From positions 186,001 through 250,000 of the forward strand of contig NZ_CZQA01000009.1 of the NCBI RefSeq assembly GCF_001458735.1: a DNA stretch of 64,000 bases, read 5' to 3'. The DNA comes from Candidatus Nitrospira nitrosa. Its GTDB lineage: Bacteria > Nitrospirota > Nitrospiria > Nitrospirales > Nitrospiraceae. Position numbers and translations under genes: made by a program. Shown in pieces: positions 1 through 64,000 of the stretch. Under the pieces are notes generated by a model. That model was not told where the DNA came from. It saw only the letters and a program-made list of their open reading frames with translations, and made no database searches. How positions within the stretch are numbered: the first letter of the stretch is position 1; every line of letters begins with the position of its first letter.

Positions 1-143
1 TATTCTCCTCTTTTTGGGTGGAACGTGGCTATAATATCGGAAGGTCAGAGTGTGGCACGAATGAGGTGGGAATATTCCTAAAGCCGGCGATGATTGTTCG
101 TGAGTGGACGGGACCGGGTAGTTCTTCTGCGATGAATGAGGCG

Positions 144-689
144 TTACGTCCCGGCTGGATCTGCATCCAACTCCAGGTTCCAATAGAGATAGTCACGCCA
201 ACTTTCCGGTGTATTTCTGATGCCAATGGTGATGGTAATGACGGGATTCCAGCGAGGCTTCACCGGTTTCTTTTTCAACTTCATCCCAGCCTCCTCAGGC
301 GTGCGCCCGCTTTTCCGGTTATTGCATCGCCAACAAGCCGTCACGATATTTTCCCAGGTCTTTTTCCCGCCTTTGGCAATGGGAACCACATGATCAAACG
401 TCAGTTCTTCCGTTCGAAACTTATGGTAACAATACTGACAACAGTATCCGTCGCGCGTAAAAATATTGATGCGGGAGAACTTGACGGCCCGATGGCTGTC
501 CTTCAATCGCACCAGTTTCAGTAGCCGCATGACTGAGGGAAGTTTGATCGACAAAGAAATTCCATGAATTTCACGATCGTAGACCTCCAGCACTTCGACT
601 TTCCCTTGCCAGAGGAGTGCGATCGCTTTTTGCCAATGTACAACCCGTAGGGGTTCGAACGTGGAATTGAGCAGGAGGGTCATTTCCAT
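144..689 (-). CDS. HNH endonuclease family protein
   Basis: A 181-residue protein with a C-terminal HNH-type zinc-nuclease fold. Two Cys pairs (CCQYC near residue 84 and CWRCNNRKSG near residue 118) flank the core FDHVVPIAKGG. This matches the stand-alone HNH family whose N-terminus reads LLNSTFEPLRVV. Family members are assumed to cut or nick DNA; the substrate is unknown. The start is the ATG at 689, with GATGAGG about 8 nt upstream; an ATG two codons later is also possible. It is the first gene of the window and diverges from the Rieske gene. HNH assignment is firm, cellular role unknown. Confidence 0.9.
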   Translation of the reverse strand: MEMTLLLNSTFEPLRVVHWQKAIALLWQGKVEVLEVYDREIHGISLSIKLPSVMRLLKLVRLKDSHRAVKFSRINIFTRDGYCCQYCYHKFRTEELTFDHVVPIAKGGKKTWENIVTACWRCNNRKSGRTPEEAGMKLKKKPVKPRWNPVITITIGIRNTPESWRDYLYWNLELDADPAGT

Positions 690-847
690 GCAGCAACCTC
701 ATCTTCACTCGAGCTCCCGAATTTGGGAAAGGCTCGTCTGATGGGCCCAGCTACATCACAGGTGTTTCTATGCCATAAGGTTGCAATGAAATCAAGTAAG
801 GACGCTCCTATTGCGGCGTCCCGTCGATGAAGGAGAAGTCATTTCCC

Positions 848-1183
848 ATGAGTGAATACATAACCGTTGCGTCCGTCTCCGAGATTCCCGCCGGCACGGG
901 ACGGACTGTGGAAGTCGGGGGAGTCTGGGTCGCCGTGTTTAATCTGAATGGGACATTCTATGCGATTGATAACGCCTGTCCACACGCTGGTGGTCCACTC
1001 GGTGAAGGCAAACTCTGCGACACGAACGTCGAGTGTCCTTGGCACGGGTGGAAATTTAACGTCGTGACCGGAGAGCGCGTCGGCAACCCGAACTTTCAGG
1101 TCGCTCGTTGTGATGTACGTGTCGTCGACGATCGGATCGAAATCAGACTTCCACCAGAGTTGCAGTTTCCTCCATCGAATTGA
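848..1183 (+). CDS. Rieske 2Fe-2S ferredoxin-like protein (NirD/assimilatory type)
   Basis: A small cytoplasmic Rieske protein of 111 residues. The two cluster-binding boxes are visible: C44-P-H46 and C63-P-W-H66-G-W. There is no signal peptide or membrane segment, so it resembles the NirD-type small ferredoxin subunit or a dioxygenase ferredoxin rather than a bc1 Rieske subunit. I chose the ATG at 848 because AAGGAGAAG lies just upstream; an in-frame ATG at 827 would place that ribosome site inside the gene. It is monocistronic, and its partner oxidoreductase is not in the window. Confidence 0.9.
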   Translation: MSEYITVASVSEIPAGTGRTVEVGGVWVAVFNLNGTFYAIDNACPHAGGPLGEGKLCDTNVECPWHGWKFNVVTGERVGNPNFQVARCDVRVVDDRIEIRLPPELQFPPSN

Positions 1184-1589
1184 TTCCGTTGATGGGTGCT
1201 CCAACTCTCAGTCCTGAGAAATACGGCCCCCTGGCCTTCGCCAGCTAGTCATGCGACTTCCGCTAATAGCCATAAACTCTACTAACATCAATATGTTAAT
1301 AGGGTCCAGCCATGGAGAGAAATGAACGTGAAGAACCGGACGATCAGTCAAAAAGTGAGCGCGCACACGCTCTTGCAGATTCTGACAACTTTCCTTTAGT
1401 CTGTACGAGGCCATTCTGCTTGTACCTCTGGTTCAGCAGACTGTGGCACCAATAATACAGAACAGACCTAAACCGTAACCACGGCGACGCTCACACGGCT
1501 GATCAATAATAACGTTTATCATCTTCAGTAAGATCTTCGTGTAGAGAGACCGTGAATACTTACGGTTCGAGTCCATCAACAATGCGCTC
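1184..1589. other. 406-bp intergenic stretch
   Basis: No convincing gene. A 68-codon minus-strand frame (1208-1414) has no recognisable domain or ribosome site. The right-hand part carries the Fur-box-like site listed separately and should hold the promoter of the iron permease gene. Confidence 0.6.
1505..1523. promoter_or_regulatory. Fur-box-like operator upstream of the iron permease
   Basis: The 19-mer AATAATAACGTTTATCATC matches 12 of 19 positions of the classical Fur box GATAATGATAATCATTATC, including most of both half-sites. It ends 66 nt before the start of a cytochrome c-FTR1 iron permease gene, where a Fur-type repressor would be expected to act. Function is inferred from similarity and position. 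Confidence 0.45.
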
Positions 1590-3524
1590 GTGATGCAACC
1601 CTTTCGTTTCACTGCAGTTCTCTATTGCTTGGCTATCATGCTACTGGTAGCGCCTCCCCAAGGTATCGCACGGGCAGAAGTGAGTGACGGCGACAAGGCA
1701 CAAGCCATCGTCCACGTGCTCGACTATGTCGGCGTCGACTACCCTGAGTCCGTGCAGAACGGTCAAGTGATCAAACAGGAAGAGTATGCAGAGCAACGCG
1801 ACTTTGCGGCCCAAGCCCTCACACTCCTCGGCCAGTTATCTCCTGTGTCTGAGCAAGAGGTGTTAGTGCAGCAGGCACGTGAGCTGTTGGCCCACATCGA
1901 GGCGAAGGCGTCAGGAACCGTGATTTCTACTCTTGCGAATCAGCTGCTCGTTCGCGTCATCGAAGCATGGAAGCTGAGCGTGGCGCCGCGTCAAGCTCCA
2001 GACCTTCGACGTGGTGAGACCTTGTTTGTGCAACACTGCGCTGCCTGCCACGGTACGCAGGGGAAGGGCGATGGGCCATTAGCCAAGGGAATGGACCCAG
2101 CTCCCCGTAACTTTCACGATGAGAGTCGGATGCGTCAGCGTAGCCTCTATGGGTTGTACAATACGATCACACTTGGTGTACGTGGTACGCCGATGCGCGC
2201 ATTCGGGGAACTGTCCGAAGCAGACCGTTGGGCGTTGGCCTTCTTTGCCGCCACCCTGCGCGCCGATCCCGTTCTGGTGGCCAAGGGTGAGGGATTCTGG
2301 TTGCAAGGACAGGGGAAAGCAGATTTCCAGACCCTACGCACGTTCGTCATGACCACACCTGTCCAACAGGCTTCTGCCGGTCCATCGCTTGATGCCGTGC
2401 GTGCCTATCTTACACAGCAGCCGCATGCGCTGGAGACTGGAGCGCACGAACCATTGGCCTTCTCGCGCCTGAAGCTTGAAGAGACGGTGTTCGCCTATGC
2501 CAATGGTAACCAGGAAGGTGCTCGGCGCCTCGCCATCGCCGCCTATCTTGAAGGGGTTGAACTGGTCGAGTCGGCGCTGAACAATATTGATGCACCGCTG
2601 CGTGTGGAAATAGAGCGTGAAATGATGGCCCTTCGTACGGCTATTGCAGAGGGCTCAAGCGTCGAGTCCGTGACCGCGCGGACAACGAAGATCAAGATAT
2701 TACTCGACCGTGCGTCGGAGAGACTTTCTGGCAGCAATTTATCTCCGAATACGGCATTCGTGAGTTCACTGTTGATCTTACTGCGCGAAGGGTTGGAATC
2801 GATTTTAATTATTTCGACCATCATCGCCTTCGTCGTCAGGACTGGCCGACGCGACGCACTCCCCTACATCCACGTCGGCTGGATCGGAGCCGTGGCGCTT
2901 GGCGTTGTGACCTGGAGCTTCGCCCGCTATCTGCTCGGCATTTCTGGTGCGAATCGTGAGGTAACGGAAGGCCTCACAGCATTGTTGGCCGCGGCCATGC
3001 TGCTCTACGTGGGATGGTGGTTACACAGCCGCTCGAACGCGCAGGCATGGAACCGCTATGTCCGAGAACAACTGAACAGTGCGTTGGCCACACGGACGCT
3101 CTGGACGATGGCCGGGCTTTCCTTCCTCGTCGTGTACCGAGAGTTGTTTGAGATGATTCTGTTCTATGAAACGTTATGGTCACAGGCCGGGGCAGTCGGG
3201 CACAGTGCGGTGGTCTGGGGCATCGCCATAGCAGCGGTGCTGTTGGTGCTGATCGGTGGTATGATTCTTCGCTATAGCGTACGTCTACCGATCGGACCGT
3301 TCTTCACCGTCGCTTCAACTCTCCTGGCGGTAATGGCCATCATCTTTGTTGGGAACGGCATCGCGGCGCTCCAGGCGGCAGGTGTTTTGGACGTGACGAA
3401 TGTTCGTTTCTTCTCCCTCCCGCTATTGGGTATTCACCCGACCATACAAAGCCTTGTGCCGCAAGCACTGATACTCGCCCTAATCGCTGGTGGGATTTGG
3501 TCTAACCGAGAAAAAGCTGATTAG
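1590..3524 (+). CDS. Cytochrome c-FTR1 iron permease fusion
   Basis: A 644-residue membrane protein. It starts with a signal peptide (residues 1-29), followed by a periplasmic domain with one c-type haem site (C150-A-A-C153-H154) and a likely axial Met near 202 (RGTPMRAF). After a helical linker comes the FTR1/EfeU permease domain (about 388-640) with both iron-binding REXXE motifs: REGLE at 399-403 and RELFE at 517-521. FTR1 permeases take up iron after oxidation or reduction outside the membrane; here the attached cytochrome probably handles the electron. The start is GTG 1590 or ATG 1593. It lies alone downstream of a Fur-box-like site, which suggests regulation by iron. Product call is firm, electron route inferred. 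Confidence 0.93.
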   Translation: MMQPFRFTAVLYCLAIMLLVAPPQGIARAEVSDGDKAQAIVHVLDYVGVDYPESVQNGQVIKQEEYAEQRDFAAQALTLLGQLSPVSEQEVLVQQARELLAHIEAKASGTVISTLANQLLVRVIEAWKLSVAPRQAPDLRRGETLFVQHCAACHGTQGKGDGPLAKGMDPAPRNFHDESRMRQRSLYGLYNTITLGVRGTPMRAFGELSEADRWALAFFAATLRADPVLVAKGEGFWLQGQGKADFQTLRTFVMTTPVQQASAGPSLDAVRAYLTQQPHALETGAHEPLAFSRLKLEETVFAYANGNQEGARRLAIAAYLEGVELVESALNNIDAPLRVEIEREMMALRTAIAEGSSVESVTARTTKIKILLDRASERLSGSNLSPNTAFVSSLLILLREGLESILIISTIIAFVVRTGRRDALPYIHVGWIGAVALGVVTWSFARYLLGISGANREVTEGLTALLAAAMLLYVGWWLHSRSNAQAWNRYVREQLNSALATRTLWTMAGLSFLVVYRELFEMILFYETLWSQAGAVGHSAVVWGIAIAAVLLVLIGGMILRYSVRLPIGPFFTVASTLLAVMAIIFVGNGIAALQAAGVLDVTNVRFFSLPLLGIHPTIQSLVPQALILALIAGGIWSNREKAD

Positions 3525-3604
3525 GTCACACAATCGCGGGATGAATGCTCCTCGGAAGCGCCTGCCTTAAAGAAAAAAGTGCTGTTCCTGATGAATTCCC
3601 CCCC

Positions 3605-3634
3605 CCACTCTCTCTCCTTGCCTAGAGAGAGTGG
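3605..3634. terminator. Hairpin between convergent genes
   Basis: A perfect 11-bp stem (CCACTCTCTCT / AGAGAGAGTGG) with an 8-nt loop sits between the stops of the iron permease and the convergent small membrane protein gene. Position suits a bidirectional terminator, but neither side has a clear T-run. Confidence 0.45.
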
Positions 3635-3723
3635 CTGTACGTCCAAATCCCAATTGAATTCTTTAACTCTATCAGGTCCAGCTCGTGGGGCTCCTTAACA
3701 CTGCATACGGGCTCGAATGTGGG

Positions 3724-4200
3724 CTAGGACGGAGGAGGAAACGGTGGAGCCGACTGTGGGTCGGAGTCTGGTGCTTTGGGAGTGACCCCATCGGCCGGTA
3801 AGGAGGCAGCATTCACCTTCTTGAGGTCGAGGTGGGCGTGCCAAATAAATTCCCGTTCAAACCATTGGCCGCGCACGCTCTGATCACGGAGCTGAACCCG
3901 AATCTCATAGATATGCCCTTCGACTTGTTTGACGCGCCATTCGCCAAGTCGAACGCCCTGCCCACGCCCTTTCATACTTCGTACGTGCTCGTTCATGGCA
4001 TCGAAAATCGAGGGAAACCCGATGGCCGGATGGTTCTGTACAAGGGCCAAGGCTTCAGCCTCTTGCGTCGTTCTCAATGGGGACGTCGACGGCAACGACA
4101 TCCATGCATAGTAGAGTCCGCTGAGCAACAAGACGGCCACAACGGCATAACGGATGACGTGGGGGCCCAACGATCGTAAAGAAGTTACGCTGTGACTCAT
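3724..4200 (-). CDS. Membrane-anchored protein of unknown function
   Basis: Encodes 158 residues. One transmembrane helix near residues 15-33 (VIRYAVVAVLLLSGLYYAW) is followed by a soluble, presumably periplasmic, domain and a Pro-rich tail ending PPFPPPS. The middle part (IYEIRVQLRDQSVRGQWFEREFIWH) looks like a beta-rich domain, but I do not recognise the family. The frame is open further upstream to 4410, yet that extension is atypical and would overlap the divergent gene, so I start at the ATG at 4200 before MSHSVTSL. Convergent with the iron permease. Confidence 0.7.
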   Translation of the reverse strand: MSHSVTSLRSLGPHVIRYAVVAVLLLSGLYYAWMSLPSTSPLRTTQEAEALALVQNHPAIGFPSIFDAMNEHVRSMKGRGQGVRLGEWRVKQVEGHIYEIRVQLRDQSVRGQWFEREFIWHAHLDLKKVNAASLPADGVTPKAPDSDPQSAPPFPPPS

Positions 4201-4378
4201 GTGTGTGAAGATCGGTGCTGGAAAATCCTTCGCTGCCTTGCATCTTAGGAAGATCCGGAATGTCCTGTCAATCCGACCAGAGTGCGGATGGCCGGGCAAT
4301 CTGCTTGTCTGATGAAAAGCCGATGTGTTACAAGTACCTTTGCGTTCCAGCAGAGTGCAGATAGGATGACTAGCGGGT

Positions 4379-4822
4379 ATGAAGTTCTTTTTGTACGGTG
4401 ATCTCCTCAATCCATCACAGCTCCAACGGCGAGCTCCGGAACATCAATTTCTGTACCGTGCGACGCTATCGGATCATACCGTCAGGTTTTGTCGATGGTC
4501 CTCGCAATGGCGCTGCGGACTCGCCAGCATCGTCCCTTCACAGGGTGAACAAGCATGGGGCGGCGTGTTCGAGTTAACCGATGAAGATGTGAACAGCATG
4601 GATCAGTTTGAGCAGGATGTCCCTCAAGGCGCCTACCGTCATCTCCAGGTGACAGTGTTGACCGAAGCAGGAGAAAAGGAACTGGTCACGACCTATGCCG
4701 CCAACCCAATCGGGAAATTCAAGCCAAAGGATCACTACCTTGATTGGGTGCTCAAAGGACTCAAACAGTGGAAATTCCCAGAGAGTGTCATTCAGCAATG
4801 GGAGTCATATAGGCCACGGTAA
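4379..4822 (+). CDS. Gamma-glutamylcyclotransferase-like (AIG2/GGCT fold) protein
   Basis: A 147-residue cytoplasmic protein. The N-terminal FLYGDLLNPSQL matches the YGSNL substrate loop of the GGCT/AIG2-like fold, followed by GGVFELTDEDVNSMDQFE, the part that carries the family's acidic catalytic residue. GGCT enzymes release 5-oxoproline from gamma-glutamyl peptides, but many bacterial members have unknown substrates, and the loop here is YGD rather than YGS. It ends 58 nt before the ferredoxin gene on the same strand. Confidence 0.8.
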   Translation: MKFFLYGDLLNPSQLQRRAPEHQFLYRATLSDHTVRFCRWSSQWRCGLASIVPSQGEQAWGGVFELTDEDVNSMDQFEQDVPQGAYRHLQVTVLTEAGEKELVTTYAANPIGKFKPKDHYLDWVLKGLKQWKFPESVIQQWESYRPR

Positions 4823-4880
4823 CATGTGAGTCGACGGCTGAATACAAACCGCCGGTGGCTCAGCTTACATAGAGGAGATT

Positions 4881-5207
4881 ATGCCAAAACCCAAATATCA
4901 CATTCTTGTCTGCACGAATTCTCGTCCCCCTGGTCACCCTAAGCCCTCATGCGGATCAGCCGGAGCTGCACAACTGCTCATGGCCTTCAATATGGGCTTG
5001 ATGCAGCGCGCGGTACCTCCAGGACAGGTCTTGGTGAGTGCGACTGGTTGCCTTGGTCCTTGTGAACAGGGTCCGACTGTGGTCGTCTACCCAGACAATA
5101 CCTGGTACTCCAAAGTCACGGAAGCAGACGTCGCGACGATTCTCGATGAACACGTGACGAAGGGCACACCGGCGGCTCAACTCAACCCCGATGCGGTGTG
5201 GAAATAG
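4881..5207 (+). CDS. (2Fe-2S) thioredoxin-like ferredoxin
   Basis: A 108-residue protein of the thioredoxin-like 2Fe-2S ferredoxin family (also found as the NuoE C-terminal fold). The four Cys expected to bind the cluster are C11 (ILVCTNSR), C24 (PSCGSAG), C57 and C61 (TGCLGPCEQGP). There are no membrane segments. Cytoplasmic electron carrier; the partner is unknown. A ribosome site (AGAGGAG) precedes ATG 4881. It lies 60 nt upstream of moaB on the same strand; a link to molybdenum enzymes is possible but not shown. Confidence 0.9.
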   Translation: MPKPKYHILVCTNSRPPGHPKPSCGSAGAAQLLMAFNMGLMQRAVPPGQVLVSATGCLGPCEQGPTVVVYPDNTWYSKVTEADVATILDEHVTKGTPAAQLNPDAVWK

Positions 5208-5267
5208 CAGTCATCAGAAGCAACCACGTGCCTTGTAGCAAGTCGGCAATAATATAACCAACCCGCT

Positions 5268-5780
5268 ATGACGATACCTACGGTTCATGAACACAAAGCC
5301 CATGCACCCCGATCAGTCGGATGCATGATTATTACCTGCAGCGACACGCGTATGGCCGATACGGACAGCAGCGGCCAGCTCATTCAAAAGCTACTCAAAA
5401 ACCAGGGGCATACGGTTGTTGAATATCATCTCGTCAAAGACGATCCCGCGCAGATCCAACTATGGATCGCGCGGGCAATGACGAACGAGGCCGTCCACGC
5501 CTTGATCATCAATGGAGGGACTGGGGTTTCACGGAGAGACAGCACATTCGAAGCCGTTGATGCGATGCTGGAGAAACGGCTCCCCGGATTCGGTGAAATC
5601 TTTCGGCTCTTGACCTACCAAGAAATGGGATCGGCTGCCATTATGAGCCGAGCCACCGCCGGCATTATCAAAGGCCGGTGCGTCTTTTCCATACCCGGTT
5701 CTGAGCATGCTGTCAAAATGGCGATGGACAAACTCATCCTTCCAGAACTTGGCCACCTGGTGCAGCAACTCTCGAAGTAA
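5268..5780 (+). CDS. moaB: Molybdenum cofactor biosynthesis protein MoaB/MogA family
   Basis: A 170-residue MPT-binding domain protein. Diagnostic motifs are IITCSDTR near the N-terminus, the substrate loop INGGTGVSRRDST in the middle, and FSIPGSEHAVKMAMDKL towards the C-terminus. The family adenylates molybdopterin (Mog/MoaB) during Moco synthesis in the cytoplasm. Length and all motifs are normal. It follows the 2Fe-2S protein on the same strand and is convergent with the CBS gene. MoaB versus MogA cannot be separated from sequence alone. Confidence 0.92.
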   Translation: MTIPTVHEHKAHAPRSVGCMIITCSDTRMADTDSSGQLIQKLLKNQGHTVVEYHLVKDDPAQIQLWIARAMTNEAVHALIINGGTGVSRRDSTFEAVDAMLEKRLPGFGEIFRLLTYQEMGSAAIMSRATAGIIKGRCVFSIPGSEHAVKMAMDKLILPELGHLVQQLSK

Positions 5781-5852
5781 CGGTGAGAGGGGTTGTTGGG
5801 GGGAGCACTAGAAAACTTGGTACACGCCCCTACCCTTCCCCCCTCAGTCTTT

Positions 5853-6287
5853 CTAGTCCTGCGTAATCTTCGGTTCGTCATAGGATATCTCTGTAGAGAT
5901 CTTTGACTGCGCGTAGCGTTTATAAAACGACAACACGTCACGTACAGAGATCACGCCGGTAATCTCGCCGTTCTTACTGACGCCAAGATGGCGTACGCCT
6001 AATTCAGCCATCATCGATTGGGCGTCATCAATGGATGCACTTCCCTCGATCGTGCACACCGGCGCCGTCATAATTTTCTCGACTGTCATTTTTCCTAATG
6101 GTTTTCCCGATGCAACAGCCCGTCGTACAATATCGGTATCCGTGACGATCCCCACGAGCTGCTTTCCTTTTTTGATGAACAACGATCCGACTCGTCTCTG
6201 ACGCATCGCCTTGGCGGCACTTGCGATGGATACCTTGGGCCCGATCGTTTTAGGCCCTTTTGTCATGATTTGTGCGACGGTAGACAT
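5853..6287 (-). CDS. Tandem CBS-domain protein
   Basis: 144 residues forming one Bateman module of two CBS motifs: VAQIMTKGPKTIGP...VGIVTDTDIVRRAV and VEKIMTAPVCTIEG...ITGVISVRDVLSFY. Stand-alone CBS proteins sense adenine nucleotides and regulate partner enzymes or channels; no partner is adjacent. The start at 6287 (MSTVAQIM) is chosen because GGGAGGAAG lies 4 nt upstream; a longer frame reaches 6344. Convergent with moaB. Confidence 0.9.
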   Translation of the reverse strand: MSTVAQIMTKGPKTIGPKVSIASAAKAMRQRRVGSLFIKKGKQLVGIVTDTDIVRRAVASGKPLGKMTVEKIMTAPVCTIEGSASIDDAQSMMAELGVRHLGVSKNGEITGVISVRDVLSFYKRYAQSKISTEISYDEPKITQD

Positions 6288-6540
6288 GGCTTCCTCCCTG
6301 ATGAATGGATGCAGTTTCGACGGATGAACGCCGGCCACGCTCAAGTTGCCTTGGGTAAGAGTAGCACAGAATACGTGGCGAGCTCAAAACAGGTAGCAAG
6401 AAGAACCGAACGCTGGAATCGCTGTGCGCAAGTCCTCGACGAACCGATGTTGAACAACAAGAACCTCAAAGTTTCGAGAGCCTGGATGGCATGGATCGAA
6501 GCAGAAGCGCCAATAGAGGGTTACCGACTCACCACGCTAT

Positions 6541-7470
6541 TTAAAATCGGAGCGTACCCTCCACTACCATCACGCAATGCCCGCCGACTTTGACCCCTTG
6601 AATGACATCATTGTCCGACTCCACCTGGACAAGAATCCTCGAAGGTCGGTCAATCTCATAGCCTTGCTCGACGAGAATCTCCGTAGTGGGACCCACCTCA
6701 ACGATCCCATGGTGAACCAAGTAGGCCCCCAACGCACCGGCAGCACTCCCTGTCGCAGGATCTTCCAAGATACCGATTTTGGGCGCAAACATCCGCGCAT
6801 GGACCGAGGTGAACGATTCGACCGTCACTGTCGTGAACACCATGATCCCATTGGCGCCAAATCGTTCGCAGACAGGGGTAATCGCAGATGCGTCAGGAAT
6901 GATCGATCGTACAGCCGTGAGAGTCCGTACCGGAACGATCAAAACCGGCAAGCCAGTAGAGACGACCTGAAGTTCCCAGTTGGTTTCGACCACTCCGGGT
7001 TTCGGCAAGCCGAGCGCTCGACCAACCGAATACACCTCGTCAACCGCCTTAATTGGCTCGAGAAACTCCGGCTTTGGCTGAGACATCACGACCCGCACAA
7101 CTCGCCCCTGCTCACTGTGCACTTCAATAGGAAATACGCCGATGTTACATTCCTGCATGAGGCAGGTGACACCTTCTTTCAGTGCAATCCGTTTAAGATG
7201 GGCCAGTACATAGAAGGTGCCCAGCACCGGATGGCCGGCAAACGGGATCTCCTGTGTTGGGGTAAAGATCCGTAATCGTGCAGCTGCGACAGGATCAATC
7301 GGTGGAAAAACAAATACCGTTTCCGAAAGATTCATTTCACGGGCGATCTGCTGTAGTTCGTCGTCCTTCAGTCCATCCGCCTCTGGGAACACCGCCACTG
7401 GATTGCCCCCGAACGGTTGAGTCGTAAACACGTCTGCCTGATAGAAGTTCAGTGTCCGTTGTTCGCCCAT
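6541..7470 (-). CDS. PhzF family isomerase/epimerase
   Basis: 309 residues with the PhzF two-lobed diaminopimelate-epimerase-like fold. Visible motifs are FGGNPVAVF, NLSETVFVF (with the expected catalytic Glu), IPFAGHPVLGT and EDPATGSAAGALGAYL. Members isomerise or epimerise small acids; outside phenazine clusters the substrate is usually unknown, as here. The start at 7470 (MGEQRTL) follows AGGAGGGG. Divergent from the small gene at 7536. Confidence 0.9.
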   Translation of the reverse strand: MGEQRTLNFYQADVFTTQPFGGNPVAVFPEADGLKDDELQQIAREMNLSETVFVFPPIDPVAAARLRIFTPTQEIPFAGHPVLGTFYVLAHLKRIALKEGVTCLMQECNIGVFPIEVHSEQGRVVRVVMSQPKPEFLEPIKAVDEVYSVGRALGLPKPGVVETNWELQVVSTGLPVLIVPVRTLTAVRSIIPDASAITPVCERFGANGIMVFTTVTVESFTSVHARMFAPKIGILEDPATGSAAGALGAYLVHHGIVEVGPTTEILVEQGYEIDRPSRILVQVESDNDVIQGVKVGGHCVMVVEGTLRF

Positions 7471-7535
7471 CACCCCTCCTGAAATTATCTCAATCACCGC
7501 GAAATGCTAGTTTTTAAAACGCAAGATACCCCACC

Positions 7536-7832
7536 ATGATTGACAGAACCCGTCCGCTTTGGCACACTCCGCCGGTGGATTCGATCACTGAGCAGGACAT
7601 CGCCCATGCCTTAGACGTCTTGGGGCTCACGCACCCCTTCACGGTCGAAGACCTCGAACGGGCGAAGCGCGTGCAGCTCTATACCTGGACCCCCTCGCGC
7701 TATGCGGGCCTGACCAATAATCCTAGTCAATATACACAAGAGTTTCGAAAAGCAGAAGAGATGACCAGAACAGTTGAGGCTGCCTACGCTCTGATTTCCA
7801 CTGTATTCATCCCTGACGATTCCGACCAATAG
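7536..7832 (+). CDS. Conserved-looking small protein, unknown function
   Basis: 98 residues, soluble, without a signal peptide. It reads as a helical protein (DIAHALDVLGLTHPFTVEDLERAKRVQL, then a long C-terminal helix) and vaguely recalls a J-domain-like helical hairpin, but there is no HPD motif. Divergent from phzF and convergent with the radical SAM pair. I do not recognise the family. Confidence 0.6.
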   Translation: MIDRTRPLWHTPPVDSITEQDIAHALDVLGLTHPFTVEDLERAKRVQLYTWTPSRYAGLTNNPSQYTQEFRKAEEMTRTVEAAYALISTVFIPDDSDQ

Positions 7833-7893
7833 ACTGACGGAATTTGCTGAACGTCTCTCGTCTCAGCCGTCCTACATCCACACAGGTGCCTAG

Positions 7894-9846
7894 TTAACTA
7901 GCCTCGTGGCTGGTGACTCGCGACATTCCTTCATCACCGGACGATTGTGCCACCGGCCAGGTAATCAAGCCGGAGACCCCGTCGGCTGATCCAACAGGCT
8001 GCGTCTGCTGCGCATAGATCTGCGGCAACTGGTTGGTCCCGTATTTTGAAATGTACAGAAATACATGCTCGCGTGAGTTCACCCGCACGGCCCATGGGTG
8101 AAAATCGCGTTTATAGAATTCTTCGCACAGCTGCATCGCATCGAGGCACGATAAGGTACTCGGATCGTTCAAGGTGTAGTAGTAATCGAGCGGGAGATCG
8201 TACTCCTCTTGCTTGTGGATCGTAATCCCGAATTGCTCAGGATGCCGCACCATCGGCGTATGACGATAGGCCACGAAATAGAACAGTTCCAGCGAATGAA
8301 TGACCGGCTGATTCTCCAGCACGAACTGTCGGGTCTCCATCGCCTCCTCGAACGTTTCACCGGGGAAGCCGTAGAAGGCCATCACATGGTTCCAAATCCC
8401 CGACTTGGCCGCCATCTCCAGATTGCGCTGGATCACGCTCTTCTTGGCATGCTTATCCATGAGATTCAACACACGCTCATTGGCCGACTCCATTCCATAG
8501 TAAAGCGTGCAACAGCCGGCCTTGGCGGCGAGATCCCACATGGCCTGCTCTTGCAGTGACTCTTCAAATCGAATGAGCGTCGTCCATTTGATCCCTACAT
8601 CCTGATCAACCAACAGCTGGGACACTTTCTTAAACAAAGCCGGTGGGTAGGATTCGTCGCTGAATAAAAAGTGTCGGCACTGGTACTTATCTCGTAGCGT
8701 CTTGATCTGGTCGACCACCAGTTGAGCCGGCATTCCACGATACTGATCGAAGTAACCCTGCCCATGGTCACAGAACGTGCACCGTCCCCAGTAACAGCCA
8801 CGCGTCGCCAAGTAGGGAATAATCAGTTCAGGAACGAAGTAGCGATCCAGCGGCATGCCATCAAAATCTGGTAGTGGCAGCGATTGCGTCTTTTCAGTAT
8901 AGACCTCTGAATTCCGGTGAAGGCCCGATGTATCTCGATAGATCAAGTTGGGTACGGACGTGATAGGTCGCTGTCCATTCAATGCCTCAAGTAGCCACAG
9001 CAGCGCATGCTCCCCTTCATAGAGAATCGCGGAGTCAAACACGTCTGTAAAGAATCGCTCATGATGCACCAGGTCTTCTTGAAGACGTGTGATGATGTTG
9101 CCGCCCACCAATACATGGATGCCCGGGAATGATTCCTTGATCAATTTCGCAAAGGTGAGTCCAGCCAGTAACTGCATCTGCGTGCCGATGGAGATGCCGA
9201 TGACATCAGGCTGTTCTTTGGCCACTTCAGGGAGGACCAATTGGTTGCAGAGATCTCGATAGACGTTCACCTGCTCATCCTCCAAACAGGCAAACACTTC
9301 TTTCGAGACACCGGGGCGATAGCCGAGGTTGCTTTCCATCGGATAGAACACGAGCGAGGCAGGATAGTAGGCGGCAGAGATATAGGCCATCGTTTCTCGG
9401 AAAGTATTGAGCGCCCCTTCTAATATCTCAGCCTGGTAGAATCGCTCGCCACGAACAATCTGCTTGGCGTCTTCAGCTCGATCCGCGAGATCGAACACAT
9501 CACGCTCATAGGTCTGCTCCACCACGGCGAGTTGATTCATCTCTTGTTCAGTCAGTGCACCGGCCTTCTCTTTCGCTTGCAATCCTTTCAGCTGCATGCC
9601 TAACCGAGCTTTCACCCAGATCAAAAACTCCATGCTGAAGAAGTGGTCCCACATTCCGATATTAATATCGCGTTGGATAACCGTGTGGCCCGCTTCACGC
9701 AGCACAGCGGTCAGTGAAGGCAACGCAAGGTACGGCGCCGTCGGCACCCACTCAGGCGGAAACAGCAACATGACCTTGGACTTCTTCCGATCCTCTTTTT
9801 TGATCGGAACCAAGCCGTCGATTTGTACAAGTCCGTTACTGCTCAT
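7894..9846 (-). CDS. B12-binding-type radical SAM protein (second of a tandem pair)
   Basis: 650 residues. The N-terminal part (about 24-300) has the cobalamin-binding Rossmann-like layout (VMLLFPPEW...LPSLTAVLREAGH...PDVIGISIGTQ...VLVGGN), but the classical DxHxxG ligand motif is replaced by D60-INIG, so a His ligand to cobalamin is not evident. The radical SAM core (about 340-560) binds its 4Fe-4S cluster through C351, C356 and C359, a CX4CX2C spacing typical of this subfamily. Next come FLFSDESYPP and the SAM-binding GFPGETFEEAM. It lies 35 nt downstream of a paralogue with the same architecture; no substrate gene or peptide is visible nearby. Confidence 0.9.
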   Translation of the reverse strand: MSSNGLVQIDGLVPIKKEDRKKSKVMLLFPPEWVPTAPYLALPSLTAVLREAGHTVIQRDINIGMWDHFFSMEFLIWVKARLGMQLKGLQAKEKAGALTEQEMNQLAVVEQTYERDVFDLADRAEDAKQIVRGERFYQAEILEGALNTFRETMAYISAAYYPASLVFYPMESNLGYRPGVSKEVFACLEDEQVNVYRDLCNQLVLPEVAKEQPDVIGISIGTQMQLLAGLTFAKLIKESFPGIHVLVGGNIITRLQEDLVHHERFFTDVFDSAILYEGEHALLWLLEALNGQRPITSVPNLIYRDTSGLHRNSEVYTEKTQSLPLPDFDGMPLDRYFVPELIIPYLATRGCYWGRCTFCDHGQGYFDQYRGMPAQLVVDQIKTLRDKYQCRHFLFSDESYPPALFKKVSQLLVDQDVGIKWTTLIRFEESLQEQAMWDLAAKAGCCTLYYGMESANERVLNLMDKHAKKSVIQRNLEMAAKSGIWNHVMAFYGFPGETFEEAMETRQFVLENQPVIHSLELFYFVAYRHTPMVRHPEQFGITIHKQEEYDLPLDYYYTLNDPSTLSCLDAMQLCEEFYKRDFHPWAVRVNSREHVFLYISKYGTNQLPQIYAQQTQPVGSADGVSGLITWPVAQSSGDEGMSRVTSHEAS

Positions 9847-9881
9847 GGTGTTTTCCGAATTCTCACCACTCAGAACTGAGC

Positions 9882-11780
9882 TTACATTTTCCCTGCGAGA
9901 GTTATTGTGACACCAACAGTTTTCACTGATGTATACTGGAGTTTTGATAGCTTATCTAAACCAAATCTTGAGATATAGAGAAAGATGTATTCGCGCGTAT
10001 AGAGCCGTAGATCCCATCCGGGATTGTGGTTCCGTTCGAATTGTTCGAACACGCGCTCCGCTTCTTCAATACTCATCCCGTTCTTTACGGTGTAGTAGTA
10101 ATCCAGCGCCAAGTCCCACTCCGGATTCTTGTAGGCCGTTACGCCCCATTTCTCCGGATGCTTCGCGACTGGGTTGTGCCGTCCGAGATCGAACGTCCCG
10201 AACCCGAGCGAATGCACATGATCCTTATTCTGTTCAAGAAACTGCACCGACTGCCAGGCTTCTTCCTTCGTCTCTCCAGGAAATCCGAAAAAGCCCATGC
10301 AGTGATTCCAGATCCCCGCCTCCGCTGTCAGCTTGAGGTGCTTGGTCATCACCTCAGCGGTCGTGGCCTTATCCATTAGCTGTAAGACGCGCTCGACGCC
10401 GGACTCATAACCAAAGTGGAGGTACTTGCAGCCCGATTCCTTTGCATCCTGCCAGACCGCTTCATCCAACAGGCTTTTCTCGAACCGCATATGAGTCGTC
10501 CAGACGATGCCCATCTGGCTATCAATCAATCCACGCGTGAGCTTGCGGAACAGCGCCGGTGGATAGGACTCGTCGGTGAAATGGAAATGCGTCGTGCCGT
10601 ATTTGTCGCGGAGATACTTGATGTCCACGAGGGCATCCTGGATTTTCTTGGACCGATAACCGGCCGTGTACCCTTCGCCATGGTCACAGAACTCGCAGCG
10701 ACCCCAATAGCAGCCTCGCGTCGCCAAATAGGGCAAAATCCTCGTCGGCACGAAATACTTTTCAAGCGGGAGACCATCGAAGTCCGGAGGCGGCAACGTT
10801 GCCAGATCTTCCGCATAGCTCGTGGCCGAGGTGTGGATACCGGTCTCGTCCTTGTAGATGGTATTCGGGACCTCGGCGAGACTCCGCTTGGCCCCTACCG
10901 CCGAGACCAGCTGCACGAAGGCGGTCTCCCCTTCATAGACCACGGCACTATCGAAGTACTGGAACAGCGGCGACTGGGGTAGCACATCGCGCAGCCGGGT
11001 CACTGTATTGCCACCGATCGTGATGTGGATGTGAGGGAAGTGCTGCTTGATGAGGGCACAGAACGTCATGGTCGAGAACATCTGCTGCTGCAAGACGATC
11101 GAGATACCGATCACATCCGGCTGCTCTCGCTCGATCGCCGGCTTCACCAGATGATCAAACACATCGCGGTAGATATTCACCTGCGTATCGTTCACCGCGT
11201 CGATGACTTCCGACGAAACAAAGACCTTATAGGACAGGTTCGTTTCCATCGGCGGCATGCAAATCCGCGCCGGGAAATAGACGAGCGAGGCGACAGACAT
11301 TACTTCACGAAATACTTGAAGTGACCACTCTAACTTATCAACATCATAGAACTCTTCACTTCTTATAATTTGCTTCGCCTCTTCAGCTTCCTTGATCAGT
11401 TTTTCCATCCGTGGACGGCTGATATCGCAGAGCGCGAGCTGCACGCCTATCTCGGCTTCGCTCAACTCCCGCTTCTTTGAAAGCTTCCTCAAGCGGTCGA
11501 GTTGCTGCGGTACGCGGCGAAGAACTTTCTTGAGAAAGTCCTCACTGAAGTACCAGTCCCACATCTCGCAGTTGATGTCTTTCTGAATCACCGTATGGCC
11601 GGCCTGGCGGAGCACGGCGGTAAGGGATGGTAAGGACAGGTATGGCTCTGAGGGAAACCAGTCAGGCGGGAAGATCAGCATCACTTTCATCTTCCGGCCG
11701 CTGGTCGATTCAAACTGTTGGCGATTGAGGAGAATCAGCTCTTTGGAAGCGCGGTTGCCCTTGGAATACTCGACTTTCAC
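9882..11780 (-). CDS. B12-binding-type radical SAM protein (first of a tandem pair)
   Basis: 632 residues, collinear with the neighbouring 650-residue protein along its whole length: FPPDWFPSEPYLSLPSLTAV, PDVIGISI, ITIGGN, YLATRGCYWGRCEFC (cluster Cys 357, 362, 365), HFTDESYPPALF and GFFGFPGETKEEAW. The DxHxxG motif is again absent (D68-INCE). The start is a GTG at 11780; an ATG 30 codons in (MKVMLIFPPDW) is an alternative. The pair probably forms one operon from a promoter near 11800. The reaction is unknown. Confidence 0.9.
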   Translation of the reverse strand: MKVEYSKGNRASKELILLNRQQFESTSGRKMKVMLIFPPDWFPSEPYLSLPSLTAVLRQAGHTVIQKDINCEMWDWYFSEDFLKKVLRRVPQQLDRLRKLSKKRELSEAEIGVQLALCDISRPRMEKLIKEAEEAKQIIRSEEFYDVDKLEWSLQVFREVMSVASLVYFPARICMPPMETNLSYKVFVSSEVIDAVNDTQVNIYRDVFDHLVKPAIEREQPDVIGISIVLQQQMFSTMTFCALIKQHFPHIHITIGGNTVTRLRDVLPQSPLFQYFDSAVVYEGETAFVQLVSAVGAKRSLAEVPNTIYKDETGIHTSATSYAEDLATLPPPDFDGLPLEKYFVPTRILPYLATRGCYWGRCEFCDHGEGYTAGYRSKKIQDALVDIKYLRDKYGTTHFHFTDESYPPALFRKLTRGLIDSQMGIVWTTHMRFEKSLLDEAVWQDAKESGCKYLHFGYESGVERVLQLMDKATTAEVMTKHLKLTAEAGIWNHCMGFFGFPGETKEEAWQSVQFLEQNKDHVHSLGFGTFDLGRHNPVAKHPEKWGVTAYKNPEWDLALDYYYTVKNGMSIEEAERVFEQFERNHNPGWDLRLYTREYIFLYISRFGLDKLSKLQYTSVKTVGVTITLAGKM

Positions 11781-11912
11781 GTGGGATCTCGTCCTTCTTC
11801 TGTCCGGCCACGAAGCGACAGAAATAGTCAGAAAGCCAATGGGTTATAGCAGAAACGTATTCTACGGGGGAGCAAGATTGAGATGCAAGGGCGGAGAGTG
11901 AACGGAAGAATA

Positions 11913-12092
11913 TCAGGAATTGCTCATGATCTTGAGAATACGCTTTGCAAGATGCTCATTAATCTCCGAGTGGCGGGGAACAGGCTGGGAAACTTTGGTG
12001 GTGGGATTGTGATACCAATCGTGATTCCCACCATGGCGAACAAGCACGCAACCACTTGCTTCGAGCTGTCGAATGAGATCTTTACGTTTCAC
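11913..12092 (-). CDS. hicA: HicA toxin (mRNA interferase), short ORF
   Basis: 59 residues, below the size of most gene-finder cut-offs. It reads KRKDLIRQLEASGC, then the HicA signature with the catalytic His in RHGGNHDWYHNP, then VPRHSEINEHLAKRILK, and ends at TGA 11913-11915. HicA toxins are dsRBD-fold ribonucleases that cut mRNA. The GTG start at 12092 overlaps the hicB stop as GTGA, a translational-coupling arrangement. The catalytic region is complete, so it may be active. Confidence 0.85.
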   Translation of the reverse strand: MKRKDLIRQLEASGCVLVRHGGNHDWYHNPTTKVSQPVPRHSEINEHLAKRILKIMSNS

Positions 12093-12280
12093 CGGAGAGT
12101 CAGCTCAGCGAGCTTCCGAACTCCAGGAATTTCGCCGCTCGTAAGGTCGCGGTACAGATCGCCAAGCTGGGCTTGCAGGTCTTCCAGTGACTCCCCTTGG
12201 GTCCAGTAATCGGGGTACTCTTGCAAATAGCCGAGCCAGTGGTTCTGGTCCTGCCAATAGATATATTTGATCGATTCCAT
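12089..12280 (-). CDS. hicB: HicB family antitoxin (short form)
   Basis: 63 residues: YIYWQDQNHWLGYLQEYPDYWTQGESLEDLQAQLGDLY is the HicB partial RNase-H-like fold that covers HicA. It lacks a long C-terminal DNA-binding (HTH/RHH) extension, so autoregulation would need another factor. It precedes and overlaps hicA by 4 nt, the antitoxin-first order. A TATAAT box lies only 7 nt upstream of the ATG. Confidence 0.85.
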   Translation of the reverse strand: MESIKYIYWQDQNHWLGYLQEYPDYWTQGESLEDLQAQLGDLYRDLTSGEIPGVRKLAELTLR

Positions 12281-12287
12281 AGGCGGT

Positions 12288-12316
12288 ATTATAGCTGGAC
12301 CCGGAAGGCTTGAAAA
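12288..12316 (-). promoter_or_regulatory. Sigma-70 promoter of hicBA, apparently leaderless
   Basis: A perfect TATAAT (12293-12288 on the minus strand) with a weak -35 (TTTTCA) 17 nt upstream. Only 7 nt separate the -10 box from the hicB ATG, so transcription should start at or next to the start codon. No Shine-Dalgarno site is present, which fits a leaderless mRNA. Confidence 0.5.
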
Positions 12317-12345
12317 GCGGACAGAGAAATCCTCGAGGGGGATTC

Positions 12346-12374
12346 TAGACCTAAAAATGAGAAACCCTTACAAT
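12346..12374 (+). promoter_or_regulatory. Putative promoter of the HigA-like gene
   Basis: TAGACC, a 17-nt spacer and TACAAT lie 45 nt upstream of the HigA-like start. Each hexamer is close to the sigma-70 consensus (4/6 and 5/6). Confidence 0.35.
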
Positions 12375-12418
12375 ACGGTTGTCATTCGGCTAGTTGACTC
12401 CGTCATCCGAGCTACCCA

Positions 12419-12655
12419 ATGCGCATGAAAAACCCACCCCACCCTGGTCTGTCCGTCCGACATGATTGTTTGGAACCACTCGACTTCTCCATTACCGAAG
12501 GGGCCAAGGTACTCGGTGTTACGCGGCAGGCCTTGAATAATCTGGTCAGTAGCAAGGCAGCCATTTCAGCTGAAATGGCGATTCGGCTGGAAAAGGCCTT
12601 TGGCGGTGGGGCCAAAACCTTGCTCCGGATGCAAGCCGCCTACGTTCTGGCGTAG
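12419..12655 (+). CDS. HigA-like antitoxin / XRE regulator, orphan and short
   Basis: 78 residues with the HigA family layout: PPHPGLSVRHDCLEPLDFSI, then the helix-turn-helix EGAKVLGVTRQALNNLV and the AAISAEMAIRLEKAFGG segment. It ends at MQAAYVLA, where typical HigA proteins continue for some 15-20 residues, so the C-terminus looks trimmed. No HigB toxin (RelE fold) is found on either side; it is an orphan. It is divergent from hicBA. Confidence 0.75.
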   Translation: MRMKNPPHPGLSVRHDCLEPLDFSITEGAKVLGVTRQALNNLVSSKAAISAEMAIRLEKAFGGGAKTLLRMQAAYVLA

Positions 12656-13213
12656 GCAGAAGAACGGGCTGGGGAGATCAAGGTCAGGCGTGTCACTGAC
12701 GTGTCAGCACCAGCATAATACCTGTAGATCTGATGGATTTTGAAATTGCAGGTGACTACTGGAAAGGTTGGCAAAAAGAACTCCCCGCATGTGAACTGCA
12801 TGACCATACAAGAAACAAGATCTGACCCCATACATTACACACGAGCGTGACCAGCCGAGCGTGGGCATCGCCACAGATCCCTTGCAGGCGGCTGCGGGCA
12901 CGGAATCCGGGGAAGGAGAACAAGGCGGCGAGTATCCGAGTCTGTTTCATGCGTCCTCCAGAACAACGGCCGCCAGGAGTCTGCCACAGATCTCGGACAG
13001 GATTCGAGGTCGCACCAACTAGGCCAACTCTCAAGCTGGATACGAGGTTGGAGCGGCACACCCGCGCTCATTTGCCCACTTCAATCTGCGGAGAGCCAAA
13101 ATATATTTTGATTCATAACGGCCGACATCTTGCCGCAGCGAAAAGAGAGGTTAGAAGACAGCGAAGGAGGCTTGACGTCCTGAGAGGACAAGGAAATCGT
13201 TCAATCTGAATTC
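12656..13213. other. 558-bp stretch with a degraded coding remnant
   Basis: No intact gene. On the minus strand, about 12950-12840 reads MKQTRILAALFSFPGF and on to GDAHARLVTLV, a fragment I associate loosely with short ORFs beside mobile elements, cut off by a GGGGTCAGATCTTGT motif. The identity is unproven. Confidence 0.35.
12815..12828. repeat. Left arm of a 14-bp inverted repeat pair
   Basis: ACAAGATCTGACCC, the exact reverse complement of GGGTCAGATCTTGT at 14044-14057. The two arms bracket a 1.2-kb segment with the GIY-YIG gene. Motifs of this type are often seen next to REP-associated tyrosine transposases (my recollection); no transposase is present. Confidence 0.5.
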
Positions 13214-13822
13214 CTAGGAAGTTTGCGGTTCCGATGTCTTAGGTAGAAGCAAGTTGAGTTTTTGCTCCCTATTGATCGGACGTAGCGAAAATGTACTAAG
13301 TATTTCAGTTGTGGCTTCAACGGCAATTGTGGGCTTCATGCCAACACCGCATAAAAACAACAGTATCTCTGGACTTAATCGAAACCATTCCCCATGAAGA
13401 CGATCTCCGGCATATTTCTCATGAAAACGTTTTTCATCCTCGCGTGTTCCCGCTAGAGCTCCAAGGAACCGCACGCTGCCACCATTCAGCTTGTGAATGG
13501 CTTTGAGACGAGTTGCAAGCTGCTTTGTGTAGCCAATCTTCACCGGTCCGCCTGTCCCAGACTGGATAAAATATAAACATTCTCCGAATTCTATCGGTGG
13601 CATCGTTTGAAAGATGAGCGTTGGTTTTTCACTGGGAATTGGCATACCAAGGCTATTTAGCGTCTTCATTTTGGTGTAGATCTCTGTGGCAAGCTCTTTG
13701 GATCCCAATGGGCCAAATCTCCTGTATTTCCCGCCGATCATACATCGGACGTACCACATTGTTACCCCGTTGCTCCAGGTACGCGAATAGAGACCTCGGT
13801 CTTTTTTTGATTTTCCGCTCAT
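13214..13822 (-). CDS. GIY-YIG (T5orf172/MUG113-like) nuclease-domain protein
   Basis: 202 residues. The C-terminal half has the T5orf172/MUG113-type GIY-YIG fold: CLYFIQSGTGGPVKIGYT (the GIY-YIG equivalent), an LATRLKAI helix, then EKRFHEKYAGDRLHGEWF with the expected His and Glu positions. The N-terminal 50 residues (KDRGLYSRTWSNGVTMWYVR) resemble the Arm-type DNA-binding domain of phage integrases. It stands alone inside a 14-bp inverted repeat pair, between gene-poor stretches, and looks like accessory DNA. Target unknown. Confidence 0.7.
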   Translation of the reverse strand: MSGKSKKDRGLYSRTWSNGVTMWYVRCMIGGKYRRFGPLGSKELATEIYTKMKTLNSLGMPIPSEKPTLIFQTMPPIEFGECLYFIQSGTGGPVKIGYTKQLATRLKAIHKLNGGSVRFLGALAGTREDEKRFHEKYAGDRLHGEWFRLSPEILLFLCGVGMKPTIAVEATTEILSTFSLRPINREQKLNLLLPKTSEPQTS

Positions 13823-14320
13823 CAGTTGCTCATAAGGGGCATAGTGAGGCCGAACGGGATTCTATCATACGAGATAGTAACTAATGGCTCGAAGTTCATT
13901 ATGGAAGCAATTTTGATAAAAAGTTGGTTGATAGTATCTACATCTTTATTTTCGATCCAATCATGCATTGCAAATCGCTGCTTTACAATGCCAAATTCTA
14001 AAATCAGCCTTCTAAGCTGAGGGTCACATGCAGAATAAAATTAGGGTCAGATCTTGTATCGTGCATGACACAGAACCAGGCATAGCTGTCCTGACTCGCC
14101 CAACCCACTATACATTTCTTGCCCCGCCCACTCACCCTGTCGTTCGAATCAAGACATCGCCTCATTCCCTACGCCGACTTTGTGATGGCTCGGCTCGCCA
14201 TCACGCTATTCGGAACCAAAAGTTCGTTGTTCTATTGCACGTTAAACACGAAGGAATATAACTGGGACATTCTGAATGTCCAGGCAAATAAAGACTTCGC
14301 TTATCGACGACCCCAGCCGT
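13823..14320. other. 498-bp intergenic stretch, no gene
   Basis: AT-richer than its surroundings, without a credible ORF. It carries the right arm of the inverted repeat pair. A frame near 14119 begins LPRPLTLSFE, reminiscent of REP-associated transposase N-termini, but the similarity does not continue. Confidence 0.5.
14044..14057. repeat. Right arm of a 14-bp inverted repeat pair
   Basis: GGGTCAGATCTTGT, pairing exactly with 12815-12828. Confidence 0.5.
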
Positions 14321-14797
14321 CTAGAGCTTCGTGGCCAGATCGGCTTGAATCGTCTCCGGCTTATCACTCGGCGCATAGCGTTTCAGGACCGTGCCGTCGG
14401 GACCGACGAGGAATTTGGTGAAGTTCCATTTGATCGCCTCGGTTCCGAGAATCCCTGGCTTCTCTGATTTCAGATATTGGTAGAGCGGGTGTGCGTTCGC
14501 ACCGTTGACGTCGATCTTGGCGAACATCGGAAAGGTGACACTGAAGTTCTTGGAGCAGAATTGCTCTATCTCTGCCTCGCCGCTCGGCTCCTGCTGTCCA
14601 AACTGGTTACAGGGGAACCCGAGCACCACGAAACCCCGCTCTTTGAATGTTTCGTAGAGCGCCTGGAGTCCCTCATACTGCGGCGTGAAGCCGCACTGGC
14701 TCGCGACATTCACGATGAGCAAGGTCTTGCCGCGGTAGACCTCCATCTTTTGCGGCGTGCCGTCAATCGTGACGAGGTCGATATCGTAGAGACTCAT
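14321..14797 (-). CDS. Glutathione/thioredoxin peroxidase (GPx family)
   Basis: 158 residues from MSLYDIDLVTIDG. The peroxidatic Cys is in VNVASQCGFTPQY, with the tetrad partners in GFPCNQFGQQEP (Gln and the resolving-type Cys) and WNFTKFLV (Trp, Asn). Such non-seleno GPx proteins reduce peroxides, usually with thioredoxin. The start could also be 9 nt upstream at 14806 (MGSMSLYD). It lies 27 nt downstream of the methyltransferase stop on the same strand, so co-transcription is likely. Confidence 0.92.
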   Translation of the reverse strand: MSLYDIDLVTIDGTPQKMEVYRGKTLLIVNVASQCGFTPQYEGLQALYETFKERGFVVLGFPCNQFGQQEPSGEAEIEQFCSKNFSVTFPMFAKIDVNGANAHPLYQYLKSEKPGILGTEAIKWNFTKFLVGPDGTVLKRYAPSDKPETIQADLATKL

Positions 14798-14824
14798 AGA
14801 TCCCATCTCACGGCGTCTCCATGT

Positions 14825-15823
14825 TCATGACCGTACAAGCCTGTCATCCGTCTGCGCGGACAACCGCTCACGCGTCGAGACCGTGGCATGCACGGCCCGA
14901 AACATGCCAAAGCGACACAGCCCGGCCCCAAATGCCAGACGCATCAAGAGAATCGTAGGCACTTCTCGTAAGGACTTGATCAACCCGGTCATGCCGAACC
15001 GAACAATCCCTGCTGGACGGATGACGCCCTGCCAGATTGAATCGAGCCATGAAGGTAAGGTTTCAGCCGTCCAATCCGCGGTGGTGACTGTACCCGCCAC
15101 CAGTCCCGTTGCCTCCAGTAATTCTGAAAACTCTTCAATGCTCGAAAAGGCCGGATGAGACCACTGATCCAGCAGTTGCCGCATCACCGGCTTTTCCCAC
15201 CAATTGAGCGGAACCTGGCGATCGTCCCGCTGATTCCAATCGGCCACAACCAGAATGCCACCCGGTTTCAGCACGCGCATGAGCTCTCGAGCAAATTGTG
15301 CTTTATCCGGCATGTGCGGTCCTGCCTCGACCGACCAGACCACATCAAAACTGGCATCGGGGAACGACAGTGCCAGCGCATCATCGACCTGAAAGTGCGC
15401 AGTCACGTCCGGGGAGGTCAGTTCCTGAGCCCGTCTGACTTGCTGAGGGCTGATGGTGACTCCGGTCACCGCAAAGCCATACTCCCGCGCCAGCATGCGA
15501 CTGCTGCCGCCGATGCCGCAACCCACATCTAACACCGTTGTACCGGACGGAAGCTTGTCTAACCCACCCCACCGCACCATTTCATGCACAAAGTCTGACT
15601 TGGCTTGGAGAAAATCTTTTTTCCGGGGTGGAGAGCCGTAGTGTCCCAAATGGATATGTTCGCCCCAGTAGAACTCGAGAATGCCGTCATTCGTCCAGTC
15701 GTCATAGGAAGTGGCGACAGAATCGGCCGACTGATATTTGCGAGGCACTCGCACATACAGCACGACGCCGATCAGCAGGACGAGCAGAAGTAGGAGAATC
15801 GTCACGAGAAATATGTTCATCAT
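14825..15823 (-). CDS. Membrane-anchored SAM-dependent methyltransferase (MSBQ/tocopherol type)
   Basis: 332 residues. An N-terminal transmembrane helix (residues 3-25, Leu/Val-rich) is followed by a class I methyltransferase domain: motif I VLDVGCGIGGSSRMLA, then VTGVTISPQQVRRAQ, FDVVWSVEAGPHMPDKAQF and LKPGGILVVADW. The SYDDWT...WGEHIHLGHYG segment and overall layout match methyltransferases of the MPBQ/MSBQ and gamma-tocopherol type that act on membrane quinones or tocopherols. The substrate is inferred. The helix would hold it on the cytoplasmic membrane. Confidence 0.85.
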   Translation of the reverse strand: MMNIFLVTILLLLLVLLIGVVLYVRVPRKYQSADSVATSYDDWTNDGILEFYWGEHIHLGHYGSPPRKKDFLQAKSDFVHEMVRWGGLDKLPSGTTVLDVGCGIGGSSRMLAREYGFAVTGVTISPQQVRRAQELTSPDVTAHFQVDDALALSFPDASFDVVWSVEAGPHMPDKAQFARELMRVLKPGGILVVADWNQRDDRQVPLNWWEKPVMRQLLDQWSHPAFSSIEEFSELLEATGLVAGTVTTADWTAETLPSWLDSIWQGVIRPAGIVRFGMTGLIKSLREVPTILLMRLAFGAGLCRFGMFRAVHATVSTRERLSAQTDDRLVRS

Positions 15824-16093
15824 ATCGAAGATCTCATGACCGTGATGTCGTTATCATCTGATGACCGATATCAAGAAGCGTGGCGCAGGGTAGACTCGAA
15901 AAAGTTCCCAAGTCAAGTTACCGAAGACTCCGCCTGCCACAGAACCTCCCGCTCCTTCATTCCGCCCCAAGGGCTGTTGCCGAGCGACAGACCTGCGAGA
16001 GATAATGTGCCCCTGAACAAAGACTACACATGGGATCAATCAGGCTAAAAGAACAAGCCCCCACTCCCCTATCTATCTCTGCGGGAGAAAGGG

Positions 16094-17086
16094 ATGGGTC
16101 CCTTTAATGGAAAGGTGGAAAGTCGATCAGTCATGAATCTCAATAATGTAGAGGAACAGCGAACTGAACCCCGCGTTGCTGTGCAATTGCACGCCTTAGT
16201 ATCGGGCTCGGTGGAGTCGGAAGGGATGGGCACTATTCTCGATCTCTCACGGAACGGGTGCCGACTGGAAAGCCCGCTCCTCATGTTGCCTGGCCTTTCG
16301 GTAGAACTGCGGATCGCGGTCCCCGGCTTCGAGTGGGCGCTGATGATTGATGGAGCCGATGTGCAGTGGGCAGACGAGGACCGCGCCGGGCTGGCGTTTG
16401 TTCGCATCAGAGAGACGGAACGACAGCGATTGAGCGAGCTCGTGACGGCTCGACTCGAGAAAGGCGCTGATACGGGCGACGACGCCCAGGGTGAGCTGAT
16501 CCCACTTGAGTTCCAAGGGCTGGACGCGGTGCTGTCACAAGATCCGGACCTTGCCATCAGAAAGGGACTCACATGGTTCGCGCAAGACCGGACGGAATTT
16601 CGTTTTCGCGGGGGAAGTCTGCTCAGCAGAGCGTTTCCCACATGCACGCCCGAGTTTGCGACCGCACTCAGCCAGTTGGTGAAGACCGGCGGAGATCGGG
16701 AGGCAGATTTCTCTCTGGCGCTTCTCCAGAACTATCTCGGGTCGACATCCTCTGACGGCGTCTTAAAAGAGATGGTATCACGCTTTTCCCACGATGATCG
16801 CACAATGGAAGGCGTTCGGGCCATCATCAATAGCACTCGCCTGACCTCAAGCTCCGGTGAATTCGCATTGGCGGAAGCCTGGCGTGTCAAGAAAGAGTCA
16901 CTGACGTACTGGCTAACGGATGAACGTCAAGCGATCACATCGTTCGCCGAACAGCACATTGCGGAGCTCGATCGAATGATTGCGGCAGAGCGGCATCGTG
17001 TGGAGGCTGAAAGGGAGCTGCGTGAGAGGAGCCGACATGAGGACGAGTCCGGTCATGATCATGGTTACAGACCGAAACCCTTTTAA
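16094..17086 (+). CDS. PilZ-domain protein with long C-terminal extension
   Basis: 330 residues. The PilZ-like beta-barrel spans roughly 15-125: EQRTEPRVAVQLHALV (RxxxR-type N-terminus), ILDLSRNGCRLESPL (D/NxSxxG) and RAGLAFVRI. PilZ domains bind cyclic di-GMP. The C-terminal 200 residues are soluble and helical and end in a charged tail; I do not recognise them. The start is ATG 16094, with GGGAG 6 nt upstream; ATG 16133 is an alternative. It opens a run of plus-strand genes for small exported proteins. Confidence 0.8.
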   Translation: MGPFNGKVESRSVMNLNNVEEQRTEPRVAVQLHALVSGSVESEGMGTILDLSRNGCRLESPLLMLPGLSVELRIAVPGFEWALMIDGADVQWADEDRAGLAFVRIRETERQRLSELVTARLEKGADTGDDAQGELIPLEFQGLDAVLSQDPDLAIRKGLTWFAQDRTEFRFRGGSLLSRAFPTCTPEFATALSQLVKTGGDREADFSLALLQNYLGSTSSDGVLKEMVSRFSHDDRTMEGVRAIINSTRLTSSSGEFALAEAWRVKKESLTYWLTDERQAITSFAEQHIAELDRMIAAERHRVEAERELRERSRHEDESGHDHGYRPKPF

Positions 17087-17422
17087 TGGGGGAAACCCAT
17101 GTAGAGATAATTGACCTGCATACAGTCAGCTCTTCGAGTCAGACCGAGCGAGCTGTACAATGCGCAGATTGCACGCCGACAGGTTGTGCAGCTATCCTGT
17201 CCCCAATCAACTGACGCGCTGTGGCCTGCTTGACCCAACAGCCACTCCGCACGTAGCATGTCCGTAGACGTTTCAGCCACGTCGACCGTGTGATCGCTCG
17301 CGGTCCCTCTTCTCTCCTCACGCGACTGATATCACGGTTTTCGCCGCTCCAACGCCACAGATCATATTCAAGCCCATCTACTTGAATACTGACCAACCGA
17401 CCCACCACAAGGGAGAACAGCC
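17087..17422. other. 336-bp intergenic stretch
   Basis: No gene, repeat or clear promoter recognised. Confidence 0.5.
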
Positions 17423-17635
17423 ATGTCACTTCCGATGCCCATCACCGAGCAAATCCTAGAATCACTCCGCTCTACTCCGGAATGTGCTTTTGAGGACCTC
17501 GTGGCTCATCACCCTGAATTTAGTTGGAATGAGCTCTACATCGAAGTGAGTCGGTTGAGCCGTAATGGGCAGGTGGTCATCACCAGAGGGGTGGGGACCT
17601 TTACCATCAGGCAGGCAGCACTGTCGAAATCGTGA
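17423..17635 (+). CDS. Small winged-helix-like protein
   Basis: 70 residues: ITEQILESLRSTPECAFEDLVAHHPEFSWNELYIEVSRLSRNGQVVITRGVGTFTI reads as three helices followed by a beta wing, the layout of a small winged-helix DNA-binding protein. A good ribosome site (GGGAGA) precedes the ATG. No family name can be given; a regulatory role is a guess from the fold. Confidence 0.65.
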   Translation: MSLPMPITEQILESLRSTPECAFEDLVAHHPEFSWNELYIEVSRLSRNGQVVITRGVGTFTIRQAALSKS

Positions 17636-17727
17636 TCGCCTATCTCACCCTCGAAATGAATGATGTCGATCAGAGGATCGCACGGCTCAGACACCTTTGT
17701 TAGAATATGTTGTCTGGCGAGGGATTT

Positions 17728-18228
17728 ATGCCTAACCGTACCGCTATTGGCCCTTGCCTCTGTCTCTGCTTTCTCATCTTTTCGTCCTGTGGAGACCTTC
17801 AGTATCGGACCCACCAACCACAGGGATATGGCGAAATACCGCCTGGTGAAACCTGGGTCGCCATCGATCGCGCCTATCAATCAGTGTCGCGCGAAATAGT
17901 GTACTACGATCCTAAAACAATTTACCGACACGAAGAACGCGTCACACTGTGGCAGTTAATCGATTACAAGGTGATGCAAGGAAATGCGCCGTTTGGGACG
18001 TTCATGATGAGCCCACACCGGTTTTTCTCGACGAAAACGCATAAGGAATTGGATTGCACACACAAGACGGTTCGGCTATTGGCCTCTTCTGAATTCTCTC
18101 AGCATATGGGCACTGGACCTCACAATGCGGTATTGGTTAGCCAAGATCATGGACAACCCCTAGAACCAGGGAGTATCAATCAAGCGCTCTGGGAAGTGGC
18201 CTGTGGGGCGGCCACAACCCCCAAGTAA
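17728..18228 (+). CDS. Exported surface-adhesin-E-like protein
   Basis: 166 residues. It has an N-terminal signal sequence with a possible lipoprotein Cys (LIFSSCGD; the residue three before Cys is Phe, so the lipobox is imperfect). The mature part follows the surface-adhesin protein E pattern: WVAIDRAYQS...YYDPKTIYRHEERVTLWQLIDYK...KELDCTHKTVRLLA. The start is ATG 17728, preceded by GAGGGA. The gene ends 30 nt before repeat copy A. The family link is by pattern recognition only. Confidence 0.65.
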   Translation: MPNRTAIGPCLCLCFLIFSSCGDLQYRTHQPQGYGEIPPGETWVAIDRAYQSVSREIVYYDPKTIYRHEERVTLWQLIDYKVMQGNAPFGTFMMSPHRFFSTKTHKELDCTHKTVRLLASSEFSQHMGTGPHNAVLVSQDHGQPLEPGSINQALWEVACGAATTPK

Positions 18229-18258
18229 GCGTCCAGCACCGAAGTGCTATCTAGCACT

Positions 18259-18459
18259 GTGTTAACAAACCCAAGAACGAGCTTGGAAATGGAGCTCTGC
18301 CTGACGTCACGAACATCTGGAAAATACTGCACAGGCTGTTCAGAAAGGCCATCCAGCAAAGCGGCAGCGAGCGAAGAGGCGAATCGTACTCTCTGCCGCA
18401 CGTTGAGCCTCTGAGCGAGACGAGAACGCCGATGGTGGCCTTTATCAACAGCCCGTTAG
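18259..18459. repeat. ~200-bp MITE-like repeat, copy A
   Basis: 201 bp, gap-free with copy B at 61723-61923, with about 18 mismatches by eye (about 91% identical). Ends: GTGTTAACAAA on the left and TTTATCAACAGCCCGTTAG on the right, an imperfect terminal inverted repeat. It abuts the 5' side of a rhodanese-like pseudogene. The minus strand stays open in one frame through the copy, but I regard it as non-coding. Confidence 0.85.
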
Positions 18460-18962
18460 TAATTGTCGAATTGATTCTGCTGGCAGTGCTTCTCTTGGGA
18501 CGCCACATCCAAGCCCAACCCATGTAAGCGACAACGTCTATGACGTGGTGCTGTCTACCCTGCTCTCGCACAACGTATCGCAATTTTAGTCGATCAAATC
18601 GCATCCGGTAAATTTCATCTATTTGATGCGCGCTTGCACCACGAATTGGACATGAGCCATATTCCAGGGCTATCTATGCGGGTGCTGAAGACTTCTTGTT
18701 AGATCGGCTGACCGGTATGGCCAAACATGTCCCGATAGCCGTCTCTTGTTCAGTGAGGTATCGTAGTGAGCGCATTGCCGAATACCTGCGCCGGCAAGAT
18801 GATACGAGTGTGGTCAATGTCTTTGGTAGAATCTTTGAACGGGTGAATACCGAACATCCGGCCGTCACCGGCCATGTGACCGAAACAGACAAGATCCATG
18901 CGTATTCACCTGTAGGGCTTTGTGGCTCAACCGTGGAGAACGAGTCGATCAATAGTGATTAG
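18460..18962 (+). pseudogene. Exported rhodanese-like protein, frameshifted
   Basis: Pieces of one protein in different frames. First a signal-peptide-like stretch (VELILLAVLLLG, ending QAQPM then TAA near 18528), next SDNVYDVVLSTLLSHNV, then VDQIASGKFHLFDARLHHELDMSHIPG. One extra G in the GGG at 18667-18669 would continue it as AIYAGAEDFLLDRLTG, followed by AVSCSVRYRSERIAEYL (rhodanese active-site loop with Cys) and NVFGRIFERVNTEHPAV. At least two frameshifts separate the pieces. Related intact proteins are single-domain rhodaneses. The 5' end touches repeat copy A. Confidence 0.75.
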
Positions 18963-19191
18963 CATGGCGTGGAGTCCTTACGCCTTGAGGTATTCCCGTT
19001 CTTATGGGAAGGTTCGTTGGTCGACCAGTTGAACTTGTCATGCCTGCGCCTCAATGTCTGACCTTGCCTCGCAATTCTCCCCTTTTCAAATCCATAGACC
19101 AGCTAAATCACACAACGTACAATAAGGAGTTGTCCAGTTTCCGCCGAAGGTAGAAATATTACCTCTTTGAGAAACCGGCTATGGCGAAAGG

Positions 19192-19713
19192 ATGATGTTG
19201 ATGTGGCGTTGTGTTTTGACAGTGCTATTAGTTCTAGCCTGCATGTCAGGTATGACACCGGGTTCCGCTGTAGGAGCACAGTCCATTGAGGAGGCGGAAT
19301 TTGCATATGAGCGTGGCGACTATACCCAAGCCGCCAGAATCTTCAGTCCACTGGCAGAACAAGGGATGGCGTCAGCCCAGTTCTACCTTGGCCTGATGCA
19401 TGAAATGGGACGAGGCGTCCGGCAGGACCACTCTGTGGCGCAGTTGTGGTTTCGCAAGGCCGCCACGCAGGGTTATGCCGGCCCGCAGAATTACCTGGGG
19501 TTGATCTATGAACGAGGCCGCGGTGTCAGAAAAGACGTCGTTCGTGCGTTGATGTGGTACACAATTGCCGCGACCATGCTGAGTGGGGATGAGCAAAAAA
19601 CCGCGATGAGTCGTCGAGACCATCTCACCTCACAAATGAACGCCTCGCAGATCGAGCAGGCGCAGGAAATGGTGCGCCGTTGTCAGCAGACCCACTTCAA
19701 AGACTGCGAATAA
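19192..19713 (+). CDS. Exported Sel1-repeat protein
   Basis: 173 residues. A signal peptide (residues 1-29, ending SAVGAQ) is followed by a TPR-like helix pair (AEFAYERGDYTQAARIFSPLAEQG) and two Sel1 repeats (ASAQFYLGLMHEMGRGVRQD and AGPQNYLGLIYERGRGVRKD), then a helical C-terminus. Sel1 repeats mediate protein-protein contacts; this one would act in the periplasm. The start may be ATG 19192 or ATG 19201, which has better spacing from GAAAGG. Confidence 0.88.
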   Translation: MMLMWRCVLTVLLVLACMSGMTPGSAVGAQSIEEAEFAYERGDYTQAARIFSPLAEQGMASAQFYLGLMHEMGRGVRQDHSVAQLWFRKAATQGYAGPQNYLGLIYERGRGVRKDVVRALMWYTIAATMLSGDEQKTAMSRRDHLTSQMNASQIEQAQEMVRRCQQTHFKDCE

Positions 19714-19884
19714 AATCGTGGAAGGGTTGCATCACCTATCCTGAGTTCGCCGATGAAGGTGCACTCGAATGATTCGCGCTATGCGCGTCGAAGCGAGTCT
19801 CACACAGTCGCCCTTGTGTTCGTGCCTACCACGAGTTATATGTGACATGTACATCAGGCCTAACAATGACAGGAGAATCAGCAG

Positions 19885-20352
19885 ATGAGAACAAACATAT
19901 TCCTAAGCACATTGCTCGGTTGTGCCATGGTCGTGTCGATCAGCTATGCAGAGGAAGTCGGCAGCGTCGATACTAAATTCAAAATGTTCGGACCCGATCA
20001 CAAAATCGTGATTGAGGCGTTTGACGACCCTAAGATTGAAGGGGTCACCTGTTACCTGAGCCGATCCAAAAAGGGTGGCCTGAAAGGCATGGTCGGCTTG
20101 GCGGAGGAAACCTCGGACGCCGCATTGTCCTGTCGTCAGGTTGGTCCCATTCACCAGACCGGTGAGTTGAAAGAAGGAGAACGAGTCTTTAGCGAGAGTC
20201 GATCGCTGATTTTCAAGAAACTGCAAGTTGTTCGGTTTTTCGACAAGAAACGGCAGACCTATATCTATCTCGCCTATAGTGACCGCGTCATCGAGGGTTC
20301 ACCACAAAATGCTATCTCCACCGTACCGATCCAACCCTGGGCCAGTCAATAA
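19885..20352 (+). CDS. creA: CreA family periplasmic protein
   Basis: 155 residues. A signal peptide (1-22, SISYA/EE) is followed by the CreA family body: [67 protein letters not shown]. The length is normal. CreA is widespread in Gram-negative bacteria; its function is unknown. GGAGAA lies upstream of the ATG. It is followed by a 500-bp gap. Confidence 0.93.
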
Positions 20353-20849
20353 GCCTAGGAATCCACCGTCATGACGCAGTGAGCGGCAGAAAGGTCGCCG
20401 GGCTACGTCTTGATTCATTGTGGGTACTTGGAAAGATTTGCCTACTATGGAGTCACTCTCATCACGACGACTGGTCATCCTGCAACTTTGGCTTCATCTA
20501 CCAATCGGATGAGCACTGGTCTATGCAGATGCTTGTCCTGACAGCCTCCTTCTCATTACTCTCACGATTGACAGGGACGAAATCTGATAGTTGGCTACCA
20601 ACAGCCCTTGGAGAGAGGTCGGCCACGGTGGAGTCTTCCACCTTTTGACCAAAGTTGCTCGAATATCCTGGCGAAATCTGGGACAAGTTCCAACGTCATC
20701 ACCGACAATCCATTCTTGACTATCCTATCCCAGGCCCGTTCCCAGAAAAACTTCTCGTTCTCCGCTCAGGTGGTACACTTATCTCACTCGATACCGAGTA
20801 ATAAATATTGAGACAGAGATACTCGCTGTTTCCATTGGGAGCAAGTGGT
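20353..20849. other. 497-bp stretch, no intact gene
   Basis: No credible ORF. A short plus-strand frame near 20418 reads LERFAYYGVTLI, recalling the first helix of POT/PTR2 transporters, but nothing else supports this. Confidence 0.5.
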
Positions 20850-21263
20850 ATGGCCGCGCATGGATTCTTCAGAGCGATTCTGATGGTGATACTGATGACC
20901 GCTCCTGTCAGTGCGGAGACCTTCCGCTCGGATTCGAAACGCTTGAAGAATACCACCATGGACATCGTGATAACCGAGACGGAGCGTTCTGAGCGAACGT
21001 CGGTCGTACACATTCAAATCAAAGCCATCGGTTCGTCGGTAGGCGCTTCATTCTTCCTCTTATGCAGCGTGCGTGACTTGGCTCAACAGCGCGGCCACTA
21101 CCGCTACATAGCCAAGGCGGAAGGACAACCCCACCCAAACCACATGCTGATCGGCTTCCTTAAGAGTGCAACCGATGAGCCTGAAGGGCTTGACTCGCGA
21201 CTCATGGGGCAACAGGTGATAGACCTCGAACAGTTTGCACCGATCTGTGACAAAATGCAGTGA
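20850..21263 (+). CDS. Exported protein of unknown function
   Basis: 137 residues. A signal peptide (MAAHGFFRAILMVILMTAPV, cleavage after SAE) is followed by a small domain with two Cys (FFLLCSVRDL and FAPICDKMQ) that could form a disulfide in the periplasm. The start is ATG 20850 with GGGAG 8 nt upstream; a TTG-started frame reaches 20808. The family is not recognised. One of several small exported proteins in this run. Confidence 0.7.
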   Translation: MAAHGFFRAILMVILMTAPVSAETFRSDSKRLKNTTMDIVITETERSERTSVVHIQIKAIGSSVGASFFLLCSVRDLAQQRGHYRYIAKAEGQPHPNHMLIGFLKSATDEPEGLDSRLMGQQVIDLEQFAPICDKMQ

Positions 21264-21338
21264 CGCACACTGGAAACGGTCTTCCCTCGATCTCTCTCTC
21301 ACCGTACAGACTACGCGCGTTTGTTATACTTTGTGCTT

Positions 21339-21947
21339 ATGGTGCCACGACAGTTCATCACCTGGACGCTTCCGCCAACCTGTCTTCTTGCCATCATCCT
21401 CTTCCTGGCAGGCTGCAGTTCGAAACGTCCACCCGTCGGCGTTCACTTCCCGATCACCAATGGTTTTCATATTCGCTTGCCCACTGAGCAGCAGCGCATC
21501 CTGATCCTGGGAGAGCGTCCCCTGACCAGCGTGGCCGAAGAATGGCTTCAGTCTCACCATTACTCAGACATCATAGGCATTCCACAGAATGTCGGATCTG
21601 TATGGGATCTTGAAGCAGCCCTCACACTGGCAATGGAGCGGCAGGCTCAATTTGTGCTCATTCTTGAACGGGAGGAACTGAAGACTGGAGCACTGCTCGA
21701 GTCGCACTGCGGCGACCGCTTCAATATTAGCGTGACAGTGCGTGGTCTTTGGCTATCGAGCCGTGAAAGGGCATTTCGTGGCAGCGCCTATTACCCACAT
21801 TGTGTTGAACATACTCACGAGGTCATACAGAGCCTGACCTGCCAAGCTCTTGCTACGGCCTGGGGCTATCGTCCATCCGGTCAGCTGGAGATTCCCTCAT
21901 CACTGGCTTGTACAGCTGGGCAAATCACTCCTGCCTCGACTCCCTAA
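21339..21947 (+). CDS. Lipoprotein of unknown function
   Basis: 202 residues. It has a clear type II signal with lipobox FLAGC, so it should be lipid-anchored. The mature domain carries three further Cys (LESHCGDRFN, YPHCVEHTHE, LTCQAL) and alternates strands and helices (RILILGERPLTS...AQFVLILEREEL), perhaps a small alpha/beta domain. The ATG is at 21339. A TATACT hexamer ends 8 nt before it, so a leaderless or near-leaderless mRNA is possible. The family is not recognised. Confidence 0.7.
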   Translation: MVPRQFITWTLPPTCLLAIILFLAGCSSKRPPVGVHFPITNGFHIRLPTEQQRILILGERPLTSVAEEWLQSHHYSDIIGIPQNVGSVWDLEAALTLAMERQAQFVLILEREELKTGALLESHCGDRFNISVTVRGLWLSSRERAFRGSAYYPHCVEHTHEVIQSLTCQALATAWGYRPSGQLEIPSSLACTAGQITPASTP

Positions 21948-22137
21948 TTTCATTCAGGATAAATCCAAACACCCTCACCCTACCGAGCAACGCTCTAAGG
22001 CCCCCATACCAAAGCACTAGCGTAATTGAAAGTATTTCTATTGCTTTCATCAATGGGCTGCGTGTAAGAGAGGTTCACCGTGACTGGTAAGTTTGGAGCC
22101 TGGTTATCTCCATGGATTCCTGCAATAAGGAGGGCTC

Positions 22138-22662
22138 ATGACAGGGGGAACCAATAGGAGCATAGTGACAATCACGCTGGGACTCGTTCTGCTATTGACA
22201 GGGGTGGCACGGGCAGAGGACGGCCCTGGCGAGCTCCATAGCGTTCTCAAAGGCATGTTCCGGTTTAGTGCGGTCAAAACCTGCACGGAAGCTGTACTTG
22301 GCTCTATGGTCCATTTCTACTTCAGCGGGGCCATCGTCTATGACGGAAATGGTTCCGCGAAGCTGACTCAACAGGGTACGGTGGTCCTTCCCGGCTCGAC
22401 TGCTACATCGTTCGAAGAAAGCGCTCAATTGACCTATGTCCTCAAGCCAAATGGGAGTTTTGTTCAACAGGGAACATTTATCGCAGTAGATCATTCCTAT
22501 ACCGTCACCGGTGCACGGATGATCGGACAGATCGATGCACAAGGTTCTCTCCTCATGCTCAATGGTCCCATCCCTGCTGAGCAGGAAACAGTAACCACCT
22601 CTGGAGGCAGTGTATCTCAGTATCTCTGTGGCGCTTCGGGGACAGCCGTCCGGATACGCTGA
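22138..22662 (+). CDS. Exported beta-rich protein of unknown function
   Basis: 174 residues. A signal peptide (1-26, LLLTGVARA/ED) is followed by a predicted all-beta domain of alternating short strands (FYFSGAIVYDGNGSAKLTQQ, TYVLKPNGSFVQQGTFIAV) resembling a small lipocalin or barrel. There are two Cys in the mature part (KTCTEAV and YLCGAS). A strong ribosome site (AAGGAGGG) is present. The family is not recognised. Confidence 0.75.
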   Translation: MTGGTNRSIVTITLGLVLLLTGVARAEDGPGELHSVLKGMFRFSAVKTCTEAVLGSMVHFYFSGAIVYDGNGSAKLTQQGTVVLPGSTATSFEESAQLTYVLKPNGSFVQQGTFIAVDHSYTVTGARMIGQIDAQGSLLMLNGPIPAEQETVTTSGGSVSQYLCGASGTAVRIR

Positions 22663-22856
22663 ATGCTAGACCTGCCGAACTGATAGTCATCCCGGCTCGG
22701 CATGAAGTCTATCTGATGACAAGCAAGAGAATCGGCCGCTAATTTTGAGCCGCGGTTGAGAGACACCCTCTCTCCGCTTCCGCTGGCTTCGACTCCAACC
22801 CCACCCAATGTGGAATACCGGACTTCTGACAGCGTCGGGTACAATCCGTCCACCAC

Positions 22857-23255
22857 ATGGCCAACTTTTCTCATACTCGGACGTACGTGCGGTTCCCCTT
22901 CGATTCGCCGCTCATTCTTGGAGGGGAGTCCTTCGTGTGTGAAGGAATACTTCAAAACCTCTCTTTGCACGGTTGTTCACTCCTATCCGACCGTGAACTG
23001 GCACTGGGCAGCATGGCACGTATCAGCCTCCTCTTGCCTGATCAGCCGCGCGCAGTACCGATTGAGGTGGCCCGAGTCATCTGGACTCAGGGTACTGAGT
23101 GCGGGTTGGAGTTTATAGAACTATCGCTGCAGTCGCGGTTACGTCTTGGTCGCACCCTACGAGTTGCGCTGATTGATTCCCTGAACGCTCGAACCCTGCG
23201 TAATTGTGTGCAATCTGCATATAGATCTCCCGCCGTTGCTTCCATCGACTTCTGA
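22857..23255 (+). CDS. PilZ-domain protein, single domain
   Basis: 132 residues covered by a PilZ domain: RTYVRFPFDSPLIL (only one Arg of the RxxxR), GILQNLSLHGCSLLS (NxSxxG) and QGTECGLEFIEL. It is therefore a candidate c-di-GMP receptor, though the weak RxxxR makes binding uncertain. It closes the run of exported-protein genes that begins with the other PilZ gene at 16094. Confidence 0.8.
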   Translation: MANFSHTRTYVRFPFDSPLILGGESFVCEGILQNLSLHGCSLLSDRELALGSMARISLLLPDQPRAVPIEVARVIWTQGTECGLEFIELSLQSRLRLGRTLRVALIDSLNARTLRNCVQSAYRSPAVASIDF

Positions 23256-24364
23256 TTTCACGTTCAGATGATAGGACCCCAAAGACAAAACGCTACGAAA
23301 CGTTCTACGTTTGAATATCGTAACGACAGAAATTGACCCCACTCAGCACAAGGGTCACATATAGGACTGTGCTTTCTGAAAATGTGAACCGGGAGGACCA
23401 GTGAATAAGGGCTCAGTGGGAGTCAGATCGAATGGTGACCGATCATGGCTGCATGTTCTTACAGGCAATAAAGGCAGAGATGACTATGGTCTTCTCAATC
23501 GCAGTTAAGCCAGAGATGCGAGAGGTAATCAGTTGAAACTCCGACAAGGTCATATGCCGTTGCCGTCTGATCCAATGTACCAACGGCTTCCAGAGAGGAT
23601 TAAAGTTCTGAAACCACCATCCAGGCGCCAACCCATCCATTGAATATCTGGCCGACATTCGTACGGTCTTGGCCTGAACGAGTGTAGCTGAAGCTTTTGA
23701 TATTTCTTCATTCTCGTGGGGGTAGGACAACAATCTTGGATGAATCATATAAAAAAGACCGCAGATCTTTTATCGCCTCAAGTTATCCACTGATTCCACA
23801 AACCGGTCTATCACCATCCCTCATAAGCCGCCGATTTTCATAAAGCAAATCAAGTGCCATAATACTAATATTTACTTTTACTAATAATTTTGAACAATGT
23901 GATGTTATTGTCTGGTAGAGAGTGACTGATTTCACACACAGTGTATTATTTTCGGACACACGATTGATTCATAAACACACCCCAATACGCATCTTAACCT
24001 GAACCGCACTCCCATTTTACTCACGTTTCAGAATGTGTCAGGTGAACTGTTTTCTGTGTAGCCTCCAATCCCACTCACGAGAAGTGTTCTATCTTGGAAC
24101 AGTATTTCATTCCATCTCATATGATTTCATTTGCATAGTGATGTGGAATAGTAGGTCTCATCCACAGTAGCTACAGATATTCTGCTTATGCCATCTACAT
24201 ATAGTGTACCGATCGAGCAAGGCGAGCGTCTCACCTATGAAACACTTGTTCAATCTTTATTGATGGATTGCTCAGCCTTGTGGAGACCGAAGGGGGTAGG
24301 CCAGATTGTTGAGCCGATGAGTTGAACCGCGTGCATGATTCAAGAAAACTATTTCCGAAGTTCA
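23256..24364. other. 1.1-kb gene-poor, partly AT-rich stretch
   Basis: No gene I can defend. Weak candidates are a 101-codon minus frame (23443-23748, no domain) and a 45-codon plus frame (24188-24325, MPSTYSVPIEQGERL). From 23820 to 24190 the sequence is markedly AT-rich compared with its surroundings. It lies downstream of the sigma-54 activator, which reads towards it. Confidence 0.5.
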
Positions 24365-25438
24365 CTAGGGAACTTGAGAGACTGGCTCAAGCGAGACTCC
24401 GATTGAAGATTCATTCATCACCACGGAACTATTCTCACCTGGACTTGAGTGCCCACGCGACTTGCGCCTCGTTTTTGCCGTCACCGTAGACGGTGTGAGC
24501 ATAGGGGAAATTTTTTCAAGTCCATACTGTTTCAGTTTTCGATAGAGCGTCGAGCGGCTCACCTGGAGATCACGAGCAATCCGACTCATGTTTCCGCGAT
24601 GGAGCGTGAGTGCCTTGACGAGTAATTCGGTCTCAATTCTCTGGTGGGCCGCTCGTAGTGAGTCCAATGAATCCGTGGCAGGCAGGTCTTCGCCGGCCAG
24701 ATCAAGATCCTGACGAGTGATCTCCTGCCCTTCGCTCATGACAACGGCCCGTCGGACTCGATTACTTAATTCCCGCACATTCCCCGGCCAAGGATGCGTA
24801 CGGAGTGCATCGATGGCCTGAGCTGAAAATCCACGGATCAGCTTGTGCGTCGTTGCGGCTGCCTGCTGGAGAAACACCATAGCCATCAGCAATGTATCTT
24901 CCCCTCGTTCTCGAAGCGGCGGAAGATGAATATGCAAGACTCCCAGCCGATAATACAGATCTTCCCGAAATCGATTGTGGCCTATCGCGGCTTTGAGATC
25001 GACATTTGTCGCTGCAATCACTCGCGTATCGACATGAAGGGTCTCCTGTCCCCCCACCCGCTCAAAGGTTCCCTCCTGGAGAAATCTCAGCAGTTTGACC
25101 TGTAAGGAAGGAAGAAGATCACCGACTTCATCTAGAAACAAGGTTCCGCCGTCTGCAGCTTCCAGCTTACCCTTTTTTTGATGTACCGCTCCGGTAAAGG
25201 CTCCTCGTTCGTGGCCGAACAGTTCGGACTCCAGCAAGGTTTCAGGAATAGCCGCACAATTAATCGGCACAAAGGGGCCTTGCTTCCGAACGCTTCGAGC
25301 ATGAATGGCCTGTGCCGTGAGCTCCTTACCTGTGCCGGTTTCCCCGGTCAGCAGGACCGGCATCTCAGTCACCGCAACTTTTGAGATCTTATCGAATACT
25401 CCACAAATGGCCGGACTCGAACCAACCATATCGTCCAC
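24365..25438 (-). CDS. Sigma-54-dependent activator without receiver domain
   Basis: 357 residues. The AAA+ core starts almost at the N-terminus: Walker A GETGTGKE, the sigma-54-contacting GAFTGA loop (GHERGAFTGAVHQ), Walker B GGTLFLDEVGD, and the Arg-finger region RFREDLYYRL. A Fis-type helix-turn-helix follows (NMSRIARDLQVSRSTLYRKLKQYGL), then a Ser/Lys-rich tail of about 50 residues. No receiver, GAF or PAS domain precedes it (PspF-like architecture), so control must come from a partner or from expression level. The start is GTG 25438; a stop codon lies two codons upstream. Confidence 0.93.
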   Translation of the reverse strand: MDDMVGSSPAICGVFDKISKVAVTEMPVLLTGETGTGKELTAQAIHARSVRKQGPFVPINCAAIPETLLESELFGHERGAFTGAVHQKKGKLEAADGGTLFLDEVGDLLPSLQVKLLRFLQEGTFERVGGQETLHVDTRVIAATNVDLKAAIGHNRFREDLYYRLGVLHIHLPPLRERGEDTLLMAMVFLQQAAATTHKLIRGFSAQAIDALRTHPWPGNVRELSNRVRRAVVMSEGQEITRQDLDLAGEDLPATDSLDSLRAAHQRIETELLVKALTLHRGNMSRIARDLQVSRSTLYRKLKQYGLEKISPMLTPSTVTAKTRRKSRGHSSPGENSSVVMNESSIGVSLEPVSQVP

Positions 25439-26371
25439 CGCTCACCCCTCTCTTCCCGAAGGTCTTGGGATACTATCGGATACGTCCGCTCTCACGCCTC
25501 ATGCTCAGTTCTGTCACGATGTGTACTATAGATACATCGCTCCCATTCGACTCACCTGCGCACCTAACTCCGGCCGGACCATATCGAGTATCACACTCGC
25601 AGATGATGCCAAGAAACTTTCATCCTGGTGCTCATTCCAATCAGAAACTGACGCGAGTCATCTGATTCTGAGAACAGAGCCTCACAGGACAGACCACCGC
25701 TTCAACCAGAACACCTCTTCCTTATAAAAGCGTGGACTTCAAGTCGTCCTGTCCCTGGAATCGAAAGCAGTGTTTATCGACATAAGTGATAACCTCATGA
25801 CGGGGCTATCTATTTGAAAACGTACCAGGCCCGAAAGGCCTCACTCGACATACGGACAATAATCCTCACTCAATCTTTGAATGTCGAATGAGCAACCGCC
25901 TCTGCTCAGTACAACTACGACATTCGGCTCTACCTTATAGCACAATTACGCATAACGGCTCCAGTCAGGAAATGTGTATGGCTTGCGCTTTCCTCAGCAT
26001 CTGAAGCCGATTCACAATGACGATCGTACATTGCAACACAGAACATCAGGGTGTCTATCCGTCCTAGGGTACAGCGGTAGGACTTAATGGACCTACACCC
26101 ATTTGAAGTCGTGTTTCATGTTGCTCTAGTTTCATACATGACCGCGAGTGGCTGAGAGACTCGTGGAAGGATTGAGATTGATGACCAGAACTGACTTCAG
26201 ACTGTAGGTGGAGGGGTACCAAACCCCTTCACAATAGGTCTAGCCAACACGACAACGGCCACCCGATCAACTATGCTAATCTCACACGTTCTTGATCGGT
26301 CAATGCCCCTTGGCTAGTACGATCAGTGAGTATCCGTTTTCCCACAGATCCATCGCGTTTTGGAGGATGAG
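25439..26371. other. 0.93-kb intergenic stretch, no gene
   Basis: Only short frames without domains, in a divergent promoter region between the activator and terC. I searched for a -24/-12 (TGGC/TGC) sigma-54 promoter and found no convincing one. A small GGCC-CGAAA-GGCC hairpin lies near 25830. Confidence 0.5.
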
Positions 26372-27145
26372 ATGTTCGACTGGCTGACGAATCCTGAAAT
26401 GTGGATTGCATTGGGAACCCTTGCGGCGCTTGAGATTGTGCTCGGCATCGACAACATCATTTTCATCTCGGTGCTCGTCGCTCGGCTCCCCAAACACCAG
26501 CGTGACCTCGCTCGCCGGCTGGGATTGGGGCTGGCGATGTTGGCACGGCTGGGACTTCTCTTCTCGATTTCGCTCGTGATGGGGCTGACGGCACCGTTGT
26601 TCACTGTCTTGAATCAAGCGATCTCCGGCCGTGACGTTATTCTGATCGTCGGCGGCCTTTTTCTCCTCGCCAAGGCCACACATGAGATCCACAATAGTCT
26701 GGAAGGAGAGACCGAACAAGCGGACACATCCGTTCCGGTCAGTCTGGGCATGATGCTTCTACAGATCGCCATCTTAGACCTTGTGTTCTCCTTGGATTCA
26801 GTCATCACCGCCGTTGGACTGGTGAACGAGATATCAGTCATGGCGACGGCCATCATCCTGTCCGTCCTTGTCATGATGTTTGCGGCTCGCCCCATCGGTG
26901 ATTTTGTCGATACCCATCCGACGATCAAAATCTTGGCTCTGTCGTTCCTTATTTTGGTCGGAGTGACCTTGATGGTTGAGGGTTTTGATGTGCACGTTCC
27001 CAAAGGCTATATCTACTTTGCGATGGCATTTTCAGTCGCGGTGGAGATGATCAACCTACGGATCCGTGCGCGCCATAGACCACCGGTGAAGCTACACCAT
27101 CGATATTCAGACAAGCAGCAACAGGCATTGAAAGAGGACGGCTGA
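26372..27145 (+). CDS. TerC family integral membrane protein
   Basis: 257 residues, about seven transmembrane helices. TerC signatures include EIVLGIDNIIFIS in helix 2 and LDLVFSLDSVITAVGL in the second half, with Asp residues that would line a metal path. A short cytoplasmic loop (GETEQADTSV) lies between the halves. TerC proteins are linked to tellurite resistance and manganese export. The start is ATG 26372 with GGAGG 5 nt upstream. Convergent with the MFS gene. Confidence 0.92.
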   Translation: MFDWLTNPEMWIALGTLAALEIVLGIDNIIFISVLVARLPKHQRDLARRLGLGLAMLARLGLLFSISLVMGLTAPLFTVLNQAISGRDVILIVGGLFLLAKATHEIHNSLEGETEQADTSVPVSLGMMLLQIAILDLVFSLDSVITAVGLVNEISVMATAIILSVLVMMFAARPIGDFVDTHPTIKILALSFLILVGVTLMVEGFDVHVPKGYIYFAMAFSVAVEMINLRIRARHRPPVKLHHRYSDKQQQALKEDG

Positions 27146-27169
27146 TACCGGAGTACGTCTCTTACACCT

Positions 27170-28615
27170 TCATACGGAACCGGGAGTCCTCACCGAGAGT
27201 GGCGGCGCGATCTGCTCGAGCGGTTGTCCCTCCGCCTTTACACCAAGCCACAACTCGATCACCGCCCCGAGCAGCATCATGGCCCCCCCGAGCAGATAAC
27301 CGTAGAAGACGCTGGTTGCTGACGTTTCAATCATGATTCCATAGAGCCACGGCGCCGCAATGCCGGCTCCTTGCGCCACAATGAAGAAAAAGGCGATCGC
27401 CATCGCGCGGATTTCCATCGGAAACACTTCACTCACCGTCAAATAGGCGGCACTGGCGCCGGCCGAGGCAAAAAAGAAAATCGATGACCAGATCAGCATG
27501 TGTGTCGACAGGGACAAAGAGCCCAACCAGAATAGATAGCCCGTCAAGCCCAATAGGAGACCGGATGTCCCGTAGGTCAGGCTGATCATCGGCTTACGAC
27601 CGACCGTATCAAAGTATCGTCCCAAGATGAGCGGCCCCAAGAAATTCCCGAGGGCGAACGGCAAGATATAGAAACCGATGCGGTTGTCGACAACACCGTA
27701 GTACTTGGTGAGTACCATGGGATAGGTAAATGAGACCGCGTTGTACATGAACGATTGCGTCACCATCAGTCCGATCCCGAGGGCGGTTCGTCGAGGATAT
27801 GACCGGAAGAGTTCCCGAGCCACGGTCAACATTGTTGTGTGAGGGCGAGGATGGATAGTCAGATGGCCATCGGGTTCTGCGAGTGTCGTTCCGTGATATT
27901 GTGATATCTGCCGCTCAATCTCCGACACAACGGCTTCTGCATCGCGCACACGACCGTGAGTCATCAGCCACCGCGGGCTTTCAGGAATCACACGCCGGAC
28001 GATGATGATCGCCACTCCCAGCACTGCACCGAATACAAAACACAGCCGCCAGCCAATGGTTTCCGGAAAGATTTCCGGATTGAGCAAGAGAATCGTCAGC
28101 AATCCACCCGCCGCCGAACCAAGCCACCAGGTGCCGTTGATGGTCAGATCCGTCTGGCCACGATAGCGTGCCGGAATCAGTTCATCGATCGCTGAGTTGA
28201 TGGCGACATATTCCCCACCGATGCCGGCTCCGGTCAAGAATCTGAAAAACATGAAACTAAAAAGATTCCACGAAAAAGCCGTCAGCACCGTCGCAATCAA
28301 GTACAGCGCCAAGGTGATCATGAACCACTTTTTCCGTCCCTGCCGATCGGTGAGATATGAAAATAGCAGTGCCCCACAGACCGAGCCTGCCAAATAAGCA
28401 GATGCGGTGAGTCCGACTTGTGCGTGAGTCAGTTGAAGGGTTTCCGAATGGGTCAGGATCGGACCCAAAGCTGCCACGATGGATACTTCAAGTCCATCAA
28501 GCAGCCAGGTCACTCCGAGTGCCCCGACGATCAGCCAATGCCAACGCGACCAGGGCAACCGATCCAGCCGTTGCGGGATACTTGTCGTCAGCGGGTGACC
28601 AAGATCGGCAGGCAT
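27170..28615 (-). CDS. MFS transporter, sugar/organic-acid porter type
   Basis: 481 residues with 12 predicted helices and a central cytoplasmic loop. MFS motifs are TDRQGRKKW between helices 2 and 3, GAGIGGEYVAINSAIDELIPARYRG, PESPRWLMTHGR after helix 6, and GRYFDTVGRKPMI in the second half. The pattern fits the sugar-porter/aromatic-acid symporter branch. The substrate is unknown. It lies 46 nt downstream of zwf on the same strand, which makes a sugar or sugar acid plausible. Confidence 0.88.
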   Translation of the reverse strand: MPADLGHPLTTSIPQRLDRLPWSRWHWLIVGALGVTWLLDGLEVSIVAALGPILTHSETLQLTHAQVGLTASAYLAGSVCGALLFSYLTDRQGRKKWFMITLALYLIATVLTAFSWNLFSFMFFRFLTGAGIGGEYVAINSAIDELIPARYRGQTDLTINGTWWLGSAAGGLLTILLLNPEIFPETIGWRLCFVFGAVLGVAIIIVRRVIPESPRWLMTHGRVRDAEAVVSEIERQISQYHGTTLAEPDGHLTIHPRPHTTMLTVARELFRSYPRRTALGIGLMVTQSFMYNAVSFTYPMVLTKYYGVVDNRIGFYILPFALGNFLGPLILGRYFDTVGRKPMISLTYGTSGLLLGLTGYLFWLGSLSLSTHMLIWSSIFFFASAGASAAYLTVSEVFPMEIRAMAIAFFFIVAQGAGIAAPWLYGIMIETSATSVFYGYLLGGAMMLLGAVIELWLGVKAEGQPLEQIAPPLSVRTPGSV

Positions 28616-28661
28616 TCACCATCGTAGCATGACAGCACGGAGAATACTTACCAACGACGTG

Positions 28662-30128
28662 CTACCAACCCAATTGCCAGCTCTGACCATCTCGTTCCAC
28701 GAGGACGTCGGCCTCTTTGGGTCCCCAAGAACCAGCCGTATAAGAATGCACCGTTCGAGGCCCCGACAAAATCGGGTCGTAGAGCCGCCACGCCGTTTCC
28801 GTAAAGTCCGCAGTGACGAATAGCGTCTGATCGCCGATCATGATGTCCCGCAACAACGTCTCATACGCCTCCGGCAGATCGCCGCCGAACGCCTGACCGT
28901 AGTCGAACCTCAGCGCCCGATCGCTGAACCTGAACGGCCGTCCGGGAGTTTTTACGGAGAAGCAGAGAGAAAATCCTTCGCTCGGTTGCAGCGTGATCAG
29001 CAACCGGTTGGGGTTCAGACTGCCCGGCTCCAATGAGCGAAAGACTTGAATAGGGGCCGAACGGAAGGTGACCGCTACTTGCGTAATCTTGCGGGGGAGC
29101 CGCTTGCCGGTTCTCAGAAAAAACGGCACACCTCTCCAACGCCAATTGTGAATGTCTAACTTTAAGGCTACGTACGTCTCGGTTCTCGAATCGGAAGGCA
29201 CCCCTCGCTCTTCAAGATAGCCGGGAATCCTCTGGCCGGCGATATCCCAGCCCCTGTATTGTCCGAAGACCACGTCCTCAGGTCGGATCGGTGAAATCGA
29301 ACGCAGAACTTTCAGTTTCTCAGCTTGAATCTCGGAAGCCTCGAACGACGTCGGCACTTCCATACCCACAACAGTCAGAAGTTGCATCAAATGATTCTGT
29401 ACCATGTCGCGCAACGCGCCGGATTCTTGATAATACGCCCCGCGATGTTCGACACCGAGATCTTCGGCAACGGTGATTTCGATACTCTCCACCGTATCGC
29501 GATTCCACAGCGATTCAAAAATGGGGTTCGCAAAGCGAAACGCCAACAGATTTTGTACGGTCTCTTTGCCCAAGTAATGGTCGATACGATAGATCTGAGA
29601 TTCCTCTAAATAGCGATGCAATAACGTATTGAGCGTGCGAGCCGAGTGAAACTCATGACCGAACGGCTTTTCAAAGACCACTCGCACCCACCCATGGCTC
29701 TTGAGTAAGCCGGCTTGATGCAGCAGCTCTAGGGTTGCAGGCACTATCGTCGGGGGAAGTGCTAGATAAAAGATTCTGTTCTGAGGCAGGTTCCTTGCCA
29801 CTTCGAGGTGCGCGATAAACTTGGCCAAGGCTTCGTAGTCCGCAACTCCGCCTTCTCGTACGGTGTGATAGTGCACATGCTCGTCGCACCAGTGGCGAAG
29901 ATCGGTCGCGTTGCGAGCCCCGGAGCTGGTCAGCCCCTCATAGGCCCATAACCGGAAGGCTTCTTCACTGAGCTCCGGTAATGCCGCACCGACGATGAGA
30001 GTGTTCTGTCGTTCCAGTTCGCCGTAGGTGCGCAAGTGAAAGAGTGCGGGTAGGAGTTTCCTCCTGGTGAGATCGCCTGTGGCTCCCAGAATAATGAATA
30101 GATGCGGCTCAACGGTTCGTTCCTTCAT
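28662..30128 (-). CDS. zwf: Glucose-6-phosphate 1-dehydrogenase
   Basis: 488 residues. The NADP-binding motif ILGATGDLTRRKLLPALF at the N-terminus, the substrate motif RIDHYLGKETVQNL in the middle and GTGxxGP-like PILSGPRTVHSYTAGSWGPKEAD at the end identify G6PD, the first step of the oxidative pentose phosphate pathway. The start is ATG 30128 (MKERTVEPH); a frame extends to 30167, into the preceding small gene. It is probably co-transcribed with that small gene and the MFS transporter. Confidence 0.95.
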   Translation of the reverse strand: MKERTVEPHLFIILGATGDLTRRKLLPALFHLRTYGELERQNTLIVGAALPELSEEAFRLWAYEGLTSSGARNATDLRHWCDEHVHYHTVREGGVADYEALAKFIAHLEVARNLPQNRIFYLALPPTIVPATLELLHQAGLLKSHGWVRVVFEKPFGHEFHSARTLNTLLHRYLEESQIYRIDHYLGKETVQNLLAFRFANPIFESLWNRDTVESIEITVAEDLGVEHRGAYYQESGALRDMVQNHLMQLLTVVGMEVPTSFEASEIQAEKLKVLRSISPIRPEDVVFGQYRGWDIAGQRIPGYLEERGVPSDSRTETYVALKLDIHNWRWRGVPFFLRTGKRLPRKITQVAVTFRSAPIQVFRSLEPGSLNPNRLLITLQPSEGFSLCFSVKTPGRPFRFSDRALRFDYGQAFGGDLPEAYETLLRDIMIGDQTLFVTADFTETAWRLYDPILSGPRTVHSYTAGSWGPKEADVLVERDGQSWQLGW

Positions 30129-30166
30129 AGATCTCACACTTTGATGAGGGTCAGCGCACCCTCGCA

Positions 30167-30364
30167 CTAATCCTCAGGGTCTTCGATCGGGCCAGCCCAT
30201 TCACCCTTGGCCAGCGTGACCTCTTGAAATCCACCGTCCGGCCATTGAAACTCCCCTGCCTGATCGACAAGTACGATAAACGGGTCAGCTTCGTGAGCAA
30301 GCCCACGGAACCAGTACCATCCTGGCCTTGTCGGCGTCGTCTGGCTCCAGCGATAAGGTGACAT
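30167..30364 (-). CDS. Small protein upstream of zwf
   Basis: 65 residues: SPYRWSQTTPTRPGWYWFRGLAHEADPFIVLVDQAGEFQWPDGGFQEV, Trp-rich and presumably a small beta protein. The PGWYW core is seen in many small proteins of unknown function, including phage ones. A ribosome site (GAGGA, 7 nt spacing) supports translation. It ends 38 nt before the zwf start and is divergent from hrpB. Confidence 0.65.
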   Translation of the reverse strand: MSPYRWSQTTPTRPGWYWFRGLAHEADPFIVLVDQAGEFQWPDGGFQEVTLAKGEWAGPIEDPED

Positions 30365-30457
30365 TGAAATATCCTCAGGTTTTGAACGGGTTTGTCATTT
30401 CTCCCCGTCTTCATAGTCTGGTACAGTACCCACCTTGAGGCCTGACCCTATCACGTC

Positions 30458-32986
30458 ATGTCGACACTTCCAATAGAAGATGTCGTGCCGTCCCTCCGGG
30501 ACGCACTGGCAGCCGAACCGAACGCCGTCCTAACCGCTCCTCCTGGTTCAGGGAAGACCACGCGCGTCCCGCTTGCCCTCTTGGATGAGCCCTGGTTGTC
30601 GAACAAGAAGCTCTTAATCCTTGAACCTCGGCGGCTTGCTGCACGAGGCGCCGCTCACCATATGGCTGCGCTCCTCCACGAACAGGTTGGGAACACCGTC
30701 GGCTACCGGATGCGGTTTGAGACAAGAGTCGGACCAACGACGAGAATCGAAGTCGTCACTGAAGGAGTCCTTACACGGTTGCTTCAACGGGATCCCTCAC
30801 TGAATGAGTACGGCATCGTGGTGTTCGACGAATTCCATGAGCGGAGCTTGCAAGCGGATGCGGGACTCACGCTCTGCCTAGAAACACAACGGATCTTTCG
30901 TCGAGACCTTCGCATGCTCGTGATGTCCGCCACCTTGGATTGTGGTCCGGTACGCGAACTGTTAGGTCGTGCGTCGGCAGTCACCTGCGAAGGCCGAATG
31001 TTCCCTGTCGAGACCCGATACCTTCATGAGCCAGTGGTAGGACGGCTTGACCTTGCCGTAGCGCAAGTCATTCGACAATCCCTCGCGAAAGATGCCGGCA
31101 GCCTCTTGGTTTTTCTTCCCGGTATGGCCGAGATCCGGCGGCTTGAGCGTATGCTCGTGGATGCGAAGCTGGGTTCTTCTGTAGTGATCGCCCCGCTGCA
31201 CGGTGATCTTCCTCAGTCCATGCAAGATTTGGCCATTCGTCCTGCTGATCCCGGCAAGCGAAAGGTGGTATTGGCAACTTCTATTGCCGAGACCAGTCTG
31301 ACGATCGATGGCGTGCATGTGGTCATCGATGCGGGTCGGCTTCGTATTCCGCGATTCGACCCACGCTCCGGCCTGACTCGACTGGAGACCGTTCGCGTGA
31401 CACAAGACTCCGCTGATCAGCGGCGCGGCCGTGCCGGACGACTCGCGCCAGGCATCTGCTACCGATTGTGGACGCTAAAGGAGCAATCGACCTTCACCGC
31501 GCATCGCCAACCGGAAATTCTCGAAGCCGATCTGACCTCGCTCATGCTCGATCTCGCGCAATGGGGTACGTACGAGCCGACAGAACTGTCCTGGCTGACC
31601 TCCCCACCATCGGGGTCCATCGCGCAAGCCAAGGCATTGCTGATACAACTCGGTGCGTTTTCGTCCGACGGGCGTCTCACCAATCACGGACGTGACATGG
31701 CCGAACTGGCCCTGCATCCCCGCCTTGCACACATGTTGCTCAAAGCCAATCCGCTTCAGCTCATGGATCAGGCCTGCGCCGTGGCAGCGCTCTTGAGTGA
31801 ACGTGACATTCTGGATGGGCCACCGGAATCGCATACCGCTGATCTCCGTGTCAGACTCGATATCATACGAGGGCCAACCGGTTCACTCGGGGTCTCCGTG
31901 AGGCGTGGAACGGTGGAACGAGTCGTGAGAACGGCAGATGTCTGGAGACGACAATTTGGCCGTGACAAAGACGGAAACGTACACTCGACGTCCGACCATT
32001 CACAAGCGGCAGGATTGCTGCTTGCATTAGCCTATCCCGATCGGATCGCACAACGCTTGCCGAGTGAAGAAGCACGGTACCGGCTCGTCAACGGTCAAGG
32101 AGCTCAATTCATAAAACCAGATCCGCTGGCCAAGGAGCCTTTCCTCGTTGTGGCCGATGTGGAGGGTGGAGGCCAATGGGCCAAAATCAACCTGGCCGCG
32201 CCTCTTACCGGACAGGAAATCGAATCCTTATACGGCGACCACGTCATGACTGAGGAGTCAGTCATCTGGGATGCTCGGGCCGGGGCGGTTCGAGCAGCGC
32301 GTCGCCGTCGGCTTGGAGCGGTTGTGCTTCTAGAAGAGGGGCTTTCAAATCCGGATCCTCAGCTCGTCACAACTGCCCTTCTGCAAGGGGTCTATGAGGC
32401 TGGACTGCAGGCGCTCCACTTTACGCCGGAACTCACACAATGGCGGACTCGTATTGCCTGGCTGAAACAGCTTGAAGGGTCCGATTCGAAATGGCCGGAC
32501 CTCTCGGAAGAAACGCTTTTGCAGACATTGGAGACGTGGCTCGGTCCATTTGTGTCCGGCATGACCACCCTCAACGCCGTAAGCAGGCTGGACCTCGGTG
32601 CCCCATTGCATGCCCTGCTCACATACGAACAGCACACACGTCTCGATCAAATGGCTCCGACACATATTACGGTGCCGAGTGGTTCCCGGCTCCGCCTCGA
32701 CTACAGCCCGTCCGATCCCCCAGTGCTCGCAGTCCGGCTACAAGAGATGTTCGGCTGTCAGCAGACACCCCGAGTGGCCGGTGGAAACGTACCGGTGATG
32801 CTGCATCTCCTCTCGCCGGCCAAGCGACCGATGCAAGTCACACAAGATTTGGGTGGTTTCTGGAAGCGCACGTACCAAGACGTGCGCAAGGATCTGCGTG
32901 GTCGGTATCCCAAACACCACTGGCCTGAGGATCCGCTGAGTGCCCTACCAACGGCCAAAGTGAAACGGCGAAGTGACGCTGGTTAG
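30458..32986 (+). CDS. hrpB: ATP-dependent RNA helicase HrpB
   Basis: 842 residues. DEAH-type helicase core: motif I APPGSGKTTRVPLALL, motif II VVFDEFHERSL (DEFH), motif III MSATLDCGPV, motif VI QRRGRAGRLAPG. A helicase-associated domain and the HrpB C-terminal domain follow (LDYSPSDPPVLAVRLQEMFG ... KRPMQVTQDLGGFWKRTY ... KHHWPEDP). The length is normal. HrpB is a putative RNA helicase with no settled role. Its stop overlaps the convergent DUF1232 stop by 4 nt. Confidence 0.95.
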   Translation: MSTLPIEDVVPSLRDALAAEPNAVLTAPPGSGKTTRVPLALLDEPWLSNKKLLILEPRRLAARGAAHHMAALLHEQVGNTVGYRMRFETRVGPTTRIEVVTEGVLTRLLQRDPSLNEYGIVVFDEFHERSLQADAGLTLCLETQRIFRRDLRMLVMSATLDCGPVRELLGRASAVTCEGRMFPVETRYLHEPVVGRLDLAVAQVIRQSLAKDAGSLLVFLPGMAEIRRLERMLVDAKLGSSVVIAPLHGDLPQSMQDLAIRPADPGKRKVVLATSIAETSLTIDGVHVVIDAGRLRIPRFDPRSGLTRLETVRVTQDSADQRRGRAGRLAPGICYRLWTLKEQSTFTAHRQPEILEADLTSLMLDLAQWGTYEPTELSWLTSPPSGSIAQAKALLIQLGAFSSDGRLTNHGRDMAELALHPRLAHMLLKANPLQLMDQACAVAALLSERDILDGPPESHTADLRVRLDIIRGPTGSLGVSVRRGTVERVVRTADVWRRQFGRDKDGNVHSTSDHSQAAGLLLALAYPDRIAQRLPSEEARYRLVNGQGAQFIKPDPLAKEPFLVVADVEGGGQWAKINLAAPLTGQEIESLYGDHVMTEESVIWDARAGAVRAARRRRLGAVVLLEEGLSNPDPQLVTTALLQGVYEAGLQALHFTPELTQWRTRIAWLKQLEGSDSKWPDLSEETLLQTLETWLGPFVSGMTTLNAVSRLDLGAPLHALLTYEQHTRLDQMAPTHITVPSGSRLRLDYSPSDPPVLAVRLQEMFGCQQTPRVAGGNVPVMLHLLSPAKRPMQVTQDLGGFWKRTYQDVRKDLRGRYPKHHWPEDPLSALPTAKVKRRSDAG

Positions 32987-33288
32987 ACTCCGTTGCGATT
33001 CTGCTCCCACACACGAAACGCCGATAGATCCTGTGCGAGACTATGGAGCAGCAGCGCCAGTATCGCGGCATCATCGATGAGTCCGATTCCTGGAATAAAA
33101 TCCGGTATCGCATCCACAGGACTCAGGACATAGAGGATCGACACGGCAATTGATGCGATCGTACGCAAGGACAATCCCCTGTAGCTGCCTTGCTTCCACG
33201 CTTTGAGCAAGCGAACCAATAACGGAAGGTCGGCCCATAAATGGCCGATTGTGCGGAGCATTTCGAGAAACCGAGTGGAGATCTTCAT
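32983..33288 (-). CDS. DUF1232 (YkvA-like) membrane protein
   Basis: 101 residues. The DUF1232 core is LSLRTIASIAVSILYVLSPVDAIPDFIPGIGLIDDAAILALLLH, containing the SPxDxIPDFIPxxGxxDD signature. One or two membrane-associated helices. Function unknown. A strong ribosome site (GGGAGGG) is present. Convergent with hrpB, with a 4-nt overlap of the coding ends. Confidence 0.9.
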   Translation of the reverse strand: MKISTRFLEMLRTIGHLWADLPLLVRLLKAWKQGSYRGLSLRTIASIAVSILYVLSPVDAIPDFIPGIGLIDDAAILALLLHSLAQDLSAFRVWEQNRNGV

Positions 33289-33372
33289 CCTTCCCTCCCT
33301 ACGAGTACATCAGCACCGACGCGATAGCCACATGGAGCATACCAAAGCCTCCTCTACTTTAGGAAGTGCTGT

Positions 33373-33630
33373 TCAACCAGACGAAGGACCCAATTCCCGC
33401 ATCGTACGGTGAAATGCTCGCAATGCCGTCGGAATGCCGTCTGGATCATTCAGAATACGGCTTCCGACGACAAAGGCAACATCAGACACTAAGCCCCTTC
33501 GTAGTTCTGGCAGCTTTTCTGGTCCAATTCGCCCGCCGACAGCCGGCATTGCTGGGTTGAGCGATCCCCATGATTCCCGACAGCGCTGTGCGACTGAAAG
33601 ACAGTCTCGTTGCGACAGAGAGTAGATGAA
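33373..33630 (-). pseudogene. C-terminal remnant of a RuBisCO-like TIM-barrel protein
   Basis: An open frame without a start codon, preceded by an in-frame TAG (33631-33633). It reads RCRESWGSLNPAMPAVGG, RIGPEKLPELRRG, SDVAFVVGSRILNDPDGIPT and ALRAFHRTM, ending at TGA 33373. The spacing of GG, DV, G and PDG followed by a basic helix matches the last strands of form III/IV RuBisCO-like proteins (phosphate-binding GG and the HPxG-like loop). No N-terminal half is found upstream, so this would be a decayed remnant. Other phosphate-binding TIM barrels are possible. Confidence 0.4.
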
Positions 33631-33698
33631 CTATCGCCCATGACGGGATCTTCTCCGTTTCATTCCACTGACGAAGATACGTTGGTAACAGAAGTCCC

Positions 33699-35690
33699 TC
33701 AGTACCTCCCAGTAGCGACCGCACCTCGATACAGCAGCGTGCCGACCAGAACCATCATCGCCAAGCCGGGCCACCCGCCGAGTTGTGGAGTAGTGAAGAG
33801 CTCGAACGGATCAGCTCCAAGGCCAGGCCATATCGCACTCAGCGCAATCGGCAAGGCCAACAGAATTCCCATCAACGCCTCACCGGTAATTAACCCGGCT
33901 GCAAACAGCAATCCTCTCTGCGAAGGTTCATCTCTCTTCCCTGTCACCGCCCTCACCATTGCGGCAATCACCCCACCGACAAAGATCGCTGCTGAGAGTT
34001 TGAGTGGTAGATAAATCCCCAGCGCCACCGCGAGCACCGGGAATCGAAACTCACTGCCATGCCGTTCCTGCCGTCGATCCAACAGAATCACAAGTGTTCC
34101 GATGACCGCACCCAATCCGACGAGATGCCACGGCAGCCCTGCACCAAAGACGCTACGCGTGAGGCTGGCCATCAACGTCGCCTGCGGCGCATTCAATGGA
34201 TGGGGATGGCTCGCCGTCGCTTCTCCAATCCCGTACTTTGCCTGAAGCAGCGAGAGAACCGGAACCAACACCAACGCACCGGTGACGACCCCGATCACCT
34301 GCATCACCTGTTGTTTCCACGGCGTCGCTCCGACCAGATGGCCCGTCTTCAAGTCTTGGAGATTGTCTCCGCCCATCGCTGCCGCACAGCAGACAACGGC
34401 GCCGATCACCAGTGCCGCGGCAGGCCCGGCTGGGTGCCCGACACCAAGGAAGAAGACGAGCAACAGGGTTGCCAGCATGATTGTGGCGATGGTGACTCCG
34501 GACACTGGATTGCTGGAACTTCCCACAAGCCCAGCCATATAAGCCGCCACCGAAGAAAAGAGAAACGCAGCAAGCGCCATGACCAGCGTCATGACACAAC
34601 CGATCATAACATCGTTCACGACGGTCGTGTAAATCCAGGCCATCGGAATCAATGACATCCCCAAAGGCAACAGAATCCACATGAGCGGCGCATCCTGCTC
34701 CGTCCGCACCACGCGCCCCTTGGTTGTTGATGTTTTGCTTGCCCGATAGCTTTCCCGTAATGTTTGAATACTGCTCCAGACCGGCTCATGCAATTTCGTC
34801 AACGTCCACAATCCACCGGTCAGCATCGCGCCGATGCCGACGTACCGGATCTGTCCGCTCCAAATCGCGGTCGCGGCGTTCAGTCCTGACAGATCAGGCG
34901 GCAGCCCATTGAGGAATCCATAAGCTGGCAGCAAGATCACCCAACCAACCACACCGCCCAAGAACACAACGACCGATGTATGGAGACCGATGATAAAGCC
35001 CACTGCGAGTAGCGCGGGCGAAAGATTAAGTCCGGCATAAAGCACGGTACGCCCAACATGAGCCGCCCCTTCCAATGACTCTGTCCACAGACGCATACCG
35101 CTCTCGCCGAATTTCACAAGACCACCGAGGAACGCAGCCGCCAGTAGGGACCGAACATCTCCTGCTGCGCTACGCGTCCCTGTGGTACTCCGATCCGCAG
35201 CGGCTACCTTCAACACTTCTGCCGTCGCCACCCCCTCCGGGAAACGCAAGCGAGCGGTCACAATCAAGGCACGCCGTAGAGGAATCGTAAAGAGCACACC
35301 GAGGAGCCCGCCCACTCCCGCGATTAATGTCGTCTGCCAGTAGTCAAACTCCGACCAATAGCCGACCAATAGCAAGGCGGGGATCGTGAAGATCACACCG
35401 GCAGCCAACGCCTCGCCCGATGATGCCGCAGTCTGAACGATATTATTTTCGAGAATGTTCGAATGTCGGAACAGCCGCAGAATCGCCATGGAAACGACCG
35501 CAGCTGGGATCGAAGCAGAGACCGTCATTCCTGCAAAAAGTCCCAGGTAGGCATTGGCTGCAGCCAATACCGCAGCAAGGACGACCGACAGCACCACGGC
35601 TTTGACCGTAATCTCAGGAACCCTGACCGTGGCAGGGACGATGGGGGGAGGATCCTGTATGGCGGAATCAGCCGATGGTGCAGATGCCAT
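33699..35690 (-). CDS. OPT family transporter
   Basis: 663 residues with about 15 transmembrane helices. The N-terminus ITVKAVVLSVVLAAVLAAANAYLGLFAGMTVSASIPAAVVSMAILRLF and the NIVQTAASSGEALAAGVIFTIPALLL segment are hallmarks of bacterial OPT family proteins (oligopeptide or metal-chelate transport). There is a large middle part with GGVVGWVILLPAYG and a C-terminal GLITGEALMGILLALPIAL. The substrate is unknown. Monocistronic. Confidence 0.92.
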   Translation of the reverse strand: MASAPSADSAIQDPPPIVPATVRVPEITVKAVVLSVVLAAVLAAANAYLGLFAGMTVSASIPAAVVSMAILRLFRHSNILENNIVQTAASSGEALAAGVIFTIPALLLVGYWSEFDYWQTTLIAGVGGLLGVLFTIPLRRALIVTARLRFPEGVATAEVLKVAAADRSTTGTRSAAGDVRSLLAAAFLGGLVKFGESGMRLWTESLEGAAHVGRTVLYAGLNLSPALLAVGFIIGLHTSVVVFLGGVVGWVILLPAYGFLNGLPPDLSGLNAATAIWSGQIRYVGIGAMLTGGLWTLTKLHEPVWSSIQTLRESYRASKTSTTKGRVVRTEQDAPLMWILLPLGMSLIPMAWIYTTVVNDVMIGCVMTLVMALAAFLFSSVAAYMAGLVGSSSNPVSGVTIATIMLATLLLVFFLGVGHPAGPAAALVIGAVVCCAAAMGGDNLQDLKTGHLVGATPWKQQVMQVIGVVTGALVLVPVLSLLQAKYGIGEATASHPHPLNAPQATLMASLTRSVFGAGLPWHLVGLGAVIGTLVILLDRRQERHGSEFRFPVLAVALGIYLPLKLSAAIFVGGVIAAMVRAVTGKRDEPSQRGLLFAAGLITGEALMGILLALPIALSAIWPGLGADPFELFTTPQLGGWPGLAMMVLVGTLLYRGAVATGRY

Positions 35691-35904
35691 GACGTTGTCG
35701 ATCAGTTGAAGCCGAAGGGCTGCGAAGGTTCGCCGCCGATATCATGGCGACTTCAATCATCCCCCCCTTCAACACGTTCGGCACCTTCGTGACAACGAGA
35801 TGATGAGCGGCAGCATGTCACACACATCTGACAGGACATGCGCCACGTCATCGCCCACTCTTGTTCGGCATCGACACCGGTGCCCCATTCACTCTGCCGC
35901 TGCG

Positions 35905-37650
35905 TCAGTCGCGAAAGATTCGTACTGACACTTTTCTCCCCTTGATCCGTGCGCGGCTGAGCTGTTGAATAATACGTGGAGCAAGGGCTTCCGGAACATC
36001 GACCAGAGAAAACCGCTCTTCGACTTCGATCGCGCCGATAACGCTCGAGTTGACTTTCACCTCGTTGGCGATGGCGCCGACAAGATCGCCGGGTCTGATA
36101 CCCGCCTCGCGTCCAGCACCGATGTATACCCGTGCCATGCCGGTCTCCCGCCCGCCACCATGACGTGGCGGCCCTGTCGGCCGACGATCGGGTCGGGAAG
36201 GTAGACTCCTGGACCGATCGTCATAGCGACCGGCCTGCCGGACCGGTCTGCTGAATTCAGCCTGCCGGGAAGGCACCGCTGGAATCTCTTGTTCAGGACG
36301 CTCCCCACCCTGGGCTCGCACAAGCAGTTTGATCGCAGCCGCCGCAACATCGGAAGGTGAATGGGAGGCAGCCAGGCGATCGACCAGGGGAGTGAACCCA
36401 TCCAGCTTACCATCGCCCAAGACCTCTGCCAGAGTAGCGTGGATCCGCTCCAATTGTTTGGCGCGAAGATCGGCAACGCTGGGTACCGCTAAAACACTGA
36501 CCTGAGCCTTCGTGTGTTGCTCAATCGTTCGCAATAAACGCTGTTCTCGCGGGTCAAGGATCGTGATGGCCACGCCTTCCCGACCGGCTCGGCCGGTCCT
36601 GCCGATCCGATGCACGTACACTTCAGCTGAGGACGGGAGGTCGTAATTGATTACATGTGAGACCTGTGGAATATCCAGACCGCGCGCCGCGACATCCGTC
36701 GCGACCAACAATTCGGTTTGCCCAGCCTTGAACGCCTGCATCACGCGATCGCGCTGTCCCTGGTTCATGCCGCCATGGATTGCCTCGGCACGGTGACCAC
36801 GCCCCGTGAGCATCGCCGTCACTTCATCTACTTCCAGCCTGGTTCGACAGAAGACTAATGCTGATTTTGCACCGGCTACCTCAATCACGCGGGCGAGTGC
36901 GGCGCCTCGATGCGGTCTGGTGACGATATAGGCCGCTTGCTGGACGCGCGGAGCTGTGCCGGATTTGATAGGTTCTTTTGCAATCGTAATCTCGACGGGG
37001 TTGTGGAGATGCCTGTGGGCGATTGAGCGAATCCGCGGGGGCATCGTCGCTGAGAACAAGGCGGTCTGTTTGGTCTTGGGCGTGCCTGTCAGAATCGCAT
37101 CCAGGTCATCCGCGAACCCCATGTCGAGCATCTCATCTGCTTCGTCCAAGACGACGATCTTCACCTCTTGCAGCTTTAGCGTGCCACGGCGGATATGATC
37201 CAAGGCTCGTCCAGGTGTGGCCACAACCGCATCGACCCCCCGTTTGAGCGCGTGCAACTGCGGACCGATTGCCTGTCCACCATACACCGCCAACACACTC
37301 ATCCGTAATTCCTTGCCGTACCGCTGCATCGCTTCGCCGACTTGGATCGCCAATTCGCGGGTCGGCACGAGCACAAGCGCCGAGGGACGAGCCTTTTCTG
37401 CATGCGCGATTCGCTGCAGCATCGGCAATGCGAAGGCCGCGGTCTTACCGGTCCCTGTAGCCGCCTGCCCTAAAAGGTCTCGACCTGCCAGCAGCGGTGG
37501 AATGGCCTCCCGTTGGATCGGGGTCGGTTCTTCATAGCCCAATGTTTCCAGTGTCGTAAGAAGCGGCGCTTCAAGCCCGAGTGAGGCGAACCCTGGTGAG
37601 AAGCCCGTGGCATTCGGGCCGGTGGACGTTGTCGATTGGTTCTGTTTCAT
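35905..37650 (-). CDS. deaD: DEAD-box RNA helicase, DeaD/CsdA type
   Basis: 581 residues from MKQNQS. Helicase core: FASLGLEAPLLTTL, QAATGTGKTAAFALP (motif I), VLDEADEMLDMGF (DEAD), SATMPP, VATDVAARGLDIPQV, HRIGRTGRAGREG. A linker of about 100 residues rich in Arg/Pro follows, then a DbpA-like RNA-binding domain (GMARVYIGAGREAGIRPGDLVGAIANE...KGRKVSVRIFRD). Such enzymes remodel RNA in cold shock, decay and ribosome assembly. An ATG at 37671 is an alternative start. Confidence 0.93.
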   Translation of the reverse strand: MKQNQSTTSTGPNATGFSPGFASLGLEAPLLTTLETLGYEEPTPIQREAIPPLLAGRDLLGQAATGTGKTAAFALPMLQRIAHAEKARPSALVLVPTRELAIQVGEAMQRYGKELRMSVLAVYGGQAIGPQLHALKRGVDAVVATPGRALDHIRRGTLKLQEVKIVVLDEADEMLDMGFADDLDAILTGTPKTKQTALFSATMPPRIRSIAHRHLHNPVEITIAKEPIKSGTAPRVQQAAYIVTRPHRGAALARVIEVAGAKSALVFCRTRLEVDEVTAMLTGRGHRAEAIHGGMNQGQRDRVMQAFKAGQTELLVATDVAARGLDIPQVSHVINYDLPSSAEVYVHRIGRTGRAGREGVAITILDPREQRLLRTIEQHTKAQVSVLAVPSVADLRAKQLERIHATLAEVLGDGKLDGFTPLVDRLAASHSPSDVAAAAIKLLVRAQGGERPEQEIPAVPSRQAEFSRPVRQAGRYDDRSRSLPSRPDRRPTGPPRHGGGRETGMARVYIGAGREAGIRPGDLVGAIANEVKVNSSVIGAIEVEERFSLVDVPEALAPRIIQQLSRARIKGRKVSVRIFRD

Positions 37651-38028
37651 ACGGATGCTGAGACCTTTCATGCTGAAAATGGACCGAGAGTACTCGAGAA
37701 GTAACCGGAATCATGCTTTAGATGCCGATGGTACGTGGAAGAGGAGGGTCAGCGCAAGACACGTGGTCAGAAGATAAGGAATGGCCTCGAAACTGAATCT
37801 GCGCGAACAATCAACGCGGAGAACCCTCATCACACATGACGGGTAGCAGCTGCATCTCGAACCTTGAGCTATTCATCTTCAGGACACAACCGGAGAGGCA
37901 TGAGAGTTATTATGCACCAAGCCCATCCCGATCGCTCGTACGATCGAGGACTGTTCGTCTGGGTGGAACAGTTGGGCTGTTCCACCCAGACGGTGCCGGC
38001 TTATTCGTCGATGCGAGATACGGCTTCT
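37651..38028. other. 378-bp stretch with inverted repeats
   Basis: No gene. It holds a CGATCG...CGATCG pair (37929-37945) followed by the perfect 16-bp hairpin listed separately. Confidence 0.5.
37956..37992. terminator. Perfect 16-bp hairpin downstream of a small gene
   Basis: CGTCTGGGTGGAACAG, loop TTGGG, CTGTTCCACCCAGACG: a 16-bp perfect stem, 36 nt past the stop of the minus-strand gene at 38029. There is no T-run on either side, so either an untypical terminator or an mRNA-stabilising 3' structure. Confidence 0.5.
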
Positions 38029-38349
38029 CTATCTTTGACGCACACCGACAGCATGCACCGGAACGAGATGTTCATCGGCCGGGATCAGGAATACCAGCTG
38101 AGCCAGCGCTCGGTACCTCGCTTCCAATAACCGACATCGACTCACAAATCGGCTGGAGGACAAGCGTGGGAAATAGTCGCGATGCTTCTCATAAAACAGC
38201 GCCCGGCGTCCCCAGCGCTCGGCTCTGAAGAGACACAAGCGGGTCACTAATTCCAACAGATGGTTCGGTGATAGCTGCCTCAACTCCTGCTGAAATGGAG
38301 TGGGTAGAGCAGATGGAGAGATGGTCAGTCCCTTCGTCACATCCTTCAT
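38029..38349 (-). CDS. Small Arg/Leu-rich protein, unknown function
   Basis: 106 residues from MKDVTKGLTISPSALPTPF. It is helical and basic (LLELVTRLCLFRAERWGRRALFYEKHRDYFPRL), with four Cys-poor helices and no signal peptide. An excellent ribosome site (AAGGAGG, 8 nt before the ATG) supports the start; the frame runs open to 38475. The family is not recognised. Confidence 0.65.
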   Translation of the reverse strand: MKDVTKGLTISPSALPTPFQQELRQLSPNHLLELVTRLCLFRAERWGRRALFYEKHRDYFPRLSSSRFVSRCRLLEARYRALAQLVFLIPADEHLVPVHAVGVRQR

Positions 38350-38558
38350 CGCGTATCCTCCTTGTGCGACATGCCGACACCAACATCTCGAGCTCGTGAC
38401 CCGAAGCGCTCCACGCGCCTGCAGGCTCGGCTCATCTTGTTGATCTCTTATAAACCCGGAAGATGAGGAGGGCATTAGGACAAGATGAAAACTTATTCAT
38501 CAAACATAGAAACGACACTGCCGGGAGTCGAAAAGGAGGAATGGCAAGACGGATGAGA

Positions 38559-38996
38559 TCACGAGTCGACACAGGCACAGCCCGGAAGCGACTCGGTCGC
38601 AATGTAGGTGAGATTGTTGGTGTAAGAGATAAACCCCTTTCGACGCCCATACAAGGTCAGGACACAGTGTGTTCCTTTACGGTCGATAAAAAACCGATAG
38701 TCCGTGCCTGAGGGGGCCGCGATGGCGAATGGCCGGGGCCCGAGATTGTAGGTGGTGAGCGTCAAGACAGTCTTATTTGCAAGTGCGTCAGAATTCGCTG
38801 AGGATTCACCTTGACTGGTCAACATGTTGGATAATTGTTGAGTAAACGAGATTCGACAGGATTCATCTGAAAGATTCGAGACGTGAGCCATAGTCGTACA
38901 CCCTGCCATTGTCAGAACACCCAGACAGAGGAAGCTCCGGGACACAGGACTACGCGCTATCAGTCTATCTAGGACTATAGGAAGTCTCACGAGCAA
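38559..38996 (-). CDS. Small lipoprotein of unknown function
   Basis: 145 residues. A type II signal peptide with lipobox MAGC near residue 33 (VLTMAGCTTMAHV). The mature domain is small with three Cys (DESCRIS, THCVLTL, PGCACVD) that could form disulfides. The long N-terminal part before the hydrophobic core suggests the true start may be internal. Family not recognised. Confidence 0.65.
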   Translation of the reverse strand: MLVRLPIVLDRLIARSPVSRSFLCLGVLTMAGCTTMAHVSNLSDESCRISFTQQLSNMLTSQGESSANSDALANKTVLTLTTYNLGPRPFAIAAPSGTDYRFFIDRKGTHCVLTLYGRRKGFISYTNNLTYIATESLPGCACVDS

Positions 38997-39045
38997 GAGA
39001 GCCTCCTACTCTTGCGTGACCCAGGTTGATCCTGTATAGAGACCG

Positions 39046-39429
39046 CTAGGTCGTAAATCCCGCGGCAGCCTCTTCTTCCGTGTTACAGAGTTCAATGGTG
39101 CTTCCGTACACACGGTTGAGCAGATGAAATCCGCTGGCTTCGAGCGCCTCCTTGACCATCCCTTTTGCTGCCGCGATCTTCATCTGTCCTTGAACGGCAC
39201 TCAGCTCTTTTGAGGTCAGGATCAGGACGCGGATTCCCCCACTGCTGATATAATCGACATCGGCCAAGTTCAGGACGAGTTTTTTCGCGCCTTGGTCCAA
39301 AATCTTCTTGATCTCCTTGTTCCCCTGTTCGGCAGTGGTGGCAGACAAGCTACCCTGCACCTTCACGAAGGTAATCCCCGCGCTTTCACGGGAAGTCAAG
39401 GTCAATGTGTGTCGGGTTCCTTGGTCCAT
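39046..39429 (-). CDS. STAS-domain anti-anti-sigma factor
   Basis: 127 residues covered by a STAS domain: SAGITFVKVQGSLSATTAEQ, KLVLNLADVDYISSGGIRVLI with the phosphorylatable Ser in ISSGGIR, and the closing AAAKGMVKEALEASGFHLL. In SpoIIAA/RsbV-type proteins this Ser is phosphorylated by an HATPase switch kinase. The start is ATG 39429 behind AAGGAGG. It lies 139 nt downstream of the multi-domain phosphatase/kinase gene on the same strand, its likely partner. Confidence 0.9.
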   Translation of the reverse strand: MDQGTRHTLTLTSRESAGITFVKVQGSLSATTAEQGNKEIKKILDQGAKKLVLNLADVDYISSGGIRVLILTSKELSAVQGQMKIAAAKGMVKEALEASGFHLLNRVYGSTIELCNTEEEAAAGFTT

Positions 39430-39568
39430 CATCCCCTCCTTACATAGAAAACATTGGGCACACGGTCTGAACTGAATTCCGAGCCGCCTATGATAGCAGC
39501 GATACGTCTTTGGTTCCACCGGCACAATATCGGCTGACTAAAAGAGGCAAACCTCTCGCACCTCCTTC

Positions 39569-42349
39569 TTACCCTCCCTCTTGGACCTTGGAGTGGGCCT
39601 CTTCTAACGTGGAGACATAGAGGCTCATCAGCAACGCCCCGCTCAGTTGGAGTACGGTGCGAACATGCTCAGTTCCTCCTGCGAGGACGAGTCTTCCACC
39701 CCTTCCGGTCATGTCCATGGCGGCTTTCAGGATCACCCGCAACCCAATCGAGGAAATGTACGAAATATGGGAGAGATCCAACACAATCCGGCGTTCGCCT
39801 CTCTCGATGTAATCCGTCAGAATCTGTTCAACTTCCGGTGCACTATTCGTGTCGAAGCGATCCCGCGGTGCGACGATCACCACGGTCCCGCGTCGACTTG
39901 ATTCAACATGAATCCCCACGCCCATCGGCTCGTGGGCCAGTGGTCGTGACTGTTTCTCGACATCGCTTGAGCTGATCCGAGCCGTATCAGCTCGGTGACC
40001 GAGAACAGAGGACTCGGATACCAGTTTCTTCTTCACCGTCAACACATTGCATCCCACGTTGCGGTGGTAGGTGACTTGGTCAAACATAGAGCGGACCAGA
40101 TGAATGCCCAACCCACCGATTTCTCGTTCATGCAGCAATAAGGAAAGGTCAGGAGGAGCGGCGCTTAAGGGGTTGAAGGGAATGCCGTCATCCGTAATAG
40201 TCAAAATGACACACCCATCCTGCACATCCCCTTCCACATGGATGTGATGCTCTGTTGGGTCGTTGGGAAAGGCATACTGCACCACATTGTTCAGCAAGTC
40301 ATCCAGAGCCATATTGAGCGTAGGGATCAACGGCTTGGCTCCGTCCCATTGTGCCACATACTCCTCAAAGGCGATCTGTAGAACTGGAATGGCCTCCAAC
40401 TGGTTGCGCATCGTCTGTCGAAACACCCGCGTCGCAATATCAGAGGGAGTCATGCCGTGATAGCGCAATCCCAGCATCGTGATGTCATCCGCCTGTGGAG
40501 CGTCACCCGCAAACGTTCTCACCGCCTGCATCACGTCCCCCAAACGATCCACCACCGAACGAGCCTGTGATTTATCCAGCACCATTTTCAGCCGATCCTT
40601 GCCGAACAGTTCGCGCCTCCTATTGTCCGCTTCGGTGACTCCATCGGTGTAGAGAAAGAGTTCGTCCCCAGGCTCCAACTGAATGGTACTTTCTTTGAAC
40701 GCAATGCCCGCCATAGGCCCGACCAGAGGCCCATCTTGAGCCGTCAGCCATTCGAACGCTCCATTCGCTCGCTTTAACAAGGGAGGATTATGGCCGGCAT
40801 TGGTTGTCACAAGCGTGCCGTCTCGGAGATTCAAGATGCCGAGATAGAGCGTGACGAACATGCAGCTATCGTTCTCGGCACTGAGCGCATCATTCACATG
40901 AGTCACGATGCTGGCGGGAGACGGATCAGAGGCGGCTCTGGTCTTCACCATGATTTTCGTCATGGCCATAAACAACGCGGCAGGGACTCCGTTGCCCGAC
41001 ACATCACCGATCACAAAACAGAGCCGATGCTGACCGACGAGAAAAAAATCGTAGAGATCGCCGCCGATCTCCAAGGCTGGTTCCAGCACGGCATAAAGTT
41101 CCAATTCCTTGCGATCTGGGAAAGCGGGAAATACGCGCGGCAGCATACTCTGTTGAATATCGCGGCCGACATTCAACTCTTCTTGCATACGGGTTTTTGC
41201 GGCCTCGACCAAAGCCAACGAATCCGCCAACCGTGCCTTGGCATCCTCGGCCGCTTGTTCGGCATTTTTTAAAGCCGTAATGTCGGTGGCGATACAAACG
41301 ATCCCGCCATCCTGGGTCTTCCGCTCATTGATTTGCAGCCACTCCCCACTGGTCCGATACTCAATGTACGGTGTCACCGGATTGCGATGCATCTCAAGAC
41401 GCCAGCGCATCCAGGGTTCGACATTCCCCATCGCAGCTGGGATATCGCCGCGTTCGGCGGTCCGACGGACGATCGATTCGAAGAGGTCGCCGGATTGAAC
41501 TTCAGCCCCAGCCCCGGACATGACTTCGCGATACTTGTGGTTGCAGATGATCAGACGATCGCCCGCGTCGAACAATGCGAACCATTGCGGAACGCTTTCA
41601 ATCGCCTCGATCAACCGAGCATGACTCGCGCGAGCCTGACGAGAGGCCTTCGTCACTTGCCGATCGATAATGGCCAGGAGGGTGGACAGTGACACGGCGA
41701 CGACCGCAAGCAGATCAACGTCGATGGCCGGTGGCTGAGTACGGTTCGTGACATCCCCCATCATTTCGTACATCGGAATCAGCCCGATCAGATGCGTCCC
41801 GGCAAGGGCGACCCCCATCGCGGTCGACTTTTCCGTCACCCGCCAACCACCGTAGGTGATATTCAATCCTCCGATCACGGTGACGATCACACTGAGAACA
41901 ACGATGCCGATGACCGAATAGACAAATGGAAGAATGACGGCTTGGACATCCGTCGGTTGGTGCACAGCCATGGCGCTGGTCACGTGGGTGAGACTCATGC
42001 AGGCCCCCATCAACATACCCCCGGAGACGAGCCGCATCCACCTCTCGACGTGACTGCTGAGCACATAGACAGCGATGGCTCCGGTTGCCCCAGCGGAGAG
42101 TAGTGAGAGTATGGCAAGGCTAGCGTCTTCGGTTGCCGGAACGCTTGGACAAAAGGCGAGGTTCCCGATGAAATGCATGGCCCAGATCTCAAGGCCGGCT
42201 GCGAGGGCTCCAATGAGCAGCCATCGAATCGTGGCTTGACCTTGGTCGGGAGCACGCATCCGTTCGGCGATACTCAAAATGACGTAGGAAGCTGCGCCCC
42301 CAAATAACATCGAACAGACTGCGAGCAGCGGATCACAGATTCCCGACAT
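39569..42349 (-). CDS. MHYT-PAS-SpoIIE-HATPase-STAS signalling protein
   Basis: 926 residues with five modules in order. (1) MHYT 7-helix membrane sensor, about 1-225, with its His motifs at AMHFIG (59), LTHVTSAMA (122) and AGTHLIG (186). (2) PAS, about 250-360 (VPQWFALFDAGDRLIICNHKY). (3) PP2C/SpoIIE phosphatase, about 390-635, with metal Asp in GGDLYDFF, IGDVSGNG and YTDGVTEAD. (4) RsbW-like HATPase, about 665-785 (LDDLLNNVVQYAF, ITDDGIPFNP, GGLGIHLV). (5) STAS, about 825-920 (LDLSHISYISSIGLRVI). All three parts of a partner-switching cascade are thus on one chain with a gas/metal-type sensor. It lies upstream of a separate STAS gene. Confidence 0.93.
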   Translation of the reverse strand: MSGICDPLLAVCSMLFGGAASYVILSIAERMRAPDQGQATIRWLLIGALAAGLEIWAMHFIGNLAFCPSVPATEDASLAILSLLSAGATGAIAVYVLSSHVERWMRLVSGGMLMGACMSLTHVTSAMAVHQPTDVQAVILPFVYSVIGIVVLSVIVTVIGGLNITYGGWRVTEKSTAMGVALAGTHLIGLIPMYEMMGDVTNRTQPPAIDVDLLAVVAVSLSTLLAIIDRQVTKASRQARASHARLIEAIESVPQWFALFDAGDRLIICNHKYREVMSGAGAEVQSGDLFESIVRRTAERGDIPAAMGNVEPWMRWRLEMHRNPVTPYIEYRTSGEWLQINERKTQDGGIVCIATDITALKNAEQAAEDAKARLADSLALVEAAKTRMQEELNVGRDIQQSMLPRVFPAFPDRKELELYAVLEPALEIGGDLYDFFLVGQHRLCFVIGDVSGNGVPAALFMAMTKIMVKTRAASDPSPASIVTHVNDALSAENDSCMFVTLYLGILNLRDGTLVTTNAGHNPPLLKRANGAFEWLTAQDGPLVGPMAGIAFKESTIQLEPGDELFLYTDGVTEADNRRRELFGKDRLKMVLDKSQARSVVDRLGDVMQAVRTFAGDAPQADDITMLGLRYHGMTPSDIATRVFRQTMRNQLEAIPVLQIAFEEYVAQWDGAKPLIPTLNMALDDLLNNVVQYAFPNDPTEHHIHVEGDVQDGCVILTITDDGIPFNPLSAAPPDLSLLLHEREIGGLGIHLVRSMFDQVTYHRNVGCNVLTVKKKLVSESSVLGHRADTARISSSDVEKQSRPLAHEPMGVGIHVESSRRGTVVIVAPRDRFDTNSAPEVEQILTDYIERGERRIVLDLSHISYISSIGLRVILKAAMDMTGRGGRLVLAGGTEHVRTVLQLSGALLMSLYVSTLEEAHSKVQEGG

Positions 42350-42421
42350 CGCGAAGCTCCGATTGGACCAGTGGGGTCATAGGGGAATTGGACAGCTTGT
42401 TTCGTGCAATCGTGATCGCTG

Positions 42422-43441
42422 TCAGCGCACCAGCTGATTGAGCCGTTCCCATCGCGGGTCGTGGGTGTCAGGGTTGACCGACCAGTAGACAAAGAGCACC
42501 CGTCCCAGCAGATGTTCCTTGCTGATCGGACCCAAGAAACGGCTGTCTAAACTTTCCTCACGGTTATCACCCATCAGAAAATAGGTCTCCAGCGGAACGG
42601 TAATCGGTGGGAGATGATCGCGGACATGCCCGGCCATACTTGAGCGGTCGGAATGGCGCGTATAGGGCTCCGACAAAGCCTCCCCATTCACATACACGAC
42701 CTGGTCGCGAATCGCAATCTGATCACCGGGGAGTCCGATCACGCGATGGAGAAACCGTTTCCCATTCTCGTCCGGATAGCGGTAGACGACGACGTCCCCA
42801 GGCTGAGGCTCCGCGGCCTGATAAGCCACCTGGTGCACAATCACATGGTCTCCCGGCAACAGCGTCGGTTCCATGGATTGGCTTGGGATCTGATAAATTT
42901 GAGACCGCGCACGAACGAGCGGCAAGAGCTCCGGGAGACGGTCTCTCACGAACGACTCGCGAAGATCCTGTAACGTGGACCACAGTAATAGGCTCTCGTC
43001 GTCATACCCTGTGACCAGCGCCTGCGCATCTGCGCCAGCCAGTCTGGTGCCGTAGTAGTCTGCAAGCTGATCTTCCCAGAAGTTCGTCGGCGCGAGATCG
43101 ATGAGCATGACTTTGAGGGAGTGGACGAATGATTGTTCAATTCGATCAGCTTGCGTCAAGGTCAATGGCGTAGACAGGCCCGATTGAGCTTCGAGCAGGC
43201 GACTGTACCCCACCACATCCGACTGAGCAGCGATCATGTGGAACAAGCGATCCGAGGTGACTTCGAGGCGAGCAAGCTGCTGATAAACCGTGAACGGCTC
43301 CTGGTCAACATGAGACACCGTCAATGAGGTCTCGCTGCATCCAGTCAAGAGACCAAGCCCCACACCAACCAACCAGAGGACAATACTCCTGAAGCAGCCC
43401 CTGCCGGAATCAGAGACAGAACAGAACGACGTGCGAGTCAT
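42422..43441 (-). CDS. lepB: Signal peptidase I with lipoprotein-type N-terminus
   Basis: 339 residues. The N-terminus ends in lipobox LLTGC (Cys35), so the protein is probably lipid-anchored, unlike usual LepB with its transmembrane helices. Residues 40-180 form an extra helical domain. The peptidase follows: IPSQSMEPTLLPGD (nucleophile S189), GDVVVYRYP, LHRVIGLPGD and FLMGDNREESLDSRFLGPI. In bacterial (P-type) enzymes the general-base Lys sits where this protein has H232 (FLHRV instead of FIKRV). Ser-His dyads are known from ER/SipW-type peptidases. Fold is firm, activity inferred. Start ATG 43441. Confidence 0.88.
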   Translation of the reverse strand: MTRTSFCSVSDSGRGCFRSIVLWLVGVGLGLLTGCSETSLTVSHVDQEPFTVYQQLARLEVTSDRLFHMIAAQSDVVGYSRLLEAQSGLSTPLTLTQADRIEQSFVHSLKVMLIDLAPTNFWEDQLADYYGTRLAGADAQALVTGYDDESLLLWSTLQDLRESFVRDRLPELLPLVRARSQIYQIPSQSMEPTLLPGDHVIVHQVAYQAAEPQPGDVVVYRYPDENGKRFLHRVIGLPGDQIAIRDQVVYVNGEALSEPYTRHSDRSSMAGHVRDHLPPITVPLETYFLMGDNREESLDSRFLGPISKEHLLGRVLFVYWSVNPDTHDPRWERLNQLVR

Positions 43442-43547
43442 CTCCCCTCCCATATACTTTACGCCGCCGGAAGAATACCGCACTCTGTGCTGAGTGGAAA
43501 GACCTACCCGACACTTCTCTTGCCTGGCAGGCTCCGAATCACGCGGA

Positions 43548-44711
43548 TCAGTCTCCCGCCTTCTTGCTCCATGCAGGAGTCAGCAGTCTGACTAGGGCCT
43601 GAGGTATGCCTGTCAGGTCGCAATAGGTCCGGGTCCCGGCCATCACATCCGTCACCGCTTCAGAGAGGCGCTGCCCTTGCCGTAAAAACGCCCATGACCG
43701 GAGACGAGGAAAGTCGTACAGCAATCGGGCCAACAGGCGCCCGGCTCGCAGTTCAGGCATGAGGGACTCTGTTACTGACCGAGTATACTTGCCTTGAACG
43801 GCTTCTTCTTCCAGATTCCCGTCAATCAAGGACTGGGCAGCCAATTGACCACTGCGAAGGGCACCTGAAATGCCTTCTCCGGTGACCGGATCGGCAAATC
43901 CAGCCGCGTCCCCCACCACCAGAATGCGGTTCTTCATAAATGGTCCTGTTCGTGGCCGAATGGGAATGACGAATCCGTGACGATCAATCCGAGTCAGATC
44001 ACCACACCCAAGCAAGTCGAGGTACTGCGTGATTGCGCGCTTCAGCTCGCGTTCTCGCTGAACCATCGAGAGGATACCGATCGAGAGGTGTTGTTGTTTC
44101 GGAAACGCCCAGGCATAGCCATGGGGAAGGATGCCAAAATCAAATCGTGCCACGCCGCGCAAGCGATCCAACCGCTCCTGAGGGATCGTGACCTCGTACT
44201 CCAAAGCTGGAATCAGTACCCGTCCGTCCGCCATTCCGACTTTCCGTGCGACCTGGCTGAGCGCCCCGTCGGCAGCGACGAGAAACTGGGCCATCATGGC
44301 CCCCCTGTGGGTCATAACGGTCACCGAGTCACTCTTCGGAGAAACCTCTTCGACGGCGCAGCGTTGATACAGTACAGCACCTGCAGCCTGTGCAGCGGAC
44401 AGCAGGGCATAATCAAACTGATCGCGCATCGTCATGGAGACAATTGGTACTGATCGATGAGTGGTGAAGGATAAGCCCTCGGAAACAACATGGAGTTGGG
44501 CCGTGTGACAGTCCTGTTCAATCACATGGCGCACATCGATAGGCAAGGCCTGTATGGTACGACCAATGATCCCACCACCACAGGTCTTGTACCGGGGCAG
44601 TGCAGCCTTCTCAATGACGGCAACCCGGACACCTGCCCTGGCCAATCGCCACGCCGTGATAGAACCGGCTGGACCGCTGCCGACCACGATGACATCATAC
44701 GCGAGGCTCAT
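43548..44711 (-). CDS. Geranylgeranyl reductase family FAD-dependent oxidoreductase
   Basis: 387 residues. The N-terminal FAD-binding GxGxxG (VIVVGSGPAGSITAWRLARAG), then PRYKTCGGGIIG (the PxxKxCGG motif of the family) and ILVVGDAAGFADPVTGEGISGAL. The enzyme family reduces isoprenoid chains (geranylgeranyl lipids, quinone side chains) or acts as a related monooxygenase. There are no membrane helices. Monocistronic, divergent from the Zn peptidase gene. Substrate unknown. Confidence 0.9.
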   Translation of the reverse strand: MSLAYDVIVVGSGPAGSITAWRLARAGVRVAVIEKAALPRYKTCGGGIIGRTIQALPIDVRHVIEQDCHTAQLHVVSEGLSFTTHRSVPIVSMTMRDQFDYALLSAAQAAGAVLYQRCAVEEVSPKSDSVTVMTHRGAMMAQFLVAADGALSQVARKVGMADGRVLIPALEYEVTIPQERLDRLRGVARFDFGILPHGYAWAFPKQQHLSIGILSMVQRERELKRAITQYLDLLGCGDLTRIDRHGFVIPIRPRTGPFMKNRILVVGDAAGFADPVTGEGISGALRSGQLAAQSLIDGNLEEEAVQGKYTRSVTESLMPELRAGRLLARLLYDFPRLRSWAFLRQGQRLSEAVTDVMAGTRTYCDLTGIPQALVRLLTPAWSKKAGD

Positions 44712-45099
44712 GTCTCACTTGCAACGCTGTGTAACATGAAGTAGATCGTTTCCATTCAAGAGGGGAATGCCCATCAGGAGAAGACCGGTGCCTGATGCGA
44801 AAGGAGCCATTGTAGTGAGGAGCCAGCAGATGGTCGTCTGCACCTTCTCCTTGCCTTCGCAATCGCAGAAGCATACCCTATCGGGTCTCGACAGGAAAAG
44901 ACATCCTGTCGCCAGGCAGCCAAGCACCTGTCTCTGGCAGCATCCGTGACCACGTGTATGTAGTGTCGCACTGAGAAATCGGCACCGATTCTTGCCGTCA
45001 TCTGTGGTAGCCTATGGAGTAAGACAGTATGGCTTTACCTGGTTTGGTCTGGGAACTTCAGGGGTAGGTCAGCTGATCAACCGAGGAGGAGCGGGAGAA
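44712..45099. other. 388-bp divergent promoter region
   Basis: No gene. Upstream region of both the geranylgeranyl-reductase-like gene and the Zn peptidase gene. No clear operator seen. Confidence 0.5.
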
Positions 45100-45786
45100 A
45101 TGATACGCCTCGTCCTACTGCTGATCATCCTGGCGCTGGTCATCGTGGGGCCGCAACTCTGGACCAAGCGTGTCTTTGCCAGACACAATACGCCTCGTCC
45201 GGACTTTCCTGGGACCGGAGGAGAGTTAGCCAGACACCTGCTCAATCGATTCGACCTTCAGCACGTCATCGTGGAGCCGACGCGAATAGGCGAGCACTAT
45301 GATCCTGTCAGCAAAACGGTTCGTCTGACACCGGAAATCTTCGATGGTAAATCCCTGACGGCGATTACAATTGCCGCCCACGAAGTCGGACACGCCATTC
45401 AGCACCACCTCGGATATCAGCCATTGACGGAGCGTACAAAGCTCGTGCTGGTTGCGCAGAAAGCGGAAAAGATCGGGGCAGTGCTCATGATGGCCATTCC
45501 CATCGCAGGGGCCGTCGCGCGCACCCCGGTTGCGAGTGTCGTCGTGCTGATGGCTGGGATGGCGACGATGGGGATCTCGACGTTGGTCCACCTAATCACC
45601 CTTCCCGTCGAATGGGATGCCAGTTTCAAGCGGGCCCTGCCCGTTCTCCGGCAAGGGAATTATCTCTCGCCGGAGGATGAGCGGGGAGCTCGTAGCATCC
45701 TGACAGCTGCCGCATTCACCTACCTGGCCGCATCCCTGGCAAGCTTGGTGAACCTCTGGCGCTGGATCGGGTTTCTCAGGCGATAG
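45100..45786 (+). CDS. Zinc metallopeptidase, YugP-like
   Basis: 228 residues. One N-terminal helix (IRLVLLLIILALVIV), then a soluble domain with the zinc motif HEVGH (IAAHEVGHAIQHHLGY), then two more helices (AVLMMAIPIAGAVARTP, VVVLMAGMATMG) and the C-terminal EWDASFKRALPVL. This is the layout of the YugP family of membrane Zn peptidases, whose role is unknown. The start is ATG 45100 behind GGGAG; an upstream frame to 44992 lacks a ribosome site. Confidence 0.9.
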   Translation: MIRLVLLLIILALVIVGPQLWTKRVFARHNTPRPDFPGTGGELARHLLNRFDLQHVIVEPTRIGEHYDPVSKTVRLTPEIFDGKSLTAITIAAHEVGHAIQHHLGYQPLTERTKLVLVAQKAEKIGAVLMMAIPIAGAVARTPVASVVVLMAGMATMGISTLVHLITLPVEWDASFKRALPVLRQGNYLSPEDERGARSILTAAAFTYLAASLASLVNLWRWIGFLRR

Positions 45787-45807
45787 GCCAGGATCACATT
45801 CCAGGTT

Positions 45808-46548
45808 TCACCGTAGTCGACGGTGGAAGAGCTCCGTCGCGAGACCATAGCAGATCCGTGCAGCAGCCGGGTCGTAGCGAGGACCTTCGTCACGAAGAAA
45901 GGCATGGGCGCCGTTGAACTCATGCCACTGAAATCGTACAGCGGCATCGCTCAGTGCGTTGTAAATCAGTGCCCGCCCCTCGCGAGGGATATGCGGGTCC
46001 TGGCGACCCCAGATCATCAGAAGTTCCCCCCTGATCTCGGCAACCCGATCCAGGCTGTCGTCATGGAGTCCTTGACCGAGGCTGTGTTTATGAATGTCCG
46101 TCGCATAGAAACAGGCGGCGGCCAGTACATCGGGCTGCATCGCCGCACGAAACGCCAGATGGCCTCCAATGCAGATCCCCATCACACCCAGCGTACCGGT
46201 GCAATAGGGTGACGACGCCAGATAGTCCAAGACCGCGCGCGCATCACCATCATAGCTCGACAGAGTTTTGGTGATTTTGTGCTGATTGCCGCGCGCCGCG
46301 CCTGCCTCGTCATAGGCCAATACCGTACCGGCCGGCTCCAGCTCATGAAAGATCTCCGGTACCGCCACTACCAATCCATGGCTCGCCAGCATCGCGGCCG
46401 TGCGACGGATCGGCCCCGTGACCTGGAAAATCTCCGAGTAGAGCACCACCCCAGGATAACGACCCTCAACGTTAGGACGAACGAGATAGGTCCGCATCGG
46501 CCCCGTTGGAGTCGGCAGGTCAGTCGATTCAGACTCAGTAATGGTCAT
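45808..46548 (-). CDS. Dienelactone hydrolase family protein
   Basis: 246 residues, alpha/beta hydrolase. The nucleophile elbow is GICIGGH (Cys, as in dienelactone hydrolases), with the acid at WGRQDPHIP and the catalytic His in EFNGAHAFLRDEG. The early VLYSEIFQVTGPIRRTA carries the conserved Glu. Cytoplasmic. Typical members hydrolyse dienelactones in chloroaromatic breakdown, but many are general esterases; no catabolic genes are near. Confidence 0.92.
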   Translation of the reverse strand: MTITESESTDLPTPTGPMRTYLVRPNVEGRYPGVVLYSEIFQVTGPIRRTAAMLASHGLVVAVPEIFHELEPAGTVLAYDEAGAARGNQHKITKTLSSYDGDARAVLDYLASSPYCTGTLGVMGICIGGHLAFRAAMQPDVLAAACFYATDIHKHSLGQGLHDDSLDRVAEIRGELLMIWGRQDPHIPREGRALIYNALSDAAVRFQWHEFNGAHAFLRDEGPRYDPAAARICYGLATELFHRRLR

Positions 46549-46759
46549 ACGTCCGCCTCACAGTGGGTTGATCTGATTTAGACAGAAAATTGAGCCGGTC
46601 ACAGAGTCATTGTACGTGGAAGCAAACGGGTTGCCCTCTCTTTTCTCTTTTCTCTTTTCCAGATCGTGGAAACAGGCCTGGAAGTTCACAGTGATCCTAG
46701 CCCGCAACCGAGACCTGCCTCCCCATTGATGAACGGCTGATCGATGGCAAGAGTCAAAC

Positions 46760-48148
46760 TTACCGCGCGAGCTTCTTCTTGATCGCCGTCAGGTGCTCAG
46801 GGGTCGATCGCACCTGGATCGTCACGCCTTCGGCATCATACTGTTCGGACAGGATCCGCATCCGCGATCGGATCTCGGCCAGGATCTTCTGAGCCGTAAA
46901 TGGAATATGCAATTCCTCATCGATCATCTCCTGCTCGAAGTACCCCATGATGCGCTCACGCAACGCAGTCACGTCGTCCGGGTTTCTCGTGGACAGGAAC
47001 ACGGCATCCGGATATTCAGACTTCAACGAGACGATCTCCTCCGGGCCAAGACGATCTTGCTTATTCAATACCAGAAGGCTGGGAATGTCCGTGGCGCCCA
47101 TTTCGGCTAACACGTTTCGCGTGACGTCAAGTTGAGACCTAAAGGAAGGGTCCGACGCATCGACGACAAACAGCACCAGGGAAGCAGAGGCCGCTTCATC
47201 AAGCGTCGACTTGAACGACGCCACCAGATCATGCGGAAGTTTTTTGATGAATCCCACCGTATCGCTCATGAGTACTTTCGGACGCGTTTCAGGATACAGA
47301 GGCCGAATCGTGGTATCGAGTGTCGCGAACAGCTTGTCGGCAACGAGCACATCGCTTCCCGTCATCGCCCGCATCAGTGAGGATTTTCCGGCATTGGTAT
47401 ATCCGACGAGCGCGACCGTCAATTCATTCCCTCGCCTTGCCCGACGCGTATGATGCTCATCTCCAATGGCCGCCAATTCCGACTTGAGTTCTTTCACGCG
47501 ATCACGAATGCGGCGCTTATCGAGTTCGAGACTGGTTTCTCCGGCCCCTTTTCCGCCGATGCCTCCGCCTTGCCGCTCTCTCCCGCCGCCGGTCTCACGC
47601 AACCGTGGAGCCAAATAGTTGAGCCGCGCGATCTCCACCTGCAACCGGGCCGCTCTGGTCCTGGCATGTCGACTGAAAATTTCAATAATGACTCCGGTTC
47701 GGTCCAGCACCGGCACACCGACGGCACGTTCAAGGTTACTCAATTGTGACGGCGACAGGTCACAATCCACGATGACGATCTGCGCCTGCTGATGAGGATG
47801 GACAGAATCCTCGCAGGGGTCTTCCGGTTCCTCCTCGACGAAATCCTCAACCTCGTCCGATTCAGCAGCCTCTTGCTTCAAGGCCGCTTTGTGCATCGGT
47901 TTTTCAAATGACATCCCGATAGTGCCTGGCCCACCGGTCCACCGGGCCAACTCCGTGAGTTTGCCTTGCCCCAGGACGGTTGAAAACTTCTCGGAGTTCC
48001 GTTTTTGAGTCACATGGCCGACCACCTGGTACCCGAGGGTCTTGACGAGACGGGAGAGCTCATGCAGCGAACCATCCAGCTCCTCTCGAGTCACCCCAGG
48101 AGTCTGGATCGCCACCAGCACGGCGCGAGATGAGGAGAGAGTCGTCAT
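46760..48148 (-). CDS. hflX: GTPase HflX
   Basis: 462 residues. An N-terminal HflX domain, an Asp/Glu-rich insertion (about 97-115), a glycine-rich linker (RERQGGGIGGKGAGE), then the GTPase: G1 GYTNAGKSS, G3 DTVGFIKKLP, G4 NKQD, with a C-terminal domain. HflX binds 50S/70S ribosomes and rescues or splits them under stress. The start at 48148 (MTTLSSSR) is preceded by AAAGGAACGGG. The acidic insertion is longer than usual in E. coli HflX. Confidence 0.94.
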   Translation of the reverse strand: MTTLSSSRAVLVAIQTPGVTREELDGSLHELSRLVKTLGYQVVGHVTQKRNSEKFSTVLGQGKLTELARWTGGPGTIGMSFEKPMHKAALKQEAAESDEVEDFVEEEPEDPCEDSVHPHQQAQIVIVDCDLSPSQLSNLERAVGVPVLDRTGVIIEIFSRHARTRAARLQVEIARLNYLAPRLRETGGGRERQGGGIGGKGAGETSLELDKRRIRDRVKELKSELAAIGDEHHTRRARRGNELTVALVGYTNAGKSSLMRAMTGSDVLVADKLFATLDTTIRPLYPETRPKVLMSDTVGFIKKLPHDLVASFKSTLDEAASASLVLFVVDASDPSFRSQLDVTRNVLAEMGATDIPSLLVLNKQDRLGPEEIVSLKSEYPDAVFLSTRNPDDVTALRERIMGYFEQEMIDEELHIPFTAQKILAEIRSRMRILSEQYDAEGVTIQVRSTPEHLTAIKKKLAR

Positions 48149-48364
48149 GGTATCCCGTTCCTTTGTTCTATTGTGAGTGAGAGGCATGTATCTTAACAGG
48201 GACGCGCAGGTTTCGCGCAAATTCGGTTCCTTTTACACTGGATCCCCTGGCCATAGCCCCATCACAACATCGACAGAGGCGAGTCAGCAGGCCGGCCTCT
48301 CCCTCGACTTCCCGCTATCATACGTATCGATACTGTTTGCAATGCATACGTACGTGTCTTATCG

Positions 48365-48370
48365 TATAAT
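48365..48370 (+). promoter_or_regulatory. -10 box upstream of the nuclease gene
   Basis: A perfect TATAAT 68 nt before the nuclease start. No good -35 hexamer at 16-18 nt. It sits beside the palindromes GTATCGATAC and TACGTA, which could be operator sites. Confidence 0.35.
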
Positions 48371-48438
48371 TAGGAGTAGATCGTCGGCGGCGGCATCCCC
48401 CTTCGAGGCGATCTCTGCTTGGTTGTATCCACACACAC

Positions 48439-48948
48439 ATGCGATTCATTCGGTTACCACTGCCGCTCGCTCTTCTCATCCTGCTGTGCAGTACCCCCGC
48501 CTTTTCGTTCACGGCCTTAGTCGTGTCCGTCAAAGACGGCGACACGATTGAAGTCTTATCGAATGGGCGAGCCACGAAGATTCGTTTACGTGGGATCGAC
48601 TGCCCCGAGAAACGCCAAGCCTACGGGTACCGGGCCAAACTCGCGACGTCGGTCTTGACCTTTGGACAGGCCGTCACAATCCACCCGCATGAAAAGGATA
48701 AGTACGGACGACTCGTTGCCGACGTGATGCTTGCAGATGAGACCAATGTGAACCACATCTTGGTCAAAGACGGCTGGTGCTGGTGGTATCGGAAGTATGC
48801 GCCGGATGATATCGTCCTTGAAACATTAGAGACTGAAGCGCGCCAGACCAAACGAGGTCTATGGAACGATCCACACCCCCTCCCACCCTGGGTCTATCGT
48901 AAGTTGAAACAGAAGCCACCTGTCGGCGTCTTGGAGCCGCTCCCGTAG
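48439..48948 (+). CDS. Exported thermonuclease (SNase fold)
   Basis: 169 residues. A signal peptide (1-23, CSTPAFS/FT) is followed by the staphylococcal-nuclease domain. Active-site groups are visible: VKDGDTIEV, IRLRGIDCPEK (catalytic Arg and Glu) and DKYGRLVADV (second Arg). The length is normal. Would degrade nucleic acids in the periplasm or outside. Convergent with the first SmbP gene. Confidence 0.93.
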   Translation: MRFIRLPLPLALLILLCSTPAFSFTALVVSVKDGDTIEVLSNGRATKIRLRGIDCPEKRQAYGYRAKLATSVLTFGQAVTIHPHEKDKYGRLVADVMLADETNVNHILVKDGWCWWYRKYAPDDIVLETLETEARQTKRGLWNDPHPLPPWVYRKLKQKPPVGVLEPLP

Positions 48949-48977
48949 CGAGACCCGCAACAGCCTTCTGCCCCCCA

Positions 48978-49361
48978 TTACTTCCCAGACAGGTGTATGA
49001 CCGCTTGCTCCGCATGTTGTGTCGCAGCATCCGCATGACCCGCCCTCTCCTGCTCAAGGGCCTGTTTCAGCTCGACAATGCCGGCGTCCACATGTGCATC
49101 CTTCCCTGCCTTGAACGCATGCTGCAGGGCCGCTTCCGCACTGCTCAGAAATAGGCCCACCTGACCACTTTTGCCATGGTCCGCCGCCTCCTTGGCGAGC
49201 TGGACAGCCTCCTGACGGTGCTGCTCTTCGGAACGCACTGCATCGCGACGTGCGATACCGGAGCCGAATACCGACTGCAATGGCAATAGGATGGTCATGA
49301 TGAGGACCAACAGTGTGGCGAATCTGACACTACACTGCATTGCCGGTTGTATCATTCGCAT
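48978..49361 (-). CDS. SmbP-like small metal-binding protein (first copy)
   Basis: 127 residues. A signal peptide (to about residue 32) and a His/Glu/Ala-rich four-helix body with repeated heptad-like units (EQHRQEAVQLAKEAADHG, AEAALQHAFKAGKDAHVD, AGHADAATQHAEQAVIHL). This is the pattern of the periplasmic SmbP of Nitrosomonas, which binds copper and other metals. A second gene of the same family lies at 51047. Start: ATG 49361 or ATG 49355. Confidence 0.85.
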   Translation of the reverse strand: MRMIQPAMQCSVRFATLLVLIMTILLPLQSVFGSGIARRDAVRSEEQHRQEAVQLAKEAADHGKSGQVGLFLSSAEAALQHAFKAGKDAHVDAGIVELKQALEQERAGHADAATQHAEQAVIHLSGK

Positions 49362-49712
49362 GTCCCCTTCCCAACCTGAGAGTCTCCGGAGCACCTCCCT
49401 GTTCTATCATGAGGAGCGCCTAGAGTTTTGCCGGAGACAGGGCCCACTGACACAGTATGCTTGCCACCTTTACCGTGAAACTGACTGTCGGGGCGTTTCC
49501 GGCCAGGTTTCAGTTGGTCACTTCCTGCATAGCGAGGCCAATGACTCAGGAAGCGCCGTCTGATTCCATCCCGATTCCTCTCCCCATAGGCTGAGATCGT
49601 CCATATGGACGAAACAGTTCAACGAAGCCTTATACCCTGTTGAAATCCTCTCTTCCGGGCATCTCTCCAGCGACAAAATCGCAAACTATTGATTCTATGA
49701 ATATCTTTGTGC

Positions 49713-49741
49713 TTTTTTTGAGTGAGGGTTCGTGCTAGGAT
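49713..49741 (+). promoter_or_regulatory. Extended -10 promoter of a putative small RNA
   Basis: TGCTAGGAT (TG extension plus TAGGAT at 49736-49741) with a T-run (TTTTTT) 17 nt upstream as a weak -35. Predicted start about 49748. Confidence 0.45.
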
Positions 49742-49747
49742 CCCTGA

Positions 49748-49829
49748 GCTGCTTTCTTTCGCCATGGAGTCTCTCCCGGCGGTAAGAAATGGGGGGAGGT
49801 GATAGGGGTATCACCTCCCCTTTCTTTTT
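49748..49829 (+). ncRNA. Putative structured small RNA
   Basis: About 82 nt between an extended -10 promoter and a strong terminator. The 5' hairpin 49753-49789 pairs TTTCTT/AAGAAA, CGCC/GGCG and GGAG/CTCC around a TCT loop. It is followed directly by the 12-bp terminator hairpin. No gene follows on the plus strand for more than 10 kb, so it is not an mRNA leader. The only reading frame (MESLPAVRNGG) is 12 codons. No known RNA family recognised. Confidence 0.5.
49793..49829 (+). terminator. Rho-independent terminator
   Basis: Perfect 12-bp stem GGGGAGGTGATA / TATCACCTCCCC, loop GGGG, followed by TTTCTTTTT. A textbook plus-strand terminator with no annotated gene before it, which is the main support for the small RNA. 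Confidence 0.85.
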
Positions 49830-49936
49830 CCAGGCCGGCGATTCGTTGCCAAGACCTGAGCCTACCGATTCTCTCCTCTCCCCTTTTGCTATGTGGCATC
49901 TCATGCGGTACACGTCACCAGACTAGCCGGTTACCT

Positions 49937-50139
49937 CTAGCAGAATGCTGACAAAGTCCTCCAGCGGCGTGCTCGCATCACTCAGAGGCTCGACGCTGTA
50001 GAGACCACTGAAGGCAAAGTGCCTATCCGCTCGCATGTGATCGAAGCGAGCGGGTCAAGCGAAGCTTGGTATGTCCCTCCTCGCCCTTTCACTCGCTGCG
50101 GCCTTGCTGGACAGCCTTTTTGAGCATTCTGAGGTCTAG
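49937..50139. repeat. ~200-bp MITE-like repeat, copy C (inverted, diverged)
   Basis: 203 bp, opposite orientation to copies A and B. The first 55 nt (from CTAGCAGAATGCTGACAAAG through CTCAGAGGCTC) and the block CTCGCTGCGGCCTTGCTGGA with its flanks match copy B. The middle is different. Its ends pair as CTAG-CAGAATGCT / AGCATTCTG-AGGTCTAG, so it is a more compact version of the element. Confidence 0.75.
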
Positions 50140-50377
50140 ACTGTCACAGTTCTTTCTCTCATCGTGCAACGATGTGCGAAGCAGAAACCGCTTTTTCAGC
50201 AAACTGCCAGAGCTCATCAAGGATTGGACCCTATGGAGAGGCGATCAGGGAAGGGCTTGACCTATTAACGGAGAGACCCTTCGCGGTGGTGTCGACTATA
50301 ACCAGGGCTGTCGATGAACGGTTGAAGTAGAGAATGCTGGATGCCGAGCTGAGAAAAGTCGAGGAAGGGGGAAGTAA

Positions 50378-50401
50378 GGAGGCGACGTGACCGTCGCCTC
50401 C
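50378..50401 (-). terminator. Terminator of the Lys-rich peptide gene
   Basis: Perfect 10-bp stem GGAGGCGACG / CGTCGCCTCC with a 4-nt loop, 14 nt past the stop codon, followed on the minus strand by TTACTTCC, a weak T-run. Confidence 0.6.
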
Positions 50402-50414
50402 CAGGGTACGATGA

Positions 50415-50480
50415 CTACTTCTTCTTCTTAGCCGCCGTCTTCTTCGCCGGCTTCTTCGCTGCTGCTTTCTTCGTCGCCAT
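50415..50480 (-). CDS. 21-residue Lys/Ala-rich basic peptide
   Basis: Begins MATKKAAAKKPAKK and ends TAAKKKK: 10 Lys and 7 Ala of 21 residues, with one Pro, like a short histone-H1/AlgP-type tail. It would bind nucleic acids through charge alone (inference). Supported by a strong ribosome site (GGGAGGTGAGG ahead of the ATG) and a hairpin terminator 14 nt past the TAG. It lies between repeat copy C and the second SmbP gene. Far below usual annotation size. Confidence 0.65.
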   Translation of the reverse strand: MATKKAAAKKPAKKTAAKKKK

Positions 50481-51046
50481 GAGAACCTCACCTCCCTTCC
50501 ATTTCAAAAATGGGGATACTGTATGTGTGGTATAGCAGAATTTGTGCAATCAGTAAAACCCTCCCGACACAAACTTTTGTGATCGGCAGAAATCGTGACA
50601 TCCTTGAAGGTCATTCGAGGCTATCGGACTTCGTCATGACGCCTTCTACCACACCCGCCAAAACGCCACTGTGACAAGCCTGGCCATGAATTGCGAGGCA
50701 GGCTCGCCCTTTGCGGCCTCACCCTCCTGCTTCAAGCAGGCATCGGCCTCCCAGGACTCCGTCTGCCCGTCTCCTCTGGCATCTTGCCGGTTTCTTGATG
50801 AATCGCCATGAATAGTGCGGGTTCGCGAGATGAGGGTCGGATGCAACCGTCGGTAATCACCGCCTATGACCATTGGAGAAAGCACAGGGTGAATCTGTCG
50901 GAAAGACAAACAGGACCTGCCTCTCTCACAGGAATGAGCAATTTTCGCCTGAGACAGGCATGCATACGACAATGAGAGTACAGCCTCCAAGATTAGTTGT
51001 CCTCTACAAGGACACCCGCCTCCCATGTTTCAACCCATCGACCTCA
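50481..51046. other. 566-bp intergenic stretch
   Basis: Holds the ribosome site and presumably the promoter of the Lys-rich peptide gene at its left end. The rest shows no credible ORF. Confidence 0.5.
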
Positions 51047-51430
51047 TCACTTCTCAGACAGGTGCGTGACCGCTTGTTCCACGTGTTTCGTGGCCACGTC
51101 CGTATGACCCGCGCTTCCATGCTCGACGGCATGCTTCAGCTCCGCAATGCCGGCGTCCACGTGCGCATCCTTCCGTGCCTTCAGCGCATGTTGCAGGGCC
51201 GCATCAGCACTGGTCAGGAATGGCCCCACATGACCCTGTTTGCTATGGTCCGCGGCTTCCTTGGCGAGATTGATGGCATCCTGCCGATGCTGGTCCTCTG
51301 ATCGCATGACATCACGCCGTGCCCCGCCCTCAGCAAACACTGATTGCAACGGCAGGACTGTGGCGGTGCCAATCACAAAGATTGCCGCAAGTGCGAGTGC
51401 TCGTGGCCTGATATATCGTGTCATTAGCAT
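51047..51430 (-). CDS. SmbP-like small metal-binding protein (second copy)
   Basis: 127 residues, collinear with the first copy: signal peptide ending SVFA, then EDQHRQDAINLAKEAADHSKQGHV, ADAALQHALKARKDAHVDAG and AGHTDVATKHVEQAVTHL. The same positions carry His, consistent with the same metal-binding role. Both copies have the same length. Start: ATG 51430 or ATG 51424, with AAGGGAG upstream. Confidence 0.85.
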   Translation of the reverse strand: MLMTRYIRPRALALAAIFVIGTATVLPLQSVFAEGGARRDVMRSEDQHRQDAINLAKEAADHSKQGHVGPFLTSADAALQHALKARKDAHVDAGIAELKHAVEHGSAGHTDVATKHVEQAVTHLSEK

Positions 51431-51727
51431 GCTCCCTTCTCACAATAGGTGAACTGATCTCCGTGAACGCCCTTCTCAACAGGAGGGCGACCGGATGGCC
51501 TCCATCTGTTTTTGCCCCGGACATTGTAGCATGCATGTTCCCGGAACGTCCCCAGCTCTAGCCACTGAGAGCGATGCCGGTACTCGCTCAATCCGACTTC
51601 CTCTCATGCAATGGCCACGGACGATGGAGTGACCAACTCGGTCATTCCATCTTATACAGAGGTTCATTGTTTTGGTGACCAAGGGACGACTGGAGATGGG
51701 GCGTCATCGTAAAAGAACAGGCACGAG

Positions 51728-52891
51728 TCACAATCCGATACTGATCCTTATATCAGGCAGGCCTTTCACCACGTAATGCGGCACAAAGCGGCTGTGATTC
51801 CCGTGGATCAGACCACGATCTTCCCGAATCCCTACCCCTGCGGGCTCGTCCCCGACTACCCAGGATCCAATCACCGGGTGCCATCCCTCGAATACCGGCA
51901 ACGGCCTATACTCCTGATAGACCGAGAGCTGTGCGTCATAAGGTCCCGCCGTCGTCAGTACCTGATCCCCGTTCACGATCGAAATATTGGCGCCTTCGCG
52001 TGACCAAAACGGCTTCCTGACATAAGCCACACAGTTCCCTGGTCCTGAAAAGAAAGCAGGCAACAGGTTCGGGTGATCGGGATACCACTCCCACAACAAG
52101 GCCAGCAGCCCTTTGTGGCTGAGCACCTGTTTCCAAGCTGGCTCCAGCACCAACATCGAAGACCGGGGCAGCTCCGCCGCAAATGCGTCCTGGCACATCC
52201 ATTCCCAGGGGTAAAGCTTGAAAAGCGTCGAGATCGGTTCGTTCCGATGGTCCACAAACCGCCGACACCCCGGCTCCCACCCAATTCGTTCGATCGGCAA
52301 GGTCTGCACACGCCACCCGGCCTGGTTCGCCGTATCGGCCAGATAGGTCACCGTCTGTCGATCCTCGTCGCTCCCATCCAAACACACCAAATGGAGCAAA
52401 TCGGTTGAGGCCCGCCGACGGATCACGCGCCACTGCCCGATCAGCCGTTCATGCAGAGAGTTGAATTGATCCGCCTCCGGACAGGTCTCTCGCCGCCATT
52501 CCCATTGACCGACTGCGGCTTCAAGCAACGACGTAGGCGTATCGGCATTATATTCGAGCAATTTTGGCGACCCGATCCCGTCGTACCAGAAATCAAACCG
52601 CCCATAGAGCGATGGCTCCTGCCGCTCATACGAATCGATGATCCGAGGCCGCCACGGTTCAGGGATGCAGAGATCGGCAAAACGATCCTCACGGATGATC
52701 GTCTCAACGGCCTCCAGACAGAGCTGATGCAGCGAGGCTGTGGCGGATTCAAGGCAGTCGACCTGCGCCTCACTGAACTCATAGGCGACATCCTCGCGCC
52801 AGTAGCCCCCGTCCAGACTATGATAGGTGACGCCGACCCGATCGAGTTGCGCCGGCCAGTCGGCACGCGGCTGCATCGCACGACGATGCAT
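51728..52891 (-). CDS. Glutathionylspermidine synthase-like ATP-grasp protein
   Basis: 387 residues, the synthetase domain of the GSP-synthase family (YgiC/YjfC type) without the amidase half. Motifs: WREDVAYEF at the N-terminus, GRFDFWYDGIGSPKLLEYNADTPTSLLEAA, LFKLYPWEWM, FVRKPFWSREG-like YVRKPFWSREGANI, and GSWVVGDEPAGVGIRED. The family couples amines to carboxylates with ATP; real substrates of YgiC-like proteins are unsettled. ATG 52891 lies 2 nt after the stop of the preceding small gene, with GAGGGG 8 nt before it, so translation is probably coupled. Confidence 0.9.
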   Translation of the reverse strand: MHRRAMQPRADWPAQLDRVGVTYHSLDGGYWREDVAYEFSEAQVDCLESATASLHQLCLEAVETIIREDRFADLCIPEPWRPRIIDSYERQEPSLYGRFDFWYDGIGSPKLLEYNADTPTSLLEAAVGQWEWRRETCPEADQFNSLHERLIGQWRVIRRRASTDLLHLVCLDGSDEDRQTVTYLADTANQAGWRVQTLPIERIGWEPGCRRFVDHRNEPISTLFKLYPWEWMCQDAFAAELPRSSMLVLEPAWKQVLSHKGLLALLWEWYPDHPNLLPAFFSGPGNCVAYVRKPFWSREGANISIVNGDQVLTTAGPYDAQLSVYQEYRPLPVFEGWHPVIGSWVVGDEPAGVGIREDRGLIHGNHSRFVPHYVVKGLPDIRISIGL

Positions 52892-52893
52892 GG

Positions 52894-53199
52894 CTACGTC
52901 CCCTCGTCCGGCTTATAGAATTGGGCGCCGGTCCAGCCAAACCCGCCGCGTTGGCACACACCCGTCAGCTCATCACCTGAAGAAACATCGCCTCCCGGCA
53001 TGGCAGGAGAAAGCATCCCCAGTTCGTTCAGCTGATCGCCTCGCACAGAGCAACCGTCTGCTCCGTACCCAGCTGTGATCCACACCATTGATCCCAACCC
53101 ATCCGCCGCTGCGGCGAGACTCACTCGCACCTCGGTGGAATGCCGCTGACGAGGAGGTCCCGGGCCCGGCACAGGCCCATCCGGCCTTTTCTTGTCCAT
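52894..53199 (-). CDS. Small protein coupled to the ATP-grasp gene
   Basis: 101 residues. Pro/Arg-rich start (MDKKRPDGPVPGPGPPRQRHSTEVRVSLA), then a Gly/Ser-rich region with two Cys (GADGCSVRGDQ and TGVCQRGGFGW). No signal peptide. It might be an accessory subunit or a modified substrate of the ATP-grasp enzyme next door; this is a guess from the 2-nt spacing. Start ATG 53199 with GAAAGG 5 nt upstream. Family not recognised. Confidence 0.6.
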   Translation of the reverse strand: MDKKRPDGPVPGPGPPRQRHSTEVRVSLAAAADGLGSMVWITAGYGADGCSVRGDQLNELGMLSPAMPGGDVSSGDELTGVCQRGGFGWTGAQFYKPDEGT

Positions 53200-53505
53200 A
53201 GGAACCTTTCGCTCGTAATAGAAGATCCAGAAGGGAACAGGGAGACGAACTGCGCTCACAACCAGCCGGACAGGCACATGCCGACATCTTACACGGATTG
53301 AGCGTACAGAGGGTAAGTCAGATGCGAGTATACGCTGCTTCTGGTCCCGGCGCTGACGCATTTGACAGCAATCCGACAGGGGGACGTAGGTCCCCCTCTG
53401 CAGCTTGAGTGGAAATGGAGCGGGAAGCGGAGGAGTGCCTGCACGGTTCAAAATCCGACTCTAACCGTTTACGCTGGGCTTCTCGATACTTTTTCTGCCA
53501 CTTTT
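53200..53505. other. 306-bp stretch downstream of the RM island
   Basis: No gene. It holds the 8-bp hairpin AGGGGGAC-GTAG-GTCCCCCT (53378-53397), downstream of hsdR on the minus strand, without a T-run. Confidence 0.5.
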
Positions 53506-55899
53506 TTAACCCTGTATCTGCGGCTGATACAAATATTTCTGAAAGCCCACAAAGACTTTTCCAATCTCTTCGGGCTTGCCGAGATCGGCCACCGCATCAG
53601 CAATGGCGCCGTGATACTTGAGTCGCAATAACGGCGAAAGCTTGTCCTGAGAGAGCTCCTCCACCCCGACTCTGATGTATTGCGCAAGCACAAAGTCGAG
53701 AAACGCCTGCTGCTTGCCGGTGAAATGCGCCCGAATCTCCACCGTAGCTCTGGCGGCCCGCTCTTCGCGGGTGAGCGGAGCCATTGCATAGGCCACATGC
53801 GCCAGCACGTCGAATAGGTCACTGTGCTCCGCGTCGATGATGCGCTGCATCTCCGCCATCTGGTCAGATCCGAACCCCTTCTCGGCCAGTCCCTCTAACA
53901 ACCTGGCTCTGGTATCAGGCACACTCCAGAGCGCGCGGAGCTCGGCTTCACTCTTGAAAAACTCCGGCAACTTACCAAAAAGCATTTCCAAAAACTGCTG
54001 CGCCGACATCGGGGTGCCGTCGGGATGCCAGAAGCTCGTGACCATCATGTGCTGGATCGTGCGTGCCTTGCCGTCAGCCAGCTTGACCTTCACCTTTTTC
54101 TGACACACGCACGGCTTCTGTCCGTATTTCTCACAAGGCTCTCGCTCGCAGGCGCAGGGATGTTTGCCACATACACCGCAGGGTTGCGGCGGCAGCTTTT
54201 CGCATCGGCAGGGAGATTGTCCGCATCTCGCGCAAGGCTTTTTTGGTTCCGGTTCGATCGGCTCCCCATCCCACTCAGGATCGCTGAAGTGGTGATGCGC
54301 CTTCACAAAATCATAGATCGTGAAGTAGTCCTTGCCCTCATAGAGCCGCGTCCCACGCCCGATGATCTGTTTGAACTCGATCATCGAGTTGACCGGACGC
54401 ATGAGCACGATGTTGCGGATGTTCCTGGCGTCTACCCCGGTCGAGAGCTTTTGCGATGTCGTGAGAATCGTCGGGATGGTCTTTTCGTTGTCCTGGAAAT
54501 CGCGGAGATGCTGCTCGCCTAACTCACCGTCGTTTGCCGTGACCCGTTGGCAATAGTTCGGGTCGGAACTGGTCTTCATCTGGTTGATGAGGTCACGGAC
54601 GGCCAGCGCGTGGTCCTGTGTCGCGCAAAAGACCAGCGTCTTTTCACGTTGGTCGATCGCATGCATGAAGATCTCGACACGCTTCTTCTCACGATCTTTG
54701 ATCTCGATAATCCGGTTGAAGTCCGCTTCGCTGTATCGTTTACCGTATTCGACCGTGCCTTCCATGACCCTGTCGTCCGGCGTGTAAACGTATTCGTCCA
54801 GCGTCGTCGAAATCTGTTTCACTTTGAAGGGAGTCAGAAATCCGTCGTTAATCCCATCCTTGAGCGAATAGACGAAGACCGGCTCGCCGAAGTACCGGTA
54901 GGTGTCCACATTGTCGGCGCGTTTCGGCGTAGCAGTCAGGCCGAGCTGCACGGCAGGCAAAAAGTATTCGAGTACGCCGCGCCAATTGCTTTCATCGTTC
55001 GCCCCGCCCCGGTGGCACTCGTCGATCACGATGCAGTCGAAGAAGTCCGGCGGATACTCGCCGAAATAGGGCGAGGGCTTGCCGTCTTTCGGCGGACCGC
55101 TCATGAAGGTCTGAAAGATCGTGAAGAAGAGATTGCCGTTCTTCGGGACTTTGCCCTTCTTTCGGATATCCTCCGGCGCAATCCGCACCAGCGCGTCTTC
55201 GGGAAAGGCGGAGAAGGCGTTATAGGCCTGATCGGCGAGGATGTTCCTGTCGGCCAGAAACAGAATGCGGGGACGTCGGGACGGTTCGCGGCTCAGGTTC
55301 CAACGGCTATGGAACAGCTTCCAAGCGATTTGAAAGGCGATGAACGTCTTACCGGTGCCGGTCGCCAGCGTGAGGAGGATACGCGGCTTCTGTTCCGCGA
55401 TCGCCTGCAACACCCGCTCAACGGCAATGTCCTGGTAGTAGCGGCTCGGGTGCGACCCGCCTTTGTCCTCGAAGGGGACTGCAGAGAATCGGTCCCGCCA
55501 GGCATTCTGTGTCACGAACGTCAGGTTCCAGAGTTCATCCGGGCTGGGATAGCCGAGCCTCTCCCCTTCCTGGCCCGTCTCCATGTCGATGGCGTAGATG
55601 CCTTGGCCATTGGTTGAGTAGGTAAAACGGATGGCGAGTTTTCCTGCATAATTCTTTGCCTGCCCAACCCCTTCGGTTAATTCTTCGTCCCAGGCCTTGG
55701 CTTCGATCACAGCAAGCTTGGTATTGCGATAGACCAGCACATAATCGGCGATCAGTGGCTTCGCCCGCCGTCCCAAGCCTTCGATCCGACCCGGCGTGAT
55801 GGAATACTCACGTAGCACGCGGCTCCCCTCCACCACGCCCCAGCCTGCCGCCTTGAGGGCAGGATCGATATGCTCAGCTCTAGTTTCGGCTTCGTTCAT
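53506..55899 (-). CDS. hsdR: Type I restriction enzyme, R subunit (EcoEI-like)
   Basis: 797 residues from MNEAETRAEHIDPAL. An N-terminal nuclease domain (DYVLVYRNTKLAVIEAKAW, the PD-(D/E)XK core), then an SF2 translocase (LATGTGKTFIAFQ, VIDECHRGG, LTATPKR, QIIGRGTRL). Next comes a Cys-rich insert of three similar units (CARCGQSPCRC, CGVCGKHPCAC, CEKYGQKPCVC), then the HsdR C-terminal domain. Translocates and cuts unmethylated DNA as part of the HsdRMS complex. Last gene of the island operon. An upstream extension to 56190 is unlikely. Confidence 0.93.
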   Translation of the reverse strand: MNEAETRAEHIDPALKAAGWGVVEGSRVLREYSITPGRIEGLGRRAKPLIADYVLVYRNTKLAVIEAKAWDEELTEGVGQAKNYAGKLAIRFTYSTNGQGIYAIDMETGQEGERLGYPSPDELWNLTFVTQNAWRDRFSAVPFEDKGGSHPSRYYQDIAVERVLQAIAEQKPRILLTLATGTGKTFIAFQIAWKLFHSRWNLSREPSRRPRILFLADRNILADQAYNAFSAFPEDALVRIAPEDIRKKGKVPKNGNLFFTIFQTFMSGPPKDGKPSPYFGEYPPDFFDCIVIDECHRGGANDESNWRGVLEYFLPAVQLGLTATPKRADNVDTYRYFGEPVFVYSLKDGINDGFLTPFKVKQISTTLDEYVYTPDDRVMEGTVEYGKRYSEADFNRIIEIKDREKKRVEIFMHAIDQREKTLVFCATQDHALAVRDLINQMKTSSDPNYCQRVTANDGELGEQHLRDFQDNEKTIPTILTTSQKLSTGVDARNIRNIVLMRPVNSMIEFKQIIGRGTRLYEGKDYFTIYDFVKAHHHFSDPEWDGEPIEPEPKKPCARCGQSPCRCEKLPPQPCGVCGKHPCACEREPCEKYGQKPCVCQKKVKVKLADGKARTIQHMMVTSFWHPDGTPMSAQQFLEMLFGKLPEFFKSEAELRALWSVPDTRARLLEGLAEKGFGSDQMAEMQRIIDAEHSDLFDVLAHVAYAMAPLTREERAARATVEIRAHFTGKQQAFLDFVLAQYIRVGVEELSQDKLSPLLRLKYHGAIADAVADLGKPEEIGKVFVGFQKYLYQPQIQG

Positions 55900-55966
55900 G
55901 GCTGCAAGGCCTCTCTGCTTGACCGAATTGACGTGATTGACCTCACTGTCATTGCGGTCAACATGG

Positions 55967-56734
55967 TCAATGCGGTCCCTCTTCTCCCATCGGCCTCGTT
56001 CCTTTGCAGTCAGGAAAGGCGGAGCATCCCCAGAACTGCCCGGTTGCGGAATTGCGGCGACGCATGGACTTGCCGCACAGTGGGCACTCCGGTGACGCGA
56101 GCTTGGTCTGTTCCCGCGCTTCGATGCGTTTGGCGGTGAGCCGTTCGCTGAACCCACCGGTTTCCTCAAAAGTCTTGCCCTGTGCTTCAATCTGGCGCTT
56201 GAGCATTGTCAGGGTTCGCCCGATGATGATGAGCATGGCATTGGCCACGATCACCGCGTCGTCGGCATCAAGCCACGAGGCGTACTTTCTGCGCTGTTCC
56301 AGGGCGTGTCTCGCCGACTCGTGGACCATGTCATCCTCGAACGGCGCCGAATCCAGCGAGACGGCATTCACAGCTTTGGCTTCCGGCGAATGCGCCGACC
56401 AGGGGAGCTGCCCCCGGTCGAGGATCACGATCTCATAGTCACCGCGCAGCTCGCTCAGACTCGCCCGCGCCACGTCCGTGAGCTTCATTTCAGTATCCTT
56501 GGACGTAGCTGAACGCTCTGATCCCTCGATGATGTTCTGCCGGCCGCTGCGTGCGGCCTGCGTCATCTGATCGTACTGCCGTCCCTTTGGATCGTAAAAC
56601 TTGGTGCCCGCCTCGCGAGCCTCATGTGTGAGAAAGCGCCGACAGAACCGCAGCGTCTCGATCTGGATAATCGTCGCCAGGGTGAAGGAGTGCAGCTTCC
56701 TGAATCCGCCGTGTTTGTCGAACAACTCAACCAT
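55967..56734 (-). CDS. Four-helix-bundle-suffix protein with C4 zinc finger
   Basis: 255 residues. The N-terminal part (LHSFTLATIIQIETLRFCRRFL...QMTQAARSGRQNIIEGSERS) is the four-helix bundle (S23/avd-related) layout. The C-terminus is a topoisomerase-type C4 zinc finger (CPLCGKSMRRRNSATGQFWGCSAFPDCKGTRP). It lies between hsdS and hsdR with gaps of 13 and 67 nt, so it belongs to the operon. Role unknown; nucleic-acid binding is likely from the zinc finger. Confidence 0.8.
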   Translation of the reverse strand: MVELFDKHGGFRKLHSFTLATIIQIETLRFCRRFLTHEAREAGTKFYDPKGRQYDQMTQAARSGRQNIIEGSERSATSKDTEMKLTDVARASLSELRGDYEIVILDRGQLPWSAHSPEAKAVNAVSLDSAPFEDDMVHESARHALEQRRKYASWLDADDAVIVANAMLIIIGRTLTMLKRQIEAQGKTFEETGGFSERLTAKRIEAREQTKLASPECPLCGKSMRRRNSATGQFWGCSAFPDCKGTRPMGEEGPH

Positions 56735-56747
56735 GGCGTCCGGCTCC

Positions 56748-57884
56748 CTAGAGTTTCCCGCTGAAAGCTTCGTGCAGCAGCGACTGCTTCAACTCGCCCA
56801 GCGCGGCGAGCTTTTGCTGATAGATGGATTTGAGGCGTTGGGTTTCGGCGTAAAGCGCGTCAATTTTTCCTACAATGGTTTTCTGTTGGTCGACGGGCGG
56901 CAAATATAGATGCAAGTCGCCTAAATCGGTGTTGCTCAAATTTGGCATCACTGCCCCACCTGCAAGCCTTTCCAGCCTGCGTTTACAACTGTCTGACCGA
57001 AGAAATCTGACAAGATAACGGGGTTCGCAACGGCCTGACGGTTTAATAAAAAAGCTTCCAGTTCCACACAACCAACCATCCTCAGCATCGGTCACTAACG
57101 CGCAGCGTCCCATTTCACCTCGACGCCCAATGACAATATCCCCCTCGCGCATAATGTAGTTCGATAGCTGCCGCGCGGTTTTTTCGGACACCGTTTTTCG
57201 AAAATCAGGTTCAATTCCAGTCTCTGTGATATGGGCTGGATTCACCAGCGGAATTCCACCTTCGATATAGTCACTTTTGTGGAGCAAAGAACCGAACGGA
57301 CCAGTTAAGACTCCACCTGTCGCCTCACTTAGAGTGGTCTCCATCCATCCCTTTCCCCGCTGAGTGAAGACCGATTGCAGGTGGCTTTCAAAGAAGGCGC
57401 GGGCGTTGCGGAGGTTCTGCTCGGCATTGGCTGTGGCGATAGCGAGACCGTCAAACGCTTCGTCGAGGATGCCGACGATGCGCTGTTGTTCGGATAACGG
57501 GGGAACCGAAACTTGGAACGTTTGGATATCCCCCTTCGAGATGAACGGCTGTGCTGCACCGCGCTTGGGAAGCTCTACATACGTCAGCAGCTGATACAGA
57601 AATCTGCCCGTACATGTACCGTCGCGTGGAGTGAGCGTGATGGTATTCTTGATGGCCGTAAAATCCTCTTCGGGAAAAAACATGCGACCGCACTGCGCTC
57701 CGATAGCAGAGAGGACGGGCGTGCATTTCTCATGTTCCTTGTGACCAATTCTGCCATCACAGCCGGCTGCCGAAATAGCGAGATACCTGCCGTTTTCAAC
57801 GTAGGAGGATTTCGTGAGGTCGGTATTCCCCCAATCCACAACGCAAATCTCACCCAGCGTTTTTGTCGTCCATCCCTTCTTCAT
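56748..57884 (-). CDS. hsdS: Type I restriction enzyme, S (specificity) subunit
   Basis: 378 residues with two target-recognition domains, each closed by a conserved helix: PPLSEQQRIVGILDEAFDGLAIATANAE (middle) and PPVDQQKTIVGKIDALYAETQRLKSIYQQKL (end). Recognition sequence not predictable. The ATG overlaps the hsdM stop (ATGA). Appears intact. Confidence 0.92.
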   Translation of the reverse strand: MKKGWTTKTLGEICVVDWGNTDLTKSSYVENGRYLAISAAGCDGRIGHKEHEKCTPVLSAIGAQCGRMFFPEEDFTAIKNTITLTPRDGTCTGRFLYQLLTYVELPKRGAAQPFISKGDIQTFQVSVPPLSEQQRIVGILDEAFDGLAIATANAEQNLRNARAFFESHLQSVFTQRGKGWMETTLSEATGGVLTGPFGSLLHKSDYIEGGIPLVNPAHITETGIEPDFRKTVSEKTARQLSNYIMREGDIVIGRRGEMGRCALVTDAEDGWLCGTGSFFIKPSGRCEPRYLVRFLRSDSCKRRLERLAGGAVMPNLSNTDLGDLHLYLPPVDQQKTIVGKIDALYAETQRLKSIYQQKLAALGELKQSLLHEAFSGKL

Positions 57885-59338
57885 TTCAGCAATGCCGCGA
57901 TATTCCCCAGCACTTCCGCACTCTCCTCATCCAGCGCGGCGATCTCGTTCATGATCTCCTTCGGACTGCGATGCGTCACGACTTCGCCGCCGTTGGGATT
58001 TTTCACCGACAAATCGAACGTAGCCTGGTCGATCTCCTTCGCATTCACGCTCCAACTCTTGGGCGAGTGAGCGAAAGACTTCTGGAGCTTGATGAACTCT
58101 TTGAGATCGTCGTCGTTGAGCGGATTGGTCTTGCCGAGGCTACGGCCCGGGTCGAGCTGGTAGAACCAGACTTTTCTTGTAGGCGCGCCTTTCTCGAAAA
58201 ATAAGATGACCGTCTTCACGCCCGCGCCCTGGAACGTGCCGCCAGGACAATCCAAGACCGTGTGCAGGTTGCAGCTTTCCAGCAGCTGTTTGCGCAGACT
58301 CACCGAGGCGTTATCGGTGTTGGAGAGAAAGGTATTCTTGATGACCACGCCACCGCGCCCGCCCGCCTTGAGGCTCTTGATGAAATGCTGGAGAAACAGA
58401 AAGGCCGTCTCGCCGGTGCGGATCGGAAAGTTCTGCTGCACTTCCTTCCGCTCTTTCCCACCGAAAGGCGGATTGGCCAGCACGACGTCGTAGCGGTCTT
58501 TCTCCTGGATATCGGCCAGGTTTTCCGTGAGCGTGTTGGTGTGGATGATATTCGGCGCCTCGATGCCGTGCAGGATCATATTCATGATCGCGATGACGTA
58601 GGCGAGCGACTTCTTTTCCTTCCCGTAGAAGGTCTTGTCTTGGAGCGTCTTGAGGTCTTTCGTCGAGAGGCCGCCCTTGGCGGTCAGGTAGTCATACGCT
58701 TCGCACAAAAATCCCGCCGACCCGCAGGCTCCGTCATAGATGCGCTCGCCGATCTTCGGCTTGACCACCTGCACCATGGCGCGAATGAGCGGGCGCGGGG
58801 TGTAGTATTCGCCGCCGTTGCGCCCGGCGTTGCCCATGTTCTTGATCTTGGCTTCCTAGAGGTGGGAGAGCTCGTGCTTCTCCTTCTGCGAGCGGAAGCG
58901 CAGCTCGTCGATGTGGTCAATGATCTCGCGCAGGTTGTAGCCGCTCTGGATCTTATTTTTGATCTCCCCGAAGATTTCGCCGATTTTGTACTCGATGGTA
59001 TTCGGCCCGGTGGCCCGCTGTTTGAAGCCGTGGAGGTAGGGAAAGAGCTTCAGCGTGACGAACTCGGTCAGGTCGCTGCCGGTCAGGGCGACGTTGTGAT
59101 CCAGCTTGCCGTCTTTGCCCTTCGGCGCGGCCCAGCTTTCCCACCGATACGGCTTGTCGAGAATGAAGTTGTAGCGCTTGCCCTCCAGCTTGGCCTCATC
59201 CGCTTTGTCCTGCTCCAGCCCGTCGAGATATTTCAGGAACAAGAGCCAGGAGGTCTGCTCGGTATAGTCCAGCTCGGTCGTGCAGCCGGCTTCCTTCCGG
59301 AGCACGTCGTCGATGTTTCTAAAGGCTTGGTCAAACAT
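57881..59338 (-). pseudogene. hsdM: Type I methyltransferase (HsdM) interrupted by an amber codon
   Basis: 485 codons of a normal HsdM in one frame, with a single TAG at 58858-58856 between KEKHELSHL and EAKIKNMGNAG, where relatives have Tyr. The N-terminal helical domain (FDQAFRNIDDVLRKEAGCTTELDYTEQTSW) is upstream of the stop. The catalytic part is downstream: motif I DGACGSAGFL and motif IV VVLANPPFGG. Everything else is intact. The downstream ORF can start at ATG 58837, so two polypeptides are conceivable. It could be a loss-of-function mutation, a sequencing error, or readthrough. Confidence 0.85.
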
Positions 59339-59528
59339 GCAGGAGGGTCTCCCACTAGCTATGGGGAAAATCGCCGCCGCAGAATACCCGTTTTCTCGTG
59401 ATAATTCATCTCATCCTTTGGGGGACACAGGTCTCCTCAGCCATACACAAGGGCTGAGCGTTGAGTGTTGAGTGAATGCAGGGTGAGAGGTGGTACCAGT
59501 TAAACGGAACTGCGGGGAAGGCAGTGGA

Positions 59529-59822
59529 TCACCGTACGAGCGAAGGGAGCTTAATTGTGAGTGATGGCGGCGGACTGGCGGAAGTCGTTGGTGGGAGGCC
59601 ACCCCAAATAAGGACATCAGGGTCGAGATCGGCACCATTGGGCCAGACGACGGTTCCAGATTCCACCCTGACTTGTCGGAAGACCGTTGAATCAGTGCGA
59701 ACCAGCTCAAACACCGGCCCCGTGAGGAGATCGGCAATACTCCGTTCCACGACAGCACCGTTAGTCAGTGTCAGCTGAAGGGTGAAGCCCTCCCCTGCTA
59801 TAGCCTCGCGAATCCTCAACAC
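59529..59822 (-). CDS. DUF2442-like protein
   Basis: 97 residues, GTG start at 59822. The pattern LTLTNGAVVERSIADLLTGPVFELVRTDSTVFRQVRVESGTVVWPNGADLDPDVLIWGG fits DUF2442. Such proteins are found paired with DUF4160 proteins, as here (22 nt downstream of one). The pair is often discussed as toxin-antitoxin-like, without firm proof. A ribosome site (AAGGA) precedes it. Confidence 0.82.
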   Translation of the reverse strand: MLRIREAIAGEGFTLQLTLTNGAVVERSIADLLTGPVFELVRTDSTVFRQVRVESGTVVWPNGADLDPDVLIWGGLPPTTSASPPPSLTIKLPSLVR

Positions 59823-59844
59823 TACTCTTATCCTTCTTTTCGAA

Positions 59845-60105
59845 CTAGTCTAACGGCGCGATAGGAACTGGCGTACGACCGCTTCGAGCCAACTCCCAAT
59901 CTCGTCGTAACTCGACACGATGCAACACAGCCCATTCTAGCACCATCGCCAGCGCTCGACGAGGCAATTCACCACGAACGACGGACAAGGTATCGATGTC
60001 AATCAAGGCCTCATCTTCGACATACACGGCATGAAAGTGCGGCGGATCGTGATCATTTTAGTACATCCGAATGATAATTCCGAAAAACCGGCACAGTTCA
60101 GGCAT
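59845..60105 (-). pseudogene. DUF4160 protein with premature ochre stop
   Basis: The frame from ATG 60105 (ribosome site GAGGGG) reads MPELCRFFGIIIRMY, then TAA at codon 16 (60060-60058), then NDHDPPHFHAVYVEDEALIDI through PIAPLD. The first part and the HDPPHFHA motif are classical DUF4160; a Tyr normally stands at the stop. The remaining 70 codons are open. A GTG at 60027 could restart after the conserved motif, but this would lose the core. Confidence 0.8.
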
Positions 60106-60285
60106 ACCGTTATCCCCTCACACTTACAGCTAACCGCCGGAAGCTTAACCAGTTCCACACAGGAAATCACGCTTCTTGTGTGGAGCTATGAAGTGCTGAG
60201 TAGCTGGTTGAGGTCAGGGAAGGTACATGTACTGATGCGAGGCATCCTCATGGCAACCGATGCGGTTCTCCTTTCCCTATGGTGG

Positions 60286-61599
60286 CTACTGAGAAATGGG
60301 TTTCGCTGCCGGTGTCGTCTGGCCTACATCGAGCAAGATGGCGACGAGCATGTCGCTCATGACGTTTACACCCGAGCGGGCGCGGGCGATGATCCAATCT
60401 ACCGTCATGATGAGGGGAATCGCGGCCAAGATGACCTGATCCGGCAGCCCGGCTGCCGCGAGGACGAGCGGCAAGACAATCAGCCCGGCTTCCGGTATGC
60501 CGGCGACACCAGCTCCGGCGATAATGGAGGCAAAAACAATCAAGACCTGCTTCGCCAAGGGGAGATCATAGCCCAATGCTTGCGCGAGAAACAGCGCGGC
60601 CATCGCTTCGTACAGCGTGATGCCGTCGTTATTGAGATTGGTCCCGACACAGGCCGCAAGGCGTGCCGATTGTGACGACACCCGCATTCGTTCGAGACAG
60701 CGCAGGGTGACCGGCACGGTGGCCAAGCTACTATTACACGAGACCGCCGTCATAATGGCATCGGCTCCCTGCCCCACATACGTCTTCGGGGATTTTTTCC
60801 CCACCAGCCAGGCCACCAGCGGATAGTAGAGAAGGGAGTGGACCGTAAGGCCTGCCAGCATCGCCACGAGGAAGATCCAGAGAACGGAAAACACACCGAC
60901 CCCGGATTTCCCGACGACCTGTGCGACGACACCGAAGACAGCCAGCGGGACCGCAACAATAATCCACTCAAGGATCAACACGAGCCACCCATAGACGCGT
61001 TCGATACCCCGCGCAACCATCACAACCAAGCCACTCGTCCGGTCTGATTTTCCATACAGGTATCGCAGGACGCTACCAAGGAGCAGGGCGAGAAGGACGA
61101 CGCCGATAATATTGTTACTGGAAAATGGATTGGTCAGCGTGCGTGGAATATAGGACGCCAGATACTCGATTGGGCTTTGCGATCCAGCCTGTACGTTGGC
61201 AAGGGCTGACGATGAGAGGGTTGTGCCTGGCACGAGGTGCAGGAGCTCATCCACATGTCCCAACCAGGCCAAGCCCGGCTGCCAGAGATTCATGATGGCT
61301 AAGCCGATAACCATGGCGACGGAGACGTTCACGAGACAAATGACAAGCAGCTTGGTTCCCTGACGCATCGGGATACTGGTGCGGAGCAGGGCATCGAGAA
61401 TCGCAAAAAAGATGAGCGGGATGGCCAGCGTCTTGAGCATCCACACCACCCAGAGACCGAGTTGGCCGAGTTGTTCGTTGCGCAGGCCATTCCAATAGGG
61501 TTCTTGTCCAAATAGGACACCAAGCGTCGCCCCGCTGATCACGGCGATCAGGACTTGGAGATACAGCGGGATCGGAAGCCAGCGTGACGTTTCGTGCAT
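60286..61599 (-). CDS. Dicarboxylate/amino acid:cation symporter (DAACS)
   Basis: 437 residues, about 8 transmembrane helices and two hairpins. Family signatures: VSCNSSLATVPVTLRCLE (the SSSSLA-type hairpin HP1), GTNLNNDGITLYEAMAALFLAQ (NMDGT motif, here NNDG), and the end SGVNVMSDMLVAILLD. Transports glutamate, aspartate or C4-dicarboxylates with Na+ or H+. Substrate not resolved. Monocistronic. Confidence 0.93.
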   Translation of the reverse strand: MHETSRWLPIPLYLQVLIAVISGATLGVLFGQEPYWNGLRNEQLGQLGLWVVWMLKTLAIPLIFFAILDALLRTSIPMRQGTKLLVICLVNVSVAMVIGLAIMNLWQPGLAWLGHVDELLHLVPGTTLSSSALANVQAGSQSPIEYLASYIPRTLTNPFSSNNIIGVVLLALLLGSVLRYLYGKSDRTSGLVVMVARGIERVYGWLVLILEWIIVAVPLAVFGVVAQVVGKSGVGVFSVLWIFLVAMLAGLTVHSLLYYPLVAWLVGKKSPKTYVGQGADAIMTAVSCNSSLATVPVTLRCLERMRVSSQSARLAACVGTNLNNDGITLYEAMAALFLAQALGYDLPLAKQVLIVFASIIAGAGVAGIPEAGLIVLPLVLAAAGLPDQVILAAIPLIMTVDWIIARARSGVNVMSDMLVAILLDVGQTTPAAKPISQ

Positions 61600-61722
61600 C
61601 GTGGTCTCTCGGGCCGCCGCAGCTTACCCGGTTTGACCGTCAGAAACTACCGTCCTCCACCTCGAAGAGGACGGACAACGTCCTGAGCTGCTCACGAAAG
61701 GCCGATCGTGTGGATTAGCCGT

Positions 61723-61923
61723 GTGTTGACAAACCCAAGAACGAGCTCGGAAATGGAACCCTGCCTGAGGTCACGAACGTCTGGACAATACCGCGCAGGC
61801 TGTTCAGAAAGGCCATCCAGCAAGGCCGCAGCGAGCGAAGAGGCGAATCGTACTCTCTGCCGTACGGTGAGCCTCTGAGCGAGGCGAGAACGCCGCTGGT
61901 GGACTTTGTCAACAGCCTGTTAG
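61723..61923. repeat. ~200-bp MITE-like repeat, copy B
   Basis: 201 bp, same orientation as copy A, about 18 differences. The terminal inverted repeat is perfect over 10 bp: TGTTGACAAA (61724-61733) and TTTGTCAACA (61905-61914). The right end, GCCTGTTAG, overlaps the stop codon of the adjacent beta-grasp gene. Confidence 0.85.
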
Positions 61924-62198
61924 CTAGGAATATCGCGGGTACCGTCGTAGGACGTGCGGGATTGAAATGAGAGTTTGACGACGTCGCCGTCACGCACCGG
62001 TGAATCCTCCGAGCCGATTTTCTTATTGATAGTGATGAGCGCCTCACGACTCTGGATGAATGGACGCAGCGGGCCGAGTTGGGCAGGGTTCGCCTCAATG
62101 AGTTGTTTGACGCTCGTCGGGCCCACCACCGTGACCTCGAGCTCACTCTCTTCAACCACCGCACGGAGGGTCTGACCAAAAATCTGCACCGATACCAT
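61920..62198 (-). CDS. Beta-grasp (MoaD/ThiS-like) small protein
   Basis: 92 residues: VSVQIFGQTLRAVVEESELEVTVVGPTSVKQLIEANPAQLGPLRPFIQSREALITINKKIG then DGDVVKLSFQ, the strand-helix-strand layout and closing DGDVV typical of ThiS/MoaD-like beta-grasp proteins. The C-terminus is not the Gly-Gly needed for sulfur carriage but TSYDGTRDIPS. The TAA stop (61922-61920) falls in the last bases of repeat copy B, so the natural C-terminus may have been lost or altered. Confidence 0.65.
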   Translation of the reverse strand: MVSVQIFGQTLRAVVEESELEVTVVGPTSVKQLIEANPAQLGPLRPFIQSREALITINKKIGSEDSPVRDGDVVKLSFQSRTSYDGTRDIPS

Positions 62199-62274
62199 AA
62201 CGTTCCAACCTCGCTCACGACATCACCGACCCATGCCGGGTATCAGGGTACTATACACGATCAGAGAGCCTGAC

Positions 62275-64000
62275 TCACCTCTCCTCAGCCTCCCCTGCTC
62301 GATAGGCGTCCTGAAGCAGTTGCGCGACATGTTTCACTTGAACGGATTCGCGCAGCCCATTCTTGAGCTGGATCATGCAAGCCGGACAACTTGTCGCCAC
62401 CACATCGGCCTCGCTCCGCGTGATTGCCCGGGCTTTTCGGTCAAAGATCTTCTGCGAGGTGTCATAGTCCTTGACCACGTAGGTCCCAGCGCCACCGGCA
62501 CAGCGGTCGGCATCCTGCATCTCGACGAAATTGACCCCGGGCAAGGCCGATAGGACTTGTCGCGGCTCTTTCGTCACGCCGGCCGCCCGAAGATGGCAAG
62601 AGGAATGGTAGGTAACGCGTTTGGTCATCCCACCAGCTTTGGCCATCGGCGGCTTCTCCGAAGAACGGGCGACGAATTCCGAAATATGCACGACCTTCTT
62701 GGCCAGCGATTCCGCTTGCAGCCGCTCAGGACCCTCGGCGAACAGCGTGGGATAATCCTTCAACATGAGCGTGCAGGACGCGCAGCCGGTCACGATCGTT
62801 TCATAAGCCGCAAACGAGCGCATATTGAATCGAGCACCGTCGCGCACGAGATCGACGTGTCCATAGGTCTCAATTGGTGTTCCGGAGCAGCGCTGTGGAG
62901 GCAGGGCCGGCTCAACTCCATGCTTATTCAAGACCTCGATGACCGCGTCGCCCACCCCATCGTCAAAATAGTTGGCCGCACAGCCATGGAAATAGGCGAC
63001 GGTCCGTGACGGCGAGGGGTCGGCTCCGCTCGTCGTCAAATGTGCATACCGTTCACGCAAGTGCCGTCGCGCGAGGGTCGGTAACACGAGATCATGTGGC
63101 AACCGAGCGGTTGGAGCCAACTGCTTCATGATAGGCGCCATGATCCGTTCCAACACCTTTCGGAAGAACGGACGATCCCATACGGTCTGCGTGGCAGCCA
63201 GCATATGAAGCAGCGCCTCAAAATTGACTCCCTTCGCCTGGCTCCGAAAAATCCAGCCTGCCAACCGGTTCGGATGTTCTGCCCGCTTCTTCAGAATCAG
63301 ATCCGAGACATCCACGCCGGCTGGACAAATCGTGCGACAGGATTTGCAATTGAGACAGGCCTCAACGACGCGCTTGGAGTTCAGATAGCTGTAATCCTTC
63401 GCCGTCACAATCTCGAACCAGCCACGGGCACTCATGTCTTCCGATTGAAACACATCGTAGACCGGGCAGACCGAGTTACATTTCGCACAGGTCGCGCAGG
63501 ATTTGGAAAGCCTGGTGTAATCGATATGCTCGGTAAAGGATGCATCGCTGAGCTTGATCCCTGGATTCAACACATGACCAGGATCAAACGCGTTCTTGAC
63601 CTGTGTAAACAGGTCATAGAGTTCGTCGCCGAACATGCGCTTCACGAACTCGGCGCGAATACGACCGTCTCCATGTTCGCCGCAAATCGATCCTCCGAAA
63701 CGATTCAACACGGTCGCATGGATCTCGTGATGAGCCTGCACCATTTTCTCGAAATCGCCATGATCGTTCACATCCAACAATGGGACGATGTGCGCATTGC
63801 CGTTCCCGATATGGCCAAAGATGGCGACGGGCACCTGTTGTCCGTCGAAGAATTCTTCTAAATAACGAATCAGCTCGCTGATGCGTCCGGCCGGAACGAC
63901 GACATCGTCCACAAAATTGATCGGCTTCTTTTTGGGGTCGAACCGGTAGAGGGTTGGATAGAGCGCTTTCCGTGCTTTCCAGAGCTGCTCCCGCCGTTCA
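62275..64000 (-). CDS. D-lactate/glycolate dehydrogenase-type oxidase with Fe-S and CCG domains (5' end outside the window)
   Basis: About 575 codons are in the window; the reading frame runs off the edge at 64000. First the C-terminal half of an FAD-linked oxidase (GHIGNGNAHIVPLLD, GGSICGEHGDGRIRAEFVKRMFG), then two 4Fe-4S motifs (CATCAKCNSVCPVYD and CLNCKSCRTICPAGVD), then two cysteine-rich CCG-type modules (FHGCAANYFDDG and SSCHLRAAGVTKEPRQVL, then ADRCAGGAGTYVVKDYD). This GlcD-GlcF/Dld-II fusion oxidises D-2-hydroxyacids such as D-lactate and passes electrons to the quinone pool. Membrane-associated. Confidence 0.9.
   Translation of the reverse strand, partial: ERREQLWKARKALYPTLYRFDPKKKPINFVDDVVVPAGRISELIRYLEEFFDGQQVPVAIFGHIGNGNAHIVPLLDVNDHGDFEKMVQAHHEIHATVLNRFGGSICGEHGDGRIRAEFVKRMFGDELYDLFTQVKNAFDPGHVLNPGIKLSDASFTEHIDYTRLSKSCATCAKCNSVCPVYDVFQSEDMSARGWFEIVTAKDYSYLNSKRVVEACLNCKSCRTICPAGVDVSDLILKKRAEHPNRLAGWIFRSQAKGVNFEALLHMLAATQTVWDRPFFRKVLERIMAPIMKQLAPTARLPHDLVLPTLARRHLRERYAHLTTSGADPSPSRTVAYFHGCAANYFDDGVGDAVIEVLNKHGVEPALPPQRCSGTPIETYGHVDLVRDGARFNMRSFAAYETIVTGCASCTLMLKDYPTLFAEGPERLQAESLAKKVVHISEFVARSSEKPPMAKAGGMTKRVTYHSSCHLRAAGVTKEPRQVLSALPGVNFVEMQDADRCAGGAGTYVVKDYDTSQKIFDRKARAITRSEADVVATSCPACMIQLKNGLRESVQVKHVAQLLQDAYRAGEAEER

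What the first reader, a model, noticed from the sequence alone, without database searches (positions are those of the whole stretch)
42422..43441. Lipoprotein-type signal peptidase I with His at the catalytic Lys position
The protein keeps bacterial P-type boxes (SMEPT, GLPGD, GDNREESLDSR) but reads FLHRV where FIKRV is expected, so the dyad would be Ser-His as in ER/SipW-type enzymes. It also starts with a lipobox (LLTGC) and a 140-residue extra domain instead of transmembrane anchors.
Basis: partly seen in the sequence, partly recalled or inferred. Interest (0 to 1): 0.65.

Follow-up and report, generated by a model that had tools for sequence, protein, structure and literature searches.

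The report
Dyad-less signal-peptidase-like lipoprotein of Nitrospira
A lipoprotein of nitrifying Nitrospira bacteria looks like the enzyme that trims signal peptides from exported proteins, but its family lost both cutting residues, and the serine seen in this copy came back later, so it probably binds peptides rather than cutting them.

Summary
The ORF at 42422-43441(-) has an S26 (signal peptidase I) domain with Ser189 but His232 in place of the catalytic Lys, a lipobox, and a ~140-residue extra N-terminal domain. A standard lepB (IPSGSM, FIKRIVG) lies elsewhere in the genome.

The reading as a Ser-His peptidase is not supported. In 46 family members from one bacterial family the serine is Ala, Thr or Gly in 40. 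It is Ser only in the window's own six-member clade, nested among Ala-bearing relatives. In the outgroup genera the serine is already gone while Lys remains. The cheapest history is: Ser lost, then Lys replaced (mostly by His), then Ser regained in the window clade. A tree uniting all Ser-bearing rows is rejected (AU p = 1.4e-5).

The S26 domain is equally constrained with Ser (median dN/dS 0.037) and with Ala (0.040), so it is kept for something other than cutting. I read it as a non-catalytic, peptide-binding S26 lipoprotein, working like streptococcal SipA but with a new N-terminal domain. In the genus it lies directly upstream of an MHYT-PAS-SpoIIE-HATPase-STAS signalling gene. Binding is inferred and the client is unknown.

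The parts
42422..43441 (-). S26-like lipoprotein gene, 339 aa (stop codon 42422-42424)
   Evidence: ORF and translation; relatives keep reading frame and start region
43337..43441 (-). signal sequence with lipobox LLTGC; Cys35 predicted lipidated (residues 1-35)
   Evidence: read from sequence; Cys in 38 of 38 aligned full-length main-clade proteins, absent in outgroup genera and in paralogue L059
42902..43306 (-). extra N-terminal domain, about residues 46-180, predicted helical, no Pfam match
   Evidence: no family at E<=10; low-confidence AF2 secondary structure is helical; shared with genera g12 and g14
42482..42901 (-). Peptidase_S26 domain, residues 181-320
   Evidence: PF10502 E 3.5e-44, TIGR02227, PDB matches to E. 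coli and S. aureus signal peptidases
42875..42877 (-). codon TCC, Ser189 in the catalytic-Ser column; apparently regained, Ala/Thr/Gly in 40 of 46 family members
42746..42748 (-). codon CAT, His232 in the catalytic-Lys column
39569..42349 (-). neighbour downstream: MHYT-PAS-SpoIIE phosphatase-HATPase-STAS signalling protein, 926 aa
   Evidence: Pfam; present in all 43 genus genomes with the S26 lipoprotein, downstream on the same strand
43548..44711 (-). neighbour upstream: FAD-dependent oxidoreductase, possibly geranylgeranyl-reductase type
   Evidence: Pfam; nearby in most but not all relatives

Best explanation
The gene encodes a non-catalytic signal-peptidase-like lipoprotein. It arose in one bacterial family (that of Nitrospira) from an S26 protein joined to a new helical N-terminal domain. 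The family first lost the nucleophile (Ser to Ala or Gly) while keeping Lys, then replaced Lys (mostly by His). The window's six-species clade later regained Ser by a single-base-type change (GCN to TCN). Shown: the residue pattern, its order on the tree by the fewest changes, strong purifying selection on the S26 domain with or without Ser, and a separate standard lepB. Inferred: after export and lipidation at Cys35 the protein sits at the periplasmic face of a membrane and uses the retained S26 cleft to bind a peptide or exported protein without cutting it, as a chaperone, docking factor or sensor. A functional tie to the adjacent SpoIIE/STAS signalling protein is possible but weakly supported.
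For: Both dyad columns across 46 members: Ser position A35/S6/T3/G2; Lys position H37/K5/Q3/L1. Trees built without those two columns nest the Ser clade inside Ala-bearing branches. Ser state needs 2 changes and Lys state 1; uniting all Ser-bearing rows is rejected, AU p 1.35e-5. Outgroup genus g12 is Ala/Lys and g14 is Gly/Lys. S26 dN/dS median is 0.037 in the Ser clade and 0.040 in its Ala sisters. Fold-supporting residues including Ser297, Asp299, Arg301, Arg233 and GDN are invariant in all 46. Standard lepB present. Precedent: SipA has the SPase fold and cleft with Asp/Gly in place of Ser/Lys and is needed for pilus assembly (PMC4049620).
Against: The window protein itself has Ser189, plus His232 and Asp299, the three residue types used by ER/archaeal enzymes, and five of the six Ser-clade members keep Ser and His together. 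The Ser has survived synonymous change (TCC against TCA), so it may now be selected. Peptide binding and the membrane location are inferred, not shown; the structure model was too poor to use (pLDDT 46).
Confidence: 0.77

Rival explanations
1. Ser-His peptidase: the window clade has a working ER-like Ser189-His232 (Asp299) site, reassembled by a Lys-to-His swap followed by regain of Ser, and cuts a special set of exported proteins.
For: Ser189, His232 and Asp299 are all present; His replaces Lys in ER-type and archaeal enzymes (PMC2913515); five of six Ser-clade members keep the pair across synonymous divergence of about 0.46.
Against: His arose while the family had no nucleophile; one Ser-clade member has Leu instead of His (L050); ER/archaeal and SipW models are below cut-off; constraint on the S26 domain is the same in Ala sisters.
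Confidence: 0.13
2. Decaying copy: a redundant S26 paralogue drifting toward loss, with no function.
For: Frameshifted or split in a few draft assemblies (G029, G010, G001); not found in 36 of 79 genus genomes; looser constraint in one large clade (median dN/dS 0.216).
Against: dN/dS of 0.02-0.07 in the window clade and its Ala sisters; unbroken ORFs in 40 of 43 genomes; invariant fold residues.
Confidence: 0.05
3. A version of the best explanation with a named partner: the lipoprotein is the periplasmic ligand-binding part of an envelope signal passed to the adjacent MHYT-SpoIIE-STAS partner-switching protein.
For: Present only where the signalling gene is present (43 of 43), downstream on the same strand, 75-211 bases apart in 36 genomes.
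Against: 12 genomes have the signalling gene without it; the gap holds an opposite-strand ORF in five genomes; outgroup-genus homologues lie elsewhere. Shared ancestry of a syntenic block explains much of this.
Confidence: 0.2

Closest known systems
SipA of Streptococcus pyogenes (non-catalytic SPase I homologue, PDB 4N31)
   Same: S26 fold retained while the dyad is replaced; not the cell's general signal peptidase
   Different: SipA has Asp/Gly at the two sites, a TM helix, and sits in a sortase-pilus cluster (PMC4049620); the Nitrospira protein is a predicted lipoprotein with an extra domain and is closer in sequence to active enzymes (PDB matches E about 1e-20 to 1e-17 to SPases against 5e-6 to SipA)
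SpsA of Staphylococcus aureus
   Same: described as inactive, lacking two conserved catalytic residues, beside an active SpsB (PMC12445088)
   Different: Gram-positive protein; not compared by sequence here
P-type signal peptidase I (LepB, SpsB)
   Same: boxes B, D and E, and the S26 fold
   Different: lacks the Lys (all 41 of the genus group) and usually the Ser; lipobox signal sequence instead of TM anchors
ER/archaeal-type signal peptidase and SipW
   Same: His in the Lys column
   Different: P-type box E; below the archaeal and SipW model cut-offs; Ser not conserved

Membership tests
P-type signal peptidase I (TIGR02227) | S26 fold and conserved boxes | tested here: met
   153.2 bits against cut-off 47; PF10502 E 3.5e-44
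P-type signal peptidase I (TIGR02227) | Ser-Lys catalytic dyad | tested here: not met
   Lys column is His232; Lys absent in all 41 genus-group members; Ser absent in 40 of 46
P-type signal peptidase I (TIGR02227) | N-terminal transmembrane anchor | tested here: inconclusive
   only hydrophobic stretch is a signal sequence ending in lipobox Cys35, conserved in 38 of 38; no TM predictor was run
ER/archaeal/SipW-type signal peptidase | Ser and His conserved as catalytic residues | tested here: not met
   His mostly conserved in the genus group, Ser not
ER/archaeal/SipW-type signal peptidase | family model score | tested here: not met
   TIGR02228 35.9 against 51.85; NF046067 SipW 14.9 against 190
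non-catalytic SPase-like proteins (SipA/SpsA kind) | S26 fold with dyad lost while a standard SPase is present | tested here: met
   at family level; the window copy itself has Ser but no Lys
non-catalytic SPase-like proteins (SipA/SpsA kind) | no peptidase activity | not testable with these tools
   needs an assay
non-catalytic SPase-like proteins (SipA/SpsA kind) | peptide-binding cleft retained | tested here: inconclusive
   fold and box residues conserved, but the AF2 model is low confidence

The most novel reading that the evidence does not exclude
A resurrected protease: a family that lost its nucleophile, then exchanged its general base from Lys to His while inactive, regained Ser in the window clade and now works as an ER-like Ser-His(-Asp) peptidase inside a bacterial P-type scaffold.
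Probability: 0.13. Interest if true: 0.85.

Novelty: new variant of a known kind. Interest (0 to 1): 0.45.

Why it matters
The non-catalytic signal peptidases I could find described are from Gram-positive bacteria. This is a lineage-specific, apparently lipidated one in a diderm, with a new domain, a resolvable order of residue loss (nucleophile before base), and an apparent reversal of the nucleophile to Ser. It gives a natural series (Ala/Lys, Ala/His, Ser/His) for testing what the S26 cleft does without cutting, and whether activity can return. It also warns that annotation by model score (153 bits, 'signal peptidase I') probably misstates the activity.

Tried and rejected
AlphaFold model from 13 sequences: pLDDT 46, pTM 0.31, not used for geometry or fold search. 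Search of viral contigs for more S26 sequences to deepen that alignment: none. Idea that the N-terminal domain is DUF2059-like: no Pfam match. Link to ammonia oxidation: presence of AMO does not track the gene. Remnants of the gene in eight relatives that lack it: none found beside the SpoIIE gene. Literature on Nitrospira signal peptidase: nothing relevant among the titles listed.

Full report
Observation. The ORF at 42422-43441 on the minus strand encodes 339 residues. Residues 181-320 match Peptidase_S26 (E 3.5e-44) and the protein passes NCBIfam's signal peptidase I model (153 bits, cut-off 47). Ser189 (codon TCC) and His232 (codon CAT) stand in the columns of the catalytic Ser and Lys, as alignment with the lepB of the same genome shows. 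The N-terminus carries a lipobox, and about 140 residues precede the S26 domain.

A standard enzyme exists. The genome has a second S26 gene (G000:C10:10115-10687), directly after lepA, with IPSGSM and FIKRIVGLPGD. Over the genus group 78 of 79 genomes have at least one S26 gene over the Pfam cut-off. The window gene is therefore extra.

The serine is not conserved. I collected 46 family members, all from one bacterial family; the N-terminal domain was found only there (genera g1 and g12 in a phylum-wide sample of 295 genomes; g14 added). The Ser column is Ala in 35, Ser in 6, Thr in 3, Gly in 2. The Lys column is His in 37, Lys in 5, Gln in 3, Leu in 1. Outgroup genus g12 has Ala with Lys, g14 has Gly with Lys, and a second paralogue in G102 has Gly with Gln. 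Relatives 81-86% identical to the window protein already have Ala.

Order of events. Trees built without the two columns place the six Ser-bearing sequences deep among Ala-bearing ones (clade support 100 in one model, 93/86 in the other). With lepB as outgroup, Ser state needs two changes and Lys state one; a tree holding all Ser-bearing rows together is 76 log units worse, AU p 1.35e-5. Loss of Ser, then loss of Lys, then regain of Ser is the cheapest account. Codons fit: GCG/GCC in Ala relatives, TCC/TCA in the Ser clade. Some nodes just outside the Ser clade are weak (56-92), and long outgroup branches are flagged by the tree program, so the exact number of steps is less sure than the nesting.

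Function is kept. In the S26 domain dN/dS has a median of 0.037 within the Ser clade and 0.040 within its nearest Ala-bearing sisters; the N-terminal domain is at about 0.12 in both. Other main clades are looser (0.138, 0.216). Box E, Arg233 and other fold residues are invariant in all 46. So the domain is selected for something that does not need the nucleophile. This is the main argument against both a Ser-His peptidase and decay. The dN/dS values are simple pairwise counts, not a model fit.

What it works like. SipA of Streptococcus pyogenes keeps the SPase fold and peptide cleft with Asp and Gly at the two sites, shows no detected peptidase activity and is essential for pilus assembly (PMC4049620). 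SpsA of S. aureus is listed as inactive (PMC12445088). PDB entry 4wvg, a fusion holding S. aureus SPase IB, reads GEAMDPT where 4wvh reads GESMDPT, the same Ser-to-Ala change as in the Nitrospira family. From these I infer peptide binding without cutting. The Nitrospira family is closer in sequence to ordinary SPases than to SipA, so an independent origin is likely; I did not place SipA or SpsA on the tree.

Location and neighbours. Cys35 is conserved in all 38 aligned full-length main-clade proteins and absent from the outgroup genera and paralogue L059, so the lipobox probably arose within the genus clade. Tryptophan at -3 in many members is unusual for a lipobox. Downstream lies a 926-residue MHYT-PAS-SpoIIE-HATPase-STAS protein. 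All 43 genus genomes with the S26 lipoprotein have it. It follows on the same strand in 42 by coordinates, and in the 43rd (G004) its start follows on the same contig (L054). The distance is 75-211 bases in 36 genomes; in five it is about 1.3 kb with an opposite-strand ORF between; in G034 the listed 1.4 kb reflects a partial match and the ORF starts about 0.3 kb away. Twelve genomes have the signalling gene alone. This permits a functional link, but a shared syntenic block explains it as well.

The organism. Relatives are labelled Nitrospira sp. and the genome carries ammonia monooxygenase, so it is a comammox Nitrospira. From memory, the size and contig number fit Candidatus Nitrospira nitrosa; not checked.

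Limits. No activity, binding, localisation or structure was tested. The window copy has Ser, His and Asp299, and a regained activity cannot be excluded; I give it 0.13.

Noticed in passing
window 39569-42349 (-): MHYT-PAS-SpoIIE-HATPase-STAS protein; in several relatives (G017, G015, G062, G070, G090, G091 among them) the frame has a stop and the match ends near residue 783, so the C-terminal STAS part is separate; a free STAS gene follows at 39046-39525 in the window.
   Followed up: partly
L059:5519-6520 (-): A second, divergent family member in genome G102 with Gly/Gln at the dyad, IQRVVGLPQD, and no lipobox Cys.
   Followed up: partly
L060:5435-6307 (+); L093:3360-4094 (-): Additional S26 genes with intact Ser/Lys and a longer membrane N-terminus in two genomes, separate from the standard lepB.
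   Followed up: no
L023, L021, L022/L083: Family gene split or frameshifted in draft genomes G029, G001 and G010; assembly error or decay not resolved.
   Followed up: no
L049:8473-9201 (-): A 242-aa opposite-strand ORF with a signal sequence and an outer-membrane-protein-like look sits between the S26 lipoprotein and the SpoIIE gene in five relatives.
   Followed up: no
L050:4037-5053 (+): One Ser-clade member reads Leu (CTT) instead of His (CAT) in the Lys column.
   Followed up: no
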